The notes beneath the pieces are model-generated. The model searched no databases. It saw only the letters and a list, made by a program, of their open reading frames with translations, and had not been told where the DNA came from. This document shows, in pieces, positions 1 to 64,000 of a stretch of DNA of 64,000 bases. Made by a program: the position numbers and the translations under genes. The DNA comes from Kitasatospora cheerisanensis KCTC 2395 (GTDB lineage: Bacteria; Actinomycetota; Actinomycetes; Streptomycetales; Streptomycetaceae). The number at the start of each line of letters is the position of its first letter. The stretch's first letter is position 1. Location: the NCBI RefSeq assembly GCF_000696185.1, contig NZ_KK853997.1:1984761-2048760 (forward strand), read 5' to 3'.

Positions 1-792
1 GGAGACCCGGGCGGCGGTGGCGGCGACCACCGGGCCCAGTTCGCGGGCCCGGGCGGCGGTGATGCGCGAGGTGAGGGCGCTGGTGGAGATCGCGCCGATC
101 ACCGTGTTGTTGTGGTCGAAGACCGGTGCGGCGATGCAGCGGACCTCGGGTTCGTTCTCCCGGTCGTCGACGGCGTAGCCGCGGGTGCGGATCCGGGTGA
201 GCTCGGTGCCCAGCGCCGCGGCCGAGGTGAGGGTGCGCGGGGTGATGGCGGGGAGGCCGTGGGCGACCACGGTGGCGAAGGCCTCCTCGGGCATCCAGGC
301 GAGCATCGCCTTGCCGACGGCGGTGCAGTACATCGGGGCGCGGCTGCCGATCCGGGAGGCCATCCGGACGGCGGTCTCGTTCTCGACCTTGTCGACGTAG
401 ACCACGTACGGGGCGTCCGGCACGCACAGGTGCACGGTGCCGCCGACCTCGCGCATCAACTGGTGGGCCTCCTCGGAGGCGGCGGTGCGCAGGTCGAGGG
501 TGGCCAGGTAGGCCTGGCCGAGCTGGAGCGCGCCGGGGCCGAGCCGGTAGTGGCCGGTGTCGCGGTCGCGGGCGAGCAGCTGGGCGTCGACCAGCGGCGC
601 GGCGAGCCGCAGCACGGTGGACTTCGACATGCCGAGGCCCTCGGCCAGCGCGGTGAGGCTGAGGTCGGGGCCGGCCGCGGCGTGGTCGCGGACGTGTTCG
701 AGCACGGCCAGGGCGCGGCGCAGCGACGCGGACTGGTTGCGTTCCGGCCGTTCGGCGGGCCGGCCGTCGGTGGACGCGGCGGTGCTGGTCAT
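1..792 (-). CDS. IclR-family transcriptional regulator (C-terminus cut by window edge)
   Basis: Reading leftwards from the ATG at 792, 264 codons stay open to base 1. That is about the normal 250-270 residues of the family, so only a few residues are missing. Residues 20-75 form the winged helix-turn-helix (LTALAEGLGMSKSTVLRLAA). The rest is the IclR effector domain, with the typical GTVHLCVPDAPYVVYVDKVE and SRAPMYCTAVGKAMLAW stretches. IclR proteins usually repress catabolic or transport genes until an effector binds. The gene is divergent from the sugar ABC importer at 996-4151, which is its most likely target. Family assignment is firm; effector and target are inferred. Confidence 0.93.
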   Translation of the reverse strand, partial: MTSTAASTDGRPAERPERNQSASLRRALAVLEHVRDHAAAGPDLSLTALAEGLGMSKSTVLRLAAPLVDAQLLARDRDTGHYRLGPGALQLGQAYLATLDLRTAASEEAHQLMREVGGTVHLCVPDAPYVVYVDKVENETAVRMASRIGSRAPMYCTAVGKAMLAWMPEEAFATVVAHGLPAITPRTLTSAAALGTELTRIRTRGYAVDDRENEPEVRCIAAPVFDHNNTVIGAISTSALTSRITAARARELGPVVAATAARVS

Positions 793-845
793 GGGGTGTG
801 ACGCTACGGCGAGTCCGGGCGTCGTGCCACTTCCGCAGCACATCG

Positions 846-860
846 TTTTGCAGTGCACAA
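846..860. promoter_or_regulatory. Candidate IclR operator
   Basis: The sequence TTTTGCAGTGCACAA is an imperfect palindrome (TTGCA-G-TGCACAA) lying between the divergent IclR gene and the ABC operon, just upstream of the plus-strand promoter at 877-906. Position and symmetry suit an IclR-type operator. No footprint or second copy supports it here. Confidence 0.35.
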
Positions 861-876
861 CTTTCGCGTTCTGCTC

Positions 877-906
877 TTGTCGGCGTGCCCGGCGGCTTTC
901 TAACGT
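877..906 (+). promoter_or_regulatory. Predicted sigma-70-type promoter of the ABC operon
   Basis: TTGTCG at 877-882 and TAACGT at 901-906 are separated by 18 bases. This matches the HrdB consensus (TTGACN, TANNNT). It would give a leader of about 85 bases before the binding-protein gene at 996. Confidence 0.5.
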
Positions 907-995
907 CCCGCTCACACCGATCCCCCACTGCATGTCCCGGTTTCCTCCGGTTCGTGCAGGCGTGTCCCGCTTTTCGGCGAGGAGATGAGTTGAGC

Positions 996-2294
996 ATGAA
1001 GAAGCTGGCCCGTGGTGCCGCCCTTGCCGTGCTGGCCGGCACCGTGGCGACGGCCTGTGCGCCGGGTACCGCCAAGACCGCCTCGTCGGAGGACAAGCAG
1101 ACCGGCACCGTGAAGGTGTGGCTGTACGACGAGGCGAACCGGGCGCCGAAGGAGCAGGTGGTGGCGCAGGCCGTCGCCGACTTCAAGGCCAAGCACGCGG
1201 GCGTGGACGTGCAGGTGTCGTACATCCCGACCGACGCCGGCCCGCGCGCGGAGAAGATGAAGGGCGCGTTCAACGACCCGTCCTCCGCGCCGGACGTGGT
1301 GGAGTTCGGCAACACCGACCTGTTCGGCTACACCGCCTCGGGCGGCCTCGCCGACATCACCTCCGACCTGGCGAACTGGGAGGAGGGCAAGGACCTGCCG
1401 CAGGACCTGAAGGACACCGCGGTGGTGGACGGCAAGACCTACGGCCTGCCCTGGTGGCTGGGCGTGCGCGCGCTGTACTACCGCACCGACGTGTTCGCCG
1501 AGCTGGGCCTGTCCGCCCCGACCAGCTACGCGGAGCTGAAGTCGGCGGCGGAGAAGGTCCGTTCGGCGCACGGCGACATGCTGGGCATCGCGGTGGGCGG
1601 CAAGTACACCTTCGGTGCGCTGCCGTTCGTCTGGGCCAACGGCGGCGACCTGGCCGCGCAGAACGGCTCGGCGTACACCGCGGCGATCGACTCGGAGCAG
1701 GCGCAGGCCGGTGTGAAGGCGTACACCGACCTGTTCTCGGACGGTATCTGCCCGGCCCAGCAGTGCGCGGACCTGACCGGCGGCAAGACCGTGGAGTCGT
1801 TCGCGGCGGGCAAGGCCGGCATGGCGATCCTGCCGAACTCCTCGCGCAGCGCGGTGGAGGCGGGCGCCGCGAAGGACAAGTACGCGATCGTGCCGCTGCC
1901 GGGCGCCTCGGCGGGCCGGATCGCGCCGGCCTTCTCCGGCGGCAACGACCTGGGCGTCATGAAGTCCACCCAGCACCGCAGCCTGGCGGTCGACTTCATC
2001 AAGGAACTCGCTTCCAAGAAGAACCAGTTGGCGCTGTTCGACGCGATGGGCAACCTGCCGACGCTGTCCTCGGCGCGGGCCGAGGTGGTGCAGAAGCAGC
2101 CGTGGCTGAAGCCGTTCACCGACACCATCGCGGCGGGCACCAAGTTCGTCCCGAAGGACGCCGCCTGGGCGAAGATCGACGCCCAGGCCGTGGTGCCGAC
2201 GATGCTGCAGAAGGTCATCACCGGCAAGGCCGACGTGGCGGCCGCGACCAAGGAGGCGGCGGCCGCGATGAACTCCTCGTTCAGCGCCAAGTAG
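996..2294 (+). CDS. Sugar ABC transporter substrate-binding lipoprotein
   Basis: 432 residues. It begins MKKLARGAALAVLAGTVATA followed by Cys, a lipoprotein signal peptide that would anchor the mature protein outside the membrane. The body is an extracellular solute-binding protein of the maltose/oligosaccharide class (family 1): an early VKVWLYDEANRAPKE strand, a PWWLGVRALYYRTDVF segment and a late PWLKPF segment. The ATG at 996 is chosen over upstream starts because it follows a GGAG ribosome site and begins the signal peptide directly. It is the first gene of an operon with two permeases at 2329-4151. No ATPase gene is present, so a shared MsiK-type ATPase is probably used, as is usual in Streptomyces. 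The sugar cannot be told from sequence. Confidence 0.93.
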   Translation: MKKLARGAALAVLAGTVATACAPGTAKTASSEDKQTGTVKVWLYDEANRAPKEQVVAQAVADFKAKHAGVDVQVSYIPTDAGPRAEKMKGAFNDPSSAPDVVEFGNTDLFGYTASGGLADITSDLANWEEGKDLPQDLKDTAVVDGKTYGLPWWLGVRALYYRTDVFAELGLSAPTSYAELKSAAEKVRSAHGDMLGIAVGGKYTFGALPFVWANGGDLAAQNGSAYTAAIDSEQAQAGVKAYTDLFSDGICPAQQCADLTGGKTVESFAAGKAGMAILPNSSRSAVEAGAAKDKYAIVPLPGASAGRIAPAFSGGNDLGVMKSTQHRSLAVDFIKELASKKNQLALFDAMGNLPTLSSARAEVVQKQPWLKPFTDTIAAGTKFVPKDAAWAKIDAQAVVPTMLQKVITGKADVAAATKEAAAAMNSSFSAK

Positions 2295-2328
2295 CCGTCG
2301 GCCCGTAGAGAAGAAGCGGAAGTTGTCG

Positions 2329-3306
2329 ATGCCTGCCACGACCGTCACCGCCCGGGCGGACCGCGGGGACTCCTCCCCGGTCCGCCCGGCGGGCGGCGTG
2401 CCCGCGAAGGGCCGCCGCCGCTCCGGGCCGCTCGCCCGGATCCCCGTCCCGCTGTGGCTGCTGCTGCCGGCCGCGCTGGTGCTGATCCCGCTGTTCGGCT
2501 ATCCGCTGTACCAGCTGGGCCTGCTGTCGGTGCTGAAGTTCGGCCAGCCGCAGGCCTCCGGCGGGGTGCCGACCGAGTTCGTCGGGCTGTCCAACTACAC
2601 CGACGTGCTGGGGGATTCGCAGTTCTGGTCGGTGCTCGGCCAGACCCTGGCGTTCGCCGCGTTCTGCGTCGTGGCCACCCTGGTGGTGGGCGCGGTGTGC
2701 GCGGTGCTGCTGACCCGGGTCGGCAAGTGGCCGCGGCTGCTGCTGATGTTCGGCGCGCTGGGCGCCTGGGCGGCGCCGGCGATGACCGGCTCCACCGTGT
2801 GGATGTTCCTGCTGGACACCAACTCGGGCCTGGTCAACGAGATCCTCGGCACCCAGGGCCACAACTGGATGTACGACAAGTGGTCGGCGTTCGCGATGGT
2901 CGCCGTGGTCGTGGTCTGGCACAGCTTCCCGTTCGTGATGATCACCCTGTACGCGGGCATCCAGGCCATCCCGGACTCCGTCCTGGAGGCGGCCCGCCTG
3001 GACGGCGCCGGCACCGCGACGATCTTCCGCAAGGTCATGCTGCCGATGCTGCGGCCGCTGCTGGTGATCGTGGTGATCCAGTCGATCATCTGGGACTTCA
3101 AGGTCTTCACCCAGATCTACGTGATGACCGGGGGCGGCGGCATCGCCGGCCAGAACCTGGTCCTCAACGTGTACGCGTACCAGAAGGCCTTCGTCGCGGA
3201 GAACTACAGCCTCGGTGCGGCGATCGGCGTCCTGATGACGCTGATCCTGCTGGCCGTCACCGCCGTGTACATCCGCAGCCTGCGCCGCTCCGGGGAGGAA
3301 CTGTGA
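2329..3306 (+). CDS. Sugar ABC transporter permease (MalF type)
   Basis: 325 residues, six predicted membrane helices. The binding-protein-dependent permease signature is the cytoplasmic EAA loop (VLEAARLDGAGTATIFRKVM) near residue 225, which docks on the ATPase. The ATG at 2329 is preferred to the in-frame TTG six bases upstream because a GGAAG ribosome site ends six bases before it. The stop overlaps the next gene's GTG (GTGA), so the two are translationally coupled. It pairs with the following MalG-type permease to form the membrane channel for the lipoprotein encoded at 996. Confidence 0.94.
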   Translation: MPATTVTARADRGDSSPVRPAGGVPAKGRRRSGPLARIPVPLWLLLPAALVLIPLFGYPLYQLGLLSVLKFGQPQASGGVPTEFVGLSNYTDVLGDSQFWSVLGQTLAFAAFCVVATLVVGAVCAVLLTRVGKWPRLLLMFGALGAWAAPAMTGSTVWMFLLDTNSGLVNEILGTQGHNWMYDKWSAFAMVAVVVVWHSFPFVMITLYAGIQAIPDSVLEAARLDGAGTATIFRKVMLPMLRPLLVIVVIQSIIWDFKVFTQIYVMTGGGGIAGQNLVLNVYAYQKAFVAENYSLGAAIGVLMTLILLAVTAVYIRSLRRSGEEL

Positions 3307-4151
3307 AGCGCGACAACCGCGTCCTGAGGCAGGGCGCGAACGTGACGGCGATCGTGCTCGCCCTGCTGACGGTCTTCCCGCTGTACTGGATGGTGCTGTC
3401 CGCGCTGAAGCCGAAGGGCGAGATCACCGCCGCGCACCCGCGGCCGTGGACCTTCGCCCCGACGCTGGAGAACTTCCGCAACGCGCTGGGGGTTTCGGGC
3501 TTCGGCCGGTACTTCCTGAACAGCCTGCTGGTGGCCGGCGTCGTGGTGGTGGTCTCGGCCGCGATCGCCTTCCTGGCGGCGGTGGCGCTGTCCCGGTTCA
3601 GGTTCCGGTTCCGCACCACGATCCTGATCATGTTCCTGGTCGCCCAGATGGTCCCGGTCGAGGCGCTCACCATCCCGCTGTTCTTCCTGGTCCGCGACAT
3701 CGGCACGGTCGCCCCCGGCTTCGGCCTCTCCTCGCTGGGCGCGCTGATGCTGGTCAACCTGGCGTTCTCGCTGCCCTTCGCGGTGTGGATGCTGCGCGGC
3801 TTCGTCGCCGCCGTGCCGGAGTCGCTGGAGGAGGCCGCCCGGATCGACGGCGCGAGCCGCTTCACCATCCTGTGGCGGATCCTGTTCCCGCTGGTCGCCC
3901 CCGGCCTCGCGGCGACCAGCGTGTTCTCCTTCATCACCGCCTGGAACGACTTCGTGTTCGCCAAGACGCTGATCCTGGACACCGACCACCAGACGCTCCC
4001 GGCCGCCCTGATGGTGTTCTTCAAGCCGGACGAGAACGACTGGGGCGGCATCATGGCCGCCTCCACCCTGATGACCGTCCCCGTCCTGATCTTCTTCGTC
4101 CTGGTCCAGCGGCACATGGTGTCCGGCCTCGGCGGCGCCGTGAAGGACTGA
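3303..4151 (+). CDS. Sugar ABC transporter permease (MalG type)
   Basis: 282 residues, six predicted membrane helices. It starts at a GTG overlapping the preceding stop codon. The EAA loop reads SLEEAARIDGASRFTILWRI, and the C-terminus has the usual QRHMVSGLGGAVKD tail of MalG-type permeases. It forms the channel with the protein encoded at 2329. The operon ends here; the next gene is convergent, with three bases between the stops. Confidence 0.94.
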   Translation: MKRDNRVLRQGANVTAIVLALLTVFPLYWMVLSALKPKGEITAAHPRPWTFAPTLENFRNALGVSGFGRYFLNSLLVAGVVVVVSAAIAFLAAVALSRFRFRFRTTILIMFLVAQMVPVEALTIPLFFLVRDIGTVAPGFGLSSLGALMLVNLAFSLPFAVWMLRGFVAAVPESLEEAARIDGASRFTILWRILFPLVAPGLAATSVFSFITAWNDFVFAKTLILDTDHQTLPAALMVFFKPDENDWGGIMAASTLMTVPVLIFFVLVQRHMVSGLGGAVKD

Positions 4152-4154
4152 CCG

Positions 4155-5381
4155 CTACTCTTCCCGGGCCCACGCGGCGAACGCCTCGTGGAAGCCCGGG
4201 AAGGTCTTGCGCACGCACCCCGGGTCGTCGAAGGTGATGCCCGGGGTCCGGAGCCCCGTGACGGCGAAGGACATGACGATCCGGTGGTCGCCGTGGGTGG
4301 CGATCTCCGCCGCCTTCGGCGCCCCCGGCCGGATCTCGATCCAGTCCCGCCCCGTCCGCACGTCGACACCGAGGCGCCGCAGGTTCTCCGCGCAGGCGTC
4401 CAGCCGGTCGCACTCCTTGACCCGGGTGTTGTACACGTCCTCGATCCGCACCGGGCCCGAGGCGAACGGCGCGATCGCGGCCAGGGTCGGCATGGTGTCG
4501 GAGATGTCCCGCATGTTGACGGTCCCTCCGGTCAGCGTCCCGCCGGTCACCGTGGTGGCGTCCGCCGTCACCTCCACCTCCGCGCCGAGCTCCGCCAGCA
4601 CCTCGACGAACCGCAGGTCGCCCTGCAGCGCGTCGCCGCCCAGCCCGGGGACGGTCACCTGACGGCCCGTCACCGCCGCCGCCGCGAAGAAGTACGAGGC
4701 CGTCGACGCGTCCGGCTCGACCGGGTACCTGGTCGCCGTGTAGCCGCCGGCCGGCACCACGAACACGTCGCCCTGCCGCTCCACCTCGACGCCGAAGCTG
4801 CGCATCATCGCGAGCGTGATCTCCACGTACGGGGCGGAGACCAGGTCCGTCACCCTGATCCGCAGCCCGGTCCCGGTCAGCGGGCCGAGCAGCAGCAGCG
4901 CCGTCAGGTACTGCGAGGACAGCCCGGCGTCGAGCGTCACCTCACCGCCCTTCACGCCGTCGGTCCGCACGCTCAGCGGGTGGTGGCCCTCCTCCCCGTG
5001 GCACTCCACCTCGACGCCCAGCTCCCGCAGCGCCGCGGTCAGCGGCCCGAGCGGCCGCCGCCGCATCTGCGCCGAGGCGTCGAAGTGGAACGTCCCCCGG
5101 CCCGCCGCGACCAGCGCCGGCAGGAACCGCGCCGTGGTCGCCCCGTCCCGGCAGAACACCCGCGCCCCGTCCGTCGCCGGGCCCTGCGGCCGCCCGCCGA
5201 TCCGCCACTGCCCGTCCCCGCGCGCCACCTCGTACCCCAGCGCGAGCAGCCCCTCGGCGAACCCCTCGGTGTCGTCCGACACCAGCGGCCGCACCAGCTC
5301 CGTCACCCCCTCCGCGGCCGCCGCCAGGAACAGCGCACGCGCAGTGACCGACTTCGAACCGGGAATCTCGACGACACTCAC
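4155..5381 (-). CDS. aroA: 3-phosphoshikimate 1-carboxyvinyltransferase (EPSP synthase) paralogue
   Basis: 408 residues, starting at a GTG. EPSP synthase joins phosphoenolpyruvate to shikimate 3-phosphate in the chorismate pathway. Family landmarks are all present: PGSKSVTARALFLAA near the N-terminus, SQYLTALL in mid-protein, EPDASTASYFFAAAAVTG, DISDTMPTLAAIAPFA, RVKECDRL and HGDHRIVMSFAVTGLRTPGI. Two positions are unusual. The canonical SNR/TNR of the first motif is TAR. In the phosphoenolpyruvate loop the usual AGT-x-x-R reads GATTAR, placing Ala where E. coli EPSPS has Gly96. The protein is also shorter than the usual actinobacterial enzyme, so this may be a second copy rather than the housekeeping aroA. 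Its neighbours are sugar-transport genes, not aromatic biosynthesis. Confidence 0.85.
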   Translation of the reverse strand: MSVVEIPGSKSVTARALFLAAAAEGVTELVRPLVSDDTEGFAEGLLALGYEVARGDGQWRIGGRPQGPATDGARVFCRDGATTARFLPALVAAGRGTFHFDASAQMRRRPLGPLTAALRELGVEVECHGEEGHHPLSVRTDGVKGGEVTLDAGLSSQYLTALLLLGPLTGTGLRIRVTDLVSAPYVEITLAMMRSFGVEVERQGDVFVVPAGGYTATRYPVEPDASTASYFFAAAAVTGRQVTVPGLGGDALQGDLRFVEVLAELGAEVEVTADATTVTGGTLTGGTVNMRDISDTMPTLAAIAPFASGPVRIEDVYNTRVKECDRLDACAENLRRLGVDVRTGRDWIEIRPGAPKAAEIATHGDHRIVMSFAVTGLRTPGITFDDPGCVRKTFPGFHEAFAAWAREE

Positions 5382-5457
5382 GGAGCCACTCCCACCGAAA
5401 CGACAACGGAACCACCCCCGATCCTGCCCTGCCGAACTCGCCCGCGCGGAAGCCGTC

Positions 5458-5625
5458 TTACGCCTCGGACACCGAACCCACGACGGACCGCGGACCCGCG
5501 GTGTCGTCCTTCCACCGGCAGACCGGGCGGACGGCGTACGTGCGCGGCCACCCGGTCCTCGACGTCGAGGGCCGGATGGCCGCAGCAGGGGCAGGGCGGC
5601 GGGTGTCCGTCCGCGCGGTGGGCAG
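5458..5625 (-). pseudogene. Remnant or frameshifted CPCC-type cysteine-rich small protein
   Basis: This is a 244-base gap between aroA and the dehydrogenase. On the minus strand one frame reads DGHPPPCPCCGHPALDVE and an adjacent frame, one base off, continues RTYAVRPVCRWKDDTAGPRS and stops at TAA (5458-5460). Joined, they resemble the CPCC cysteine-rich family, in which a CPCCG-x-TL segment is followed by CPVCxWEDD. No usual start codon lies in frame. It may be a broken small gene or a small gene damaged by a sequence error. Beyond this I see no gene in the gap. Confidence 0.4.
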
Positions 5626-6681
5626 CTATGCCGTACGGGCGATCTCCTCGCGGGTGACCGGGTGGGCGAAGGGGAGGCCCTGGGTGTAGCGGGCGAGTTC
5701 GTCGGCGGCGGCGGCGGCCATCCGGTGGAGCTCGCCGCCGAGGGAGCCGGCGATGTGCGGGGTGAGCAGGACGTTGGGGAGGTCGTAGAGCGGCGAGTCG
5801 GCGGGGAGCGTCTCGGGGACGGTGACGTCGAGGACGGCATCGATGCGGCCGGAGACGAGTTCGGCGGTGAGGGCGTCCTGGTCGATCAGGGAGCCGCGGG
5901 AGGTGTTGATCAGGGTCGCGCCGTCCGGCATCAGGGCGAGCCGGCGGGCGTCCACCAGGTGCCTGGTCTCCGGGAGTTCGGGGGCGTGCACGCTCAACAC
6001 GTCGGAGCGGGTGCAGAGTTCGTCCATGGAGACCAGCTCGGCGCCCAGCTCGGCGGCCTGGGCCTCCGTCACGTACGGGTCGTGCAGCAGGAGTTCGAAC
6101 TCGTAGGGCGCGAGCAGTTCGAGGACGCGGCGGCCGATCCGGGAGGCGCCGACGATGCCGACGGTGCGCCGGTAGTTGCCGGTGGCGGCGTACGCGGCCT
6201 GCCAGTCGTGCTGGGCCCGCCGGGTGCGGTAGTCCGCGGCCAGCCGGAGCACCGGCTTGTTGCTGAACAGCACGGCGGCGACGGTGAATTCGGCGACCGG
6301 CAGGGCGTTGGCCCAGGCGGCGGAGGTGATGCCGAGGCCGCGGTCCCAGCAGGCCTCGGTGACGTGGTGCTTGACCGAGCCGGCCGCGTGCAGCACGGCG
6401 CGCAGGTGGGGCGCGGCGGCCAGCACGGAGTCGGTGAGCGGCGGGCAGCCCCAGCTGCTGATGATCACCTCGGCGGACGCGAGGGCGGCCGCGCCTTCCG
6501 GGGAGGAGAAGTCGTCGACGATCAACTCCGGGTCGAGGTCGGCGAGTTCGACCAGCCGGGCCATGGTGTCGGGAGAGATCAGCCGGGCGGCGAGGTCGCG
6601 GTGCATGGCGAGCAGGGCGCGCGGACGGATCCGGACAGCGGCGTCGGCGGGCGGTGCCTCGGCGGGCGCGGAGTTGGGCAT
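5626..6681 (-). CDS. D-isomer-specific 2-hydroxyacid dehydrogenase, NAD-binding
   Basis: 351 residues. The Rossmann half carries VGIVGASRIGRRVLELL (GxGxxG-like: GASRIG) near residue 170 and the INTSRGSLID segment. The catalytic Arg is in NTSRGSL, and the active-site His is in LLTPHIAGSL near the C-terminus. Such enzymes oxidise 2-hydroxyacids or reduce 2-ketoacids with NAD(P); several subfamilies act on sugar acids and aldehydes. It lies 39 bases downstream of a three-gene sugar ABC importer on the same strand, so the substrate probably derives from the imported sugar. A GGAG-like site (GGGGAG) precedes the ATG. Confidence 0.9.
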   Translation of the reverse strand: MPNSAPAEAPPADAAVRIRPRALLAMHRDLAARLISPDTMARLVELADLDPELIVDDFSSPEGAAALASAEVIISSWGCPPLTDSVLAAAPHLRAVLHAAGSVKHHVTEACWDRGLGITSAAWANALPVAEFTVAAVLFSNKPVLRLAADYRTRRAQHDWQAAYAATGNYRRTVGIVGASRIGRRVLELLAPYEFELLLHDPYVTEAQAAELGAELVSMDELCTRSDVLSVHAPELPETRHLVDARRLALMPDGATLINTSRGSLIDQDALTAELVSGRIDAVLDVTVPETLPADSPLYDLPNVLLTPHIAGSLGGELHRMAAAAADELARYTQGLPFAHPVTREEIARTA

Positions 6682-6720
6682 GACGGGGCTCCCCAGAAGG
6701 CGCAGTGGAAAAGGAGGGGG

Positions 6721-7620
6721 TTACTTGACGCTGCCGGCGGTCAGTCCGGCCTTCCAGTGGCGCTGGAGCAGCACGAAGGCGATGACCAGCGGCAGGATGG
6801 CGAGCAGCGAGCCGGTGACCACCAGCGGGTAGTACTCGGGGAAGGCGTGGGTCTGGGCGTTCCAGGAGTACAGGCCGAGGCTGACCGGGAAGAGCCGGTT
6901 GTCGGAGAGCATGACCAGCGGCAGGAAGAAGTTGTTCCAGATCGCGGTGAACTGGAACAGGAAGATGGTGACGAAACCGGGCATGACCATCTTCAGGCCG
7001 ATCGACCAGAAGGTCCGCAGCTCGCCCGCGCCGTCCATCCGGGCGGCCTCCAGGGTCTCGCCGGGCACGTAGCCGGCGCAGAACACCCGGGCCAGGTACA
7101 CCCCGAACGGGTTGACCAGCGAGGGCAGCAGCACTGCCCAGTAGGTGTTGACGATGTGCAGCTGGGAGGCCAGCAGGTACATCGGCAGGGCAAGCGCGGT
7201 GGTGGGGACCAGCACGCCGAGCAGCACCACGCCGAACAGCTTCTCCTTGCCGGGGAAGCCGTAGACGTGGAACGCGTAGCCGGCGCAGACGCAGATCAGC
7301 GCGCACAGCAGGGCCCCGATCCCGGCGTACAGCAGGGAGTTGAGGTACCAGCGGAAGTAGATGCCGTCGCCGGTGGTGGCCAGGTCGTGCAGGTTCTGGC
7401 CGAGGTGGAAGTTGCCGGCGCCCAGCGAGCGGCCGCCGATCAGGTCGGCGGTGTTCTTCGCGGAGGCGGTGAGCAGCCAGCCGAGCGGCAGCAGGGTGTA
7501 CAGCGTGGCGAGGACCAGCGCGCCGTTGACGGCGGTCTTGGACATCGTCCACGGGCGGCGGCGCGGCTTCCCGGCGGCGGCGACGTCGGCGTCGGGGCGC
7601 ACGGGGGTGAGGGTGCTCAT
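6721..7620 (-). CDS. Carbohydrate ABC transporter permease (MalG type)
   Basis: 299 residues with six predicted membrane helices and an EAA loop GETLEAARMDGAGELRTFW. It is the last importer gene of the operon reading leftwards from 9940. Its ATG overlaps the preceding permease stop by four bases (ATGA), indicating translational coupling. No ATPase gene is nearby, so it probably uses a shared MsiK-like ATPase. Together with the protein encoded at 7617-8585 it forms the channel served by the binding protein at 8585-9940. Confidence 0.93.
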   Translation of the reverse strand: MSTLTPVRPDADVAAAGKPRRRPWTMSKTAVNGALVLATLYTLLPLGWLLTASAKNTADLIGGRSLGAGNFHLGQNLHDLATTGDGIYFRWYLNSLLYAGIGALLCALICVCAGYAFHVYGFPGKEKLFGVVLLGVLVPTTALALPMYLLASQLHIVNTYWAVLLPSLVNPFGVYLARVFCAGYVPGETLEAARMDGAGELRTFWSIGLKMVMPGFVTIFLFQFTAIWNNFFLPLVMLSDNRLFPVSLGLYSWNAQTHAFPEYYPLVVTGSLLAILPLVIAFVLLQRHWKAGLTAGSVK

Positions 7621-8585
7621 CGGGCGGTCTCCGTCCGCTTCTGGGTGCGCTTCTCGTCACGGTCGCGGGTGAAGCGGGTGACCACGAAGGACAGCGCGGC
7701 GGCGACCAGGGCGAGGAGCACCGAGGACGCGGCGGCCAGGCCGTAGTCGTTGCGTTCGAACGCGGCGGAGTAGGCGTACATGTTGGGGGTCCAGGTGGAG
7801 ACCACGCCGGGGGCGACGTCGTGCAGGATCACCGGTTCGGTGAACAGCTGGAGGGAGCCGATGACGGTGAACAGGCCGACCATCACCACGGAGGCGCGGA
7901 TCAGCGGGATCTTCACGCCGAACGCGGTGCGCAGCGGTCCGGCGCCGTCGACCACGGCGGCTTCCAGCACCTCGCGCGGGATGGCCTGCAGCGCGGCGTA
8001 GAAGATCACCATGTTGTAGCCGGTCCACTCCCAGACCGCGATGTTGACGATCGCGGGCAGCGGGTGGCCGAGCACGTCGACCTGGGTGCCGGCCGAGTTG
8101 AGCGCGTCGATCACCGGGCTGATGCCGGGGGTGTACAGGTAGGTCCACACCAGGGCGGCGATGATGCCGGGGACGGCGTGCGGCAGGAACAGCGCGAGCT
8201 GGAAGAACCGCTTGGCGCGGGCCAGCGCGGAGTCCAGCAGCAGCGCGACGGCCAGCGACAGGCCGAGCATCAGCGGGATGTACAGCAGGCAGTACTGGGC
8301 GGTGTTCCAGAAGCCGTCGCGGAAGGCCGCGTCGCCGAGGGCCCGGGTGTAGTTGCCGAGGCCGGTGAACACCTGGGTGGTGGTGCCGCCGAAGCCGAGG
8401 CCGGAGCGGCGCTCGCTGAACAGGCTGAGGTAGACGGCGTAGCCGATCGGGATCAGCGTGCAGGCGGTGAACAGCACCAGGAACGGGGCGAGCAGGACGG
8501 CCGGGGCGCCGAGCGGTCCCCGGCGCTTCCGGGTGCCCCGGGCGGCGGGGGTGCCGCCGCCCGGGACGGTGGTGCTGCCGGTCAT
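7617..8585 (-). CDS. Carbohydrate ABC transporter permease (MalF type)
   Basis: 322 residues. A basic N-terminal arm is followed by membrane helices, starting with LGAPAVLLAPFLVLFTACTL. The EAA loop is EVLEAAVVDGAGPLRTAF. Start ATG at 8585 overlaps the stop of the upstream binding-protein gene (ATGA). It is the channel partner of the permease at 6721-7620. Confidence 0.93.
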   Translation of the reverse strand: MTGSTTVPGGGTPAARGTRKRRGPLGAPAVLLAPFLVLFTACTLIPIGYAVYLSLFSERRSGLGFGGTTTQVFTGLGNYTRALGDAAFRDGFWNTAQYCLLYIPLMLGLSLAVALLLDSALARAKRFFQLALFLPHAVPGIIAALVWTYLYTPGISPVIDALNSAGTQVDVLGHPLPAIVNIAVWEWTGYNMVIFYAALQAIPREVLEAAVVDGAGPLRTAFGVKIPLIRASVVMVGLFTVIGSLQLFTEPVILHDVAPGVVSTWTPNMYAYSAAFERNDYGLAAASSVLLALVAAALSFVVTRFTRDRDEKRTQKRTETAR

Positions 8586-9940
8586 CAGCCGGCCACCTTC
8601 AGACCGCGGTTCTTCAGCTCGGCGAGGGTGGCCTGCTGCGCGGCGTCGACGGCGGCCGGGACGGTGCCGCCCTGGCCGAGCTTGCCGAAGGCGTCCTTCA
8701 TCGCACTGTTGGTGCTGCCCATGGTCGGGCCCCAGGACCAGTTCGGCTTGATGGCCTTGGCGGCGTCCTGGTAGATCGCGTAGATGTCCTGGCCGCCGTA
8801 GAAGTCGGTCTTGAACGCGGCCTTGGCGACCGGCACCAGCTCCGGGTCGGCGGGGTAGGCGGAGGAGCTGCCGGAGGCGATGCGGGCCTGGATGCCCTCG
8901 GGGGTGGTGGTCGCCCAGGTGGCGAACTCGACCGCGGCCTTGGCCTTCTTGCTGTCCTTGGAGACGGCGAAGGTGGTGCCGCCGAGCATGCCGGAGGCGG
9001 GCTGGCCGTCCCAGCTCGGCATCGGGGCGACGGCCCACTTGCCGTTGGCGGCCGGGTCGGTGCCGAGGGTGGACTTCAGCACGCCGCCGCCCCACGCGGC
9101 GCCGAGGTACGCGGCGGTCTCGCCCTTCTGCAGCGAGGCGGTCCACTGCTGGCTGAACGAGGGCTGGACGCGGATCAGGTCGTCGGCGATCAGGCCCTGC
9201 CAGTAGTCGGCGACCTTCTTGGTGTCGGCGCCGGCCATGTCGACCTTCCAGCTGTCGCCGCTGGTGCCGTACCACTTGGCGCCGGCCTGCCAGGCCATCG
9301 CCTCGAAGGTGCTCGGGTCGTCCGGGAAGAAGGTGGCGATGCGGGTGTTGGCGTCGGCGGCCTTCAGCTTGGCGGCGGCGTCCTTGAACTCGTCCCAGGT
9401 CTTGGGGACGGCCACGCCGGCTTTCTCGAACAGGTCCTTGCGGTAGTACAGGGCCTGCGGGGAGGCGTCCAGCGGGAGGGCCCAGGTGGCGCCGCCCAGC
9501 GTGGTCAGCTCCATCGACTGCGGCAGGTACTTGCCCTTGAGGTCGGCGGGGACCAGCTTGCTGATGTCCTGCACCGCGCCCTGGCTGACGAAGTCCGGCA
9601 GCTGCGGGTACTCGACGTTGAACACGTCGGGGGCGTTGCCGGCCTTCACCGCGTTGGAGATCTTGGCGTAGCCGCCGGCGTTGCCGGACGGGATCTCCTC
9701 GAAGGTGACCTGGATGTTCGGGTGGGAGGCGTTGAAGGCCTGCACCACGTCCTTGGTGCCCTTGGCCCAGCCCCAGAAGGTGATGGAGACCGGCTTGCCG
9801 TCGCTGCCCGCGTCGGCGCCCGAGGCCGACTTGTCGCCGTCGCTGCCGCACGCGGCGAGCAGGGTCACGCCCAGGACGGTGGCGGTGGCGGCGGCGGCGA
9901 GACGGAGGGCTCTGCGGCGGTGGAGAGCGGGAGAGGACAT
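8585..9940 (-). CDS. Carbohydrate ABC transporter substrate-binding lipoprotein
   Basis: 451 residues. The N-terminus has arginines, a hydrophobic core and LLAACGS, a lipobox giving a lipid-anchored extracellular protein. The body has solute-binding family 1 features: ITFWGWAKGTKDVVQAFNAS at the start, ALPLDASPQALYYRKDLFEK and NWSWGPTMGSTNSA near the end. It is the first gene of an operon running left through two permeases to the dehydrogenase at 5626. It is divergent from the DUF2264 gene at 10258, across a region full of GATC-centred repeats, suggesting both arms are controlled together. The ligand is unknown; the neighbours point to an oligosaccharide or uronate-containing sugar. Confidence 0.93.
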   Translation of the reverse strand: MSSPALHRRRALRLAAAATATVLGVTLLAACGSDGDKSASGADAGSDGKPVSITFWGWAKGTKDVVQAFNASHPNIQVTFEEIPSGNAGGYAKISNAVKAGNAPDVFNVEYPQLPDFVSQGAVQDISKLVPADLKGKYLPQSMELTTLGGATWALPLDASPQALYYRKDLFEKAGVAVPKTWDEFKDAAAKLKAADANTRIATFFPDDPSTFEAMAWQAGAKWYGTSGDSWKVDMAGADTKKVADYWQGLIADDLIRVQPSFSQQWTASLQKGETAAYLGAAWGGGVLKSTLGTDPAANGKWAVAPMPSWDGQPASGMLGGTTFAVSKDSKKAKAAVEFATWATTTPEGIQARIASGSSSAYPADPELVPVAKAAFKTDFYGGQDIYAIYQDAAKAIKPNWSWGPTMGSTNSAMKDAFGKLGQGGTVPAAVDAAQQATLAELKNRGLKVAG

Positions 9941-10257
9941 GGCACGGCTCCTGTGGGGGTCCTTGAAACGCCGGGTAGGTACCCGATCGCCCGATTTGAG
10001 CAGGTCGGGCCGGGTTGACCGCTATCTTGGGACGGCCCCCGATCAGACGTCAAGGGATCGGGATCAAATGATCCACAGTGATCAGTCACATGTGGCCCGA
10101 TGAACGGCGTTCACCTTGTGTTTTCGGGGTTTTCGCAGAGGTCACAATCGGATCAAGGCGATCATTCGATCAGTGATCCTTGACGGGGCGATCACCTCTT
10201 CCTAGGGTCGGCCGGGTATCCCGCGCCCACCCCGCGCCCACAGGAACCGAGGCCCCC
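9941..10257. promoter_or_regulatory. Divergent control region with GATC-centred inverted repeats and two promoters
   Basis: This gap of 317 bases has no gene. It holds a perfect inverted repeat GGATCA-AA-TGATCC at 10061-10074, and a wider pair GGATCA (10150-10155) and TGATCC (10174-10179) enclosing CATTCGATC at 10163-10171. On the plus strand TTGACG (10180-10185) and TAGGGT (10203-10208), spaced 17, form a good promoter for the DUF2264 gene. On the minus strand TTGACG (10048-10053) and CAAGAT (10024-10029), spaced 18, could serve the ABC operon. CATTCGATC recurs twice at 17678-17697, next to a DeoR/LacI-type regulator gene, which is the natural candidate to bind here. Confidence 0.6.
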
Positions 10258-12167
10258 ATGCCGCACCCGCTCCCCCTCCCGCCGGAGGACCGCGCGCTCA
10301 GCCCGCACACCGGTTGGACCAGGGCCCACTGGGAGGCCGCCGCCGACCGGCTGCTCGCGGCCGTCCGCCCGTACGCCGGACCGGCCGACGCCCTGATCAA
10401 CCTGCCCGGCACCCGCCCCAGCTGGTCCGGCCGCCGCTCGGACGGCCTGGAGGGCTACGCCCGCACCTTCCTGCTCGCCGCGATCCGGGTGGCCGGCGCG
10501 GACGGCGACGACCCCACCGGCCTGCTGGAGCGCTACGCCGCGGGCCTCGACGCCGGCACCCGCACCCCCACCGCCGAGCGCGACCTCGCCGACGGCGACC
10601 TCACCTCCTGGGGCGCCGTCACCGACCGCGGCCAGCCCATGGTGGAGGCCGCCTCGGTCGCCATCGGCCTGCGCCTGACCCGCCGCTGGCTCTGGGACCG
10701 CCTCGACCCCGCCGTCCAGGAACGCGCCGGCGCCTGGCTCGCCCAGGCCCTGCACCGGCAGCCGGTCGACAACAACTGGTGGCTGTTCCCGTTCACCGTC
10801 GGCGGCTTCCTCGCCGAGGTCGGCATCGACACCGGGGCCGCGAACGCCGCGATCGACCGCGGCCTGGAGCGCATCGACCGCTGGTACCTGGGCGACGGCT
10901 GGTACACCGACGGCCGCCCGCGCGCCATCGACCACTACAACGGCTGGGCGCTGCACCTGTACCCCGCCCTGCACGCCCACCTGGCCGCCGACCCGGCGCT
11001 CACCGCCCGCTACGGCGGGCGCCTGCACGCCTACCTGGCCGACTACTCCCGGCTGTTCGACCGCACCGGCGCCCCCGTCCACCAGGGCCGCTCGCTCAGC
11101 TACCGGTTCGCCTCCGCCGCCCCGCTGTGGGCCGGCGCGCTGCTCGGCACCACCCCGCTCGCCCCGGGCACCACCCGCCGGCTGGCCTCCGGCGCGCTGC
11201 GCTACTTCCTCGACCGCGGCGCCGTCGACGAGCACGGCCTGCTCACCCTCGGCTGGCACGGCCCGTACCCGCCGATCGTCCAGCCGTACTCCGGCCCCGC
11301 CTCCCCGTACTGGGCGTCCGGCGGCTTCCTCGGCCTGCTGCTGCCGCCCGACCACCCGGTGTGGACCGACCCCGAGACGCCCTCCCCCGCCGAGACCGCC
11401 GACGCCGTCACCCCGCTGCCCGCCCCCGGCTGGCTGGTCCAGTCCACCGCCGCGGACGGCCTGGTCCGGCTGCACAACCACGGCAGCGACGACCAGCCCG
11501 CGGACGGGCCGGTCGCCGACAACCCGCTGTACTCCCGCCTCGCCCACTCCACCCGGACCGGCCCGAACACCGCCGCCGGCGACAACCACTTCGCCCTGCT
11601 GCTCGACGGCGAGCCCACCGAGCGCGGCCCCATCACCCCGCGCGGCGCGGGCCGGGCCGGCGCCGCCGCCTGGGCCGCGTCCTCGCACCGCCCGCGGCAC
11701 GCCGGGGCCGAACTGCCGGGCGTCACCGTCACCTCGCTGACCGTCGTCCACGGCGCCGACGAGGTCCGGGTGCACCGGGTGCACGGCGCGGCGCCCGGCA
11801 CCGCCGTCCGCGAGGGCGGCTGGGCCGTCACCGGCTCCGCGCCCGCCACCGCCGTGGCCGGTGCGCACGCCCGCGTCACCGGCGACGACGGCCTGCACAC
11901 CGAACTCCGCGCCCTGCACGGCTGGTCCGCCGCCACCGCCGTGCCCGCGCCCGGCGGCACCGCGTTCGGCCCGCCGCCGCCGTCCCCCACCTGCACGGCG
12001 CCGTCGCCGGGCCCGTAGCCGTGCTGGCCACCGCTGCCCGCCTCACCGCGAGCCCCCACCCGCTCCCCCCGCTCGCCGACCTGGCCGTCGCCCTCACCGC
12101 GCACGAGGTCGCCATCACCTGGCCGGACGCCACCACCAGCCGGCTCGCCCTCCCGTCCGCCCCCTGA
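10258..12167 (+). CDS. DUF2264 family protein, apparent single-base frameshift near the C-terminus
   Basis: About 636 residues after repair. DUF2264 proteins have an alpha-toroid domain and are found in polysaccharide utilisation loci; some relatives are grouped with glycoside hydrolases. Typical landmarks are TRPSWSGRRSDGLEGYART near residue 45, NNWWLFPFTVGGFLAEVG, IDHYNGWALHLYPALHA and SPYWASGGFLGLLLP. The starting frame stops at 12018 with a proline-rich nonsense tail. The neighbouring frame continues AAAVPHLHGAVAGPVAVLAT to a stop at 12165-12167, which is the expected beta-sandwich end. One base appears lost between about 11964 and 11975, in a GCC-rich run. The ATG at 10258 follows a GAGG site. 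The protein probably acts on the sugar imported by the divergent ABC system. Confidence 0.85.
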
Positions 12168-12235
12168 CGACCACTCACCGCCCTTTCCCGGCACTCCCGT
12201 TGGGGCGCCGGGGACGCCCCACCCCGAGGACCGCC

Positions 12236-13029
12236 ATGCCGTTCGCCTTCTCCACCCTCGGCCTGCCCGGGCAGCCCCTGGACGCCGTCCTCGCCCTCGC
12301 CGCCGAACACGGCTGGCAGGGCCTCGAACTCCGCGCCGCCCCCGGCGAACCCGTCCACACCGGCCTGAGCTCCGCCGAACGGCGCGCCGCCGCACGGCAG
12401 TTCGCGTCCGCCGCGGTCACCCCGCTGACCGTCGCCTCGTACGTCGGCATCGCCGAGCCCGGCCCGGACGCCCCCGTCCGCGCCGAGCTGCTCGCGCACC
12501 TGCACCTGGCCGCCGACCTCGGCGCCCCGTACGTCCGGGTCTTCCCGCGCGGCGGCGACGACCCGGCCGAGGGCGCCCAGACCGCCGCCCGGCGGCTGCG
12601 CGAACTCGCCGGCACCGCGGCCGACCTGGGCGTCACCGTGCTGGTCGAGACGCACGACTCGCACCGCTCCGGCGCCGCCCTCGCGGCACTGCTCGCCGAG
12701 GCCCCGCACCCGGCCGTCGGCGCGCTCTGGGACGTCCTGCACACCTGGCTGGCCGGCGAGACCCCGGCCGACTCCCACCGGCTGCTCGCCCGCGCCTCGG
12801 CTACGTCCAGGTCAAGGACGTCGCCTCCGCCGAGGACCTCACCCCGCTCCCGCTCGGCGCGGGCGTCCTGCCCCTCCCCGCCTGCCTCGGCCTGCTCCCC
12901 GCCGGCACCTGGATCTCCTGGGAGTACGAGGCGCCCTGGCACCCCGCCGCCGCCCCCCTCGCTCCCCGCCTCGCGGCCGGCCGGGCCTACCTGACTACAG
13001 TGACCGGATGTTCGAAGGAAAGCTGGTAA
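12236..13029 (+). CDS. Sugar phosphate isomerase/epimerase (TIM barrel), apparent frameshift
   Basis: About 264 residues after repair. It begins MPFAFSTLGLPGQPLDAVLA, typical of the xylose-isomerase-like TIM-barrel family (AP endonuclease family 2 fold). VLVETHDSH and GALWDVLHTW carry the metal-binding acidic and His residues. At about 12790-12800 the original frame turns into a serine-proline-rich tail. The next frame reads RLGYVQVKDVASAEDLTPLP then TWISWEYEAPWHP, the expected metal-binding strands, and stops at 13027-13029. One base appears lost. A GAGGA site precedes the ATG. It lies 68 bases after the DUF2264 gene in the same direction, so the two probably act in one sugar pathway. The last 22 bases overlap the next gene. 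Confidence 0.8.
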
Positions 13030-13556
13030 GGCTGCGTGCGCTGCGCTCCGAGGACGCGCAGCACCACCTGCGGTGGCGCAACGACCCGGAGGTGGTCCGC
13101 TGGGCCACGGCCGGGGACCCGGGCTTCGGCCCGGTCACGGCGGAGGCGGTCGCGCTCGGGTTCGACACCATGCTGCGGCTGAACCCGCGGGAGTCGGCCG
13201 TGCTCACGGTCGAGGACCTGGCGGGCGGCCAGGTGATCGGCATGGTCGACTACCGCGACCTCGACCCGTACGCGGGCGCGGCCACGCTCGGAGTGACCAT
13301 CGGGGAGCGGGAGTTCTGGGGCCGCGGCCACGGCAGCGAGGCGGTCCGGCTGCTCGTCGACCACCTGTTCGGCGCGTACGGCCTGCTGCGGCTGGAGCTG
13401 GACACCTGGAGCGGGAACGAGCGCGCCGTGCGGGCGTTCACCCGGCTGGGCTTCCGCGAGGAGGGCCGCCGCCGCAAGGCCGTGCTGCTGGACGGGAAGC
13501 GCTACGACAGCGTGCTGTTCGGGATGCTCCGCGAGGAGTGGCCGAGCCGCGGATGA
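13008..13556 (+). CDS. GNAT-family N-acetyltransferase (RimJ/RimL type)
   Basis: 182 residues. The acetyl-CoA-binding signature GERE-FWGRGHGSEAVRLL matches motif A (R/Q-x-x-G-x-G/A), preceded by the substrate side VRLRALRSEDAQHHLRWRND. It probably acetylates a small molecule or an N-terminal amine; the substrate is unknown. TACAGT ends six bases before the ATG, so the transcript is probably leaderless and independent of the isomerase gene it overlaps. Confidence 0.88.
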   Translation: MFEGKLVRLRALRSEDAQHHLRWRNDPEVVRWATAGDPGFGPVTAEAVALGFDTMLRLNPRESAVLTVEDLAGGQVIGMVDYRDLDPYAGAATLGVTIGEREFWGRGHGSEAVRLLVDHLFGAYGLLRLELDTWSGNERAVRAFTRLGFREEGRRRKAVLLDGKRYDSVLFGMLREEWPSRG

Positions 13557-13562
13557 CGGCGC

Positions 13563-13594
13563 GGCCCGGACGGCCGCCGCGGACCGTCCGGGCC
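13563..13594. terminator. Hairpin between convergent genes
   Basis: GGCCCGGACGG (13563-13573) pairs perfectly with CCGTCCGGGCC (13584-13594) around a 10-base loop. It lies between the GNAT gene and the convergent VanZ-like gene and could end both transcripts. Confidence 0.6.
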
Positions 13595-13600
13595 CGCGGC

Positions 13601-14875
13601 TCAGCCCTGGTGCGGGACGGGCCGGCCGGTGACGGCGTCGACGAACACGGCCGTGCCCTTCGCCCCGCCCGGCGCGACCAGCCCGACCGACCAGCACGGC
13701 CGCCACTGGCCGTCGACCTTCTTCGCCAGGAGGAGCGCGGTGTCCGCGCGGGAGCCCGGCACGTTGGCGGCGGCCTGCTGCTTCGCCGCGTCCTCGGTGA
13801 CGGTGGGGTGCGGCAGCCGGGGGTCGGCGTCCCGGCGGGCGACGGAGGCCGTGACCCGGCCGGCGGCGGAGACGGTGACGTCCAGGCCCATCGGCATCAG
13901 GACGTGGTCGGCGTTGTAGCGCCGGTAGCTGACCAGGTAGCCGCCGTCGGCGGGGGTCAGGGTGGGGCTGGCGGCGGTCGTGACCTCGGGGAACCAGGCG
14001 GCGGCGAAGTCGGCGCCGGCCTTCAGGAGCTGATCCTGCGTCAGGGACTCCGCGCCCGCCGGGGCGTCGGCCGCGGTGCTGCTGAGGAGGCGCCCGCCGG
14101 GCCACTCGAGCCGGAAGCTGCCGCGCCCGGTGGTGGCGTCGAGCACCGGCCGGGCCGGGTCCTCGGGGTCGGTGGTCTCCCGGAGGGTCTCCAGCAGGGT
14201 CCCGGGGCCGAAGAGCTGGGCGGCCACGCGCTGCGGCACCTGGGCGTCGCCGAACCCGGCGCCCGGGCCCGCGCCGAAGCCCGCCGGGTCGTGGTGCAGC
14301 GGCACGTACAGCAGGACCACCGCCGTGACGGCCGCGAAGCCGGTGCCGGCCGTGGTCAGGGAGTACAGGGCGTCCCGGCGGCCGGACAGCGGGCGGTGAC
14401 GGCGGCTCAGCTGCCACAGCACGGCGGCGGCCGTGCCGAGGGCCGCGCCGAGGACGTTGTCGAGCAGGTCCGCGCCGTCGCAGGAGCGCCCGGTGCCCAG
14501 CAGGGTCTGGCAGATCTCGGTCGCCGCGGAGAGCACCACGCCGCCGGCCAGCACGGTCAGCGGGCGCCGCAGCGCCAGCACGCCGAAGAAGGCCACCGGC
14601 ACGTACATGGCGAGGTTCAGCAGGCCCTGCTGGGTGGTGGCGGTGGCCCACACCCCGGAGCCGATCGAGCAGGTCGCCTTCCCCCACGAGCCGGTGCTGG
14701 TCGGCGTCAGGGTCGCCGCGGCCTCCCCCGCCACCGAGACGGCGAACAGCACCGTGGCGAGCACCGGCCGGCCCCTGCGGCGGGCCAGCCACAACGCCGC
14801 CCCGCCCAGGATCAGGCCGAGCACGGCGAAGGTCGGGAACAGGGCGGGAGCGGCGGAGAGCGAGGCTTCGATCAC
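13601..14875 (-). CDS. VanZ-like membrane protein with C-terminal extracytoplasmic domain
   Basis: 424 residues from the GTG at 14875, which has a GGAAG site about six bases upstream. Residues 1-210 hold several membrane helices and the VanZ-like pattern of small polar loops (LTPTSTGSWG, NLAMYVPVAFFGVLALRR, ATEICQTLLGTGRSCDGADL, DNVLGAALG). VanZ relatives are linked to low-level teicoplanin resistance and envelope functions. After a helix near residue 230, the remaining 190 residues look extracytoplasmic, with a PepSY-like repeat (AKQQAAANVPGSRADTALLL) and a last strand TAVFVDAVTGRPV. The two-part architecture is seen; a sensory or protease-inhibitor role for the tail is only a guess. Confidence 0.75.
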   Translation of the reverse strand: MIEASLSAAPALFPTFAVLGLILGGAALWLARRRGRPVLATVLFAVSVAGEAAATLTPTSTGSWGKATCSIGSGVWATATTQQGLLNLAMYVPVAFFGVLALRRPLTVLAGGVVLSAATEICQTLLGTGRSCDGADLLDNVLGAALGTAAAVLWQLSRRHRPLSGRRDALYSLTTAGTGFAAVTAVVLLYVPLHHDPAGFGAGPGAGFGDAQVPQRVAAQLFGPGTLLETLRETTDPEDPARPVLDATTGRGSFRLEWPGGRLLSSTAADAPAGAESLTQDQLLKAGADFAAAWFPEVTTAASPTLTPADGGYLVSYRRYNADHVLMPMGLDVTVSAAGRVTASVARRDADPRLPHPTVTEDAAKQQAAANVPGSRADTALLLAKKVDGQWRPCWSVGLVAPGGAKGTAVFVDAVTGRPVPHQG

Positions 14876-15032
14876 CGGTCTTCCGGTTGCGGTCGGGAAC
14901 GGCCGGAGACGGCCACTGACCCCCGAGAGCCTTCCGCATACCGTCGATCCGAACAAACGCTCCAGGTGAACCGGCGTGCGGCGGGCGGGAATTGAGCGGC
15001 CATCAGGTCGGCGTGCGCCCTAGGATCCCCGG

Positions 15033-15803
15033 ATGACCAACGCTCCGCTCCACCTCACCGTCCTGGGCAGCGCCACGCCCTACCCGAGCGTCGACAACCC
15101 CTGCTCCGGCTACCTGGTGGCGGGCGGCGGCGCCCGGATCTGGGTGGACGCCGGCAGCGGGACGCTCGGGCCCCTGCAACGGCACGTCCGGCTGGACGAG
15201 CTCGATGCGATCTGGATCTCGCACCTGCACGCCGACCACAGCGCGGACCTGCTCACCGCGTACTACGGCCTGCTGTACGCGGACCTCCGCCCGGCCGCCC
15301 CGATCCCGCTGTTCGGCCCGCCCGGCACCGCGGACCGGCTGGCCGGCTTCCTCACCAACTCCGGCACCCGCAGCCCGGTCGAATCCGCCTTCGCCGTCAC
15401 CGAGCTGACGGACGGCCACCGGACGGCCGTCGGCGGACTCGAACTGACCGCCCGCGCGGTCGCGCACGACATCCCGGCCTTCGCGCTCCGGGTGGCGGCC
15501 GGCGGCGCCTCGCTGGTGTACTCGGGCGACACCGCCCCCTGTCCGGCCCTCACCGAACTCGCCGCGGACTGCACCGCGCTGCTCTGCGAGGCGGAGAGCT
15601 CCCGGCCGCCGGCCGACGGCCCCCAGGTCCACCACACCCCCGAGGACGCGGGCGCCACCGCGACGGCCGCCGGGGCCGGGCGCCTGATCCTCACCCACGT
15701 CGGCCGCTCCCTGACGCCCCGCCAGGCCCTCGCGCGCGCCGCGACCCGCTACCCCGGCCCGGTCGAGTACGCCGCCCCGGGGGCCGGCTTCCCGATCGGC
15801 TAG
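15033..15803 (+). CDS. Metallo-beta-lactamase-fold hydrolase (RNase Z-like)
   Basis: 256 residues. The zinc-binding motif is ISHLHADHSAD (HxHxDH) near residue 68. Further ligands are probably the Asp of VYSGDTAPCPAL and the His of LTHVGRSL. The opening LTVLGSATPYPSVDNPCSGY is typical of the RNase Z/arylsulfatase-like branch of MBL hydrolases. The substrate is unknown. TAGGAT at 15021-15026 lies six bases before the ATG, so the message is probably leaderless. It converges with the next gene, their stop codons sharing bases (CTAG). Confidence 0.87.
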   Translation: MTNAPLHLTVLGSATPYPSVDNPCSGYLVAGGGARIWVDAGSGTLGPLQRHVRLDELDAIWISHLHADHSADLLTAYYGLLYADLRPAAPIPLFGPPGTADRLAGFLTNSGTRSPVESAFAVTELTDGHRTAVGGLELTARAVAHDIPAFALRVAAGGASLVYSGDTAPCPALTELAADCTALLCEAESSRPPADGPQVHHTPEDAGATATAAGAGRLILTHVGRSLTPRQALARAATRYPGPVEYAAPGAGFPIG

Positions 15804-16459
15804 CCGATCTCCGCCAGGTCCTCCGCCAGGTCGGCCAGGGTGAGTTCGGGGTTGAGGGCGGCCACCAGCCTGTCCGTCAGCGGCTCGCCGGCGAAGACGG
15901 CGCGGACGGCGGCCAGGTCGACCTCGGCCTCCAGGTAGTCCTCGGCGTGCGCGTGGTACGCCTCCGGCCGGCGGTCCGTCAGCAGGGCGAACAGGCCGTC
16001 CGCGCCGTCCGGGTCGGGGCCGGCGGGGAAGTCGATGCCGCCGTGCCGCCAGACGGTGTCGGCGTGCTCGCGCCACAGGCAGGCCGTCACCGCGGGGACG
16101 TCGTCCTCGTCGCCGAACGCCGGCTCGGCGACCTGCGCGGCGAACGCCGCCGGCACCTCGTCGAGCACGCCGGGCCACACCCGGCGGTCCTCGTCGCCGT
16201 ACGGGCTCAGCGGCGACTCGTGCGCGAAGCCTCGGACGTACGCCCCGGCGCGGGTGAACACGATCGCGTACTCGTCGCCCGAGCCGTCCCGCATCGAGGC
16301 CAGGTGCTCGCCCGCCTCGGTGTTCCACCGGGAGTCGTAGCAGAAGTACCGGTCCGACCGGTCGGGCAGCAGGATCGCCTCCAGGACGGCCAGCGTCCGG
16401 CAGTGGCGTTGGAGTTCGGCGATCCCGGGCAGCCCGGCGGCCACGTGCTCGACAGTCAT
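15800..16459 (-). CDS. Hypothetical protein, about 219 residues
   Basis: I do not recognise a named family. The protein is acidic and soluble, with no signal peptide or membrane helix. It has a central DGSGDEYAIVFTRAGAYVRG strand pair, a PVTACLWREHADTVWRHGG-like segment (CLWREHADTVWRHGG) and an acidic end (LTLADLAEDLAEI). Similar stand-alone proteins occur in streptomycetes. I start it at the ATG at 16459 because a TTGAAT-like -10 lies seven bases upstream; an in-frame ATG at 16468 is also possible. Neither has a ribosome site. Confidence 0.65.
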   Translation of the reverse strand: MTVEHVAAGLPGIAELQRHCRTLAVLEAILLPDRSDRYFCYDSRWNTEAGEHLASMRDGSGDEYAIVFTRAGAYVRGFAHESPLSPYGDEDRRVWPGVLDEVPAAFAAQVAEPAFGDEDDVPAVTACLWREHADTVWRHGGIDFPAGPDPDGADGLFALLTDRRPEAYHAHAEDYLEAEVDLAAVRAVFAGEPLTDRLVAALNPELTLADLAEDLAEIG

Positions 16460-16502
16460 GCGGGGCATTCAAGCAGCCCGCCCGGACAGCCGGGCCGGGG
16501 CG

Positions 16503-17587
16503 TCAGGCCGTGCCGTCGCCGCCGCAGGAGGTGCGGACCTTCAGGGTGGGGAGCAGCTCGACGTGGTGGGCGGGGAGCGCGGATCCGCCGTCGAGCCGGC
16601 GCAGCAGGATCTCCAGCGCGGTGGCGCCGACGGCCTTCTTGGGCGGGGCGACGGCGGTGAGCGGGGGCGCGGCGAGGGCGGCGAACACGTCGTCGTAGGA
16701 GATCAGGGCGACGTCCTCGGGGACGCGCAGGCCGCGGGTGCGCAGCAGCGGCGGGAGCTGGATGGCGTCCTGGTCGTTGTGGACCAGGACGGCGCGGACG
16801 CCCTGGGCGGTGGCTTCGGCGATCTGCTGGGCGACCCAGTCGGGATCGGAGCCGGTGAGCGGGGCGCCGGGGCGGTGCATGTCGATGGCGGGGCGGGCGT
16901 CCAGGCCGAGCAGCGGGGCGGCCTCGGCGTAGCCGGTGCGGACCTGGTGGGCCGTCCAGGTGTCGGCGCGGGCGGCGAGCAGGACGCTGCGGTGGCCGAG
17001 TTCGGCGAGGTGGCGCAGGGCGAGCAGGACGCCGTGGCGGTGGTCGGAGCCGACGGCGTCGAGTTCGGCGGCCCGGCTGCCGGGGTCGGCCTTGCGCTCC
17101 ACCAGGACGGCGGGGACGGGGAGTTCGGCCAGCCAGTGGTGGTCGCCGGGGTGGTGCGGCGGGTCTCCGGGCTGCCAGTTGGGGGTGAGCAGCAGGCCGT
17201 CGACGCCGGACTCCAGCAGGCGGTCGACCTGGGCGCGGTCGTCGCGGGCCTCGTAGGCGGCGATGCCGAGGACCAGGCGGGCGCCGGCGGTGGCGGCGGC
17301 GGCGCGGGCGCCGGCGATCACCTCGTCGAAGTAGCCGCCGACGGTGGGCACCAGCATGCCGATGACCCGGTCGTGGCGGCCGGGCGGGCGTTCGGGCCGC
17401 TGTCGGGGAGGGCCACCGAGCCGTGCGAGCGGGCGAGTTCGCCGGCGTCGGCGAGGGCGGCGACGTCCCGGCGGACGGTGACCGCGGGGATGCCGAGGCG
17501 GGTGGCCAGGTCGACCACCCGGACGGTGCCGAGGTCGCGCACGACCTGCAGGATCCGCGCCCGGCGTTCGTCTGCCGTGACGGTCAT
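16503..17587 (-). CDS. DeoR-type HTH / LacI-type sensor transcriptional regulator, apparent frameshift
   Basis: About 361 residues after repair. The N-terminal 60 residues, in one frame from the ATG at 17587 (preceded by GGAGG), are a DeoR-like winged HTH: RILQVVRDLGTVRVVDLATR then GIPAVTVRRDVAALADAGEL. After GPNARP the frame is lost at about 17370-17400. The adjacent frame continues RVIGMLVPTVGGYFDEVIAG, the start of a LacI-type periplasmic-binding-like sensor, and ends ELLPTLKVRTSCGGDGTA. One base appears missing in a GGGCGGGCG-rich run. Such hybrids control sugar genes. It is divergent from the beta-helix protein gene at 17791, and the shared operator motif suggests it also controls the 5.6-13 kb sugar locus. 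Confidence 0.82.
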
Positions 17588-17790
17588 GGCGTCCCCTCCT
17601 GGTTAGGGCCGCGGGCCCGGTCGGGCCGCGGTGGCAGCGGGGGTCGTGGAACGACTCCCCCACCGATCACTTTTTATCATTCGATCGCCATTCGATCGAA
17701 AGGTCTGAAGTTATTGACTCGATCACATGGTCAACCTACGGTGCCGAATCGGGCGCCCCATCCCACCCTCCATTCTCGGGAGTCCGCACG
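17588..17790. promoter_or_regulatory. Divergent promoter/operator region with CATTCGATCG direct repeats
   Basis: CATTCGATCG occurs at 17678-17687 and 17689-17698, an 11-base period, i.e. one helical turn. TTGACT (17714-17719) and TACGGT (17737-17742), spaced 17, form a strong promoter for the beta-helix gene, with another CGATCA inside the spacer (17720-17725). The same CATTCGATC core is found at 10163-10171. The neighbouring DeoR/LacI-type regulator is the likely binder. Confidence 0.6.
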
Positions 17791-19794
17791 ATGCTCCTGC
17801 ACCGTCCCCTTCGGCGTGCCCTGCCGCTGGCACTGGCCGCCGCCACCCTCCTGACCCCCGCGCTCCCGGCGACCGCGGCGAGTGCCGCCCCCGCCGGCAC
17901 CGCCTGGTACCTGGACTGCTCGGCCGCCGCCGACGGCTCGGGCAGCCAGGGCAGCCCCTGGAACAGCCTCGCCTCCGCCAATGCGCACCTCTTCCTGCCC
18001 GGTGACCAGTTGCTGCTCAAGCGCGGCGCGACCTGCACCGGAACCCTGCAGCCGCAGGGCTCCGGAACGGCCGGCGCGCCGATCGTCCTGGCGGGCTACG
18101 GTACCGGCACCGCCCGCCCGGTGGTCGCCGGCGACCCGGCGAGCAGCCAGAACGCGGCCGTCCACCTCTACAACGTGGAGCAGTGGGAGATCCGCGACCT
18201 GGAGATCACCTTCCGGGACACCGCCGCCGCCAAGCGGGAGCGCAGCGGCCTGCTGGTGGAGATCGCCGACCTGCCGAGCGGCGTCGGCACCCACTACCTG
18301 GTCGACGACGTGTACGTGCACGACGTGAACGGCGACGCCACCAAGTGGTCCAACGGCATCCAGTTCCGGGTCTCCGGCACCACCACCCCGACCAACTTCG
18401 ACGACGTGGTGGTGCAGAACTCGCAGATCGCGCACGTCGACCGCGAGGGCCTGACGAACCGTTCGACCTGGATGTGCCGGCCGAGCTACGGCACCGGCGA
18501 CGGCTGCGGGAGCACCAACAACTGGCGGGCCAACACCCGGCTGGTGTTCCGCGGCAACACGATCCAGGACACCGGCGGCGACGGCATCGTGGTGCGGGCC
18601 GCCGACCACGCGCTGGTCGAGCACAACACCGCCTTCGACCTGGCGATGCGCCCGATGGGCTCGAACGCCGGGATCTGGACCATCAATTCGGACTGGACGA
18701 CGATCCAGTACAACGAGGTGCACCACGTGCGCCGGCTGTCCGACAACAACGACGGCATGGCCTTCGACTCGGACTACGGCAACACCGGGGCGCTGTTCCA
18801 GTACAACTACAGCCACGACAACCAGGGCGGCTTCATGCTGTTCTGCGGCGCCTGCGGGGCGGGTTCCTCGTCCACCGGGACGGTGGTGCGGAACAACCTG
18901 AGCCGGGCCGACCAGAGCCGCTGGCTGTTCGCGGTCGGCGAGAAGAACGCCCGGATGTACAACAACACCGTGTACCTGCCGGCCGGTTCGACCACCCCGA
19001 TCGTCCAGCAGGGCTCCGGCACCTCGACCACCGCGATGAGCGGCAACCTGTTCTACAACCTGGGCAGCGGCGGCTACACCGGCTTCGGCAGCAGCGTCTA
19101 CAAGCCCGGCGACTTCAGCTGGGACGCCAACGCCTTCTACGGCGCCCACCCGGCGAACGAGCCGGCCGACGCCCGGAAGGTGACCGCCGACCCGCAGCTC
19201 GCCAACCCGGGCGGCGCCGACCCTGCCGACTACCGGCTCGGCGCGGCCTCCCCGGCCCGGGCCGCGGGCGCCGTCGTCCCGGCCAACGGCGGACGGGACT
19301 ACTTCGGCGCCGCGGTGCCGCAGGTGTGCCGCCCCGACATCGGCTTCCAGCAGGCGAGCGCCTTTGACGACGCGGCCTGCAGCGCGCCCGACCCCGTCCG
19401 CAACGGCGGCTTCGAGGCCGGGACGCTCGCCCCGTGGACGTACTACGGCGGCGTGCAGCTGGACACCGCGAACCCGCACGGCGGCACCGCCTCCGTCCGG
19501 GTCGGGCCGGCCCAGGCCGCTGCCGAGCAGGTGGTCTCCCTGCAGCCCAACACCGCGTACCGGCTGACCGGTTGGGGCCGGGTGTCGGCGGCCGGCACCG
19601 AACTGTCGCTGGGCGTCAAGGAGTACGACACGGCCGGCTCCAGCAACCGGGCGGCGTTCACCGCGACCGGCTGGAGCCAGGGCACCGCCGTCTTCACCAC
19701 CGGGCCGACCGCCACCACCGCGCGCATCTACTGCTACGCGCGCAGCGGCAGCGGCTACGGCTGGTGCGACGACGTGACGGTGACCAAGGCCTGA
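17791..19794 (+). CDS. Secreted right-handed beta-helix protein with C-terminal carbohydrate-binding-like domain
   Basis: 667 residues. A signal peptide (first 33 residues, ending near ATAASAAPAG) directs secretion. Residues 40-500 form a parallel beta-helix of the polysaccharide-lyase/hydrolase type. Its turns show repeats such as VFRGNTIQDTGGDGIVVRAA, VEHNTAFDL, IQYNEVHHVR, FQYNYSHDNQGGFMLF and VVRNNLSRADQ. Residues 515-667 (NGGFEAGTLAPWTYYGGVQL onwards) resemble a CBM4/9-like jelly roll with terminal DDVTV strand. It is probably an extracellular pectin or other polysaccharide lyase or hydrolase. The catalytic class cannot be fixed from sequence. It has its own promoter and is divergent from a sugar regulator. 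Confidence 0.88.
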   Translation: MLLHRPLRRALPLALAAATLLTPALPATAASAAPAGTAWYLDCSAAADGSGSQGSPWNSLASANAHLFLPGDQLLLKRGATCTGTLQPQGSGTAGAPIVLAGYGTGTARPVVAGDPASSQNAAVHLYNVEQWEIRDLEITFRDTAAAKRERSGLLVEIADLPSGVGTHYLVDDVYVHDVNGDATKWSNGIQFRVSGTTTPTNFDDVVVQNSQIAHVDREGLTNRSTWMCRPSYGTGDGCGSTNNWRANTRLVFRGNTIQDTGGDGIVVRAADHALVEHNTAFDLAMRPMGSNAGIWTINSDWTTIQYNEVHHVRRLSDNNDGMAFDSDYGNTGALFQYNYSHDNQGGFMLFCGACGAGSSSTGTVVRNNLSRADQSRWLFAVGEKNARMYNNTVYLPAGSTTPIVQQGSGTSTTAMSGNLFYNLGSGGYTGFGSSVYKPGDFSWDANAFYGAHPANEPADARKVTADPQLANPGGADPADYRLGAASPARAAGAVVPANGGRDYFGAAVPQVCRPDIGFQQASAFDDAACSAPDPVRNGGFEAGTLAPWTYYGGVQLDTANPHGGTASVRVGPAQAAAEQVVSLQPNTAYRLTGWGRVSAAGTELSLGVKEYDTAGSSNRAAFTATGWSQGTAVFTTGPTATTARIYCYARSGSGYGWCDDVTVTKA

Positions 19795-19812
19795 CCGGCC
19801 GTCGACGGCCGG
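19795..19812. terminator. Palindrome after the beta-helix gene
   Basis: CCGGCCGTC-GACGGCCGG is a perfect 18-base palindrome immediately after the TGA of the beta-helix gene and before the convergent ABC-F gene stop. It lacks a loop, so it is a weak or alternative terminator at best. Confidence 0.4.
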
Positions 19813-19824
19813 GCGGGGGCGGGT

Positions 19825-21435
19825 TCAGCGCGGATCCACCGGGTGGAGCTCACCCCCGTCCCACTCCAGCCAGCGGGTGATGCCGATCTCCCGCAGGAAC
19901 GGGTAGTCGTGGCTGGCGACGATCAGCGCGCCCCGGTAGCCCGCGAGGGCCTGGGTGAGCTGGCGGACGCTGGCCAGGTCCAGGTTGTTGGTCGGCTCGT
20001 CGAGCAGCAGCAGCTGCGGCGGCGGGTCGGCCAGCAGCAGGGCCGCCAGCGTGGCCCGGAAGCGCTCGCCGCCGGACAGCGTGCCGGCCGGCTGGTCGGC
20101 CTTGGCCCCGCGGAACAGGAACCGGGCGAGCCGGGCCCGCACCTCGTTGTCGGTGGCGGCCGGGGCGTACGCCCTGACGTTCCGGAAGACGGTGGCCCCG
20201 TCGTCCAGCAGGTCGAGGCGCTGCGGCAGGTGGCGCATCGGCACCGGCGTGGTGATCATGCCCTCGGCGGGGGCGAGTTCGCCCGCGACGGTGCGCAGCA
20301 GCGTGGTCTTGCCGGAGCCGTTGCGGCCGATCAGCGCGACCCGCTCGGGGCCGCGCAGCTCCAGGTCGACCGCGCCGCCGTGGGCCAGGCGGAGCTTTTC
20401 GAGCATCAGCACGGTGCGGCCGGCGGGGACGGCGGTGCGGGGCAGGTCGATGCGGATCTCCGCGTCGTCCCGCACCGCCTCCTCGGCGGCGGCGAGGCGC
20501 TCCTTGGCCTCGTTGAGGCGTTCGGTGTGCATGCCGCGCAGGCGGCCGGCGGTCTCCTCGCCCTTGGCCTGCAGCTTGTCGGCCAGCGCCTTGGGGTCGT
20601 TGCGCCGCACCGAGCGGGCCTTGCCGTACGCGGCGGACTTGGCGAGCCGCTGGGTGGCCTCCACCAGGTCGCGCTTCTGCCGCTTCACGTCGGCCTCGGC
20701 GTTGCGGACCGTCCGCTCGGCGCTCTCCTGCTCGGCCGCCAGCGTCTCCTGGTAGGCGCTGAAGTTGCCGCCGTACCAGGTGACTTCGCCGTCCCGCAGG
20801 TCGGCGATCTGGTCGACCCTGTCCAGCAGCTCGCGGTCGTGGCTGACCAGCAGCAGCACGCCGGGGAAGCCGGACACCGCGTCGTACAGCCGGGCCCGGG
20901 CCTGGGCGTCCAGGTTGTTGGTGGGCTCGTCGAGCAGCAGGACGTCGGGGCGGCGCAGCAGCAGGGCGGCGAGGTGCAGCAGGACGGCCTGGCCGCCGGA
21001 GAGTTCGCCGGTGGTGCGGTCGAGGTCCAGCCCGGTGAGGCCGAGGCGGTCGAGGGTGGCGCGGGCGCGCTCCTCGACGTCCCAGTCGTCGCCGACGGCG
21101 GTGAAGTGCCGCTCGTCGACGTCCCCCGACTCGATGGCGTGCAGGGCTTCGCGCCGGGCGCGGATGCCGAGCGTCTCGTCCACCCGCCGGCCTGCGACGA
21201 CCGTCAGGTCCTGTGGCAGGTAGGCGAGTTCGCCGGAGATCCGGACGGTGCCGGAGGCCGGGGCGAGCTCGCCGGCGATCAGCCGCAGCAGGGTGGACTT
21301 GCCGGCGCCGTTCAGGCCGACCAGCCCGGTGCGGCCGGGGCCGACCGCGAGGTGGAAACCGCTCAGCACGGAACGGCCGTCGGGCCATTCGAAGCCGAGG
21401 TCGGTGCAGAGGATCGAGGTGGTGGGTTGCGCCAT
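19825..21435 (-). CDS. ABC-F ATPase (ribosome-associated, possible antibiotic resistance type)
   Basis: 536 residues with two ABC domains and no membrane segment. First domain: Walker A GLNGAGKSTLLRL, signature LSGGQAVLLHLA, Walker B DVLLLDEPTNNLD. Second domain: GRNGSGKTTLLR, LSGGERFRATLAALL, QLLLLDEPTNNLD. Between them is a charged linker (AYGKARSVRRNDPKALADK), the ribosome-reaching arm of ABC-F proteins. ABC-F proteins act on ribosomes; in streptomycetes many protect against macrolides, lincosamides or pleuromutilins. A 285-base leader precedes the gene, which suits drug-induced attenuation. Target specificity cannot be read from the sequence. Confidence 0.9.
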   Translation of the reverse strand: MAQPTTSILCTDLGFEWPDGRSVLSGFHLAVGPGRTGLVGLNGAGKSTLLRLIAGELAPASGTVRISGELAYLPQDLTVVAGRRVDETLGIRARREALHAIESGDVDERHFTAVGDDWDVEERARATLDRLGLTGLDLDRTTGELSGGQAVLLHLAALLLRRPDVLLLDEPTNNLDAQARARLYDAVSGFPGVLLLVSHDRELLDRVDQIADLRDGEVTWYGGNFSAYQETLAAEQESAERTVRNAEADVKRQKRDLVEATQRLAKSAAYGKARSVRRNDPKALADKLQAKGEETAGRLRGMHTERLNEAKERLAAAEEAVRDDAEIRIDLPRTAVPAGRTVLMLEKLRLAHGGAVDLELRGPERVALIGRNGSGKTTLLRTVAGELAPAEGMITTPVPMRHLPQRLDLLDDGATVFRNVRAYAPAATDNEVRARLARFLFRGAKADQPAGTLSGGERFRATLAALLLADPPPQLLLLDEPTNNLDLASVRQLTQALAGYRGALIVASHDYPFLREIGITRWLEWDGGELHPVDPR

Positions 21436-21719
21436 GGAGGGCCTCCGTCAGTTGCCGTGGGAAAGGGGACAACACGGGGAGACACCGGGGACGCGGGGAC
21501 GAGAAGGGCCGTCACGGGACCGGAAAGGGAACCCGCACGGGAGCCGCTGGTCGCTGCCCTGCCGAGGTCGCACTCGCGCCCGCACGCCGAAGTACCCGGA
21601 ATCGACACGGGTGTGTGGCGCAGCGCGGTGTCTCATGACCTCAGACAAACAACGGCGTTCTCCAGACGGGCGGGAATGTGACGCCTCCGAGCGTACGGAC
21701 CCCCCGCACCCGGGTGCAA
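21436..21719 (-). promoter_or_regulatory. Long leader of the ABC-F gene with candidate upstream open reading frame
   Basis: On the minus strand TTGCAC (21714-21719) and TACGCT (21690-21695), spaced 18, form a plausible promoter. This gives a leader of about 240 bases before the ATG at 21435. A short open frame, MRHRAAPHTRVDSGYFGVRA and on, starts at 21636 and ends at 21448, just upstream of the gene. Translation-dependent attenuation through a leader peptide is known for ABC-F resistance genes and would fit. I could not fold the leader to confirm alternative hairpins. Confidence 0.35.
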
Positions 21720-21842
21720 CGGAATTAAGTCCCGTGTCCCAGTCCCCCGCCGTCCCGTCCCCCGCCGACCCCGCCCGTCGCCGTCCCCGCCCGCCACTGT
21801 CGGCGGCCCCCGCTGTCGGCGGCCTCCGGCATGCTGCGGCCC

Positions 21843-22298
21843 ATGGACGAGGACGAGTTCTGGCACCTGCTGGAGGCCTGCCGCCCGCCGGGCGCGGACC
21901 CCGACGCCGAGGGGCTGGCGGCCGCCCTGGAGGAACGCCTCGCGGCCGGCCCGGTCGCCGCGGTGGCGGCGTTCGCCGAGCGGCTGTCGACCGCGCTGTT
22001 CCGGCTGGACCGCCGCGAGCTGGGCGGGGAACTGTCCGGCGACGCGTTCCTGTACACCCGGGCCGCCGTGGTCGCCGCCGGCCGGCCGGCGTACCTGGCG
22101 GTGCTGGCCGATCCGGCCCGGTTCGCGCCGTACGCCGAGGAGTTCGTGTGGGCGGAGCCGCTGCTGTACGTGCCGGACCGGGCGTACCGGCGGCTGACCG
22201 GCGAGGAGTGGGGCCGCGGCACCGTGCACGGCTACGAGTCGTTCTCCGATGCCGAGGGCTGGGGGCGGCAGGCCGGGGGCACTTCGGGCGCCGTCTAA
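21843..22298 (+). CDS. DUF4240 domain-containing protein
   Basis: 151 residues. It opens MDEDEFWHLLEACRPPGADP and has the DUF4240 helix pair with AFAERLSTALFRLDRRELGG, then AYLAVLADPARFAPYAEEF. The family is common and uncharacterised in streptomycetes. The ATG at 21843 is preferred to one at 21831: a CATGCT -10-like box ends seven bases before it, fitting a leaderless message, and homologues begin at MDE. The stop overlaps the -10-like TAAAAT of the next gene. Confidence 0.8.
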   Translation: MDEDEFWHLLEACRPPGADPDAEGLAAALEERLAAGPVAAVAAFAERLSTALFRLDRRELGGELSGDAFLYTRAAVVAAGRPAYLAVLADPARFAPYAEEFVWAEPLLYVPDRAYRRLTGEEWGRGTVHGYESFSDAEGWGRQAGGTSGAV

Positions 22299-22310
22299 AA
22301 TCGACCCATC

Positions 22311-23956
22311 ATGACTGCCACTCTCGTCGTCAAGGACCTCGCCGCCGGCCACGGTGAGCGCACGCTGTTCTCCGGGCTGGACCTGGTCGTCGCCCCGGGG
22401 ACGTGATCGGGCTGGTCGGGGTGAACGGCGCGGGGAAGTCCACGCTGCTCCGGCTGCTGGCCGGGCTGGACGCGCCGGAGGGCGGCAGCCTCCGGCTGAG
22501 CCCGCCGACCGCGAACGTCGGCCACCTGCCGCAGGAGCCGGAGCGCCGGGAGGGCGAGTCGGTGCGCGACTTCCTGGCCCGCCGGACCGGGGTGGCGGCG
22601 GCGCAGGCCGCGCTGGACGAGGCGACCGAGGGCCTGGTGGAGGGCCGGCCGGGCGCGGACGACGCGTACGCGGCGAGCCTGGACCGCTGGCTGGACCTGG
22701 GCGGCGCGGACCTGGAGGAGCGGGCCGAGGAGGTCGCCGGCCAGCTGGGTCTGAAGGTGTCGCTGGACCTGCCGATGACGGCGCTGTCCGGCGGCCAGGC
22801 GGCCCGAGCGGGCCTGGCCTCGCTGCTGCTGTCGCGCTACGACGTGTTCCTGCTGGACGAGCCGACCAACGACCTGGACCTGGACGGCCTGGAGCGCCTG
22901 GAGTCCTTCGTCAAGGGTCTGCGCGCGGGCACCGTGCTGATCAGCCACGACCGCGAGTTCCTGGCCCGGACGGTGACCAGGGTGCTCGAACTGGACCTGC
23001 ACCAGAACCAGGTGAACCTGTACGGCGGCGGCTACGACGCGTACCTGGAGGAGCGGGCGATCTCCCGCCGGCACGCCCGCGAGCAGTACGAGGAGTACGC
23101 GGACACCCGGGCGGGGCTGGAGGCGCGCGCCCAGATGCAGCGCAACTGGCTGGAGCACGGCGTCCGCAACGCCCGGCGCAAGGGCGGCGACAACGACAAG
23201 AAGGCCCGCGCGCAGCGCGCCGAGTCCACCGAGAAGCAGGCCGCGAAGGCCCGCCAGACGCAGCGGATGATCGAGCGGCTGGACGTGGTGGAGGAGCCCC
23301 GCAAGGAGTGGGAGCTGCGGATGGAGATCGCCGCCGCGCCGCGTTCCGGCTCGGTGGTGGCGACGCTCCGTCAGGCCGCCGTGCGGCGCGGGGAGTTCGC
23401 GTTCGGGCCGGTGGACCTGCAGATCGACTGGGCGGACCGGGTGGCGATCACCGGCGCGAACGGCGCGGGCAAGTCGACGCTGCTGGCGGCGCTGCTGGGC
23501 CGGCTGGAGCTGGACTCGGGCAGCGCGGTGCTCGGTTCGGGCGTGCAGATCGGCGAGGTGGAGCAGGCCCGCGGGCACCTGTTCTCCGGCGACGCGGAGC
23601 GTCCGCTGCTGGAGGCGTTCTCGGCCGCCGTGCCGGACCTGAACCCGGAGGACGTGCGCACCCTGCTGGCCAAGTTCGGCCTGAAGGCGGTGCACGTGCT
23701 GCGCCCGGCCGCGACGCTGTCGCCGGGCGAGCGGACCAGGGCGGCGCTGGCGCTGCTGCAGGCCCGCGGGGTGAACCTGCTGGTGCTGGACGAGCCGACC
23801 AACCACCTGGACCTGCCGGCGATCGAGCAGTTGGAGTCTGCGCTGGCCTCCTACACCGGCACCCTGCTGCTGGTCACGCACGACCGGCGGATGCTGGACA
23901 CGGTGCAGGTGAACCGGCGGCTGGTGGTGGCGGACGGCAAGGTCCGCGAGGCCTGA
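22311..23956 (+). CDS. ABC-F ATPase, apparent frameshift at codon 30
   Basis: About 548 residues after repair. From the ATG at 22311 one frame reads MTATLVVKDLAAGHGERTLF and then SGLDLVVAPG before meeting a stop. The next frame continues VIGLVGVNGAGKSTLLRLLA. A missing G in the CCCCGGGG run at 22393-22400 accounts for it. The two ABC domains are complete: signatures LSGGQAARAG and LSPGERTRAALALL, Walker B VFLLDEPTNDLDLD and LLVLDEPTNHLDLP, and a basic linker rich in Arg and Lys (NARRKGGDNDKKARAQRAES). The second signature has P for G. It probably acts on ribosomes as a translation factor or resistance protein. TAAAAT lies nine bases upstream, suggesting a very short leader. Confidence 0.87.
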
Positions 23957-24019
23957 CGGCAAGTTTCGGCACAATCGGCGTCTTCCACCGGGACCTCGCC
24001 ATGTGCTGTGCTGTCGCCC

Positions 24020-24700
24020 ATGGTTGACAGTGCATCCACCACCGAGGCGCCGTCCTTCCCGACGGTGCCGCTGCGTCCGATGAGCGTGCCCGCCCGGCTG
24101 GCGGCGGAACGCTGCCGGGATTTCCACGAGGTGATGGCGCAGCGCCGCACCGTCCGGGACTACTCGACGCGTCCGCTGCCCGAGGGCGTGCTGGAGTGGG
24201 CGGTCCGCACGGCGGCGACCGCGCCGAGCGGGGCGCACGTGCAGCCGTGGCGGTTCGTGGTGGTGACCGATCCGGAGCGCAAGCGGGCGCTGCGGGAGGC
24301 CGCCGAGGCGGAGGAGCGGGAGTTCTACGCGCACCGGGCGTCCGAGGAGTGGCTGACGGCGCTGGCGCCGATCGGCACCGACTGGCGCAAGCCGTTCCTG
24401 GAGGACGCGCCCGCGGTGATCGTGGTGTTCGAGGTGCACAAGGGCCCGAACTCGCCGCGCCCGTACTACACGAAGGAGAGCGTCGGGATCGCCGTCGGCC
24501 TGCTGCTGGCCTCGCTGCACCAGGCGGGCCTGGCCACCCTGACGCACACCCCGAGCCCGATGCGCTTCCTGAACGAGGTCTGCGACCGCCCGCAGGAGGA
24601 GCGCGCCGCGTACGTGATCCCGGTGGGGTACCCGGCGGACGACGCCCGGGTGCCGGACCTGGAGCGCAAGGCGCTGGACGAGGTGATGGTGCGGCTCTGA
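24020..24700 (+). CDS. Nitroreductase-family flavoprotein
   Basis: 226 residues. Residues 30-60 have the FMN phosphate-binding RRTVRDYSTRPLPEGVLEWA, and TAPSGAHVQPWRFVVVTD follows, both hallmark segments of the nitroreductase fold. The APSGAHxxPW pattern resembles the iodotyrosine-deiodinase-like branch. The HTPSPMRFLNEVCDRP segment near residue 180 forms the second flavin contact. It probably reduces a nitro, quinone or halogenated aromatic compound with NAD(P)H. The gene follows the ABC-F gene by 63 bases on the same strand. An upstream in-frame ATG at 24008 is less likely. Confidence 0.88.
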   Translation: MVDSASTTEAPSFPTVPLRPMSVPARLAAERCRDFHEVMAQRRTVRDYSTRPLPEGVLEWAVRTAATAPSGAHVQPWRFVVVTDPERKRALREAAEAEEREFYAHRASEEWLTALAPIGTDWRKPFLEDAPAVIVVFEVHKGPNSPRPYYTKESVGIAVGLLLASLHQAGLATLTHTPSPMRFLNEVCDRPQEERAAYVIPVGYPADDARVPDLERKALDEVMVRL

Positions 24701-24824
24701 GGGCCCGTGCCCGGGGCCGTGCACCGGCGTGCGCGACCCCGCCCCGGCCCGGGCGGTGAACGTGCCGTGAGGGTACGGAATATCCGCTGGTGGGAGCGGT
24801 CGCGGATGGCCCATACTCCCGATC

Positions 24825-25418
24825 ATGAGTCACTCCACCGACGCTCCTGACAACACCGTGCGCCCGCTGACCACGGGCCGTCCGCCCGAGCTGCTGCCGC
24901 TCGGCGGCGGCGCCCACCTGCGCCGCCGCCGGGTCGCCGACGCGGCCGGGCTGAACGCCGCGGTGCTCGCCAACCTCGACCACCTGCGTCCGTGGATGCC
25001 GTGGGCCGCCAACGCGCCGACGCTGCCGGAGAGCGAGGAGCTCTCGGTGCGCGGCGAGCAGGTCTGGGACGAGGGCACCGACTTCATGTACCTGCTCGGG
25101 CTGGACGCCGAACCGGCGCTGGTGATCGGCGGGTTCGGCCTGCACGGCCGGCTCGGCCCGGGCGCCCTGGAGATCGGCTACTGGGTGCACCGCGAGCACA
25201 CCGGCCGCGGCCTGGCCACCGCCGCCGCCCGCGCCCTCACCGGCGCGGCGCTCGCCCTGCCGGGCATCACGCGGGCGGAGATCCACTGCGACGAGTCGAA
25301 CGGCGCGAGCGCCGCCGTGCCGCGCAAGCTCGGATACACGCTGGACCGGATCGACGCGGCGACGCCGACCGCCCCGGCGGAGACCGGCCGCAAGATGATC
25401 TGGGTGACCGGGGCCTGA
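24825..25418 (+). CDS. GNAT-family N-acetyltransferase
   Basis: 197 residues, RimJ/RimL-like. The substrate half has LNAAVLANLDHLRPWMPWA. The acetyl-CoA motif is IGYWVHREHTGRGLATAAAR (R/Q-x-x-G-x-G: HTGRGLAT). The end reads GASAAVPRKLGYTLDRIDA, the usual last strand and helix. The acceptor is unknown. CATACT at 24812-24817 lies seven bases before the ATG, suggesting a leaderless message. Confidence 0.88.
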   Translation: MSHSTDAPDNTVRPLTTGRPPELLPLGGGAHLRRRRVADAAGLNAAVLANLDHLRPWMPWAANAPTLPESEELSVRGEQVWDEGTDFMYLLGLDAEPALVIGGFGLHGRLGPGALEIGYWVHREHTGRGLATAAARALTGAALALPGITRAEIHCDESNGASAAVPRKLGYTLDRIDAATPTAPAETGRKMIWVTGA

Positions 25419-25434
25419 CGGAGGCCCGACTGCG

Positions 25435-25469
25435 CGAACGGGGACGGCCGGCGGCCGTCCCCGTTCGCG
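25435..25469. terminator. Strong bidirectional hairpin
   Basis: A 16-base perfect stem, GCGAACGGGGACGGCC (25435-25450) against its complement (25454-25469) with loop GGC, lies between the GNAT gene and the convergent TetR gene. It would end both transcripts. Confidence 0.8.
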
Positions 25470-25482
25470 TCTCCCGGCCGGT

Positions 25483-26106
25483 TCAGCGTCCGGCGAGACG
25501 TTCGACCAGCGCCTGCCAGCTGTCCGCGAGCAGCGTGCCGAGGTCGCCGTTCCGGCACTGCCCGGCGGCCTGTTCCGCGGTGGGCGGGTCCATCGCCAGG
25601 AAGAGCAGCGGCGGGCCCTCCAGGGCGCTGGTGAGCTGGAAGGCCAGGGTGTCCAGGTCGTTCAGGCCGAGGTCGGCGCGGCCGAGCAGCATCCGCAGGT
25701 GGGGCTGGGTGAACACTGGCCCGCCGGACGGGACGGCGCCCTTGCGTTCGATGGCGGCGCGCGCGATGTCGTGCCGGGCCAGCAGGAAGCGGGTCCGTTC
25801 GCGGCCGTAGGCGATCAGCCGGTCGACCGGGTCGGCGCCGGGGCCGAGCGGCGGCGGGCCGGACATCACCCGGTCCTGGAAGCACTGCTCCTCGGCGTCG
25901 AGCAGGGCGCGGAAGATGCCGGCCCGGGTGCCGAAGCGCCGGAAGACGGTGCCCTTGCCCAGGCCGGCGCGCTCGGCGAGCCCGTCCATGGTGACTTTCT
26001 CGGTGCCGAGTTCGGCGATCATCGCGCGGGCCGTGCACAGCAGGGCCTCGCGGTTGCGGGCCGCGTCCGCGCGCTCGACCGGTGGCTTGCCGAAGGGGAC
26101 GTCCAT
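25483..26106 (-). CDS. TetR/AcrR-family regulator
   Basis: 207 residues. The N-terminal HTH is ARAMIAELGTEKVTMDGLAE plus AGLGKGTVFRRFGTRAGIF, the classical TetR motif near residues 25-65. The C-terminal half is the helical ligand and dimer domain. It is divergent from the azoreductase gene at 26285, and a tandem repeat sits in the 178-base gap. It therefore most likely represses the azoreductase and itself. Possible inducers are quinones or azo compounds, by analogy only. Confidence 0.92.
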   Translation of the reverse strand: MDVPFGKPPVERADAARNREALLCTARAMIAELGTEKVTMDGLAERAGLGKGTVFRRFGTRAGIFRALLDAEEQCFQDRVMSGPPPLGPGADPVDRLIAYGRERTRFLLARHDIARAAIERKGAVPSGGPVFTQPHLRMLLGRADLGLNDLDTLAFQLTSALEGPPLLFLAMDPPTAEQAAGQCRNGDLGTLLADSWQALVERLAGR

Positions 26107-26133
26107 GGCTGCCAATTTACCTTCCGAGCAAAA

Positions 26134-26177
26134 CGGGGTAAAGTCCGGTTCGTCGAAGCGGGGTAAAGTCCGCTTCG
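26134..26177. promoter_or_regulatory. Tandem operator repeat CGGGGTAAAGTCCG-TTCG
   Basis: Two 19-base copies, CGGGGTAAAGTCCGGTTCG at 26134-26152 and CGGGGTAAAGTCCGCTTCG at 26159-26177, differ at one base and start 25 bases apart. TTTACC, the inverse of GGTAAA, occurs at 26116-26121. The arrangement between the divergent TetR and azoreductase genes suits cooperative TetR binding. Confidence 0.6.
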
Positions 26178-26284
26178 GTCGGGCGCGGTGCCCGCACCGG
26201 GCCGCACCCGGCCGCGCCGTACCCCGCCACGCCCGTCCCCCGACCGCCGGTCCCCGGCGGGCAAGGAATCCGAGGAGACCTGCC

Positions 26285-26917
26285 ATGCACCTGTTCCGCC
26301 TGGACGCCAGCATCGTGCCCGCCGCTTCGACCAGCTCCGAACTGGCCGACACCGCCCACGCCGAGTGGACCGCCGCCCACCCCGAGGGCACCGTCACCCG
26401 CCGCCACCTGGGCACCGACCCGCTGCCGGGCGACGCCTGGGCGCCCGCCGTGCTGGCCGGCTTCACCCCCGAGGACCAGCGCACCGAGGAGCAGCGCACC
26501 GCCGTCGCGCTCGGCGCCGAACTCGCCGAGGAGCTGCGCGCCGCGGACGCCGCGATCATCGCCGTGCCGCTGTACAACTGGGGCGTCTCGCAGCACTTCA
26601 AGACCTGGGTCGACCTGGTGATCGCCGGCGCCGGCCCGACCGCCCAGCTGCTCGAGGGCAAGCCGACCGTGCTGGTCACCTCGACCGGCGGCGGCTTCGC
26701 CCCCGGCACCCCGCGCGAGGGCTGGGACCACTCCACCCCGTACCTGGAGCGCGTCCTGCGCGACGTCTGGGGCGCCGACCTCACCGTCGTCCGCCGCGAG
26801 CTGACCCTCGCCGCCGTCAACCCGGCGATGGAGGGCCTGCGCGGCCTGGCCGCCGAGTACCACACCCAGGCCCTGGACGCCGCCCGCGACGCCGGCAAGA
26901 ACCTGGTCCGCGCCTGA
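26285..26917 (+). CDS. azoR: FMN-dependent NADH-azoreductase (flavodoxin-like)
   Basis: 210 residues. It begins MHLFRLDASIVPAASTSSEL, with the phosphate-binding loop of the AzoR family. The mid-part IIAVPLYNWGVSQHFKTWVD is the conserved flavin-contacting stretch (MYNF in most homologues). VLVTSTGGGFAPGTP follows and is the third FMN contact. AzoR enzymes reduce azo dyes and quinones with NADH, serving in thiol and quinone stress defence. Controlled in all likelihood by the divergent TetR regulator. A GAGGAG-like site precedes the ATG. Confidence 0.9.
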   Translation: MHLFRLDASIVPAASTSSELADTAHAEWTAAHPEGTVTRRHLGTDPLPGDAWAPAVLAGFTPEDQRTEEQRTAVALGAELAEELRAADAAIIAVPLYNWGVSQHFKTWVDLVIAGAGPTAQLLEGKPTVLVTSTGGGFAPGTPREGWDHSTPYLERVLRDVWGADLTVVRRELTLAAVNPAMEGLRGLAAEYHTQALDAARDAGKNLVRA

Positions 26918-26922
26918 CGCTC

Positions 26923-26976
26923 CGACAGCGGCCGGCCGCTGGGCGGGGTTTCCCGTCCGGCGCCCGGCCGCTGTCG
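26923..26976 (+). terminator. Hairpin after the azoreductase gene
   Basis: CGACAGCGGCCGG (26923-26935) pairs perfectly with CCGGCCGCTGTCG (26964-26976). It lies six bases after the stop codon. Confidence 0.65.
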
Positions 26977-27049
26977 ACTCCCCGCGCGGGCACGGCCCTC
27001 GGGCCGCCCCGCAGCCGCGGCCCGGCGGCGGCCGGTGAGAATGGTCCGC

Positions 27050-30000
27050 ATGCACCCGCTCGACGCCGCCCCGCTGCTGGCCGCCATGGACCCGCTCCCC
27101 CACCGGGAGCGCACCGCGCTGTTCGTCCGCGCCGTGCGCGGCGCCGCGCCCGCCGACGCCGACCGGCTGATCGGCGAACTCGCCGCCGGCGACCGGTACT
27201 CCCGCCGGCTGGCCGCCCTCGCCGCCGAACTGGCCGGCCGCGCCGACCTGCTCGGCCGCTGGCTCACCGACCCGGACGCGGAGGTGCGCGGCCGGGCGAT
27301 CCGCGCGGTGCGCACCCTGCCGGTGCCGGACGAGGCGGTGCTCGCCGCGTACGCGCACGGCTCGTCCGTGGTCCGGCACGGGCTGCGCCGCCGGCTGGCG
27401 CACGCCCGCCGCGAGGAGCTCGCCGCCCGGCTGCTGCCGCTGGCCCGGGACCGCTGGGGCGCCGCCGAGGCCGCGGCGCTGCTGCCGTTCTGCCCGCCTG
27501 CCACGGTGGCCGCCGAACTGCCCGGCCTGGCCGTCGCGGTGGGCTCCTGGTCCCGGCTGGCGAAGCGTCACCCCGACCTGGTCCTCGACCACCTGGAACG
27601 CGAACTCGACGGCGGACCGGACCGCTGGACGGAGCTGACCCGCCCGCTGCTGGCCGCCCTGCCGCTGCGCCCGGCCCGCGCCCTCGACCTGCTGGAACGC
27701 CACCGCCCGACCCGGCTCGACCCCGCCCTGGCCGCCGCGTTCGGCCCGCTCGTCCGGGTCGACGCCGAACGCGCCACCGCGCTGCTCGCCGACCCCGGAC
27801 GCGAACCGGACTCCCGGGAGCGCCTGCCGAGCCGCACCGCGCTGCTCCGCATCGCCCGCGCCGACCCGCCGTCGCTGCCCGCGCTCGGCCGCCGCTGGCT
27901 CGACCGCCCCGACCGGTTCGCCGCCCTGCTGCGCACCCTCCCGCCGCGCCGCCGGCCCGCGTTCCTGGACGCCGCGACCGGCGGACTGCCGCTCCCCGCC
28001 GACCGGTTGACCGAACCCGTGCTGCGGCTGCTCCCCCGCGAGCGCCGTTGGTCCGAGACCCGCCGGCTGCGCGCCGCCGAACTCGCCCGCGGCCTGCCCG
28101 AGCACGCCGTCCAGTACCTGACCCCGCTGCTGCCGCCCGACGAGGCGTGGGACGCCCTGCTGCCCGCCACCCGGCGGCCGGACCCGGGCGAGCGCGCCAC
28201 GGCCTGGCACCGCCTGTCCGCCGTTGCCGCCGCCGACCCCCGGCCCGAGGCGCCCGCCCGGCTGCTGGCCGAACTCCGGCGGACCCGCAACGAGCAGGAC
28301 CCGGTCCGGCAGGGCGCCCTGCGGGCCCTCGCCGCCTTCCCCGCCCGCCGCTTCGCGGACGCCCACGCCGAGGCCCTCACCGACCTCGCCGCCGAGGCGC
28401 TCGCCGCCCGCGACTGCTCCCCCGGCACCCGGCACGCGCTGTCCCTGCTCGCCGTCGGCGTGCTCGCCGCCCACCCCGCCGGCGAACGCCCCGACCTGCT
28501 CGCCTTCTCGCTCGCCGTGCTGGAGGAACTCACCTCCCGCACCGGCGGCCTGACGCTCCCTCCGCTGGCCGGCCGGCTCCGCCGCGGCCAGGAGCGGCAG
28601 GTGCTCGACGCGCTGCGCCCCGCCCTCGACCGCGAGGAGCGGCACCTGCTGCTGTTCGCCCTGGTCCGGGCGCTCGGCCCGCGCGCCGAACTGCTCCCGG
28701 AGCTCGACGACCGGCTGCACCGCGCCCTCGGCACCGAACGCGACCGGGAGTTCACCGAGGCGCTGTGCCTGTGGCTCGCACCGCGCCGGGGCCGCGCCGC
28801 GAAGATCCTGACGGCCCTCCGGCTCGACCCGTCGGCGGCCTTCTTCGACCCGGTCCGGCACCACCTGGCCACCACCCGCACCGACCTGCTCGACTCCACG
28901 CTGCTCGCCGAACGCCCGCCGACCGGACGGTTCCTGCGCCCCGGCGAGCGCCGCCCGCTGCCGCCCGCCCGGCACGCCGGCCGCTGGGCGCCCCGCCAGG
29001 TGGCGCGCGCCGCCGAGCTGCTCGACGCGGTCGCCTCCGACCCCGGCCGCACCCGCGACGACCGGACCCTCGCCGTCCGGGAGGCCGCCCACCTGCCGGG
29101 GCACGGCACCCGGCTGGCGCACCGTCACCTCGCCGACCCGGACGTGCTGGTCGCCGAGTCCGCGCTCGCCGCGCTGCCCTGGACGGACGATCCGGCGGCC
29201 GCGCTGCCGCTGCTGCTGGAACACGTCGGCGACGACCGGGCCCGGGTCGCGCTGTACGCCGCCGGCCGCGCCGCCCGGCACGCCGACCCGGCCCGGCTGG
29301 CCGCGCTGCTCGCCGAACCCGCCACCCGGACGTCCGGCGCCAAGGTCACCGCCCGCAAGGAGGCCGTCCGGCTCGCCGCCCGCTTCCTGCCCGTCGACGA
29401 GGCCGCCGGCCTGGTCGCCGCCGCCTTCCACGCCCCCGGCCAGCACCCGGACGTCCGGGCCGCCGCGGCCGCCCGGTGCGCCGAACTGCTGGACGCCGCC
29501 CCGCCCGGACGCTGCTCGCCGAGGCCGCCGCCGATCCGCAGCCGCAGGTCCGGCAGGCCGTCGCCGCCGCGCCGCCGCACCTGCTGGCGGCCCGTCACCG
29601 TCCGTACTACGCGCGGCTGGTGGCCGGGATCGCGGTCCGCACCGGCTCGGCGGAGGACCTGGCGGCGGCCCGGACCGCGATCACCGCCCTGCCGCAGTGG
29701 GCCCGGTACGTGCCGGGCGCGGCCGAGGTGCTGCCCGGGCTGGTCACCGACCTCGACCGGCGCGGCACCTGGCTGACCGCCGCCATGGCGCTGCGCACGC
29801 TCGCCGTCTCCCGGGTGCCGCACCCGGCCGGCGGCACCGCCGAGGGCAGCCTCAACCACCGCGCCCTGGCCGGGCTGCTGGCCGCCGCGTCCGAGTCCCC
29901 GGCGGGCCGCGATCTGCCCGCCCGGCAGCGCATCGGCTCCCTCACCGACCACCCCCGGCAGCCGCTGGGCCGGCCCGCACTGCTCGCCCAGGCCGAGCAA

Positions 30001-30399
30001 CTGCGCGGCCACGACGAGCTGTTGACGCTCCGTGCGACCCTGCTGGCGCGGGCCGCCGACCCGGCCAAGCCGGAGTTCGGCGACGACCTGGCCCGCCTCG
30101 CCGAGGCCCTCGCCGACCGCCCCCTGCTGGCCGCCCGGCTCGCCAGGCCGCTCGCCAGGACCGTCGCCGGCACCCGCCCCCTCCCGCCCGACGCCGAGGC
30201 CCCGGCCGCCGCCTGCCTCCGCACCCTCGCCGCCGAAGGCGGCCCCGTCACCGGTCTGCTGGCCGCCGCACTCACCGCCCGCCTGGGCGCCCGCAGCGCC
30301 TGGTCCGGCGACTGGCCCGCCGTCCTGGCCGCGCTCCGCGCCCACCCCGACCCCGAGGTCCGGGCGGCAGCCCACGAGACAGTGACGGTGCTGGAATGA
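27050..30399 (+). CDS. Large HEAT-type repeat protein, apparent frameshift
   Basis: About 1116 residues after repair. It has no signal peptide or membrane helix. The whole chain is made of Ala/Leu/Arg-rich helical pairs, such as DRLIGELAAGDRYSRRLAAL and DPDAEVRGRAIRAVRTLPV and PDPEVRAAAHETVTVLE, the HEAT/Armadillo style. The first frame degenerates after AAARCAELLDAAPPG at about 29510. The adjacent frame picks up with LLAEAAADPQPQVRQAVAAA and runs to 30399. One base seems lost in a CCCCGCCC-rich run. GAGAAT seven bases before the ATG at 27050 suggests a leaderless message; the ATG at 27041 is an alternative. The function is unknown, probably a protein-protein scaffold. It shares its general style with 53539-55491. 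Confidence 0.75.
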
Positions 30400-30516
30400 C
30401 GGGTGTGCGGGACAAACCGCGCACAGATCACCCTTCCCCCACGATTCCATCATCCCGGGTGATCACGGCACAGGCGGAACGCTCAGCATATTCCGGGCTT
30501 TTCCCGAAAGGCCGTC

Positions 30517-30544
30517 GGGAACCGGCCACGCATGGCCGGTTCCC
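30517..30544 (+). terminator. Rho-independent-like hairpin
   Basis: GGGAACCGGCCA (30517-30528) and TGGCCGGTTCCC (30533-30544) form a 12-base perfect stem with loop CGCA. It separates the large repeat protein gene from the promoter of the small secreted protein gene. Confidence 0.75.
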
Positions 30545-30563
30545 GTTCGGTAGAAAATAATCC

Positions 30564-30592
30564 TTGACATGACTACGGCAGAAAATCATGCT
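30564..30592 (+). promoter_or_regulatory. Promoter of the small secreted protein gene
   Basis: TTGACA at 30564-30569 is a perfect -35, with CATGCT at 30587-30592 after a 17-base spacer. The surrounding 80 bases are clearly AT-richer than the neighbourhood. The leader would be about 75 bases, with GAAAGGA as ribosome site at 30660-30666. Confidence 0.6.
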
Positions 30593-30672
30593 TATGCCCG
30601 GGCCATGATCAGGTAATCGGTCCCGGGCCCCGGCGCCAGCCGGGCCGTTCGTTTCCCCCCGAAAGGACAAGC

Positions 30673-31068
30673 ATGAAGAACTTCATCCGTCGCCGGGCCG
30701 GCGTGATCGGCGCCGCGCTGCTCGCTGCCACCGCGATGACGGCGATACCCGCCCACGCCGAGGGCAGCTGGAGCTCCTACATCTCGAACTGGAACTCCGG
30801 CAACGAGTCGCGCCGCTGGACCGACAACCACACCGACAGCACGAGCACCCAGGTCGACTTCTCCAGCTGCACCATCCACGCCGGCGACACCAAGATCCGC
30901 CTCGAACTGGACCGCGACATCTCCTACTGGCCGGACGCCACCTACGGGATGCGGGACAACTACTGCGGCAACAGCAACTGGGGCGAGATGTCCGACAAGG
31001 GCAGCTTCTACTTCATCGACTACCACGACGGCGGGATCGACGTCGGCAGCGTCTACACGTCATACTGA
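30673..31068 (+). CDS. Small secreted protein (131 residues), family not recognised
   Basis: A signal peptide (MKNFIRRRAGVIGAALLAAT through AHA near residue 29) is followed by a mature domain of about 100 residues. The mature protein is polar and aromatic-rich, with two Cys (SSCTIHAG and RDNYCGNSNWG) that could form a disulfide, and it starts EGSWSSYISNWNSGNESRRW. It is not basic enough for a typical antimicrobial peptide and lacks lactococcin-972 motifs. A strong -35, a ribosome site and a hairpin after the stop suggest abundant expression. The ABC transporter genes begin 76 bases downstream in the same direction, so it may be the substrate, target or signal of that system. Confidence 0.75.
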   Translation: MKNFIRRRAGVIGAALLAATAMTAIPAHAEGSWSSYISNWNSGNESRRWTDNHTDSTSTQVDFSSCTIHAGDTKIRLELDRDISYWPDATYGMRDNYCGNSNWGEMSDKGSFYFIDYHDGGIDVGSVYTSY

Positions 31069-31077
31069 CGTTCAATT

Positions 31078-31116
31078 GCCCGGTCGGCACCGGAATTCCC
31101 CCGGTGCCGACCGGGC
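31078..31116 (+). terminator. Intercistronic hairpin, terminator or attenuator
   Basis: GCCCGGTCGGCACCGG (31078-31093) and CCGGTGCCGACCGGGC (31101-31116) make a 16-base perfect stem around AATTCCC. It follows the small secreted protein gene by nine bases and precedes the ABC ATPase gene by 28. Read-through would give lower expression of the transporter than of the secreted protein. Confidence 0.75.
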
Positions 31117-31144
31117 GAACAATTCGCCCCGAAAACGGAATGCC

Positions 31145-31888
31145 ATGCCGATCAATATTTCGAACTGCTCGTTCAGCTATCGCCGCGGGCTGCCGGTCCT
31201 CCAGCAGTTAAGCATTTCATTCGAACCCGGCGCCACCGTGCTGCTCGGGCCCAACGGCGCCGGAAAGTCGACGCTGATGGGAATCGCTGCCACGGCGCTG
31301 AAACCGAAGACCGGTGAAATTGGACTGGGCACCGTCACCGCCGTCGGCCGGTCGGCGGTCCGGGAGTACCGCCGCAGGGTCGGCTGGCTGCCGCAGCAGG
31401 TCCGGCCGGTGGCAGGGCTGCGGGTGCGCGAGCAGGTCGCGTACGGCGGCTGGTTGAAGGGCATGAGCCGCGGCGCCGCGTGGGACGCCTCGGCCGGCGC
31501 CCTCGCGAAGGTCCGGATGAGCCAGCTCGCCGACCGGCGCAGCGCCGAACTCTCCGGCGGCCAGCTCCGCCGTCTCGGCATCGCCCAGGCGCTGGTGCAC
31601 GACGCCGAGGTGGTGCTCCTCGACGAGCCCACTGCCGGCCTCGACCCGTCCCAGCGCTCGGCCTTCCGCAAGCTGCTCGCCGAACTCCAGGACGCCGTGA
31701 GCTTCATCGTGTCAACCCATCAGACCGAGGACCTGGCCGCGAGCTACCGCAGCGTCGTCGTCCTCGACCAGGGGCGGGTCAGGTACCAGGGCTCCATCGG
31801 CGAGTTCCTCGGCCGGGTGCCCGCCGGGGTGTCCGAGGAACGCCGGGCCGAGGCCGCGTACTCCGAGCTCGTCGTCGAGGAGGCGTGA
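31145..31888 (+). CDS. ABC transporter ATP-binding protein with a TTA codon
   Basis: 247 residues. Walker A is LLGPNGAGKSTLMG near residue 35, the signature is LSGGQLRRLGIAQAL, and Walker B is EVVLLDEPTAGLD followed by the switch His in STHQTE. The family is the ABC-2/bacitracin-type export group. Codon 22 (31208-31210) is TTA, the rare leucine codon read only by the bldA tRNA in streptomycetes. I found no other in-frame TTA in the window. This suggests expression tied to development. The first 70 codons are AT-richer than the neighbours. The stop overlaps the next start (TGATG), so it is co-translated with the membrane protein. Confidence 0.88.
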   Translation: MPINISNCSFSYRRGLPVLQQLSISFEPGATVLLGPNGAGKSTLMGIAATALKPKTGEIGLGTVTAVGRSAVREYRRRVGWLPQQVRPVAGLRVREQVAYGGWLKGMSRGAAWDASAGALAKVRMSQLADRRSAELSGGQLRRLGIAQALVHDAEVVLLDEPTAGLDPSQRSAFRKLLAELQDAVSFIVSTHQTEDLAASYRSVVVLDQGRVRYQGSIGEFLGRVPAGVSEERRAEAAYSELVVEEA

Positions 31889-33132
31889 TGCGCTGGTCCA
31901 CCCTGCTCCGCACCTCGATCGCCCTCCGGGTCGCCCCGGCCCTGCTGATCTGGGTGCTGGCGTACGTCGGCAACGTCAACGCCTGGGTGGTGGAGGGCTA
32001 CTGGGCGTCCGTCACCGGCCAGAGCTCGTTCCTCCTCGGGTTCACCGCCCCGGCCTGCGCCGCGTGCGCCGCCTGGGAGGGCGCCCGGGTGAAGGCTTCC
32101 CGGGTGCTGGACGGAGCCCCCGTCAGGTCGGCGGCGGCGGTGGCCGGTTGGCGGATGCTGCCGGTCCTGGTGATGGGTCTGCTCGCCGTGCTGCTGCCGC
32201 TCGCCGTGCTGGCGCCGGAGGCCGCCGGGTCGCCCGGTGGCCCGACGCTGTCGATCCTGGGTGTCGAACTGCTCGTCGTGGCGGCCCACACGGCGCTCGG
32301 CTACGCCGCCGGCCAGACGATGTCGGCGCTGCTGGCCGTGCCGCTGGTCACCGTGGGGAGCTTCGTGTGGATGGCCTACCCGGCCTCGCTGAACACCTTC
32401 TGGGTCCGGCAGTTGAACGGCCACAACCTCTCCGGGTGCTGTGCGCTCGACCAGCAGGTCTCCTACCGGGCGCTGGCCGCGGCCGGCCTGGTCGCCGTCG
32501 GCATGGTCGCCGGCGCCCTGCTGTGGCTCGCCGGGCGGACCCGGCTGCTGCGGGCGGGCGCCGCCCTGGTGGTCGCTTCCGCGCTGGCCGCCGGGTCGGC
32601 CGCCGCCGTGCCGCTCGGGTACCGGGCGTCGGTGGCCCGGGACCGGAGCCTGCTGCGGTGCGACTCCGGGCAGCCGCAGGTGTGCCTGTGGCCGGAGCAG
32701 CGCGGGGCCGCGGGCGACGTCCGGGCCTGGGCGGACCAGGCGCACAGCCGGCTCGCCGCGGCCGGCGTGCCGGACTCCGGCCCGCTGATGCTGCTCACCG
32801 CGCGCCCGACCCGGGGCGAGGTGGTCGACGCTGTCGCCCGTTCCGCCGTCACCCCCACCGCCCCGGAGTGCGCCCGCACCGGTGTGTGGCCGGGTGCCCG
32901 GGCCGTCGGACCGGTCAGGGCCTGGCTGACGATCAGCGCGGGCGGGGCTCTCCAGGACCTGAACGGGAAGCTCCGGCCGGACGACGCCCAGTTGGTCCGG
33001 CAGCTCGTCGCGGCCCCGGCCGACGCCCAACTGGCCTGGTACCGGGCCAACTCGGCCGCCATGGCGTCGTGCGACCGGGTGCCCGAACTGGACCCGGGCC
33101 GCTACCTGGCCGACGCCCCGGGGCGGGGGTAG
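31888..33132 (+). CDS. Membrane protein, probable ABC transporter permease subunit
   Basis: 414 residues. About six hydrophobic helices lie in residues 1-250, for example LLIWVLAYVGNVNAWVV, MLPVLVMGLLAVLLPLAVLA and ALVVASALAAGSAAAVPL. The last 150 residues look extracytoplasmic, with Cys pairs (LLRCDSGQPQVCLWPEQ, and later ECARTG and SCDRVPELD). This tail resembles no domain I can name. Translational coupling to the ATPase makes it the likely transmembrane partner. The secreted-side domain could contact the small secreted protein of 30673. Confidence 0.75.
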   Translation: MRWSTLLRTSIALRVAPALLIWVLAYVGNVNAWVVEGYWASVTGQSSFLLGFTAPACAACAAWEGARVKASRVLDGAPVRSAAAVAGWRMLPVLVMGLLAVLLPLAVLAPEAAGSPGGPTLSILGVELLVVAAHTALGYAAGQTMSALLAVPLVTVGSFVWMAYPASLNTFWVRQLNGHNLSGCCALDQQVSYRALAAAGLVAVGMVAGALLWLAGRTRLLRAGAALVVASALAAGSAAAVPLGYRASVARDRSLLRCDSGQPQVCLWPEQRGAAGDVRAWADQAHSRLAAAGVPDSGPLMLLTARPTRGEVVDAVARSAVTPTAPECARTGVWPGARAVGPVRAWLTISAGGALQDLNGKLRPDDAQLVRQLVAAPADAQLAWYRANSAAMASCDRVPELDPGRYLADAPGRG

Positions 33133-33134
33133 CC

Positions 33135-33725
33135 GTGCTCTGGTGGATGCGCGTGCGGGTACTGCCCGCGGTGCTGGCCGGCACGGTGCTGTCCGTGCTG
33201 GCCGGCTCGCAGGCCCGATCGATCGTGGTGCCGGTCCCGATCGTGGTGGGCGGGATCTCCTTCCCGCTGCCGATGGCGTTCCTGCTGCCGCTGCTGCCGG
33301 TCTGCCTGTTCCTGTACGGCTGGGGGCGGGCCGACGCGGTCGGCGAGCGGACGGCGGTGCGCCGGGTCGCGCTGCTGGACGCGGCCGCGGTGCTGGGGGC
33401 GACGGGGCTGGCCGCGGCGGTCGGGTTCCACTCGGCGACCGGCGTGATGGTGGCGCGGGACTTCGCCGGGTACCTGGGCCTGGCGCTGGTCGTCCGCTGG
33501 TGCGCGGGGGTGCTCGCGGCGGGCCTGGCGGTGTCCGTCTTCCCATTCGTCTGCGCCTCGTTGGGGGTCCGGCACGGCGTCCCGCGGGTGTGGGCGTGGC
33601 CGTTCCTGCCGGCCGGATCGGTGCCGGCCGCGCTGGAGGTGCTGGTCCTGCTGACGGTGGGCGTCCTGCTGCTGTGGCGCGGCCCGCTGGAGCGGTCGCG
33701 GCAGGCGGATCTCGCGGCGGGGTGA
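33135..33725 (+). CDS. Membrane protein, second subunit of the ABC system
   Basis: 196 residues from the GTG at 33135 (an ATG at 33147 is possible). Five or six hydrophobic helices, e.g. RVLPAVLAGTVLSVLAGS, FPLPMAFLLPLLPVCLFLYG and ALEVLVLLTVGVLLLW. Only two bases separate it from the previous stop. No family is recognised. The gene ends the operon that begins with the ATPase at 31145 (or with the secreted protein at 30673, by read-through). Confidence 0.7.
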   Translation: MLWWMRVRVLPAVLAGTVLSVLAGSQARSIVVPVPIVVGGISFPLPMAFLLPLLPVCLFLYGWGRADAVGERTAVRRVALLDAAAVLGATGLAAAVGFHSATGVMVARDFAGYLGLALVVRWCAGVLAAGLAVSVFPFVCASLGVRHGVPRVWAWPFLPAGSVPAALEVLVLLTVGVLLLWRGPLERSRQADLAAG

Positions 33726-33876
33726 CCGGCTCCCGTCGGCGGGAGGCGGCCGGGAGGCGACCGGCGGGTGGCCCCCCGGTGGGGTGAATTGCCGTGCGGC
33801 CACCGGAGGGTGACGTTCCGTCCGATGTGTTGACCGTCCGGGTCCGGTTCCGCGCGGGGCGGACTACGATCGATCG

Positions 33877-34443
33877 ATGACGGACACGACGCGCAGAGCA
33901 GACGACAGAGCCGCGGTCGCGGCCAGGTTCCCGGCCCTCCACGCGCCGCAGCGCTGGGAGTGGGGCGGCATAGACGCCCAGTTCACCACCGAGCTGCCGC
34001 CGGACGAACTGGTCACCAACATCCACCTGGTGGGGTTCACCGAGGGCCGGGTGGTCCTCTGCCGCGACGTGCGCGGCCACTGGTTCCTGCCCGGCGGCAC
34101 CCGGGAGGCCGCCGAGAGCATCGAGTCCTGCCTGGCCCGCGAGTTGCGCGAGGAGGCCGGCGCCCGGCTGATCGGCCCGCCGACCTGGATCGGCCACCAC
34201 CTCGCGGTCTCCGACGGCCCCGTCCCGTACCGGCCCTGGCAGCCGCACCCGGTCAAGGCGTGGCTGTGGGGCTGGGCCGAGGTGCTCGTCGACTCCCTGC
34301 CCACCAACCCGGCCGACGGCGAGCAGGTCCTCGAAGTCCGGCTCACCACCCCCGAGGAGGCGCGGTCGCTGCTGGCCCGCCACCGCGAGCCCTGGTGGCC
34401 CGAACTCGTCGCACTGGCCGCGGAGTCCCGCAGCGGCGGCTGA
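33877..34443 (+). CDS. Nudix hydrolase
   Basis: 188 residues. The Nudix box GGTREAAESIESCLARELRE followed by EAGA matches Gx5Ex7REUxEExGU, the site that binds Mg and cleaves a nucleoside diphosphate linkage. The substrate cannot be deduced. TACGAT at 33865-33870 lies six bases before the ATG, so the transcript is probably leaderless. It converges with tex. Confidence 0.9.
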   Translation: MTDTTRRADDRAAVAARFPALHAPQRWEWGGIDAQFTTELPPDELVTNIHLVGFTEGRVVLCRDVRGHWFLPGGTREAAESIESCLARELREEAGARLIGPPTWIGHHLAVSDGPVPYRPWQPHPVKAWLWGWAEVLVDSLPTNPADGEQVLEVRLTTPEEARSLLARHREPWWPELVALAAESRSGG

Positions 34444-34491
34444 CGGCGGACGGCCGGCCCGCGCAGGGACCGGCCGTCGGGAGCAGGAGTG

Positions 34492-36817
34492 CTACTTGCC
34501 GAGGCCGGCGCGGCGGAGGGCGTCGGCCATGGCGGAGTTGGCGGGGGCGGGCGGGGTGCGGTCGGCCTGGCGGCGGTCCTGCCGCGGGGGCGGCTGTCGC
34601 GGCGGCCGCCGCCCTCGCGGGGCCGGCGGCGGCGGGCCGGGTCTCGTCGTCGAGCCGCAGGGTGAGGCCGATGCGCTTGCGCTGGACGTCGACGGCGGTG
34701 ACCTTGGCGCGGACGATGTCGCCGGGCTTGACCACCTCGCGCGGGTCCTTGACGAAGTTCTTGGACAGCGCGGAGACGTGCACCAGGCCGTCCTGGTGGA
34801 CGCCGATGTCGACGAAGGCGCCGAACGCGGCGACGTTGGTGACCACGCCCTCCAGGACCATGCCGACCTCCAGGTCGGAGATCTTCTCGACGCCGTCCTT
34901 GAAGGTGGCGGTCTGGAAGGCGGGCCGCGGGTCGCGGCCGGGCTTGTCGAGCTCGCCGAGGATGTCGGTGACGGTCGGCACGCCGAAGGTGTCGTCGGCG
35001 AAGTCGCCGGGCCGCAGCGAGCGCAGCACCGCGCCGTTGCCGATCAGGGCGCGGAGCTCGCCGCCGGTGGAGGCGAGGATGCGGCGGACCACGGGGTACG
35101 CCTCGGGGTGGACGGCGGAGGCGTCCAGCGGGTCGTCGCCGTCCGGGATGCGCAGGAAGCCCGCGCACTGCTCGAAGGCCTTCGGGCCGAGCCGCGCGAC
35201 GTCCTTCAGCGCGCGCCGGGTCCGGAACGGACCGTTCGCGTCGCGGTGCGCGACGATGTTGTCGGCGAGCGTGCCGGTGATGCCGGAGACCCGGGTGAGC
35301 AGCGGCGCGGAGGCGGTGTTGACGTCGACGCCGACGGCGTTGACGCAGTCCTCGACCACGGCGTCCAGCGAGCGGGAGAGCTTGAGTTCGCTCAGGTCGT
35401 GCTGGTACTGGCCGACGCCGATCGACTTGGGGTCGATCTTGACGAGTTCGGCCAGCGGGTCCTGGAGGCGGCGGGCGATGGAGACCGCGCCGCGGATGGA
35501 GACGTCCAGCCCGGGCAGTTCCTGGGCGGCGAACGCGGACGCGGAGTACACGGACGCGCCGGCCTCGCTGACCATCACCTTGGTGAGCCCGAGCTCGGGG
35601 TGACGCTTGATCAGGTCGGCGGCGAGCCGGTCGGTCTCCCGGGAGGCGGTGCCGTTGCCGATCGCGACCAGGTCGACCCGGTACTGGGCGGCGAGCCGGG
35701 CCAGGGTGGCGAGCGCGGCGTCCCACTTGTTGGCGGGCTGGTGCGGGTAGATCGTCTCGTGCGCGACGACCTTGCCGGTGGCGTCGACCACGGCGACCTT
35801 GACGCCGGTGCGGAAGCCCGGGTCGAGGCCCATGGTGGCGCGGGTGCCGGCGGGGGCGGCGAGCAGCAGGTCGCGCAGGTTGGCGGCGAAGACCCGCACC
35901 GCCTCGTCCTCGGCCTCGGCGCGCAGCCGGGTCCGCAGGTCGATGCCGAGCCGGACCAGGATGCGGGTGCGCCAGGCCCAGCGGACGGTGTCGGTGAGCC
36001 ACTTGTCGGCGGGGCGGCCGCGGTCGGCGATGCCGAAGCGGGCGGAGATCCGCTGCTCGTAGTCGCTCGCGCCGGGCAGGTCGGCCTCCTCGGCGCCGTC
36101 GTACGGGGAGAGTTCGAGGTCGAGGACCTCTTCCTTCTCGCCGCGCAGCATCGCCAGGATCCGGTGCGAGGGCAGCTTGGTGTAGGGCTCGGCGAAGTCG
36201 AAGTAGTCGGCGAACTTGGCGCCGTCCTGCTCCTTGCCGTCGCGGACCTTGGCGACCAGCCGGCCGCGGGTCCACATCCGTTCGCGCAGCGAGCCGACCA
36301 GGTCGGCGTCCTCGCCGAAGCGCTCGACCAGGATGGCGCGGGCGCCGTCCAGTGCGGCGGGCGCGTCGGCGACCTGCTCGTTCAGGAAGGTCGCGGCGAG
36401 CGCGGCCGGGTCCTGGGACGGGTCGGCGAGCAGCGTGTCGGCCAGCGGTTCGAGGCCGGCCTCGCGGGCGATCTGCGCCTTGGTGCGCCGCTTGGGCTTG
36501 TACGGGAGGTAGATGTCCTCCAGCCGGGCCTTGGAGTCGGCGGCGAGGATCTGCGCGCGCAGCGCGTCGTCCAGCTTGCCCTGGGAGTCGATGGACTCCA
36601 GCACGGCGGTGCGGCGCTCCTCCAGCTCGCGCAGGTAGCGCAGCCGCTCCTCCAGGGTGCGCAGCTGGGTGTCGTCGAGGGCGCCGGTGGCTTCCTTGCG
36701 GTAGCGCGCGATGAAGGGGACGGTCGCTCCTCCGTCGAGCAGGCCGACGGCGGCCTGCACCTGGTTCTCGCGGACGCCCAGTTCCTCGGCGATCTTGCGT
36801 TCGACGGGCATGGTCAC
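34492..36817 (-). CDS. tex: Tex family S1 RNA-binding protein, apparent frameshift in the C-terminal tail
   Basis: About 774 residues after repair, the normal Tex length. Order: N-terminal HTH (VERKIAEELGVRENQVQAAV), the YqgF/RNase H-like core (TMGLDPGFRTGVKVAVVDAT), helix-hairpin-helix region (GVDVNTASAPLLTRVSGITG) and a C-terminal S1 domain (VGMVLEGVVTNVAAFGAFVD). Tex binds RNA, affects transcription and is a conserved housekeeping protein. Near 34570-34660 the frame runs into Ala/Pro/Arg nonsense. A neighbouring frame gives PAPANSAMADALRRAGLGK then TAG (34492-34494), the usual end. One extra base, or two lost bases, in the glycine/arginine-rich tail would explain it. Start GTG at 36817 or ATG at 36811. 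Confidence 0.88.
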
Positions 36818-37025
36818 GATGCCGGTCACCCTTTCTGACGGTTGCGCGTGGTCGCCCGTGCATTCTGGCAGGTCCGACCGACGGAATCCGGCGGGCCGGG
36901 TGGCGGAGGGCCGCGTGGCGCGTTCCGGGGACGTGCGGGGACACGCACCGGCGCCGGACCAGGGACGCCCTATTTGTCTGATATGAGATGGATCCGATGA
37001 TCGCCCGACCGTACTGGAGGACACG

Positions 37026-38318
37026 GTGGTGCAGGCCCCCGACCGGCCGATCCGCTGGACCCGCCCCGTGACCTGGCCCCGCGAGGTCCTCGCGCTGGCC
37101 GCGTACTGGCTCTCCAGCCGGATGCTGATGGTCGGACTGGTCCGCTCCGGCAAGACCGAGCCCGCCATCGAGGTGCACCGGCTGTACCACGGCTGGGCCG
37201 AGGTGCTCCGCACCGGCAGCTTCCCGGTGGACGACGTCAGCTGGCAGTACCCGCCGGGCGCGGCGCTGCCGATGCTCGCACCCACCGCGGTGCCGTTCCT
37301 GACGTACCTTCAGGCCTTCGTCGGACTGATGGTGCTCACCGACGCACTGGCCCAGTTCGGGCTGCTGCGGGCCTCGGCGGGCCGGCCCGGCCGGTCCACC
37401 TCGGGGGCGTGGCTGTGGGCGCTCGCCCTGCCGCTGCTGCTCGGACTGCCGTACGCCCGCTACGACGTGGCGGTCACCGCGCTGGCGATGGCCTCGCTGC
37501 TGCTGACGGCCGCCCGGCCCCGGACGGCCGGGGCGCTGGCGGGCATCGGCGCCCTGCTCAAGGTGTGGCCGGCGCTGACCGTGCTCGGCACGCCGCGCGG
37601 CCGCACCACCCGGCAGGTCTGGACGTCCGGCGCGGCCGCCGCGCTCGCCCTGCTGCTGGTGCTGGCCGCGGCCTTCGACCACGTCCTGGACTTCCTGCCG
37701 GCCCAGCGCGCCCGCGGCGTGGAGATCGAGTCGCTGGCCGGCTCGGGCTTCCAGCTGGCCCGGCTGTTCGGCTGGCCCGGCCGGGTCGAACAGCGCTACG
37801 GCTCGGTCGAGTTCCTCGGCCCGTACGTCCACCGGGCCTCGCAGCTGTCCCTGCTGCTGACCGCGGCCGCGTTCGCCTGGCTGCTGCTGTGGCGGCTGCG
37901 GGCCCGCCGCTGGAGCGCCGCCACCCCGTACGACGCGGCGCTCAGCGCGGTGCTGCTGTTCACGGTGACCAGCCGGGTGATCTCCCCGCAGTACCTGGTC
38001 TGGCTGATCGGCCTGGCCGCGGTGTCGCTCTCCGTCCGGGGCACCAGCCAGCGGCCGGTGGCGCTGCTGCTGATCCCGGTGGTGGGGCTGACCACCGTCG
38101 ACTACCCGCTGTTCTTCGACGCGGCGCAGCTCGGCGGCTGGCGGCCGACCGCGGTGATCGTGGCCCGCAACGGGCTGCTGCTGGCGGCGGCGCTGTGGTC
38201 GGCGGGGCGGCTGTGGCGGGCCACCGTGCCGTCCGCCGCCGGCCGCCGGGCCGAGGCCGCGCCGGCCGGTCCGCGGCCGGGGCACCGGCCGGACGCCGAC
38301 CCGGTCCGCTCGGCCTGA
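37026..38318 (+). CDS. Polytopic membrane glycosyltransferase (GT87/DUF2029-like)
   Basis: 430 residues, about ten hydrophobic helices. The first extracytoplasmic loop has DDVSWQYPPGAALPMLAP, typical of polyprenyl-phosphate-sugar-dependent membrane mannosyltransferases, and VISPQYLVWLIGLAAVSLS is the usual late QYLxW helix. These enzymes transfer a sugar from a polyprenyl phosphate carrier to a lipid or protein on the outer face of the membrane. Start is the GTG at 37026 with GGAGG five bases upstream. It is divergent from tex over about 200 bases, in which I see no other feature beyond possible promoters. Confidence 0.78.
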   Translation: MVQAPDRPIRWTRPVTWPREVLALAAYWLSSRMLMVGLVRSGKTEPAIEVHRLYHGWAEVLRTGSFPVDDVSWQYPPGAALPMLAPTAVPFLTYLQAFVGLMVLTDALAQFGLLRASAGRPGRSTSGAWLWALALPLLLGLPYARYDVAVTALAMASLLLTAARPRTAGALAGIGALLKVWPALTVLGTPRGRTTRQVWTSGAAAALALLLVLAAAFDHVLDFLPAQRARGVEIESLAGSGFQLARLFGWPGRVEQRYGSVEFLGPYVHRASQLSLLLTAAAFAWLLLWRLRARRWSAATPYDAALSAVLLFTVTSRVISPQYLVWLIGLAAVSLSVRGTSQRPVALLLIPVVGLTTVDYPLFFDAAQLGGWRPTAVIVARNGLLLAAALWSAGRLWRATVPSAAGRRAEAAPAGPRPGHRPDADPVRSA

Positions 38319-38345
38319 GCCGCCGCCGGCCGTACACTCGCCGCC

Positions 38346-38737
38346 ATGGCCGACACCGTGCTGGACCGGCTCGCCGCCGGGAACTACCTGCTGATCACCA
38401 GTTACCGGAAGGACGGCAGCGCCGTGCCGACGCCGGTGTGGGTGGTCCGCGACGGCGACGCCCTCGGGGCGTGGACCGTCACCGACTCGTGGAAGGTGAA
38501 GCGGATCCGGCGGCGCGCCGACGTCCTGGTCGGGCCGTGCGACGTGCGCGGCAACCCGACCGGCGAGGCCGTCCCGGCGACCGCGTCGGTCGCCGACCCG
38601 GCCACCACCGAGCGCTACCGGCGGCTGATCGCCCGCAAGTACCGGCTGATCGGCCGGCTGACCCTGCTCGGCAGCCGGCTGCGCCGCGGCCGGGAGGGCA
38701 CGGTCGGCCTCACCATCCGCCGGCCGAGCCCTCCTGA
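38346..38737 (+). CDS. PPOX-class F420-dependent oxidoreductase, apparent frameshift near the end
   Basis: About 130 residues after repair. It is a split-barrel flavin/deazaflavin protein: NYLLITSYRKDGSAVPTPVW then KVKRIRRRADVLVGPCDVRG, both typical of this class. Such enzymes use F420 or FMN to reduce or oxidise small molecules. The frame runs past LTIRRPSP into the antisense of the next gene. The adjacent frame has a stop at 38735-38737 right there, so one base is probably lost near 38720-38730. TACACT at 38333-38338 is seven bases before the ATG, giving a leaderless message. Confidence 0.8.
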
Positions 38738-38744
38738 CGCTCCG

Positions 38745-39521
38745 TCAGGCTTGGTACGGCAGCAGCTCGGGGCGCTTCGCGGGGCGCCCGTCGCCGGAGG
38801 AGCGGCCGCGCAGCCGCCGGCCGATCCACGGGCCGACGTGGGTGCCCAGCCAGCGGGCGTCCTCGCGGAGCTTGCGGCCGCGGGTGCGGGTGTCGGGTTC
38901 GGCGAGGGGCGCCCGCCAGTCCTCCTCGGACGGGCGGCCGAGCGCCTCCAGGACGGCCAGCGCGACCCGGCGGTGGCCCTCCGGCGACAGGTGGAGCCGG
39001 TCCTCGGCCCACAGCCGGCGGTCGTCGAAGGCGGGCGCCGAGAACAGGTCGACCAGCACCACCTGCCCGGGGTGCTCCCGCACCGTCCGCTCGACGAAGG
39101 CCTTCATCCGCAGGATCGCGGGGAGCAGCCGGGCGCTGCCGGCCATCCGCCGGGTCGGGTCGGTGGAGGTGAACAGCACCACGGTGCGGCCCTCGGCGAC
39201 CAGCGCGGCCGCGCACTCGCCGAGCCGCCGCTCCACCTCGGCCACGTCGCAGCCGGGGCGGAGCACGTCGTTCAGGCCGCCGGCCAGCGTGACCAGGTCG
39301 GCGTCGGTCGCCGCGGCCAGGTCGACCTGCTCCGCGCGGATCTGGCCGATCAGCTTGCCCCGGACGGCGAGGTTCGCGTACCGGAATCCGTCCTGCTCCG
39401 CGGCGAGCACGTCCGCGACGCGGTCCGCCCAGCCGCGGTACTCGCCGCCGGGCAGCAGGTCGTCGCACATGCCCTCGGTGAACGAGTCGCCCACCGCCAC
39501 CATCGCCCGGTACTTCCGCAC
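38745..39521 (-). CDS. SGNH/GDSL-type esterase or lipase
   Basis: 258 residues from the GTG at 39521, which has GGAGG about four bases upstream. Block I MVAVGDSFTEG holds the catalytic Ser, block III is TLAGGLNDVLR (Gly-x-Asn oxyanion), and block V DRLHLSPEGHRRVALAVLEA supplies Asp and His. There is no signal peptide, so it is a cytoplasmic acyl-esterase. It converges with the PPOX gene, stops being seven bases apart. Confidence 0.88.
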   Translation of the reverse strand: MRKYRAMVAVGDSFTEGMCDDLLPGGEYRGWADRVADVLAAEQDGFRYANLAVRGKLIGQIRAEQVDLAAATDADLVTLAGGLNDVLRPGCDVAEVERRLGECAAALVAEGRTVVLFTSTDPTRRMAGSARLLPAILRMKAFVERTVREHPGQVVLVDLFSAPAFDDRRLWAEDRLHLSPEGHRRVALAVLEALGRPSEEDWRAPLAEPDTRTRGRKLREDARWLGTHVGPWIGRRLRGRSSGDGRPAKRPELLPYQA

Positions 39522-39575
39522 GCCGCCTCCAGGGTTGTCCACCCGCCCAACCCTACCCAGGCGTAACCGGCGGGT

Positions 39576-40819
39576 TCAGCCGGTCCCGGTGCGTGGCCGG
39601 GGGACCACCTCCACGGCCTCCGGGCCGTTGACGACCAGCGACGGGAGGCGGGCTGGCCGCTGCCCCGGTGCGGCCAGCGAGAGCTCGGGGAGCCGCTCGA
39701 ACAGGGTGCTGAGCGCGACCTCGGCCTCCAGCCGGGCCAGCGGTGCGCCGACACAGAAGTGCGGGCCGTGGCCGAACGCCAGGTGGCCCTTGTCCGCGCG
39801 GCCGGGGTCGAACTCGTCCGGGCGGTCCGGGTGTTCCCCGGGGTCGCGGCCGGCGGCGGCGAAGCCGACCACGATCGGGTCGCCCTTCGCGATCCGCACG
39901 CCCTCGCCGAGGTCGATGTCCTCCAGCGCGTACCGCAGCGGGACGTACATCACGGGGCCCTCCAGCCGGAGGGTCTCCTCGATCACGTCCGTCCAGTCGA
40001 TCGCGCCGGCCCGCAGCCGGGCGAGCTGCTCGGGGTGGGTGAGCATCTCCAGCGCGGCACTGGCGATCAGGTTGACGGCGGTCTCGAAGCCGGCGGCGAT
40101 CATGGTGAACAGCGTGCCGACCAACTCGTGCTCCGCCAGCGGCTGTTCGCCGGAGCGGTCGGAGAGCAGCAGGTCGGTGGTCAGGTCGGCACCCGGGTGG
40201 GCCCGCTTGTGGGCGGCCAACTCGCCGAGGCGCTCGTAGAGTTCGGTCTGCGCGGCGAGCGCGTCCGGCTCGGGCAGCGAGGAGTCCAGCACCCGGTCGA
40301 TCAGCGCGCCGAGCGCCTCCCGCAGGTGGTCCGGCACGCCGAACAGGTCGCAGATCACCGTCATGGTCAGCGGCCTCGCCAGGGCCGAGCGCAGGTCCGC
40401 GCGTTCGCCCGGTGCGAGCGCGCCGAGCGCCGCCACCAGCCGGTCGGCGGTCGCCTGCACCTGGGGGCGCATCGGCTTCACCCGGCGCGGCAGGAAGCTC
40501 GGGGCGATCCGGCCGCGGGCGGCGCGGTGCTCCTCGCCGTACCGGTTGACCAGGCTGTCCTGGAACGCCACCGAGCCCAGCACCCAGCCGTCCGGCACCT
40601 CTCCGATGCCCGGCCAGTGCCGGCGGAAGTCCCGGGACACCCGCGGGTCGGTGGTCAGCGCCTGGATCACGCTGTGCCTGGTCACCGCCCAGGCCCGGAT
40701 CCGCCCGGGCAGCTCGACCAGCACCGCCGGCCCCGCTCCCGCAGCGCGGCGGCCTCCGCGTGCACCGCGGCCGCGGTGGGGTCGAGGAACGGGCAGGCGG
40801 GCGCGGCAGGGTCGGACAC
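39576..40819 (-). CDS. Cytochrome P450, apparent frameshift near codon 30
   Basis: About 414 residues after repair. The ATG-equivalent GTG at 40819 follows GGGGAG by six bases and begins MSDPAAPACPFLDPTAAAV, the usual P450 N-terminus. The frame changes near 40730 (ALRERGP to AVLVELPG), where one C or G is missing. The rest is intact: I-helix MIAAGFETAVNLI (AGxET), ExxR in IEETLRLEG, and the heme loop FGHGPHFCVGAPLARLE with the cysteine ligand. It oxidises an unknown substrate, with electrons from ferredoxin. No ferredoxin gene adjoins. It lies 152 bases downstream of the encapsulin gene, same strand. Confidence 0.9.
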
Positions 40820-40971
40820 GGCGTGCTCCCCTCACGAAGGTCCTGGCTGCCCCATATGCTGCGCCCCCCGCGCGGCGTCCGGTAGCCTCCCCGCGCCTTT
40901 GGCCTGATTCCACTCCTCGGTCCGTCAACTCCCGTTCCAACAGGGCGCGTTGGCCCCACCAGTCGCCCGGG

Positions 40972-41772
40972 TCAGTGCGAGGTGAGGGCGACCGCGGCCT
41001 CGGCGGTGTGCAGTTGGAAGGTGAGCGACTCCTGCAGGTACAGGTGCACGGTGGCGTCGTCGTGCGAGAGGTAGCCGATGGACAGGTCCTCGCCGAGGTG
41101 CAGCTCGAAGTCGCCGCCGCGCGCGGAGAGCAGCACCGCGCCCTCGACGGCGGGCGCCCAGATGATCTCGCCGTCGAGCAGCCGGGCCAGGTGGTTGTGG
41201 ACCGGGTAGCCGTGGTCGGAGGTCTCGTTGACGGCGGTGTGGGTGTCGGCGCCGAGCAGCAGCGAGTAGGGGCCGCCGACGCCGGCCAGGCGCAGCGCGG
41301 TGAGGGCCCGGCTGACGGCGTTGGGGTAGTCGCGGACGTCCTCGGGGAGGGCGACCGGGTGGTTGCTGGAGCCGTCCCGGATGCCGGTGATGCCGGCGGC
41401 GGCGTAGCCGTCGAAGATGGCCCGGTCCTCGGCGAGGGCGATGGTGCGGGCGGCGTCCTTGACCGGGTCCCAGTCGGAGTCCTTGGAGCCGCGTTCGACG
41501 TCGTCCACGGCGGCCCGGGTGACGGTGAACGGGACGCGGAGCTCGACCAGCGGCTGGCACTCCCGGGCCCGGGCCCGGATGCCGTTGCCGGGGGCGGCGA
41601 TGTCGGCGAGGTGGCCGGTGCCGACCGCGGCGAGTTCCGGGCCGTCGGGGCCGAGCAGGTCGACGACCCGGCGGCCGGCCAGGTGCAGGGTGAAGGTGCG
41701 CCGGGCCTCTTCCTCGATCTCGGCCCAGGCGGCGGCGGAGACGGGCGCCAGTTCGCGGTGCAGGTTGTTCAC
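40972..41772 (-). CDS. Family 1 encapsulin nanocompartment shell protein
   Basis: 266 residues, the usual size. It starts at a GTG with GAGGAG nine bases upstream. Characteristic segments are NNLHRELAPVSAAAWAEIEE, RTFTLHLAGRRVVDLLGPDG, QPLVELRVPFTVTRAAVDDV, DVERGSKDSDWDPVKDAART and AEDRAIFDGYAAAGITGI. The HK97-like fold assembles into a hollow icosahedral shell that takes up a cargo enzyme through a C-terminal peptide. The GTG overlaps the repaired stop of the DyP peroxidase gene (GTGA), so shell and cargo are co-translated. Confidence 0.95.
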   Translation of the reverse strand: MNNLHRELAPVSAAAWAEIEEEARRTFTLHLAGRRVVDLLGPDGPELAAVGTGHLADIAAPGNGIRARARECQPLVELRVPFTVTRAAVDDVERGSKDSDWDPVKDAARTIALAEDRAIFDGYAAAGITGIRDGSSNHPVALPEDVRDYPNAVSRALTALRLAGVGGPYSLLLGADTHTAVNETSDHGYPVHNHLARLLDGEIIWAPAVEGAVLLSARGGDFELHLGEDLSIGYLSHDDATVHLYLQESLTFQLHTAEAAVALTSH

Positions 41773-42826
41773 GGTGCGGTACTCCTCTTCAGGCTGCCGA
41801 TGCGGAGACTGCCGTCCCGGGCCGGCGGGGGTGCGGGCGGGCCGGCGGCTGCGATGCCGACGCCGCGTCATGTCCGGCGCGGGCGGCGGCGGTGCCGGGC
41901 GCGGGCGGCGGGTCGCCCAGGAAGTCCGCGCTGGGGACGTGGAAGAAGGTGCCGGTGACGGCGGTGGAGAAGTCCAGCAGCCGGTCGTGGGCGGCGGGCC
42001 CGCGGCCGAGGAACATGTTGCGCAGCATCTCCTCGGTCACCCACGGGTCGCGGGCGTAGCCGATGAAGTAGGTGCCGCACTCGCCGCCCTCGGTGAACGA
42101 GCCGAACGGCATGTTGAGCCGCCAGATGTCGCGGTCCTCGCCGTCCGGGCCGGTGACGGTGTTCAGCGCGACGTGCGAGTCGGCGGGCTTGGCGGCGTCG
42201 TCCAGTTCGATGTTGTCGATCTTGGTGCGGCCGATCACGAGCTCCTGCCGCTCGGTGCTCAGCGCGTTCCACTCGTCCATGTCGTGCAGGTACTTCTGCA
42301 CGATGACGTAGGAGCCGCCGGCGAAGGCCGGGTCCTCGTCGCCGATCAGCACCGCCTCGGCGGCCTCCGGCCCGACCGGGTTCTCGGTGCCGTCGACGAA
42401 GCCGATCAGGTCGCGGCAGTCGAAGTACCGGAAGCCGTGGGTCTCGTCGACCACGCTGACGGCGGGGCCGAGCCGGCCGGTGATCTTCGTGGTGAGCTCG
42501 AAGCACAGGTCCATGCGCTCGGCGCGGACGTGCAGCAGCAGGTCGCCGGGGGTGGCGGGGGCGAGGTGCCGGGGGCCGGCCAGCTCCTGGAACGGGTGCA
42601 GCTGGGCGGGGCGGGGGCCGGCGAACAGGCGGTCCCAGGCGTCCGATCCGATGCCGACCACCAGGGCCAGCCCGTCGTGCGGGGCGCGGCTGCTCACCGA
42701 GCGGGTCAGCCCGCCGAGGTCGGGCAGCAGGTCGCGGACGGCCTGCTCGCCACCCTCCTCCAGGGCGAGCACCAGGAACACGGCGGCCCCGGTCAGATCG
42801 GCGAGGACCGGTTGGGGCTGCGGCAT
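41769..42826 (-). CDS. DyP-type heme peroxidase, encapsulin cargo, frameshift before the C-terminal tail
   Basis: About 352 residues after repair. DyP signatures are present: IGFVDGTENPVGPEAAEAVL (the GxxDG motif with catalytic Asp), SYVIVQKYLHDMDEWNALS, and RDIWRLNMPFGSFTEGGECG with GTYFIGYARDP. The His heme ligand lies at about SHVALNT or GPRHLAPA. As read, the frame ends AVSASAA at 41789. One base off it reads DGSLRIGSLKRSTAP then TGA at 41769-41771, an encapsulin cargo-loading peptide of the SLxIGSLK type. A single base lost between about 41800 and 41830 explains this. ATG at 42826, with GGGAG eight bases upstream. It uses peroxide to oxidise dyes and phenols, inside the shell. Confidence 0.92.
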
Positions 42827-42935
42827 GGAGAGGACTCCCAGGGGCTGCCGGGACGTTCGGACGCCCGCCGACCATACCCGGCAAAAGGTTCGAGACTCCG
42901 CCATAGCGCCCGAATCGGGCGTGTCCCCGGCCTGC

Positions 42936-43412
42936 TCAGCGGGGCTGCCGCTCCCGGCGGTCCTGCCGCAGCCGCTCCAGCTCCTCGGTCATCCGGGTCA
43001 GGAACCGCACCACGGTGGCGACTTCCTCGGCCCGGAACTCGGACCGCACCCGGTCGGTGCAGTGCGCGACCGGCGTGAACCAGTCGAACGCCAGCCGGGC
43101 CGCGTCCGGGTGGTAGTGCACGTGCACCTGCCGCCGGTCGGCGGCGTCCCGGGTGCGGTGGACGTGCCCGGCGCGCTCCAGCCGGTCCAGCACGGCCGTC
43201 ACCGCGCCGGAGGTGAGGCCGAGTTCGGCCCGCAGCCCGCCCGGGGTGATGCCCGGCGGGTCGGTGGCCCGCAGCACCGCCAGCAGCGCCTGCACGTCGG
43301 TGGCGTGCAGGCCCTGCGCGGCCGCGAAGTCGTGCCCGAGCAGGTTCATCTCGGACGCCAGCCCCTGCAGCAGCCGTCCGAACTCCCGGTCGCCGTCCCG
43401 CTGCGCCACCAC
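42936..43412 (-). CDS. MarR-family regulator
   Basis: 158 residues from the GTG at 43412, preceded by GAGGA. The winged HTH is GGLRAELGLTSGAVTAVLDR then AGHVHRTRDAADRRQVHVHY, with the wing Asp/Arg-Arg (ADRRQ) of MarR proteins. Helices on each side form the dimer interface. It is divergent from an MMPL pump, with a 15-base palindrome in between. It most likely represses the pump and itself until a drug or phenolic ligand binds. Confidence 0.9.
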   Translation of the reverse strand: MVAQRDGDREFGRLLQGLASEMNLLGHDFAAAQGLHATDVQALLAVLRATDPPGITPGGLRAELGLTSGAVTAVLDRLERAGHVHRTRDAADRRQVHVHYHPDAARLAFDWFTPVAHCTDRVRSEFRAEEVATVVRFLTRMTEELERLRQDRRERQPR

Positions 43413-43483
43413 CGTGCGCTCCTCACTCCGTGTCCTCCGGCCCGTCCGGACGACCCTAGCGCCACCGGCACGCCGTCGAGATC

Positions 43484-43498
43484 TCTCAATCATTGAGA
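43484..43498. promoter_or_regulatory. Palindromic MarR operator
   Basis: TCTCAAT-C-ATTGAGA is a perfect inverted repeat with one central base, extending imperfectly on both sides (ATATC and GAGAT). The AT-rich CAATnATTG core is the usual MarR half-site. It ends 13 bases before the pump ATG at 43512, so a bound repressor would block both initiation and the divergent gene. Confidence 0.65.
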
Positions 43499-43511
43499 TA
43501 TCCTCCCGCCC

Positions 43512-45566
43512 ATGCCGACCTCACCGCGCCGTACCCGGTTCCTGCTCCCGCTCGCCCTGCTGCTGGTCTGGCTGGCGCTCGGCGGCGCGTTCGGCGCGTT
43601 CGCCGGGCGCCTCGGCGAGGTGTCCACCAATGACGGGGCGTCATTCCTGCCGCGCAGCGCGGAATCCACCCGGGTGACCGAACTGGAGCGGGCCTTCCGC
43701 ACCGGGAGCACGCTGCCCGTGGTGCTGGTCTGGGAGGCGCAGGACGGGCCGGTCGACGACCGGCTGCGGGCCGAGGCCGGCCGCGCCCTGGCCGCCGCCG
43801 CCGCGGTGCCCGGCACCACCGGGCAGGCCTCGCCGCTGCTGCCCGCCGCGGACGGGCGCGCCCTGGAGGCAGTGGTGCAGCTGCGCGCCGACCTCGGCCC
43901 GGACACCAAGGTCGCGGTCCGGGAGATCCGCGAACGGGCCCGGGTGGCGGGCGCGACCAGCGGAGTGGCCGGGCCGGCGGCCGTCCAGGCCGACCTGTCC
44001 GGGGCGTTCGCCGGCATCGACGGCCTGCTGCTGGGCGTGGCGCTCGGCGTGGTGCTGCTGATCCTGCTGCTGGTGTACCGGGCCGTGCTGCTGCCGCTGC
44101 TGGTGATCGCCGGCGCGGTGTTCGCCCTCGCGGTGGCCTGCGCGGTCGTCTACGCGCTGGCCCGGCACGGCGTGGTCCGGGTGGACGGGCAGGTGCAGGG
44201 CCTGCTGTCGATCCTGGTGATCGGCGCGGCCACCGACTACGGCCTGCTGGTGTCCGCCCGCTTCCGGGAGGAACTGGCCGCCGGCCGCGACCGGTTCGAC
44301 GCCGCCCGCACCGCGCTGCGCCGCTCCGCGGAGCCGGTCGCCGCCTCCGGCCTGACGGTCGGGCTGGGCCTGCTGGTGCTGCTGCTCTCGGACCTGACGA
44401 ACAATCGGGCGCTCGGCCCGGTCGGCGCGATCGGCATCGCCTGCGCCGTCCTCGCCGCGCTGACCTTCCTCCCGGCGGCGCTGGCGCTGTCCGGCCGGGC
44501 CGCGTTCTGGCCGGCCCGGCCCACCGCCGCGGGCGGCTCCGGCCGGCTGTGGCAGCGGGTCGCCGACCTGGTGGCGCGTCGCCCGCGCGCGCTGTGGGTG
44601 GGCTCGGTCGCGGTGCTGGCGGCGCTCGCCGCGTGCTCCCCGCTGCTGGACGCCCGCGGCGTGCCGCAGTCCGAACTCTTCACCACCGCCCAGCCGTCGG
44701 TGGCCGCGCAGCGCCTGCTGTCGGCGCACTTCCCGGGCGGTTCGGGCAACCCGGCGGTGATCGTCGCGGACGCGGGCCGGGCCGAGGAGGTGGCCGCGGC
44801 GGCGGCCCGGGTGCCCGGCGTGGCCTCGGTGCGCCCGTACACCGGCGGCGCGCCGTCCGACCCGCCGGTGGTCGCGGACGGGCGGATCCGGCTGGACGCG
44901 ACGCTCGCCGACCCGGCCGACAGCGACCCGGCGCTGGCCGCGGTCGGCCGGCTGCGGACGGCGGTGCACGCCGTGGACGGGGCGCACGCCCTGGTCGGCG
45001 GGTACTCGGCGCAGCAGGCCGACATCCGGCTGACGGCCCGTCACGACCGGGCGCTGATCATGCCGGTGGTGCTGCTGTGCATCCTGGCGGTGCTGGTGCT
45101 GCTGCTGCGCTCGGTGCTGGCGCCGGTGCTGCTGGCGGCGACGGTGGCGCTGTCCTACCTGGCGACGCTGGGCGTCTCGGCGCTGGTGTTCCCGCACGTG
45201 TTCGGCTTCTCGGCGACCGATCCCTCGGTGCCGCTGTACGGGTTCGTGTTCCTGGTGGCGCTGGGCGTGGACTACAACATCTTCCTGATGACCCGGGTCC
45301 GCGAGGAGAGCGCCCGGCTCGGCACCCGGGCGGGCGTGCTGCGGGGGCTGACCGCGACCGGCGGGGTGATCACCTCGGCGGGCGTGGTCCTCGCCGCGAC
45401 CTTCGCCGCCCTCGGCGTGATCCCGCTGGCGTTCCTGGCCCAGATCGCCTTCATCGTGGCGTTCGGCGTGCTCCTCGACACCCTGCTGGTCCGCTCCCTG
45501 CTGGTGCCCGCGCTGGTCCACGACCTCGGCGGCCGGGTCTGGTGGCCGGCCCGCCGGGCGGACTGA
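43512..45566 (+). CDS. MMPL/RND-family transporter
   Basis: 684 residues, twelve predicted membrane helices in two repeats. Each half has a large extracytoplasmic loop after the first helix (STNDGASFLPRSAESTRVTE in the first). The proton-relay helix 4 and 10 motifs are AATDYGLLVSARFREE and GVDYNIFLMTRVREE, with Asp-Tyr pairs typical of MMPL proteins. It exports lipids or hydrophobic drugs using the proton gradient. The substrate is unknown. The divergent MarR gene and palindrome suggest ligand-induced expression. Confidence 0.93.
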   Translation: MPTSPRRTRFLLPLALLLVWLALGGAFGAFAGRLGEVSTNDGASFLPRSAESTRVTELERAFRTGSTLPVVLVWEAQDGPVDDRLRAEAGRALAAAAAVPGTTGQASPLLPAADGRALEAVVQLRADLGPDTKVAVREIRERARVAGATSGVAGPAAVQADLSGAFAGIDGLLLGVALGVVLLILLLVYRAVLLPLLVIAGAVFALAVACAVVYALARHGVVRVDGQVQGLLSILVIGAATDYGLLVSARFREELAAGRDRFDAARTALRRSAEPVAASGLTVGLGLLVLLLSDLTNNRALGPVGAIGIACAVLAALTFLPAALALSGRAAFWPARPTAAGGSGRLWQRVADLVARRPRALWVGSVAVLAALAACSPLLDARGVPQSELFTTAQPSVAAQRLLSAHFPGGSGNPAVIVADAGRAEEVAAAAARVPGVASVRPYTGGAPSDPPVVADGRIRLDATLADPADSDPALAAVGRLRTAVHAVDGAHALVGGYSAQQADIRLTARHDRALIMPVVLLCILAVLVLLLRSVLAPVLLAATVALSYLATLGVSALVFPHVFGFSATDPSVPLYGFVFLVALGVDYNIFLMTRVREESARLGTRAGVLRGLTATGGVITSAGVVLAATFAALGVIPLAFLAQIAFIVAFGVLLDTLLVRSLLVPALVHDLGGRVWWPARRAD

Positions 45567-45573
45567 CGCCGGG

Positions 45574-46074
45574 TCAGCCGAACGCGGCGACCACGGCGGC
45601 GGTCGCCGCCAGCAGGGCGAGCAGGGCGCCGTGGACGGCGAGATGGAAGCACCGGCCGCGGCCGGTGAACCGCAGCCAGTGCCGGCCCGGCTCCTCGGCC
45701 GGCTCGCCGGCCAGCGCCCCGAGGACCGCGCCGGACAGCAGCACGCCCAGCAGGACGCCGAGCAGCAGCCCCGCCGGGCTCTGCTCCCCCGCGGAGTCGG
45801 CGCCGAGGACGAGGGCGTCCGCGGCGAGCAGCAGGAACAGCGACAGCGCGACCAGCAGGGCGGGCCGCCGGTTCACCGGGCGCCGGTCCCAGAGCGGCCG
45901 CAGGGTGCCGCCCACCGGGAGGAGCACCAGGAACACCAGGCCGGACGGGAACGCGCCGTCGCCGGCCAGCGCCAGGACGCCCCAGGCCGACAGCAGCACC
46001 GCCAGCCCCAGGCCCGCGCCGAGCGCGGCCCCGAGCAGTCCGGCGACCGCGCGCGACCGGTCGCTCCGCTCCAT
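45574..46074 (-). CDS. Small membrane protein (166 residues)
   Basis: Four or five hydrophobic helices are visible: AVAGLLGAALGAGLGLAVLL, GLVFLVLLPVGGTLRPL, ALLVALSLFLLLAADALVLG, AGLLLGVLLGVLLSGAVLGA and ALLALLAATAAVVAAFG. No family is recognised. It converges with the MMPL gene (seven bases between stops) and is followed upstream by a hypothetical gene on the same strand. Confidence 0.65.
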   Translation of the reverse strand: MERSDRSRAVAGLLGAALGAGLGLAVLLSAWGVLALAGDGAFPSGLVFLVLLPVGGTLRPLWDRRPVNRRPALLVALSLFLLLAADALVLGADSAGEQSPAGLLLGVLLGVLLSGAVLGALAGEPAEEPGRHWLRFTGRGRCFHLAVHGALLALLAATAAVVAAFG

Positions 46075-46096
46075 GCTCCCCCCAACTGCCGCTGAA

Positions 46097-46567
46097 CTAC
46101 TGGGCGTTGAGTACCGCGATACCCGATTCCCCGTCCTCGAACCGGGCGAACAGCTCGTCCAGCGAGCCGACCGGCCCGAGGTGGTCGATCAGCAGGACGG
46201 CCTGCTTCCCGCCGTCCTGCTCGGCGGGTTCGAAGTCGGTGACCAGCTCGCGGCGCAGCAGCGTCACCCACCCCTCCTCGCCCTCCGCCGCCGACCGCGG
46301 CGCTTCGGCCCCCTCCTCGTCGAGCACGGACCGCGGCGCGACCAGCGTGACGGCCAGCCGGTCGCCGGTGCGGCTGTAGCGGGCCGCGAGGTCGAAGGGC
46401 AGCAGGTAGAACACGCCCTCCTCCCCCTCGTGGCCGCGGTCCAGCAGCCGGCAGGCCAGCCGTTCGCCCGGGTCGGCGGACCCGGTGTCCACCGAGAGCA
46501 GCACCCCGATGTCCTCCGGCCCGAACGGCGGCACGGCGGTGATCCACATGCGCGAGGAGTCGTCCAT
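46097..46567 (-). CDS. Hypothetical protein (156 residues)
   Basis: Starts MDDSSRMWITAVPPFGPEDI. It is a soluble, acidic, mixed alpha/beta protein with a C-terminal VLLIDHLGPVGSLDELFARF segment. It lies 23 bases upstream of the small membrane protein gene in the direction of transcription and 51 bases after the repeat-ATPase gene. No family assignment. Confidence 0.6.
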   Translation of the reverse strand: MDDSSRMWITAVPPFGPEDIGVLLSVDTGSADPGERLACRLLDRGHEGEEGVFYLLPFDLAARYSRTGDRLAVTLVAPRSVLDEEGAEAPRSAAEGEEGWVTLLRRELVTDFEPAEQDGGKQAVLLIDHLGPVGSLDELFARFEDGESGIAVLNAQ

Positions 46568-46617
46568 GGCGGCCAGCCAAGCACACGCCCCGGACAGCAC
46601 GGGCGGGGTCCGCGAGG

Positions 46618-49506
46618 TCAGGCCTGCCAGGGCCGCAGGACGTCGGCCCGGTCGGCGGGCGCGCCGGCGGCGGTCAGGCCGTAGGGCCGCCGGTCCGGGC
46701 CGTGGTGGGGCGGGCCGTCGGCCCGGGCGACCCGGCGCAGGCCCTCCCACGCTCCGCAGTCGCCGCCGTCGACCGCGTGGCCGTAGGCCCGTTGCGCGCC
46801 GACCCGGTCCCCGTCCTGCTCGTGGAGCCGGCCGAGGGCCGCCCAGGCGTCGGCGTCGCCGAGTTCCGTGCCGTGCCGGTAGGCGCGGGCGGCGGCTTCG
46901 GGGTCCTGGTGTTCGCGGACCCGCCCGAGCGCGGTCCAGGCGCCGTCGCCGCCGGCGGCGACGGCCTCGCGGACGGCCAGTTCGGCGGCCTCGCGGTCGC
47001 CGGCGCGTTCGCGGATCCGGGAGAGCGCGGCCCAGCCCTCCGGGTCGCCGTGCGCGGCGGCCCGGGTCGCCGCGAGGTCCGCGCCGGTGCGGTCGCCCGC
47101 GCTCTCGCGGAGCCGGGCGAGCGCGGTCCACGCTTCCGGGTCCCCGGCCCGGGCGGCCCGGCCGGCCGCGTGGTCGGCGGCCGTGCGGTCCCCGGCGTGT
47201 TCCCGCAGGCGGGCGAGTTCCGACCAGGCGTAGGCGTCGCCCAGGCGGGCGGCCCGGTCGGCCGCGTCGTCGGCTCCGGCGGGGTCGCCCGCCGTCTCGC
47301 GGAGCCGGGCGACCTGGGCCCAGGCGAGGGCGGTGCCGAGGGCGGCGGCCCGGCGGTGGGCGGCCTCGGCACCGGCGGGATCGCCGGCGCCCTCGCGGAG
47401 CCGGGCCAGCGCGGTCCAGCCTTCGGCGGTCCCGGCCTGCCCGGCGCGTTCGGCGGCGGCCTCGGCGGCGGCGCGGTCGCCGGCTTCCCAGTGGCAGCGG
47501 ACCAGGTCCGCCCCGGTGGTGACGGCGCCGACGACGGCGGCCTCCAGGCAGGTGAGTTCGGCGTCCGCCAGGTCTCCGTTGTTCCGGTGGACCCGGGACA
47601 GCCCGGTCCAGGCCCAGGCGTCGCCGCCCCAGGCGGCCTCCTGGTAGGCGCGGGCCGCACCCTCGTGGTCCGCGGCGTGTTCTCGGAGCCGGGCGAGCGC
47701 CGTCCAGGCCTGCGGGTGGCCGAGGAGGAGCGCGCGCGACGCCAACTCCTCGGCCCCGTCCGGGTCCTGACGCTCTTCGTGGAGGCGTACCAGGGTGGCC
47801 CAGGCCAGTGGTTCGCCGTGCTCGGCCGCCACCGCGTAGGCCCGTTCGGCGGCGGCCCGGTCGCCGGCCGCCTCGGTGGCGGTGGCGAGCAGCATCCAGG
47901 CGCGCGGGTCGTCGGCCGCGGCCCGTTCCGCGCCGGCCCGGTCGCCGAGTTCCGCCAGCAGTGCGGTGGCGGCGGCCCGGGCGGCCCGGCTGCCCTCGTC
48001 GGCGGACCGCCGGTACAGGTGCAGGGCGTGGCCGTAGCGGCGGCGGGCGCGGGCCGCGGCGGCGACCGCGTCGAGGTCGTCGGTGGTGCGGGTGTGGTGG
48101 GCGACGGCGTCCCACAGCGTCGCGGGCGGGCAGAGGTGGCCGCGGCGGCGCCGGAGGTGCCGGGCGAGGTAGTCGGTGACCCGGTAGCCGTCCGCCGCGC
48201 CGAGACCGGGTGTCTCACGGACGGCGGCGAGGGCGGCGAGTCCGCGGTGGCCGTGCTCGTCGGAGGGCCGGCAGAGCGCCTCGACGGCGGCGATCAGCCA
48301 GCCGTCGGCGGTGACCCGGGCGGTGTCCGGCAGGTAGCCGCCGACCGCTTCGGCGAGCAGGTCCGGCGGGAGCGGTCCGGCGTGGCCGATCCGGCGGGCG
48401 TCGGCGGCGGCGCTGATGAGGGCGTGTTCGATCTCGGTGAAGAAGTGGCCGGGGCCCTGTTCGTAGCGGCGGACCAGGACCGGGCCGCCGGTGAGGTGCT
48501 GCAGGACCCGGCCGTCCGCGGCCGCGGCGCGCAGGGCCGCGGCCAGGCGCGGGTCGCGGGTGGCCTTCTCGGCGAGTTCGGGCAGGTGTCCGGCCATGCT
48601 GTCGGGGACGTCCAGCTCGGTGAGCCAGGTGTTCAGCAGGGCCCTGGCGCGGGGGTGCCGGTCGCCGGCCGGGCCGGGCCGGTCGGTGAGCCGCCGCAGC
48701 TGGTCGGTACGGATGGTGCCGATCACCACGACCGGGGCGGCCCGGTCCAGCAGGGCAGCCAGCACGGTGGCGACGTCCTCGCCGGTCCCGCCGTCGAGGT
48801 AGCGGGCCAGGTCGTCGAGCCAGAGCACCGTGCGGGCCGGGACGGCGCCGGCGGCGACCAGGGCCAGCAGCTCCTCCGGGCCCCGGGCGGGGTTCAGCAG
48901 CGGCCAGTCGGGGAGGACCTGCTCGATCGCCCGGAACGCGGCCCTGGTCCGCCCGGAGCCCGGGGCCCCGGCCAGCACGGCGAGGAGGGACCGCCGCCTG
49001 CCTCCCCCGGCGGCCTGCCGCAGCTGGTCGCACAACTCCCGGTCGTGGGCGCGCTCGACGTACTCGGTGTGGGTGCCGCGGTCGCTGCCGTCGGCCGCGG
49101 GCGCCGGCCGCACGCCGAGCGCGGACGGTTCCCACTGCCGGAGGGTGCGCGGCCGGGCCGGCCGGTGGGCGCTCGCCTCGGCCCAGCGGGCGCGGACGGC
49201 CTCCTGCGCCTCCTCCGGCGGCCGGCCGGCCCGGACGGCGAGCACGGCCGCGACGGACACCGCGTCGTCCCGGCCCGGCAGGGTGTCGCCGCGGAGGATC
49301 CGGGCGACGGTGTCCTTGCCCGGGGCGCCGGGCAGGTCGTCACGCTCGCCGACCGCGGCGGCGATCCCCGCCAGGGTGGGCGCGCCCGCGTCCAGGTACA
49401 GCCGGTACAGGTACTCCTTGAACTCCCGCAGCGGCCCCGGCGGCAGCTGCGGCGGCGGCACCTGCCGGGCTTTCGCCGCCGTGCCGCGGTTCTCGTCGCT
49501 TCCCAT
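46618..49506 (-). CDS. HTH / P-loop NTPase / 32-residue repeat protein, STAND-like
   Basis: 962 residues from the ATG at 49506 (GGGGAG six bases upstream). Residues 20-130 hold a helix-turn-helix-like region (LREFKEYLYRLYLDAGAPTL and VARILRGDTLPGRDDAVSVA). Residues 205-330 hold a P-loop: Walker A LAGAPGSGRTRAAFRA, where Lys of GKT is Arg, and Walker B RTVLWLDDLARYLDG. A mid region (residues 330-530) is mixed helical. Residues 533-915 are twelve tandem 32-residue helical repeats. The layout recalls Streptomyces STAND-type regulators in which repeats sense a ligand or protein. Function is unknown: transcription control, or a conflict system. Confidence 0.8.
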   Translation of the reverse strand: MGSDENRGTAAKARQVPPPQLPPGPLREFKEYLYRLYLDAGAPTLAGIAAAVGERDDLPGAPGKDTVARILRGDTLPGRDDAVSVAAVLAVRAGRPPEEAQEAVRARWAEASAHRPARPRTLRQWEPSALGVRPAPAADGSDRGTHTEYVERAHDRELCDQLRQAAGGGRRRSLLAVLAGAPGSGRTRAAFRAIEQVLPDWPLLNPARGPEELLALVAAGAVPARTVLWLDDLARYLDGGTGEDVATVLAALLDRAAPVVVIGTIRTDQLRRLTDRPGPAGDRHPRARALLNTWLTELDVPDSMAGHLPELAEKATRDPRLAAALRAAAADGRVLQHLTGGPVLVRRYEQGPGHFFTEIEHALISAAADARRIGHAGPLPPDLLAEAVGGYLPDTARVTADGWLIAAVEALCRPSDEHGHRGLAALAAVRETPGLGAADGYRVTDYLARHLRRRRGHLCPPATLWDAVAHHTRTTDDLDAVAAAARARRRYGHALHLYRRSADEGSRAARAAATALLAELGDRAGAERAAADDPRAWMLLATATEAAGDRAAAERAYAVAAEHGEPLAWATLVRLHEERQDPDGAEELASRALLLGHPQAWTALARLREHAADHEGAARAYQEAAWGGDAWAWTGLSRVHRNNGDLADAELTCLEAAVVGAVTTGADLVRCHWEAGDRAAAEAAAERAGQAGTAEGWTALARLREGAGDPAGAEAAHRRAAALGTALAWAQVARLRETAGDPAGADDAADRAARLGDAYAWSELARLREHAGDRTAADHAAGRAARAGDPEAWTALARLRESAGDRTGADLAATRAAAHGDPEGWAALSRIRERAGDREAAELAVREAVAAGGDGAWTALGRVREHQDPEAAARAYRHGTELGDADAWAALGRLHEQDGDRVGAQRAYGHAVDGGDCGAWEGLRRVARADGPPHHGPDRRPYGLTAAGAPADRADVLRPWQA
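46762..47910 (-). repeat. Twelve tandem 96-base units encoding 32-residue helical repeats
   Basis: The 1149 bases encode 12 units. Ten are exactly 32 residues, one is 33 and one is 30. A consensus is D-P-x-A-W-T-A-L-A-R-L-R-E-x-A-G-D-R-x-G-A, with Trp at position 5 and Gly-Asp at 16-17. It is TPR/Sel1-like but two residues shorter than a TPR. Neighbouring units such as those starting DAYAW, DPEAW and DPEGW are close in sequence, suggesting recent duplication. Confidence 0.75.
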
Positions 49507-49651
49507 CGCACGCTCCCCCGTCCCGCCCCGCTCCGGTCGCGGCCCCGTCGCACCTCGTCGCACGGGCGCGGCCACCCGGGTCGCGGGCTCCATTGTGAAC
49601 CTGGCCGGGGGTGAACCCGGCACCGATCAGAACTTCACCCCGGAGGTCGAA

Positions 49652-49888
49652 GTGCCCGTCCTGCCCGTTCCTTTGACCGGCCGTCTGTTCGACGCGGCCC
49701 ACGCCATCACCGTGGTCGCGCTGCTGACGCCGCCGCTGCTGCTGGCCGCCGTGGCCAGCCTCCCGGCGCTGCTCGTGCTGCCGTTCCTCCCCGGCGGGGA
49801 CCTGCGCGCCGAGCGGCTGATGCGCCAACTCATGCTCTGGACGACCAGGTTGCTGGACTCGGGCCGCCGCACCGGCGGCCCGGCGTAG
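49652..49888 (+). CDS. Small membrane protein (78 residues)
   Basis: GTG start with GGAGGT four bases upstream. One long hydrophobic stretch (AITVVALLTPPLLLAAVASL and on to VLPF) could be one or two helices, followed by a basic amphipathic tail (LRAERLMRQLMLWTTRLLDS). It is divergent from the repeat-ATPase and 34 bases before the double STAS gene. No function is known. Confidence 0.55.
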   Translation: MPVLPVPLTGRLFDAAHAITVVALLTPPLLLAAVASLPALLVLPFLPGGDLRAERLMRQLMLWTTRLLDSGRRTGGPA

Positions 49889-49922
49889 GATCCCCGCAGG
49901 TGCCGTGGACGGAGAGGAACAC

Positions 49923-50750
49923 GTGGAGACCATCACCGCTTCCTGGGGCGGCCTCGCCGTGTCGCACGAGCACGTCTCCGCCACGACGACCGTGCTGACC
50001 GTCGTCGGTGAGGCCGACGTCTACACCAGCCCGACCCTGCGCGTGGCCCTGGTCAACGTGATCGAGCAGGGCCACGTGCAGCTCGTCGTCGACCTGACGG
50101 ACTGCGAGAGCATGGACAGCACCGGACTCGGGGTGCTGGTGGGCGCGTTGAAGCGGACCCGGGCGCTGGGCGGCACGCTGGTCTGCGTCAAGGGCGAGCC
50201 GTCGCTGATGAAGATGTTCCGCATCACGGGGCTGACCAGGGTCTTCGCGTTCCACGACTCGGTCGCGCAGGCGGAGGCGAGCCTGCCCCTGCGGGCGGCG
50301 GGCATCGACGTCGCCTCGACGCCCGGCCCGGCCGCGGCCGTCCGGCCGGTCGACGGCCCGTCAGCGCCCCAACACCCGGAATTCTGCCCCGGGTTGGAGC
50401 TGTCCGAGGAGGAGCCGGCGGAGCAGGACGGCCACAGCGCCCTGCTCGCCGTCTCCGGCTGCCTCTGCCGGAACACCGCGGCGGGCCTGCGCGAGCGGAT
50501 CCGCGACCTCGCCGAGCGGGGCTCCACCCGGCTCCTCGTCGACCTGAACGGCCTCGGGCACCTCGACGGCCCCGGGCTGGGCGTGCTGGTCGGCGGGCTC
50601 AAGCTGCTGCGGAGCAAGGACGGCACGCTCGCCCTGGCGGTGGCCGAGCCGCGCATCCTGAAGGTGCTCCGCCTCACCGGGCTGGTGAAGATCTTCGACA
50701 TCCACGGCGCGGCCCCCGAGGCGCCCCGGCCACCGGCCCGGGCGGCCTAG
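49923..50750 (+). CDS. Anti-sigma factor antagonist with two STAS domains
   Basis: 275 residues, GTG start with GAGAGGA about five bases upstream. Residues 10-120 are a STAS domain with ESMDSTGLGVLVGALKRT, including the Ser that anti-sigma kinases phosphorylate. Residues 160-260 are a second STAS domain, GHLDGPGLGVLVGGLKLLRS, in which the phosphorylated Ser is Gly. Such proteins bind an anti-sigma kinase and release a sigma factor when unphosphorylated. The linker is acidic and proline-rich. No cognate anti-sigma gene is adjacent. Confidence 0.85.
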   Translation: METITASWGGLAVSHEHVSATTTVLTVVGEADVYTSPTLRVALVNVIEQGHVQLVVDLTDCESMDSTGLGVLVGALKRTRALGGTLVCVKGEPSLMKMFRITGLTRVFAFHDSVAQAEASLPLRAAGIDVASTPGPAAAVRPVDGPSAPQHPEFCPGLELSEEEPAEQDGHSALLAVSGCLCRNTAAGLRERIRDLAERGSTRLLVDLNGLGHLDGPGLGVLVGGLKLLRSKDGTLALAVAEPRILKVLRLTGLVKIFDIHGAAPEAPRPPARAA

Positions 50751-50877
50751 GGCCCTCTCTTTCGGATCTTGCCGGGCGCACGCCGGCACAGCGGTACCCC
50801 CGTCCGCCCGGGCCGCCCGTGGTGCCCGGGACAAGGTCGGTGCGCCCACTCGCGTTGCACCGTGTCCGTGGAGCGGC

Positions 50878-51246
50878 TCAGGAGTTGACGGCGTACCAGT
50901 GACCGCGGACGGCGTCGGTGGGGCGGGGTTCGCCGAGTTCGGGGGCGCCCCAGTGGGCGAGGGCCTCGATGACGGGGCGCAGCTCGGTGCCGCGGGCGGT
51001 GAGTTCGTAGACGGTGGCGTTGGCGGGGCGTTCCAGGCGGCGGCGTTCGACCAGTCCCTCGGCCTCCAGCTGCTTGAGGCGGGTGGCGAGGATGTCGGTG
51101 GAGACGCCGGGCAGGTCGGCGTGCAGGTCGGTGTAGCGGCGCGGTCCGCCGAGGAGTTCACGGACGATCAGGAGACTCCAGCGTTCTCCGACCGCGTCCA
51201 GGGCGCGGGCGACGGCGCAGTACTGGTCGTAGCTTCGGCGTGGCAT
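50878..51246 (-). CDS. HxlR-family winged-helix regulator
   Basis: 122 residues. It opens MPRRSYDQYCAVARALDAVG, with the Cys near the N-terminus typical of HxlR, then ERWSLLIVRELLGGPRRYTD and ILATRLKQLEAEGLVERRR, the winged HTH. HxlR proteins sense electrophiles or aldehydes. It is divergent from the aminotransferase gene at 51346, with a palindrome between them. Confidence 0.9.
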   Translation of the reverse strand: MPRRSYDQYCAVARALDAVGERWSLLIVRELLGGPRRYTDLHADLPGVSTDILATRLKQLEAEGLVERRRLERPANATVYELTARGTELRPVIEALAHWGAPELGEPRPTDAVRGHWYAVNS

Positions 51247-51269
51247 GACGTCAGCATAGCCAAGAGGTT

Positions 51270-51284
51270 GGACTTTCCAAGTCC
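51270..51284. promoter_or_regulatory. Inverted repeat between HxlR and aminotransferase genes
   Basis: GGACTT-TCC-AAGTCC is a perfect inverted repeat. TTGGAC at 51268-51273 and TAGAAC at 51293-51298 (spacing 19) may be the promoter of the aminotransferase, so the palindrome covers the spacer. A candidate HxlR operator. Confidence 0.5.
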
Positions 51285-51345
51285 TCACTTGGTAGAACGA
51301 AGCAAGCCGGCCGCAGGGGCTCGGTGACGGGTCGGGAGGCCGCTG

Positions 51346-52557
51346 ATGGAGTTTCGCCAGTCCAGCAAGCTGAAGGACGTGTGCTACGAGATCCGTGGCC
51401 CGGTCGTCGACACCGCCAACGCCCTGGAGGAGGCCGGCCACAGCGTGCTGCGCCTGAACACCGGCAACCCGGCGCCGTTCGGCTTCGAGGCGCCCGAGGA
51501 GATCGTCCAGGACATCGTCCGCAACCTCACCAACGCGCACGGCTACAGCGACTCCCGCGGCATCCTGCCGGCCCGCCGCGCCGTGGTGCAGTACTACCAG
51601 CAGCGCGGCGTCCCGAACGTCGGCGTGGACGACGTGTACCTCGGCAACGGCGTGTCCGAGCTGATCCAGATGAGCGTGCAGGCGCTGGTCGACGACGGCG
51701 ACGAGGTGCTCGTCCCGATGCCGGACTACCCGCTGTGGACGGCCGTGGTGACCTTCGCCGGCGGCAAGGCGGTGCACTACCTGTGCGACGAGGAGTCCGA
51801 CTGGTTCCCCGACCTGGACGACATCGCCGCCAAGATCACCGACCGCACCAAGGCGATCGTGGTGATCAACCCGAACAACCCGACCGGCGCGGTCTACCCG
51901 AAGGAGCTCCTCGAAGGCCTGCTCGACCTGGCGCGCCGTCACGACCTGCTGGTCTTCGCCGACGAGATCTACGACAAGATCCTCTACGACGGCGTCGAGC
52001 ACCACTGCCTGGCCGCGCTCGCCGACGACGTCCTCACCCTGACCTTCAACGGCCTCTCCAAGGCCTACCGGGTGGCCGGCTTCCGCAGCGGCTGGCTGGT
52101 GGTCTCCGGCCCCAAGCAGCACGCGAAGGACTACCTGGAGGGCCTCACCATGCTGGCCGGCATGCGGCTGTGCCCCAACGTGCCCGCCCAGTACGCCGTG
52201 CAGGCCGCGCTCGGCGGCCGGCAGTCCATCAACGACCTGGTACTGCCGAACGGCCGCCTCACCGAGCAGCGCGACGTCACCTGGCGCGCCCTCAACGAGA
52301 TCCCCGGCGTCTCCTGCGTCAAGCCGCGCGGCGCGCTGTACGCCTTCGCCAAACTCGACCCGGCCGTGCACCGGATCGTCGACGACGAGCGCTTCGTCCT
52401 CGACCTGCTGCTCCGCGAGAAGATCCACATCGTCCAGGGCACCGGCTTCAACTGGCCGCGCCCGGACCACTTCCGCTTCGTCACGCTGCCCCGCGCGGAC
52501 GACCTGGAGACCGCGATCAACCGGATCGGGCGCTTCCTCGCCACCTACCGCCAGTAG
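51346..52557 (+). CDS. PLP-dependent aminotransferase (alanine aminotransferase-like)
   Basis: 403 residues, fold type I, class I/II. Landmarks: NTGNPAPFGFEAPEEI, NAHGYSDSRGILPARRAVVQ, VINPNNPTGAVYPKELLEGL (Asn and Tyr partners of PLP), ADEIYDKILYDG, the Schiff-base Lys in NGLSKAYRVAGFRSGWLVVS, and FRFVTLPR with the carboxylate-binding Arg. The pattern matches AlaA-type enzymes that interconvert alanine and pyruvate with glutamate. ATG at 51346, GGGAGG upstream. Probably controlled by the divergent HxlR. Confidence 0.9.
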   Translation: MEFRQSSKLKDVCYEIRGPVVDTANALEEAGHSVLRLNTGNPAPFGFEAPEEIVQDIVRNLTNAHGYSDSRGILPARRAVVQYYQQRGVPNVGVDDVYLGNGVSELIQMSVQALVDDGDEVLVPMPDYPLWTAVVTFAGGKAVHYLCDEESDWFPDLDDIAAKITDRTKAIVVINPNNPTGAVYPKELLEGLLDLARRHDLLVFADEIYDKILYDGVEHHCLAALADDVLTLTFNGLSKAYRVAGFRSGWLVVSGPKQHAKDYLEGLTMLAGMRLCPNVPAQYAVQAALGGRQSINDLVLPNGRLTEQRDVTWRALNEIPGVSCVKPRGALYAFAKLDPAVHRIVDDERFVLDLLLREKIHIVQGTGFNWPRPDHFRFVTLPRADDLETAINRIGRFLATYRQ

Positions 52558-52914
52558 CCGCCGCCCGCCCGCCGCCCGGGCGGCGGGCACCCCGGCCGGA
52601 CTGCTCCCGCCGTCCAGCGCGGGCAGCAGCTTCTCGGCGAGCCGGACCGGCGCCCGGCGGTCCACCGGGCCGCCGTCCTCGCGCCGGATCGCCAACTCGA
52701 CGCAGCCGCCGGTGCCGTCCGCGTTCCGGGCGATCGAGAGGATCTCGGTCCGGCCGCCCGGGCCGCCGCCCGAGGTGGCCCGGCCGGTGGAGTCGAAGCC
52801 GATCCAGGTCGTCGGCTCCGAGTGGCCCGCGGCCGGTGACGCCAGCGCGAACGATCCATCGGGCCAAGGGAATCGGAACTGCCGGGTCTCCGATCGATAA
52901 CGAGTCCGTCACTC
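52545..52914 (-). pseudogene. Possible fragment of a degraded gene
   Basis: This 430-base region between the aminotransferase stop and the lipoprotein gene has no complete gene. On the minus strand an open stretch reads TRQFRFPWPDGSFALASPAA, then TTWIGFDSTGRATSGGGPGG and LAIRREDGGPVDRRAPVRLA. It looks like ordinary coding sequence of the C-terminal part of a protein. No start codon precedes it, an in-frame stop lies just upstream (near 52914), and a frame change is needed to reach the TAG at 52545-52547. I cannot name the family. Confidence 0.3.
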
Positions 52915-52985
52915 GAACTACACCGCACGCACACACTCGGAAGGATGGCGTCCCGTCCCGCCGACTCCGCCCGAGAAGAGCCGCC

Positions 52986-53462
52986 TTGTCCCTCTCCCTC
53001 CGCCTGCGCCGCGCCTCCGCGGCCGGCGCACTGCTGGCCGCCGCGCTGTTCGCCACCGCCTGCGAGCCCGCCGACCCCACGCCGGTCGCCCCCTCCTCGC
53101 CCGCCGCCGTCGCCTCCAGCAGCGCCCCTCCCCCAGCGCCTCCCCCTCGCCGTCCCCCTCGCCGAGCCCGACGCCCAGCCCCACCCCCACCCCGACGCCG
53201 ACCCCGACTCCCGAGCCGCCGACCACGCACGCCCCGGAGCCCGCCCGACCACCGCCCGGCCCGCGCCGAGGACCACCACCGCGGAGCCCCGGCGGAGCCC
53301 ACCCACGAGGCGGCGGGCTGCCACCCGCTGTCGAACGCGGGCAACTGCTACAAGGCGGGCCAGTTCTGCCGCGCGTCGGACCACGGCGTGTCGGGCACGG
53401 ACGCCTCGGGACGGACCATCCGGTGCGAGGACAAGAACGGCTGGCGCTGGGTGGCCGGCTGA
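52986..53462 (+). CDS. Small lipoprotein with Pro/Ser/Thr linker and cysteine-containing C-terminal domain, probable sequence errors in the linker
   Basis: TTG start at 52986, preceded by GAGAAGAG. The N-terminus LSLSLRLRRASAAGALLAAA followed by LFATAC is a lipoprotein signal. The C-terminal 50 residues, in the same frame, are a compact domain with three Cys: GCHPLSNAGNCYKAGQFCRA then DHGVSGTDASGRTIRCEDKN and GWRWVAG, which recurs at the end of many Streptomyces lipoproteins. Between them the frame reads Arg/Pro nonsense, but the adjacent frame reads PSPSPSPSPTPSPTPTP, a normal secretory linker. At least two small indels at 53120-53260 are likely. The C-terminal domain has no assigned function. 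Confidence 0.6.
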   Translation: MSLSLRLRRASAAGALLAAALFATACEPADPTPVAPSSPAAVASSSAPPPAPPPRRPPRRARRPAPPPPRRRPRLPSRRPRTPRSPPDHRPARAEDHHRGAPAEPTHEAAGCHPLSNAGNCYKAGQFCRASDHGVSGTDASGRTIRCEDKNGWRWVAG

Positions 53463-53538
53463 CGACCCGTCGGCCCCACGCGAATCGACTACCCTCCGTA
53501 GCAGGAACGTTGGCGGTGCGGGCGTCCGAGGCCCCACA

Positions 53539-55491
53539 ATGCGGGCCATGCGCCTCAAGGACGTCCGCACCTTCACCCACCGTCAACTCCAGGGCCACAC
53601 CGACCGGTTCCGGACCAGCCGGGCCGGCGAGCCGTTCGCCATGGCCGTCCGGCCGGTGCTGGAGGAGGCCGAGGAGCTGGCCGCCGAGGTGGCCGCCCGC
53701 ACCGCCGATCCGCTCACCCGGGCCGCCGTGTACGTCTGCGTGCTGCTCGAATGCGGTTGGCAGCGCGAGCAGTTGGCCGCCCTCGGCTTCGACGGGCAAC
53801 TGCTGGACGCCGGTGACGCCGCCCGCCGCCACATCAGCCGGATGCGCGGCTTCCCGCCCCGGGCCGTCCGGCGGGCCACCCTGATCCGGGAGTGCCGCGA
53901 GTTCCGCTTCGGCGACGAGCCGAACATCTTCAAGTGGACCGAGGAACTGGCGAAGGAGGCCGCGGGCCGGCCGAACTTCGGCACCGCCGCCACCGTCCGG
54001 CGGCTGCTGGACGACCTGGCGTCCGAGGACGTGGCCGTGTTCTGGTACGCCTTCACCGCCCTCACCACCCTCCGCGTCACCGAGGCGATCGAACCGCTGC
54101 TGGCCGCCCGGGACCGGCTGAGGCGCCAGGAGGGCCTGCTGGAGGAGCTGGCCGAGGAGGCCGAGTGGGCGGCCGTCTCGCTGATGACGCCCGCTCACCT
54201 GCCGCTCGCCCTGCAGGTGTTCACCGGCCCCGGGGTCGAGCTGCTGAGCGGGTGGGTGGCCGACTACCTCCGGCCCTTCGACCACCCCGCCGCCCGCGCC
54301 GCGCTCGAACGCCACGACGCGGCCGTCGAGCGGGCCGACCGCCGGACGCTGGGCGCCTACGCCGCGGACATCCCGATACCCGACGGGCGGGACGGCTTCG
54401 TCCGCTGGCTGATCGACCGGGTCGCCCGCAACCCGTACCAGGGCGACTTCATCACCGCCCTCGGCACCTACGGCGATGCCTCCGCACTGCCCGTGCTGAC
54501 CGCCACCCTGGGCCACGAGCACGGGGCGATGCAGGCCCGCGCGGACCGGGCGATCGGCGCGATCGGCGGACGGGCCGCCCGCCGGGAGGCCGTCCTCACC
54601 GTGCTGCGCGACCCGGACGCCGCGCACCGGCGGGCCGCGTACGCCGCCGGGCGGCTCGGACTCGCCGAGGCCGTCCCGGAGTTGATCGCGATCCTGCGCG
54701 GCGGGGCCCAGGAGGCCTGGCCCGCCGCCGTCGCCGCGCTCACCCGGCTGGGCGCCTCCGAGGCCGTGCCGGCGATCCTCGGCCTGCCGCGGCCCGTCGT
54801 CGGCCCCTCCGTCCGCGGCGGGCGGCACGACCTCCGGCTGCACGCCCTGCGGCGGCTCGGCCCCGGCTCGGCCGAGGAGCTGTCCCAGGTCGAGGACCTG
54901 GCGCTCGCCGCGATCCGCTGGAGCGTCCTGAACGTCCGTGGCGGCGGCGGTACCGCCCTGCGCGACCTCGCCACGGACGTGCTGGCCCGCTGCGACTCCC
55001 CGCGCGCCACCGAACTGGTGGTCCAGACCCTGCTGCACGGCACCGTCCGGCCCGCGCTGGTCCGCCCGCTCGCCGAGCGCGGCGACCCCGCGCTGGTCGA
55101 GGTGATGATCCACCTGGTCGACACCGCGGCCGACCGGACGGTCCGCCGGCTCGCCACCGACGGCATCCTGCGCGCCGCGCACCACCCGGCGGCCGACCTC
55201 GACCGGCTCGACAAGCAGCTGGCCTGGCTGCGGGACGCCACCACCCGCGCCTGGCTCGAACCCCGCCTCCCGGAGCGGCCCGGCCGGCTGGAGCGCCTGG
55301 CGGCGGCCACCCGCGCGCACCCGCCGCGGGTCCGCGCACAGGCCGTCAAGTCGCTGGCGCTGCTCGGCAGTCCGGAGGCGCTGGAGCTGGTCGCCGGACT
55401 CCGCGAGGACCCGAACCGGCACGTCCGGGCCTGCGTCGAAGGGGCACTGCTTCAGCCCCCGGGCGGCCTCAGCGGCGCGGCCCGTACATGA
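53539..55491 (+). CDS. HEAT-repeat protein (650 residues)
   Basis: No signal peptide or membrane helix. The chain is a series of short helical pairs: [80 protein letters not shown] and [20 protein letters not shown], all HEAT-like. The N-terminal 120 residues ([20 protein letters not shown]) are a distinct helical domain. The function is unknown, probably a binding scaffold. ATG at 53539 or 53548. Its stop lies 23 bases inside the convergent YnfA-family gene. Confidence 0.78.
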
Positions 55492-55801
55492 TCACGCCGA
55501 CGCCGGCCAGGCAGATCAGCGCGCCCGTCACGTCCCACCGGGTGGGGCGGAAGCCGTCCATCACGACGCCCCACAGCAGCGAGCCCGCGACGAACACGCC
55601 GCCGTACGCGGCCAGCACCCGGCCGAAGTTCGCGTCCGGCTGGAGCGCGGCCGTGAAGCCGTACAGGCCGAGCGCCAGCACGCCGAGGCCGGCCAGCCAC
55701 CACGGGCGGGACTCGCGGACGGACTGCCAGACCAGCCAGCAGCCGCCGATCTCCAGCAGGGCGGCGACGGCGAACAACAGGATCGAACGGGCGGTGCTCA
55801 C
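55469..55801 (-). CDS. YnfA-family small membrane protein
   Basis: 110 residues, four predicted helices: [59 protein letters not shown] and [14 protein letters not shown]. The EIGGCWLVW and [20 protein letters not shown] segments are diagnostic of the YnfA (UPF0060) family, small-multidrug-resistance-like dimers. The role is poorly known. Its 3' end overlaps the convergent HEAT-repeat gene by 23 bases. Confidence 0.9.
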
Positions 55802-55908
55802 CGCCCCACCCTAGGCGCTCACCGCCCCTCCACCGGACCGCGGCGCCGCACCCCGGACGGCGGCGCCCCGGGCCCGACAGCACCGGGTCCGGGGCGCCGA
55901 CCGCGGCC

Positions 55909-57531
55909 TCAGTGGCCGTGCTCGCTGCGGCCCGCGCGGCGGGTGATCGAGTAGTGGTCGATCCGGGTGCCGTCCTCGGCGAGCGCGGTGACCTTCATGG
56001 TGCTGGTCGCGCCGCGGTGCGCCGGGGTGACGTCCACCTTGATGAAGGAGTAGCCGGTGTAGCGGACCCGCGACCACTGCACGGTCTCCGCGACCTTCAC
56101 GCTGCCCTTGTCGAAGTGGTAGGTGACCACCTCGTCCTGGTGGTTCTCGTGGCCCTCGTAGGTGTCGGGCGCGTCGAAGGAGTACAGGCTGCGGCCCGCC
56201 GCACCGGCGGTCACGTACACCACGCCGTCCTTGGACGGGTCGATGCTGGCGCCGGCCGGCACCGCCTTGCTGACCTTGTTGCCGAGGATCGCGTCGGTGC
56301 GCTCGTACACGTGGTTGTGGCCGTTGATGACCAGGTCCACCCGGTACTTCTCGAACAGCGGCACCCAGGCGTCCCGCACGCCGCCGTCGGAGGCGTGCTG
56401 GTGGGTGGTGGAGAAGGCGCAGTGGTGGAAGAAGACCACCACGAAGTCGATCGCCTCGTCCGCGCGCAGCTCGCGCAGCTTGCGCTCCAGCCACTCGGTC
56501 TGCCGGCCCGCGGTGATGCCCAGGTTGGCCGGGATCTCGTAGGACACGTCGTTGGCGTCCAGCGAGACGACGCCCACGTTGCCGTAGGTGAAGGAGTAGA
56601 CGCCGGGCGCCTTGCGCGGGTCCGGGCCGTTGGTCGGCAGGGTGAAGCGGGCGTCGTCGCCGCCGTACCCGTTGTGCGAGTACCAGGCCTCCATGTCGTG
56701 GTTGCCGTAGGAGACCATCCACGGGACCTTCGCCGCCACCGTCTCGGTCTGCGCCAGGAACGCGTCCCAGGTCAGCGCGTTGAACGCGACCTTGTCGCTG
56801 TCCAGGCCCTGGCCCATCGGGTCGGCGTAGCAGATGTCGCCGGCGTGCAGGTGGAACACCGGCTGCTGGGCCAGGATGACGTGGTCGTTGCCGGCCGCGT
56901 GCGTGGAGACGCCCTGGTCGCCGAAGGCGGTGAAGGTGAACGGCTCGAACGGCCGGTTGTGCCTGCCGTTGCGGGACGGCGCGGTGGTGAAGGTCTGCAG
57001 GGTGGAGATCGCCTGCTGCGAGGCCGGGTCGAAGCCGTCGTGGCCGACGCCGTAGTAGTAGGTGGTGCCGGGCTGAAGGTGGTTCAGCTCCACGTGCAGG
57101 TAGTACTGGTCGACCGGGGTGCCGGTCGGGGTCAGCGCGGGGGTGTGCAGCGCCCGGACCTCGGCCTCGATCTTGTGGCTGAGCTCCCACGGGTGGCGGC
57201 CGAAGCGCAGGAAGGGCTTCTTCACCGGGGCCGGCACCTGCCAGGACACCCGCATCTGGGTGTCGGCCTCGGCGCCGAACTGCAGGTGGCGGCCGACCGG
57301 GGCGACCAGCGAGCCGGTCACCGCGTCCGTCGGGCTGCCCTTCGGCGCGGCCGGGTCGGCGAACGCCGTGCCGGAGCCCAGCGCCCCGCCGACGGCCAGC
57401 GCGCCGACCGTCACCGCGCTGGAGCGCAGCAGGGTGCGGCGGGAGAGCTTGCTGCGCAGGTACTCGTGCTGCTCCGCCATGTTCATGCGGGCGGCCAGCT
57501 GGGCGGGCACGCCCATGTTGGGGATATCCAT
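55909..57531 (-). CDS. Secreted Tat-dependent metallophosphoesterase (purple acid phosphatase-like)
   Basis: 540 residues. A twin-arginine signal is at residues 30-60 (SRRTLLRSSAVTVGALAVGG). Residues 80-190 form an N-terminal fibronectin-like domain (DQYYLHVELNHLQPGTTYYY). The catalytic metallophosphoesterase core has FTAFGDQG, HAGDICYADP, SYGNHDME, FFHHCAFS and NGHNHVYERTD, the five metal-binding blocks of purple acid phosphatases. It probably hydrolyses phosphomonoesters or nucleotides outside the cell. The ATG at 57531 has no clear ribosome site; internal ATG at 57486 is an alternative. Confidence 0.88.
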   Translation of the reverse strand: MDIPNMGVPAQLAARMNMAEQHEYLRSKLSRRTLLRSSAVTVGALAVGGALGSGTAFADPAAPKGSPTDAVTGSLVAPVGRHLQFGAEADTQMRVSWQVPAPVKKPFLRFGRHPWELSHKIEAEVRALHTPALTPTGTPVDQYYLHVELNHLQPGTTYYYGVGHDGFDPASQQAISTLQTFTTAPSRNGRHNRPFEPFTFTAFGDQGVSTHAAGNDHVILAQQPVFHLHAGDICYADPMGQGLDSDKVAFNALTWDAFLAQTETVAAKVPWMVSYGNHDMEAWYSHNGYGGDDARFTLPTNGPDPRKAPGVYSFTYGNVGVVSLDANDVSYEIPANLGITAGRQTEWLERKLRELRADEAIDFVVVFFHHCAFSTTHQHASDGGVRDAWVPLFEKYRVDLVINGHNHVYERTDAILGNKVSKAVPAGASIDPSKDGVVYVTAGAAGRSLYSFDAPDTYEGHENHQDEVVTYHFDKGSVKVAETVQWSRVRYTGYSFIKVDVTPAHRGATSTMKVTALAEDGTRIDHYSITRRAGRSEHGH

Positions 57532-57696
57532 GCGCGGGAGACTGTCAGCGGCCGATGGCCGCCGACCGGATGCCCGGTGAACGAGCGTCATCGCGTCGGT
57601 CTGGGCGAGCACATGATCCGACCATGGGATGGTAAAGCCGCCGACGCGGGAGGCCGGGCGGCCCGATCATGACGCGCCGTCAGCCGTCGCCGCTGG

Positions 57697-58494
57697 TCAC
57701 AGCCGCTCCCCGGGCACCGCGAGGAACGCCTCCCGCAGCCGCGCCACCCCCGCCGCGTCCGCCGCCCGGACGTCGAACGACCGGCCGTCCACCGCCGTGA
57801 CCGTCCGCACGCCGGTGGTCGCATTGGTCGCGAACACGGCGTCCACGCCCGCCAGTTCCGGGCCCACCCGGTCCTCGCCGCCGCCGCAGGCCGCGCGCAC
57901 CAGGGTCATCGCGGTGCCCCTCAGGTACTCCCCCCGCGGCCACACCGGCTCGCCGCCGCGCAGGAACCCGACGTTCCAGGTCGCGCCCTCGGTCAGGCCG
58001 CCGTCCCCGTCCACGAACAGCGCGTCGTCGAAGCCGGCCCGCTGCGCGAGCCGCCGCTGCCGGAGCACCCCGAACAGCGCCACGCTCTTCACCTGCGGCA
58101 GCTCCCGCCGGTGCCGCGCCGTCCGCACCCGCAGCGGCCCCGCGGGGCCGGCGCCCGCCGGACGGGCCGTCACCAGCACCCGCGGCTCGGCCGGGCCGCC
58201 GATGCTCCCCAGGTCGATCGCCGGGTCGAACAGCGTCACCCGCAGCACGGCCGCGCCCCGCGCCGGGGCCATCCGCCGGGCGAAGTCCCGCACCCGGTCC
58301 CGGTCCGGCCGCACCCCGAACAGCACCTCGCAGTCCCGCTCCAGCCGCTCCAGGTGCAGCCCCAGCCCGCGCACCCGGCCGTCCTCCACCACCATCGTGG
58401 TGAAGTGCCCGTAATTGGTCAGCGCCAGGGCCTGCCACTCCCCGTCCGTCACCGCCCGCCCGTCCAGCTCCGCCACCACGACTCCTTCGTTCAC
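57697..58494 (-). CDS. Class IV aminotransferase (4-amino-4-deoxychorismate lyase-like)
   Basis: 265 residues, PLP fold type IV. The Schiff-base Lys is in PQVKSVALF (residue about 140), followed by FDDALFVDGDGGLTEGATWN, the conserved Glu-Gly-x-x-xN stretch. NYGHFTTMVVEDGRVRGLGL is the N-terminal active-site lid, and ATNATTGVRTV lies near the end. It could be aminodeoxychorismate lyase (pabC) or a D-amino-acid or branched-chain transaminase. The GTG at 58494 is provisional; a later GTG has the better spacing from GGAG. Confidence 0.82.
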   Translation of the reverse strand: MNEGVVVAELDGRAVTDGEWQALALTNYGHFTTMVVEDGRVRGLGLHLERLERDCEVLFGVRPDRDRVRDFARRMAPARGAAVLRVTLFDPAIDLGSIGGPAEPRVLVTARPAGAGPAGPLRVRTARHRRELPQVKSVALFGVLRQRRLAQRAGFDDALFVDGDGGLTEGATWNVGFLRGGEPVWPRGEYLRGTAMTLVRAACGGGEDRVGPELAGVDAVFATNATTGVRTVTAVDGRSFDVRAADAAGVARLREAFLAVPGERL

Positions 58495-58597
58495 ACCCCC
58501 ATTCTCCGTGGTCGCACCCGTCCCACCCGCACCACCTGCCCCACGGGTCGCGGAAATCCCGGTGCGGGGCGCGCGCGGCCGCGGATAGGTTCGCGGC

Positions 58598-59098
58598 ATG
58601 ACCGAACCCGAGACCCAGCGCCGTCCCGTCCCCTTCGACGACGGCGGCGAACTCGACACCGCCCTGGCCTTCCTGTCCTTCGCCCGGGAGTGCGTGCTGA
58701 AGAAGACCGACGGGCTGACGGAGGAACAGCTGCGCCGCGTCCTGGTCGACACCGGCACCAACCTGCTCGGCCTGGTCCAGCACCTGACCGCCGCCGAACG
58801 CTACTGGTTCGGCCACCACGTGGCGGGCCGCGAGGAGGACGCGGACGTCGACTTCGACATGGCCGTCCCGTCCGACGTCACCGCCGAGCAGGTCCTCGCC
58901 GCCTACCGCGCCGCGATCACCGCCAGCGACGCCGCCCTCCGCACCTCCCCCGACCTCTCCCGCCCCGTCGCCGTCCCCGTCCGCGACCAGCCGCTCTCCG
59001 TCCGCTGGGTGGTCGCCCACATGACCAGCGAGACCGCCCGCCACGCCGGCCACGCCGACATCCTCCGCGAACAGATCGACGGCGCCACCGGCCGCTGA
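58598..59098 (+). CDS. DinB/DUF664-family protein
   Basis: 166 residues, four-helix bundle of the DinB/YfiT type. The metal-binding His residues lie in VQHLTAAERYWFGHHVAG and near MTSETARHAGHADILREQID, the usual three-His arrangement. Many family members are mycothiol- or bacillithiol-dependent S-transferases. TAGGTT at 58586-58591 is six bases before the ATG, so the message is probably leaderless. Confidence 0.85.
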   Translation: MTEPETQRRPVPFDDGGELDTALAFLSFARECVLKKTDGLTEEQLRRVLVDTGTNLLGLVQHLTAAERYWFGHHVAGREEDADVDFDMAVPSDVTAEQVLAAYRAAITASDAALRTSPDLSRPVAVPVRDQPLSVRWVVAHMTSETARHAGHADILREQIDGATGR

Positions 59099-59111
59099 CG
59101 GCCCGTCAGGG

Positions 59112-60770
59112 CTACGCCGTGGCTTCCGCGGCTGCGCGGCCGGCGGTGCGGCCGGTGAAGAGGCAGCCGCCGAGGAAGGTGCCTTCGAGGGAGCGGTAGC
59201 CGTGGATGCCGCCGCCGCCGAAGCCGGCGGCTTCGCCGGCGGCGTAGAGGCCGTCGAGGACGGTGCCGTCGGGGCGGAGGGCGCGGGCGTGGAGGTCGGT
59301 GTGGAGGCCGCCGAGGGACTTGCGGGTGAGGATGTGCAGCCGGACGGCTATCAGGGGTCCGGCCGCCGGGTCGAGCAGGCGGTGCGGGGTGGCGGTGCGG
59401 ATCAGCTTGTCGCCGAGGTAGCGCCGGGCCCCGTGGATCGCGGTGACCTGGAGGTCCTTGCCGAAGGGGTTGGCGATCTCCCGGTCCCGGGCCTCCATCT
59501 CGCGGCGCAGCGCCGCCACGTCGATCGCGGGCGCGCCGTTCTGACGCTCGTTCATGCCGCGGACGAGTTCCTCGACGGTGGAGGCGACCACGAAGTCCGC
59601 GCCGTGCCGCTTGAAGGCTTCGACGGGCCCGGGGGCGCCGGGCAGCGCCCGGCCGAGGACCTGGCGGACCGAACGCCCCGTCAGGTCGGGGTTCTGCTCG
59701 GAGCCGGAGAGTGCGAACTCCTTCTCGATGATCTTCTGGGTGAGCACGAACCAAGTGTGCTGGTGCCCGGTGCGCATGATGTGGTCGAGGGTGCCGAGGG
59801 TGTCGAAGCCGGGGAACAGCGGGACGGGGAGCCGGGCTCCGGTGGCGTCGAGCCAGAGCGAGGACGGGCCGGGCAGGATGCGGATGCCGTGCCGGGCCCA
59901 GACCGGGTTCCAGTTCTCGATGCCCTCGGTGTAGTGCCACATCCGGTCGCCGTTGACGAGTCCGGCTCCGGCGGCGGAGGCGACGTCCAGCATCAGGCCG
60001 TCGACGTGCGCGGGGACGCCGGAGAGCATCCGGGCGGGCGGGGTGCCGAGCCGTTCGGGCCAGGCGGCGCGGACCTTCTCGTGGTTGCCGCCGATGCCGC
60101 CGGAGGCGACGATCACGGCCTGGGCGCGGAGTTCGAAGTGCCCGGCGACCTCGCGGGAGCTGGGCTCGCCGCGCGGCACGGCGGACGGCGCGAGGACCTC
60201 GCCGGTGACGGTGTCGATCGAACCGCCGCTCGCGGCCAGCCCGGTGACGCGGTGTCGGAAGCGGAGGGTGACCCGGCCGGCCCGGACGGCGTCGCGGACC
60301 CGGCGGGCGAAGGGTTCGACCAGGCCGGGCCCGGTGCCCCAGGTGATGTGGAAGCGCGGGACGGAGTTGCCGGGCCCGGTGGCGAGCAGTCCGCCGCGTT
60401 CGGCCCAGCCGACCACGGGGAACAGCCGGACGCCCATGCCGCGCAGCCAGGCCCGCTTCTCGCCGGCCGCGAAGTCGACGTACGCCTCGGCCCAGCGGCG
60501 CGCCCAGGCGTCCTCGTCGCGGTCGAAGCCGGCGGTGCCGAGCCAGTCCTGCCAGGCGAGTTCGCGGGAGTCGCGGATCCGCATCCGGCGCTGCTCGGGC
60601 GAGTCGACCAGGAAGAGCCCGCCGAAGGACCAGTGCGCCTGGCCGCCGAGCGACCCGGCGGGTTCTTGGTCGAGCAGGACGACGCGCCGTCCGGCGTCGG
60701 CGAGTTCGGCGGTGGCGGCCAGGCCCGCGAGGCCGGCTCCGATCACGATGACGTCGGCGTCGAGGGCCAT
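59112..60770 (-). CDS. FAD-binding dehydrogenase of the FrdA/KstD type
   Basis: 552 residues. The N-terminal dinucleotide fold is DVIVIGAGLAGLAATAELAD (GxGxxG), with a Glu/Asp at the end of the second strand (VVLLDQEPAGSLGGQAHWSF). The second FAD contact near the C-terminus is GLYAAGEAAGFGGGGIHGYR followed by LEGTFLGGCLFTGRTAGRAA. The central part is a substrate-capping domain of the succinate dehydrogenase/3-ketosteroid dehydrogenase superfamily. The substrate is unknown. ATG at 60770. It converges with the DinB gene. Confidence 0.88.
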   Translation of the reverse strand: MALDADVIVIGAGLAGLAATAELADAGRRVVLLDQEPAGSLGGQAHWSFGGLFLVDSPEQRRMRIRDSRELAWQDWLGTAGFDRDEDAWARRWAEAYVDFAAGEKRAWLRGMGVRLFPVVGWAERGGLLATGPGNSVPRFHITWGTGPGLVEPFARRVRDAVRAGRVTLRFRHRVTGLAASGGSIDTVTGEVLAPSAVPRGEPSSREVAGHFELRAQAVIVASGGIGGNHEKVRAAWPERLGTPPARMLSGVPAHVDGLMLDVASAAGAGLVNGDRMWHYTEGIENWNPVWARHGIRILPGPSSLWLDATGARLPVPLFPGFDTLGTLDHIMRTGHQHTWFVLTQKIIEKEFALSGSEQNPDLTGRSVRQVLGRALPGAPGPVEAFKRHGADFVVASTVEELVRGMNERQNGAPAIDVAALRREMEARDREIANPFGKDLQVTAIHGARRYLGDKLIRTATPHRLLDPAAGPLIAVRLHILTRKSLGGLHTDLHARALRPDGTVLDGLYAAGEAAGFGGGGIHGYRSLEGTFLGGCLFTGRTAGRAAAEATA

Positions 60771-60851
60771 CAAGGGTCCTTCCGGGGGCGCAGGTTCGAG
60801 CCCCGATCCTGCGGCCAACGGGCCACCGGGTCAACCCATCGGTAACAACGG

Positions 60852-60887
60852 GAGCCCCCGCCCCGCCCGGAGGCGGAACGGGGGCTC
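60852..60887 (-). terminator. Hairpin downstream of the nuclease gene
   Basis: GAGCCCCCG (60852-60860) pairs with CGGGGGCTC (60879-60887), with an inner GCCC/GGGC-type stem possible. It lies 17 bases beyond the stop of the gene at 60904-63348. Confidence 0.6.
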
Positions 60888-60903
60888 ACCGGGAAGGCGG
60901 CCG

Positions 60904-63348
60904 TCACGGCTTGACGCGGACCACCTGCGGGTCGTGGTCGGAGGCCTGCGCGGCGAACTCGCTGTTGATGTGCACCACGTCGTAGCGGACGTGCTGCTGC
61001 TTGAACGCGGGGCTGACCAGGATGTGGTCGAGCACCTGCGAGTTGCCCTGGTAGACGTACGAGTAGCGCTCGCTCTCGGGCAGTTCGTTCACCAGGTCGC
61101 GGAGCACGCCGTCCTTGGTGAGGGTCTGCAGCGCGGGCGAGAACTGGTAGTCGTTGAAGTCGCCGAGCGAGACGACGCGGGCGCCCGGGTCGGCGGCGAG
61201 CAGCTTGGCCACGAAGGCCTGCTCGACGGCGGCCTGCTTGCCGCGCTGCACCTCGGAGCTGCGGGTCGGGGCCTGGAAGCGGCTGTCGATGCCCTGGTCG
61301 CCGCCCTTGCTGTTGAAGTGGTTGGCGATCACGAAGACCGGCTTGTTGTGGAAGCTGAACTGGCCGATCAGCGGCTTGCGGCTGGTGTTCCAGGCCTCGT
61401 CCGCCGGGGCGATCCGGCCGGGCGAGGCGGTCAGCGAGGTGCGCTTGCCGGTGCCGGTGACGTCGACGGCGGTGGTGGAGTCGCCGCCGGGGATGTCGGT
61501 GAAGGACACCCGGTCGGGGTTGAACAGGAAGACCTGGCGGATGTTGCCGCCGGGCTCGCCGCCGTCCTTGCCGTCCACCGGGTCGACGGAGCGCCAGTCG
61601 TAGGCGGGGCCGCCGGCGGCCTTGATCGCGTCGATGAAGGTCCGGACGGTGACCGAGGCGTCCACGGTGCCGTCGTTGACGGCGCCGTTGTTGTCCTGGA
61701 TCTCCTCCAGGGCGATGATGTCGGGCGAGCGCAGGTTGGTGACCACGGCCTGGGCGAGCTCGGCGAACTTGGCGGGGCCGTCGCTCGGGTCGAGGTTCTC
61801 CACGTTGTAGGTGGCGATGGAGAGTTCGCTGGGCAGCGCCCGGTCGGCGACCTCGCGCTGGAGGCCGTTGTCCTTGACCGCGCCGACGGTGTTCGCGGCG
61901 ATGGTGTAGCCGCCGAACTGGTTGTAGTCGAGCGGGCCGGCGGTCGAACCGGTCAGCTCGTCGCCGACGTTGGCGACCGGGAACGGCTGCTGGGTCAGCG
62001 GCGGCAGCGACTGGATCATGATCCGGCCGGTGTTCGGCTTGTCGTAGCCGAGGTAGACGACGCCGCCGCGGCCGGTCCGCGGGTCGGCCGAACTGGCGTC
62101 CACCCACAGCTCGTTGTACTTGTCGGTGGCCTGCACCACGGGCACGTCGCGGACCTCGACGTTCATGCCCTCCAGCGACTCGTACAGGTCGAGGGCGTAC
62201 GCCGACGGGTTCAGCGGCAGGTTGTCGATCGAGCCGCCGGCGTTGTCCGGCGCGTACGCGGCGGGGATGTTGGCGGCGTCCAGCACCACGGCGGCGGGGA
62301 CGGCGTTGTCCGAGGACAGCACGGTGGTCTTCGGACCGGTCAGCTCGGTGACCGACTGGGAGCCGCCCGAGCTGTTCGGGTAGTACTCGCTGACCTTGGC
62401 GGTGACCAGCACCGAGTCGCCGACCTTGACGGTCGGGGCGGCGGAGCCGGTGTAGACGAACACGGCCTCGCTGGTGGCCGGGTTGGCGTCCGGGTTCGGG
62501 TCCTGGATCCAGAAGCCCTTGGTGCCGTAGCCGCGCACGCCGGTGACGATGCCGGGCACGTTGGTGACGGTCTTGGTGTTCAGCGGCGAGATCCGGGTGG
62601 TGCCCTGGATGTCGTGGATGCGCACGTCGCCGGGGACGGGCGGGGTGGTGCCGCCGTCGCCGCCGCCGGGGGTGCCGCCGCCGGTGCCCGCGCCCTTGGA
62701 GTTGACCGGGGTCGGGTCGCCGGCGGTGAAGTCCTTGGCGTTGTCGTCGGTGTCGGCGAGCGAGGAACCGCGCGCCACCGAGGCGGTGTTGGAGGCGCCG
62801 GCGGCCGGGCCGCTGCCCTCGCGGACCACGGCGGAGCCGAAGCCGAGCAGGTCGACGATCCGCGGGTCGGCGGCGCAGTCGGCGGCGGTCTTGCAGCTCA
62901 GCGCGGCGGTGCCGTTGACCAGCGCGACGGTGCCGGAGGTGGCGGACAGCGCGAGGCTGCCGCTGGCGTCGGCGGCCGGGAGGTCCGCGGTGCCGCCGGC
63001 ACCCGGGGCCTCGGCGACCAGGTAGCGGCCGCCGGCCGGGATCGAGCCGGTCAGCGGGGTGACGCCCCACTGGCTGGAGGCGCTGGGGCTGCCGGGCAGG
63101 TACTGCACGCTGTAGCCGGACAGGCCGAAGGCGGCGCCGGTCGGGTTGCCGAGCTCGATGAAGTCGTTCTTCAGCGTGGCACCGGAGTTGCCGCCGCCGC
63201 CGTACACCTCGGCGATCACCGCTCCGGTGGACGGCGCGGCGAACGCGCCCGGCAGCGGGACGAGGACCAGGGACGCGGCGACCGCGGCCGGCGCGGTGAC
63301 GCGCAGCAGGGTGCGGCGGGAGCGGCGGGCGGGGGTGGGGCTGGGCAC
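60904..63348 (-). CDS. Secreted ExeM/NucH-type extracellular endonuclease
   Basis: 814 residues from the GTG at 63348, which has GAAGGAG about ten bases upstream. A signal peptide (RRSRRTLLRVTAPAAVAASL through AFA) leads to a lamin-tail-like domain (residues 35-150, AEVYGGGGNSGATLKNDFIE). Next is a glycine/proline linker and an OB-fold region (residues 210-480, IHDIQGTTRISPLNTKTVTN). The last 310 residues are an endonuclease/exonuclease/phosphatase domain: SIATYNVENLDP, IIALEEIQDN, FVIANHFNSKGGDQG, VVSLGDFNDYQFSP, DHILVSPAFK and ASDHDPQVVRV. These are the catalytic Asn, Glu, His and Asp residues. It degrades extracellular DNA. An ATG at 63378 is the alternative start. Confidence 0.9.
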   Translation of the reverse strand: MPSPTPARRSRRTLLRVTAPAAVAASLVLVPLPGAFAAPSTGAVIAEVYGGGGNSGATLKNDFIELGNPTGAAFGLSGYSVQYLPGSPSASSQWGVTPLTGSIPAGGRYLVAEAPGAGGTADLPAADASGSLALSATSGTVALVNGTAALSCKTAADCAADPRIVDLLGFGSAVVREGSGPAAGASNTASVARGSSLADTDDNAKDFTAGDPTPVNSKGAGTGGGTPGGGDGGTTPPVPGDVRIHDIQGTTRISPLNTKTVTNVPGIVTGVRGYGTKGFWIQDPNPDANPATSEAVFVYTGSAAPTVKVGDSVLVTAKVSEYYPNSSGGSQSVTELTGPKTTVLSSDNAVPAAVVLDAANIPAAYAPDNAGGSIDNLPLNPSAYALDLYESLEGMNVEVRDVPVVQATDKYNELWVDASSADPRTGRGGVVYLGYDKPNTGRIMIQSLPPLTQQPFPVANVGDELTGSTAGPLDYNQFGGYTIAANTVGAVKDNGLQREVADRALPSELSIATYNVENLDPSDGPAKFAELAQAVVTNLRSPDIIALEEIQDNNGAVNDGTVDASVTVRTFIDAIKAAGGPAYDWRSVDPVDGKDGGEPGGNIRQVFLFNPDRVSFTDIPGGDSTTAVDVTGTGKRTSLTASPGRIAPADEAWNTSRKPLIGQFSFHNKPVFVIANHFNSKGGDQGIDSRFQAPTRSSEVQRGKQAAVEQAFVAKLLAADPGARVVSLGDFNDYQFSPALQTLTKDGVLRDLVNELPESERYSYVYQGNSQVLDHILVSPAFKQQHVRYDVVHINSEFAAQASDHDPQVVRVKP

Positions 63349-63476
63349 CGTTGCGGGGCTCCTTCGTGGCAGGACCATGGCCCGGTCGCCGTCGTGGGGC
63401 GCCGGGTGGCGTTGAGGGTTCGTCAGAAGGCTGGCTGCCAGGGCCGCTCCGGTCCACCGGACGGGCCCTGGATGGC

Positions 63477-63528
63477 TACTCGCGTAGATCCAGCCAGAAA
63501 GATACGCGCGTAGAGAATGACCCGACAA
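63477..63528 (-). promoter_or_regulatory. Promoter of the nuclease gene with direct repeat TAC(T/G)CGCGTAGA
   Basis: TACTCGCGTAGA (63477-63488) and TACGCGCGTAGA (63503-63514) start 26 bases apart. Reading leftwards TTGTCG (63523-63528) and TATCTT (63499-63504), spaced 18, form the likely promoter. The second repeat lies mostly in the spacer, the first just downstream of the -10. The rest of the 316-base gap (63349-63664) holds only this and the terminator below. Confidence 0.5.
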
Positions 63529-63618
63529 GGGCCTTGACATGAACTTCTGGCCACCGGGCCGGAACTTCCCACCGCCGAACCGCCGCGAACAAGCCACCGA
63601 ACCGCCCCGGGTGCGCGA

Positions 63619-63645
63619 GAAGGGGCACCCGGCGGGTGCCCCTTC
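63619..63645 (-). terminator. Hairpin after the nickel/cobalt permease gene
   Basis: GAAGGGGCACCC (63619-63630) pairs perfectly with GGGTGCCCCTTC (63634-63645), loop GGC. It lies about 20 bases beyond the stop at 63665. Confidence 0.8.
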
Positions 63646-63664
63646 GGTGCTGACGCGGCGTCGG

Positions 63665-64000
63665 TCAGGCCTGCTCGCGCAGCCCCGCCGACCACTTCTG
63701 CTCGACCTTGCCGAACTTCCAGAAGGCCATCGCCCCGGCCCAGGTGACCACGAACAGGCCGACGATCACGTAGCCGACCAGGTTGAGGTCGAGCGAGCCG
63801 ATCCAGCCGATCGGGCCGGAGGTGATGTCCAGCTTCTCGGCCAGCAGGCCGACCAGCTCGATCACGCCGATCACCAGCGCGACCAGCACCGACAGACCGG
63901 TGACGGTGAGGTTGTAGTAGATCTTGCGGACCGGCTTGGAGAACGCCCACTCGTAGGCGAAGTTCATGAACGAGCCGTCGATGGTGTCCAGCAGGCTCAT
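63665..64000 (-). CDS. Nickel/cobalt permease (HoxN/NixA family), C-terminal part
   Basis: Only the last 111 residues are in the window; the N-terminus lies beyond 64000. MSLLDTIDGSFMNFAYEWAF corresponds to the conserved LGMxLxDTxDGxxMxxAYxWA block of HoxN/NixA, followed by two hydrophobic helices (GLSVLVALVIGVIELVGLLA and VGYVIVGLFVVTWAGAMAFW). The family imports Ni(II) or Co(II) for metalloenzymes. The Met at position 64000 is an internal residue, not the true start. Confidence 0.85.
   Translation of the reverse strand: MSLLDTIDGSFMNFAYEWAFSKPVRKIYYNLTVTGLSVLVALVIGVIELVGLLAEKLDITSGPIGWIGSLDLNLVGYVIVGLFVVTWAGAMAFWKFGKVEQKWSAGLREQA

Follow-up and report, generated by a model that had tools for sequence, protein, structure and literature searches.

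The locus considered here raises the question of whether a DyP-type peroxidase of Kitasatospora cheerisanensis KCTC 2395 lacks an encapsulin cargo-loading peptide, as its assembled gene would suggest, or whether the peptide that can be read in another frame just downstream is its real C-terminus. The locus lies in a window of 64,000 nucleotides (the whole stretch of DNA analysed), and its features are collected in the table below.

Features of the DyP-encapsulin locus and of other broken genes in the window
Feature	Position	Strand	Evidence
DyP-type peroxidase ORF as assembled	41789..42904	minus	Pfam Dyp_perox_N and Dyp_perox_C, TIGR01413, PDB matches
Cargo-loading tail DGSLRIGSLKRSTAP and stop	41769..41816	minus	-1 frame; in frame in relatives; DNA identical in CB01950
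Likeliest position of the lost base (Pro/Ala linker)	41839..41843	minus	DNA alignments
Shine-Dalgarno-like AGGAG in the tail Lys-Arg-Ser codons (AAG AGG AGT)	41782..41786	minus	sequence
Family 1 encapsulin shell gene, 266 aa, GTG start	40972..41772	minus	PF04454, NF041155, PDB 9fn9 and 7boj
Cytochrome P450, one base missing at ~40728	39576-40940	minus	continuous in relatives (GPAVLVELPG...)
Split gene, DeoR/LacI-like regulator	~17381	minus	comparison with K. griseola
Split gene, sugar-isomerase-like TIM-barrel protein (inferred from sequence)	~12789	plus	comparison with K. griseola

The identity of both genes is clear from profile searches. The peroxidase matches PF04261 and PF20628 as well as TIGR01413 (272 bits; Pfam, NCBIfam), and 7bok and 9bkx are among its top PDB hits; the solved structures closest to it are encapsulated-type DyP peroxidases. 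The conserved part of the protein starts at about residue 27 of the ORF (MPQPQPVLADL...), and hence the ATG at 42826 is probably the true start. The shell protein matches Linocin_M18 with an E-value of 3e-95 (318.6 bits) and the encap_f1 model with 345 bits, against a cut-off of 100, its closest solved structures being Cfp29-type shells. The DyP gene sits immediately upstream of the shell gene, the position of the core cargo in a DyP-type family 1 operon.

As assembled, the DyP ORF has the C-terminal end HPRRPGTAVSASAA, followed by a stop, and terminates in AVSASAA; the frame is lost over about the last 50 nt of the ORF. The initial annotation had claimed that a cargo-loading tail can be read one base over from the peroxidase, with a stop at 41769, and reading of the -1 frame confirmed this. 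From stop to stop, this frame gives RGVGIAAAGPPAPPPARDGSLRIGSLKRSTAP, limited upstream by a stop at plus-strand positions 41868-41870 and ending with the tail's own TGA at 41771-41769. The overlap of four bases that had been noted between this stop and the encapsulin start was found as well: the shell GTG (41772-41770) and the restored DyP stop together form GTGA at 41772-41769. Provided that the assembly is one base short, the peroxidase thus carries a C-terminal cargo peptide.

In GC-rich genomes, frames other than the coding one frequently stay open, and a mere resemblance to a cargo peptide, arisen by chance in such a frame, had to be considered. A degenerate DNA search pattern covering GSLx(I/V/M)GSL(K/R/Q)-like peptides that end at a stop codon has, however, a single match in the 8.17 Mb genome, precisely here between the DyP and shell genes. 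The same residues close the DyP protein in frame in orthologues, which already refutes this reading. Chance can therefore hardly have produced the tail, and we regard its probability as negligible.

Comparison with relatives supports the further claim that the shifted frame encodes the real DyP C-terminus. Of the 29 relatives from a first genome search, 27 have the tail in the DyP frame (all loci from L002 to L029 but L020; the script did not parse L030). In a second set, an in-frame tail was found in all Kitasatospora loci save the exceptions noted here, and some other DyP genes have no tail. The DyP proteins of K. griseola (PPAPSANPAVRDGSLRIGSLKRSPSP) and of the closest relative, Kitasatospora sp. 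CB01950 (PTPSANPAARDGSLRIGSLKRSTAP), run straight into it. From the tail codons through the TGA, the DNA is nearly identical to that of K. griseola and identical to that of CB01950, the latter implying that no decay or relaxed constraint is visible in the tail. Two loci deserve separate mention. In Streptomyces sp. CBMA123 (L020, also L040) the DyP ends in SPPPA without a cargo peptide and is directly followed by an apparent C-terminal encapsulin remnant; this locus seems to have lost its tail along with most of the shell gene. In the Kitasatospora relative G003 (L029), the DyP carries the cargo peptide twice in tandem, as SLGIGSLK and SLMIGSLK, with a repetitive PQTTG linker in between.

In DNA alignments, the linker has CCC here and CCCC in the two nearest relatives, leaving the window one base short. 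The exact position of the missing base is ambiguous within this C/G-rich linker, frame logic bounding it to about 41817-41867. Three further genes in the window are split by single missing bases (at ~12789, ~17381 and ~40728). The last of these, a cytochrome P450 gene, lies just downstream and 1.1 kb from the DyP break, and its N-terminus VSDPAAPACPFLDPTAAAVHAEAAALRERG is in another frame than the remainder.

These breaks were placed in context by a survey of indels in two regions of 400 kb, around the window and around rpoB, against the same regions in relatives. Only isolated coding indels of 1-2 nt on which two references agree in frame were counted, and the first 150 nt of genes were skipped, a strict filter that guards against ORFs overextended upstream of their true starts and against runs of N in a draft relative. 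Around the window, 188 kb of testable coding sequence yielded 12 deletions; around rpoB, 137 kb yielded 11; neither region had any insertion. The total of 23 isolated single-base deletions in 325 kb corresponds to ~7 private deletions per 100 kb, as against about 0.14 per 100 kb in three control relatives (1 deletion in about 690 kb). Of these controls, G061 has no indels in 131 kb and 132 kb, G035 has no deletions and 3 insertions in 138 kb, and G022 has 1 deletion and 3 insertions in 291 kb. The deletions fall in C/G-rich sequence, often beside runs of C or G. One gene has two of them (positions 310101 and 310484 of the first compared region), as does another near rpoB, within 72 bp; the genes hit include, as judged from their sequences, a PcrA/UvrD-type helicase and a UbiX-type flavoprotein.

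Such a one-sided excess of deletions points to uncorrected sequencing or assembly error, and by extrapolation about 500 of them would be expected across 8.2 Mb. The sequence error that the initial annotation had implied behind the broken frame is thus backed by the excess in both regions. The missing DyP base was almost surely dropped in base calling or assembly, and the AVSASAA end is almost surely artefactual; the living strain, we infer, has the base.

A genuine recent deletion of one base, by which the cargo tail would have been removed and the shell left empty or with other cargo, is what the assembled sequence literally reads, and the tailless DyP genes elsewhere, together with the apparent loss of the tail and most of the shell gene in L020, lend it some plausibility. 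At the control rate, however, such an event would be some 50 times rarer than the artefact class. Moreover, the downstream tail is wholly undecayed, and the shell gene and the overlap are intact. We therefore consider a real deletion unlikely. Programmed -1 ribosomal frameshifting or transcriptional slippage, yielding tailed and untailed DyP and so tuning the loading, would account for the preservation of the alternative frame, and the shift is indeed of the commonest programmed type. Yet relatives encode the tail directly in frame, so that there is no conserved out-of-frame arrangement, and the same type of break occurs in unrelated neighbouring genes. Inspection of 41817-41867 revealed no slippery heptamer or long homopolymer, C/G runs being at most 5 bases, and recoding appears still more improbable than a real deletion. 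By far the best explanation, in which we have high confidence, is a standard DyP-type family 1 encapsulin operon in Kitasatospora whose out-of-frame tail is an assembly artefact. Automatic annotation of this assembly would wrongly record a tailless DyP and an orphan shell. Several hundred other genes in it are probably mis-split likewise, and other frameshift-based findings from this genome call for caution.

The tail codons may carry a second signal. The Shine-Dalgarno-like AGGAG lies 9 nt upstream of the encapsulin GTG, and this motif and the 4-nt overlap support, at the sequence level, the proposed coupling between tail and shell gene. Elsewhere, the tightness of cargo-shell operons has been read as suggesting translational coupling (PMC7925596, PMC8229669), and the DyP and shell genes may well be translationally coupled here too. 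When the Shine-Dalgarno core was scored over the three codons that begin with Lys, at least 4 contiguous core bases were found in 28 of 30 distinct loci with the Lys codon 10-14 nt before the shell start, and in 2 of 15 with the Lys codon farther away, although the Fisher value for near versus far loci overstates the significance since the loci are related. In the far loci the Shine-Dalgarno sequence is mostly elsewhere, and for one of the two exceptions (L027) a closer shell start was probably missed by the script. In 13 loci of the near set the Lys codon is followed by AGG, even though AGG makes up 3.3% of the Arg codons in core genes of a relative. Of the two tandem cargo peptides in L029, only the shell-adjacent one carries the motif. 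In other Actinomycetota, most overlapping pairs resemble CTGAAAGGA...ATGA, and two genomes whose shell start is farther off or set apart by a spacer (G358 and G348) have ends of the type SLR or SLRRR without the motif.

We consider it somewhat probable that in overlapping DyP-encapsulin operons the last cargo-peptide codons (SLK-R-S or SLK-G) also serve as the Shine-Dalgarno sequence of the shell gene, the residues after SLK then partly reflecting a constraint of ribosome binding rather than of shell binding. The SLK(R/G) consensus may partly stem from this double role. If true, the cargo tail and the translation of the shell are tied to the same nucleotides, suggesting that the published consensus reflects shell contacts only in part and that mutations in the tail may alter shell expression besides loading. 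No description of a Shine-Dalgarno sequence inside a cargo peptide, nor of a frameshifted encapsulin cargo, was found in a literature search that had most subscription journals outside its reach.

We propose that a flexible Pro/Ala linker and the C-terminal cargo-loading peptide SLRIGSLK close the peroxidase, that this peptide would dock DyP inside the shell made by the next gene, and that the shell gene begins on the peroxidase's own stop codon; the assembly is almost surely short by one base in the C/G-rich linker, among the several hundred such deletions expected genome-wide. By analogy, DyP is presumably packaged inside the shell. In the established family, a peroxidase hexamer docks through its C-terminal peptides against the inside of a T=1 shell (PMC8229669), and the sequence here holds nothing that contradicts this model. 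The Kitasatospora DyP-encapsulin operon is an already known kind of system. It resembles the DyP-type family 1 operons of Mycobacterium smegmatis, M. tuberculosis (Cfp29/DyP), Rhodococcus (DypB) and Brevibacterium linens (PMC8229669) in having DyP directly upstream of a Linocin_M18/encap_f1 shell gene, and has in common with these four systems an SLxIGSLK-type C-terminal cargo peptide and a tight gene overlap. Unlike them, it has a Pro/Ala-rich linker, a shell start that is GTG and not ATG, and, in this assembly only, a tail broken by one base. The loci of K. griseola JCM 3339 and Kitasatospora sp. CB01950 have a DyP that is ~90% identical, the same tail and the same GTGA overlap, but differ in having one more linker base, and their tail is therefore in frame.
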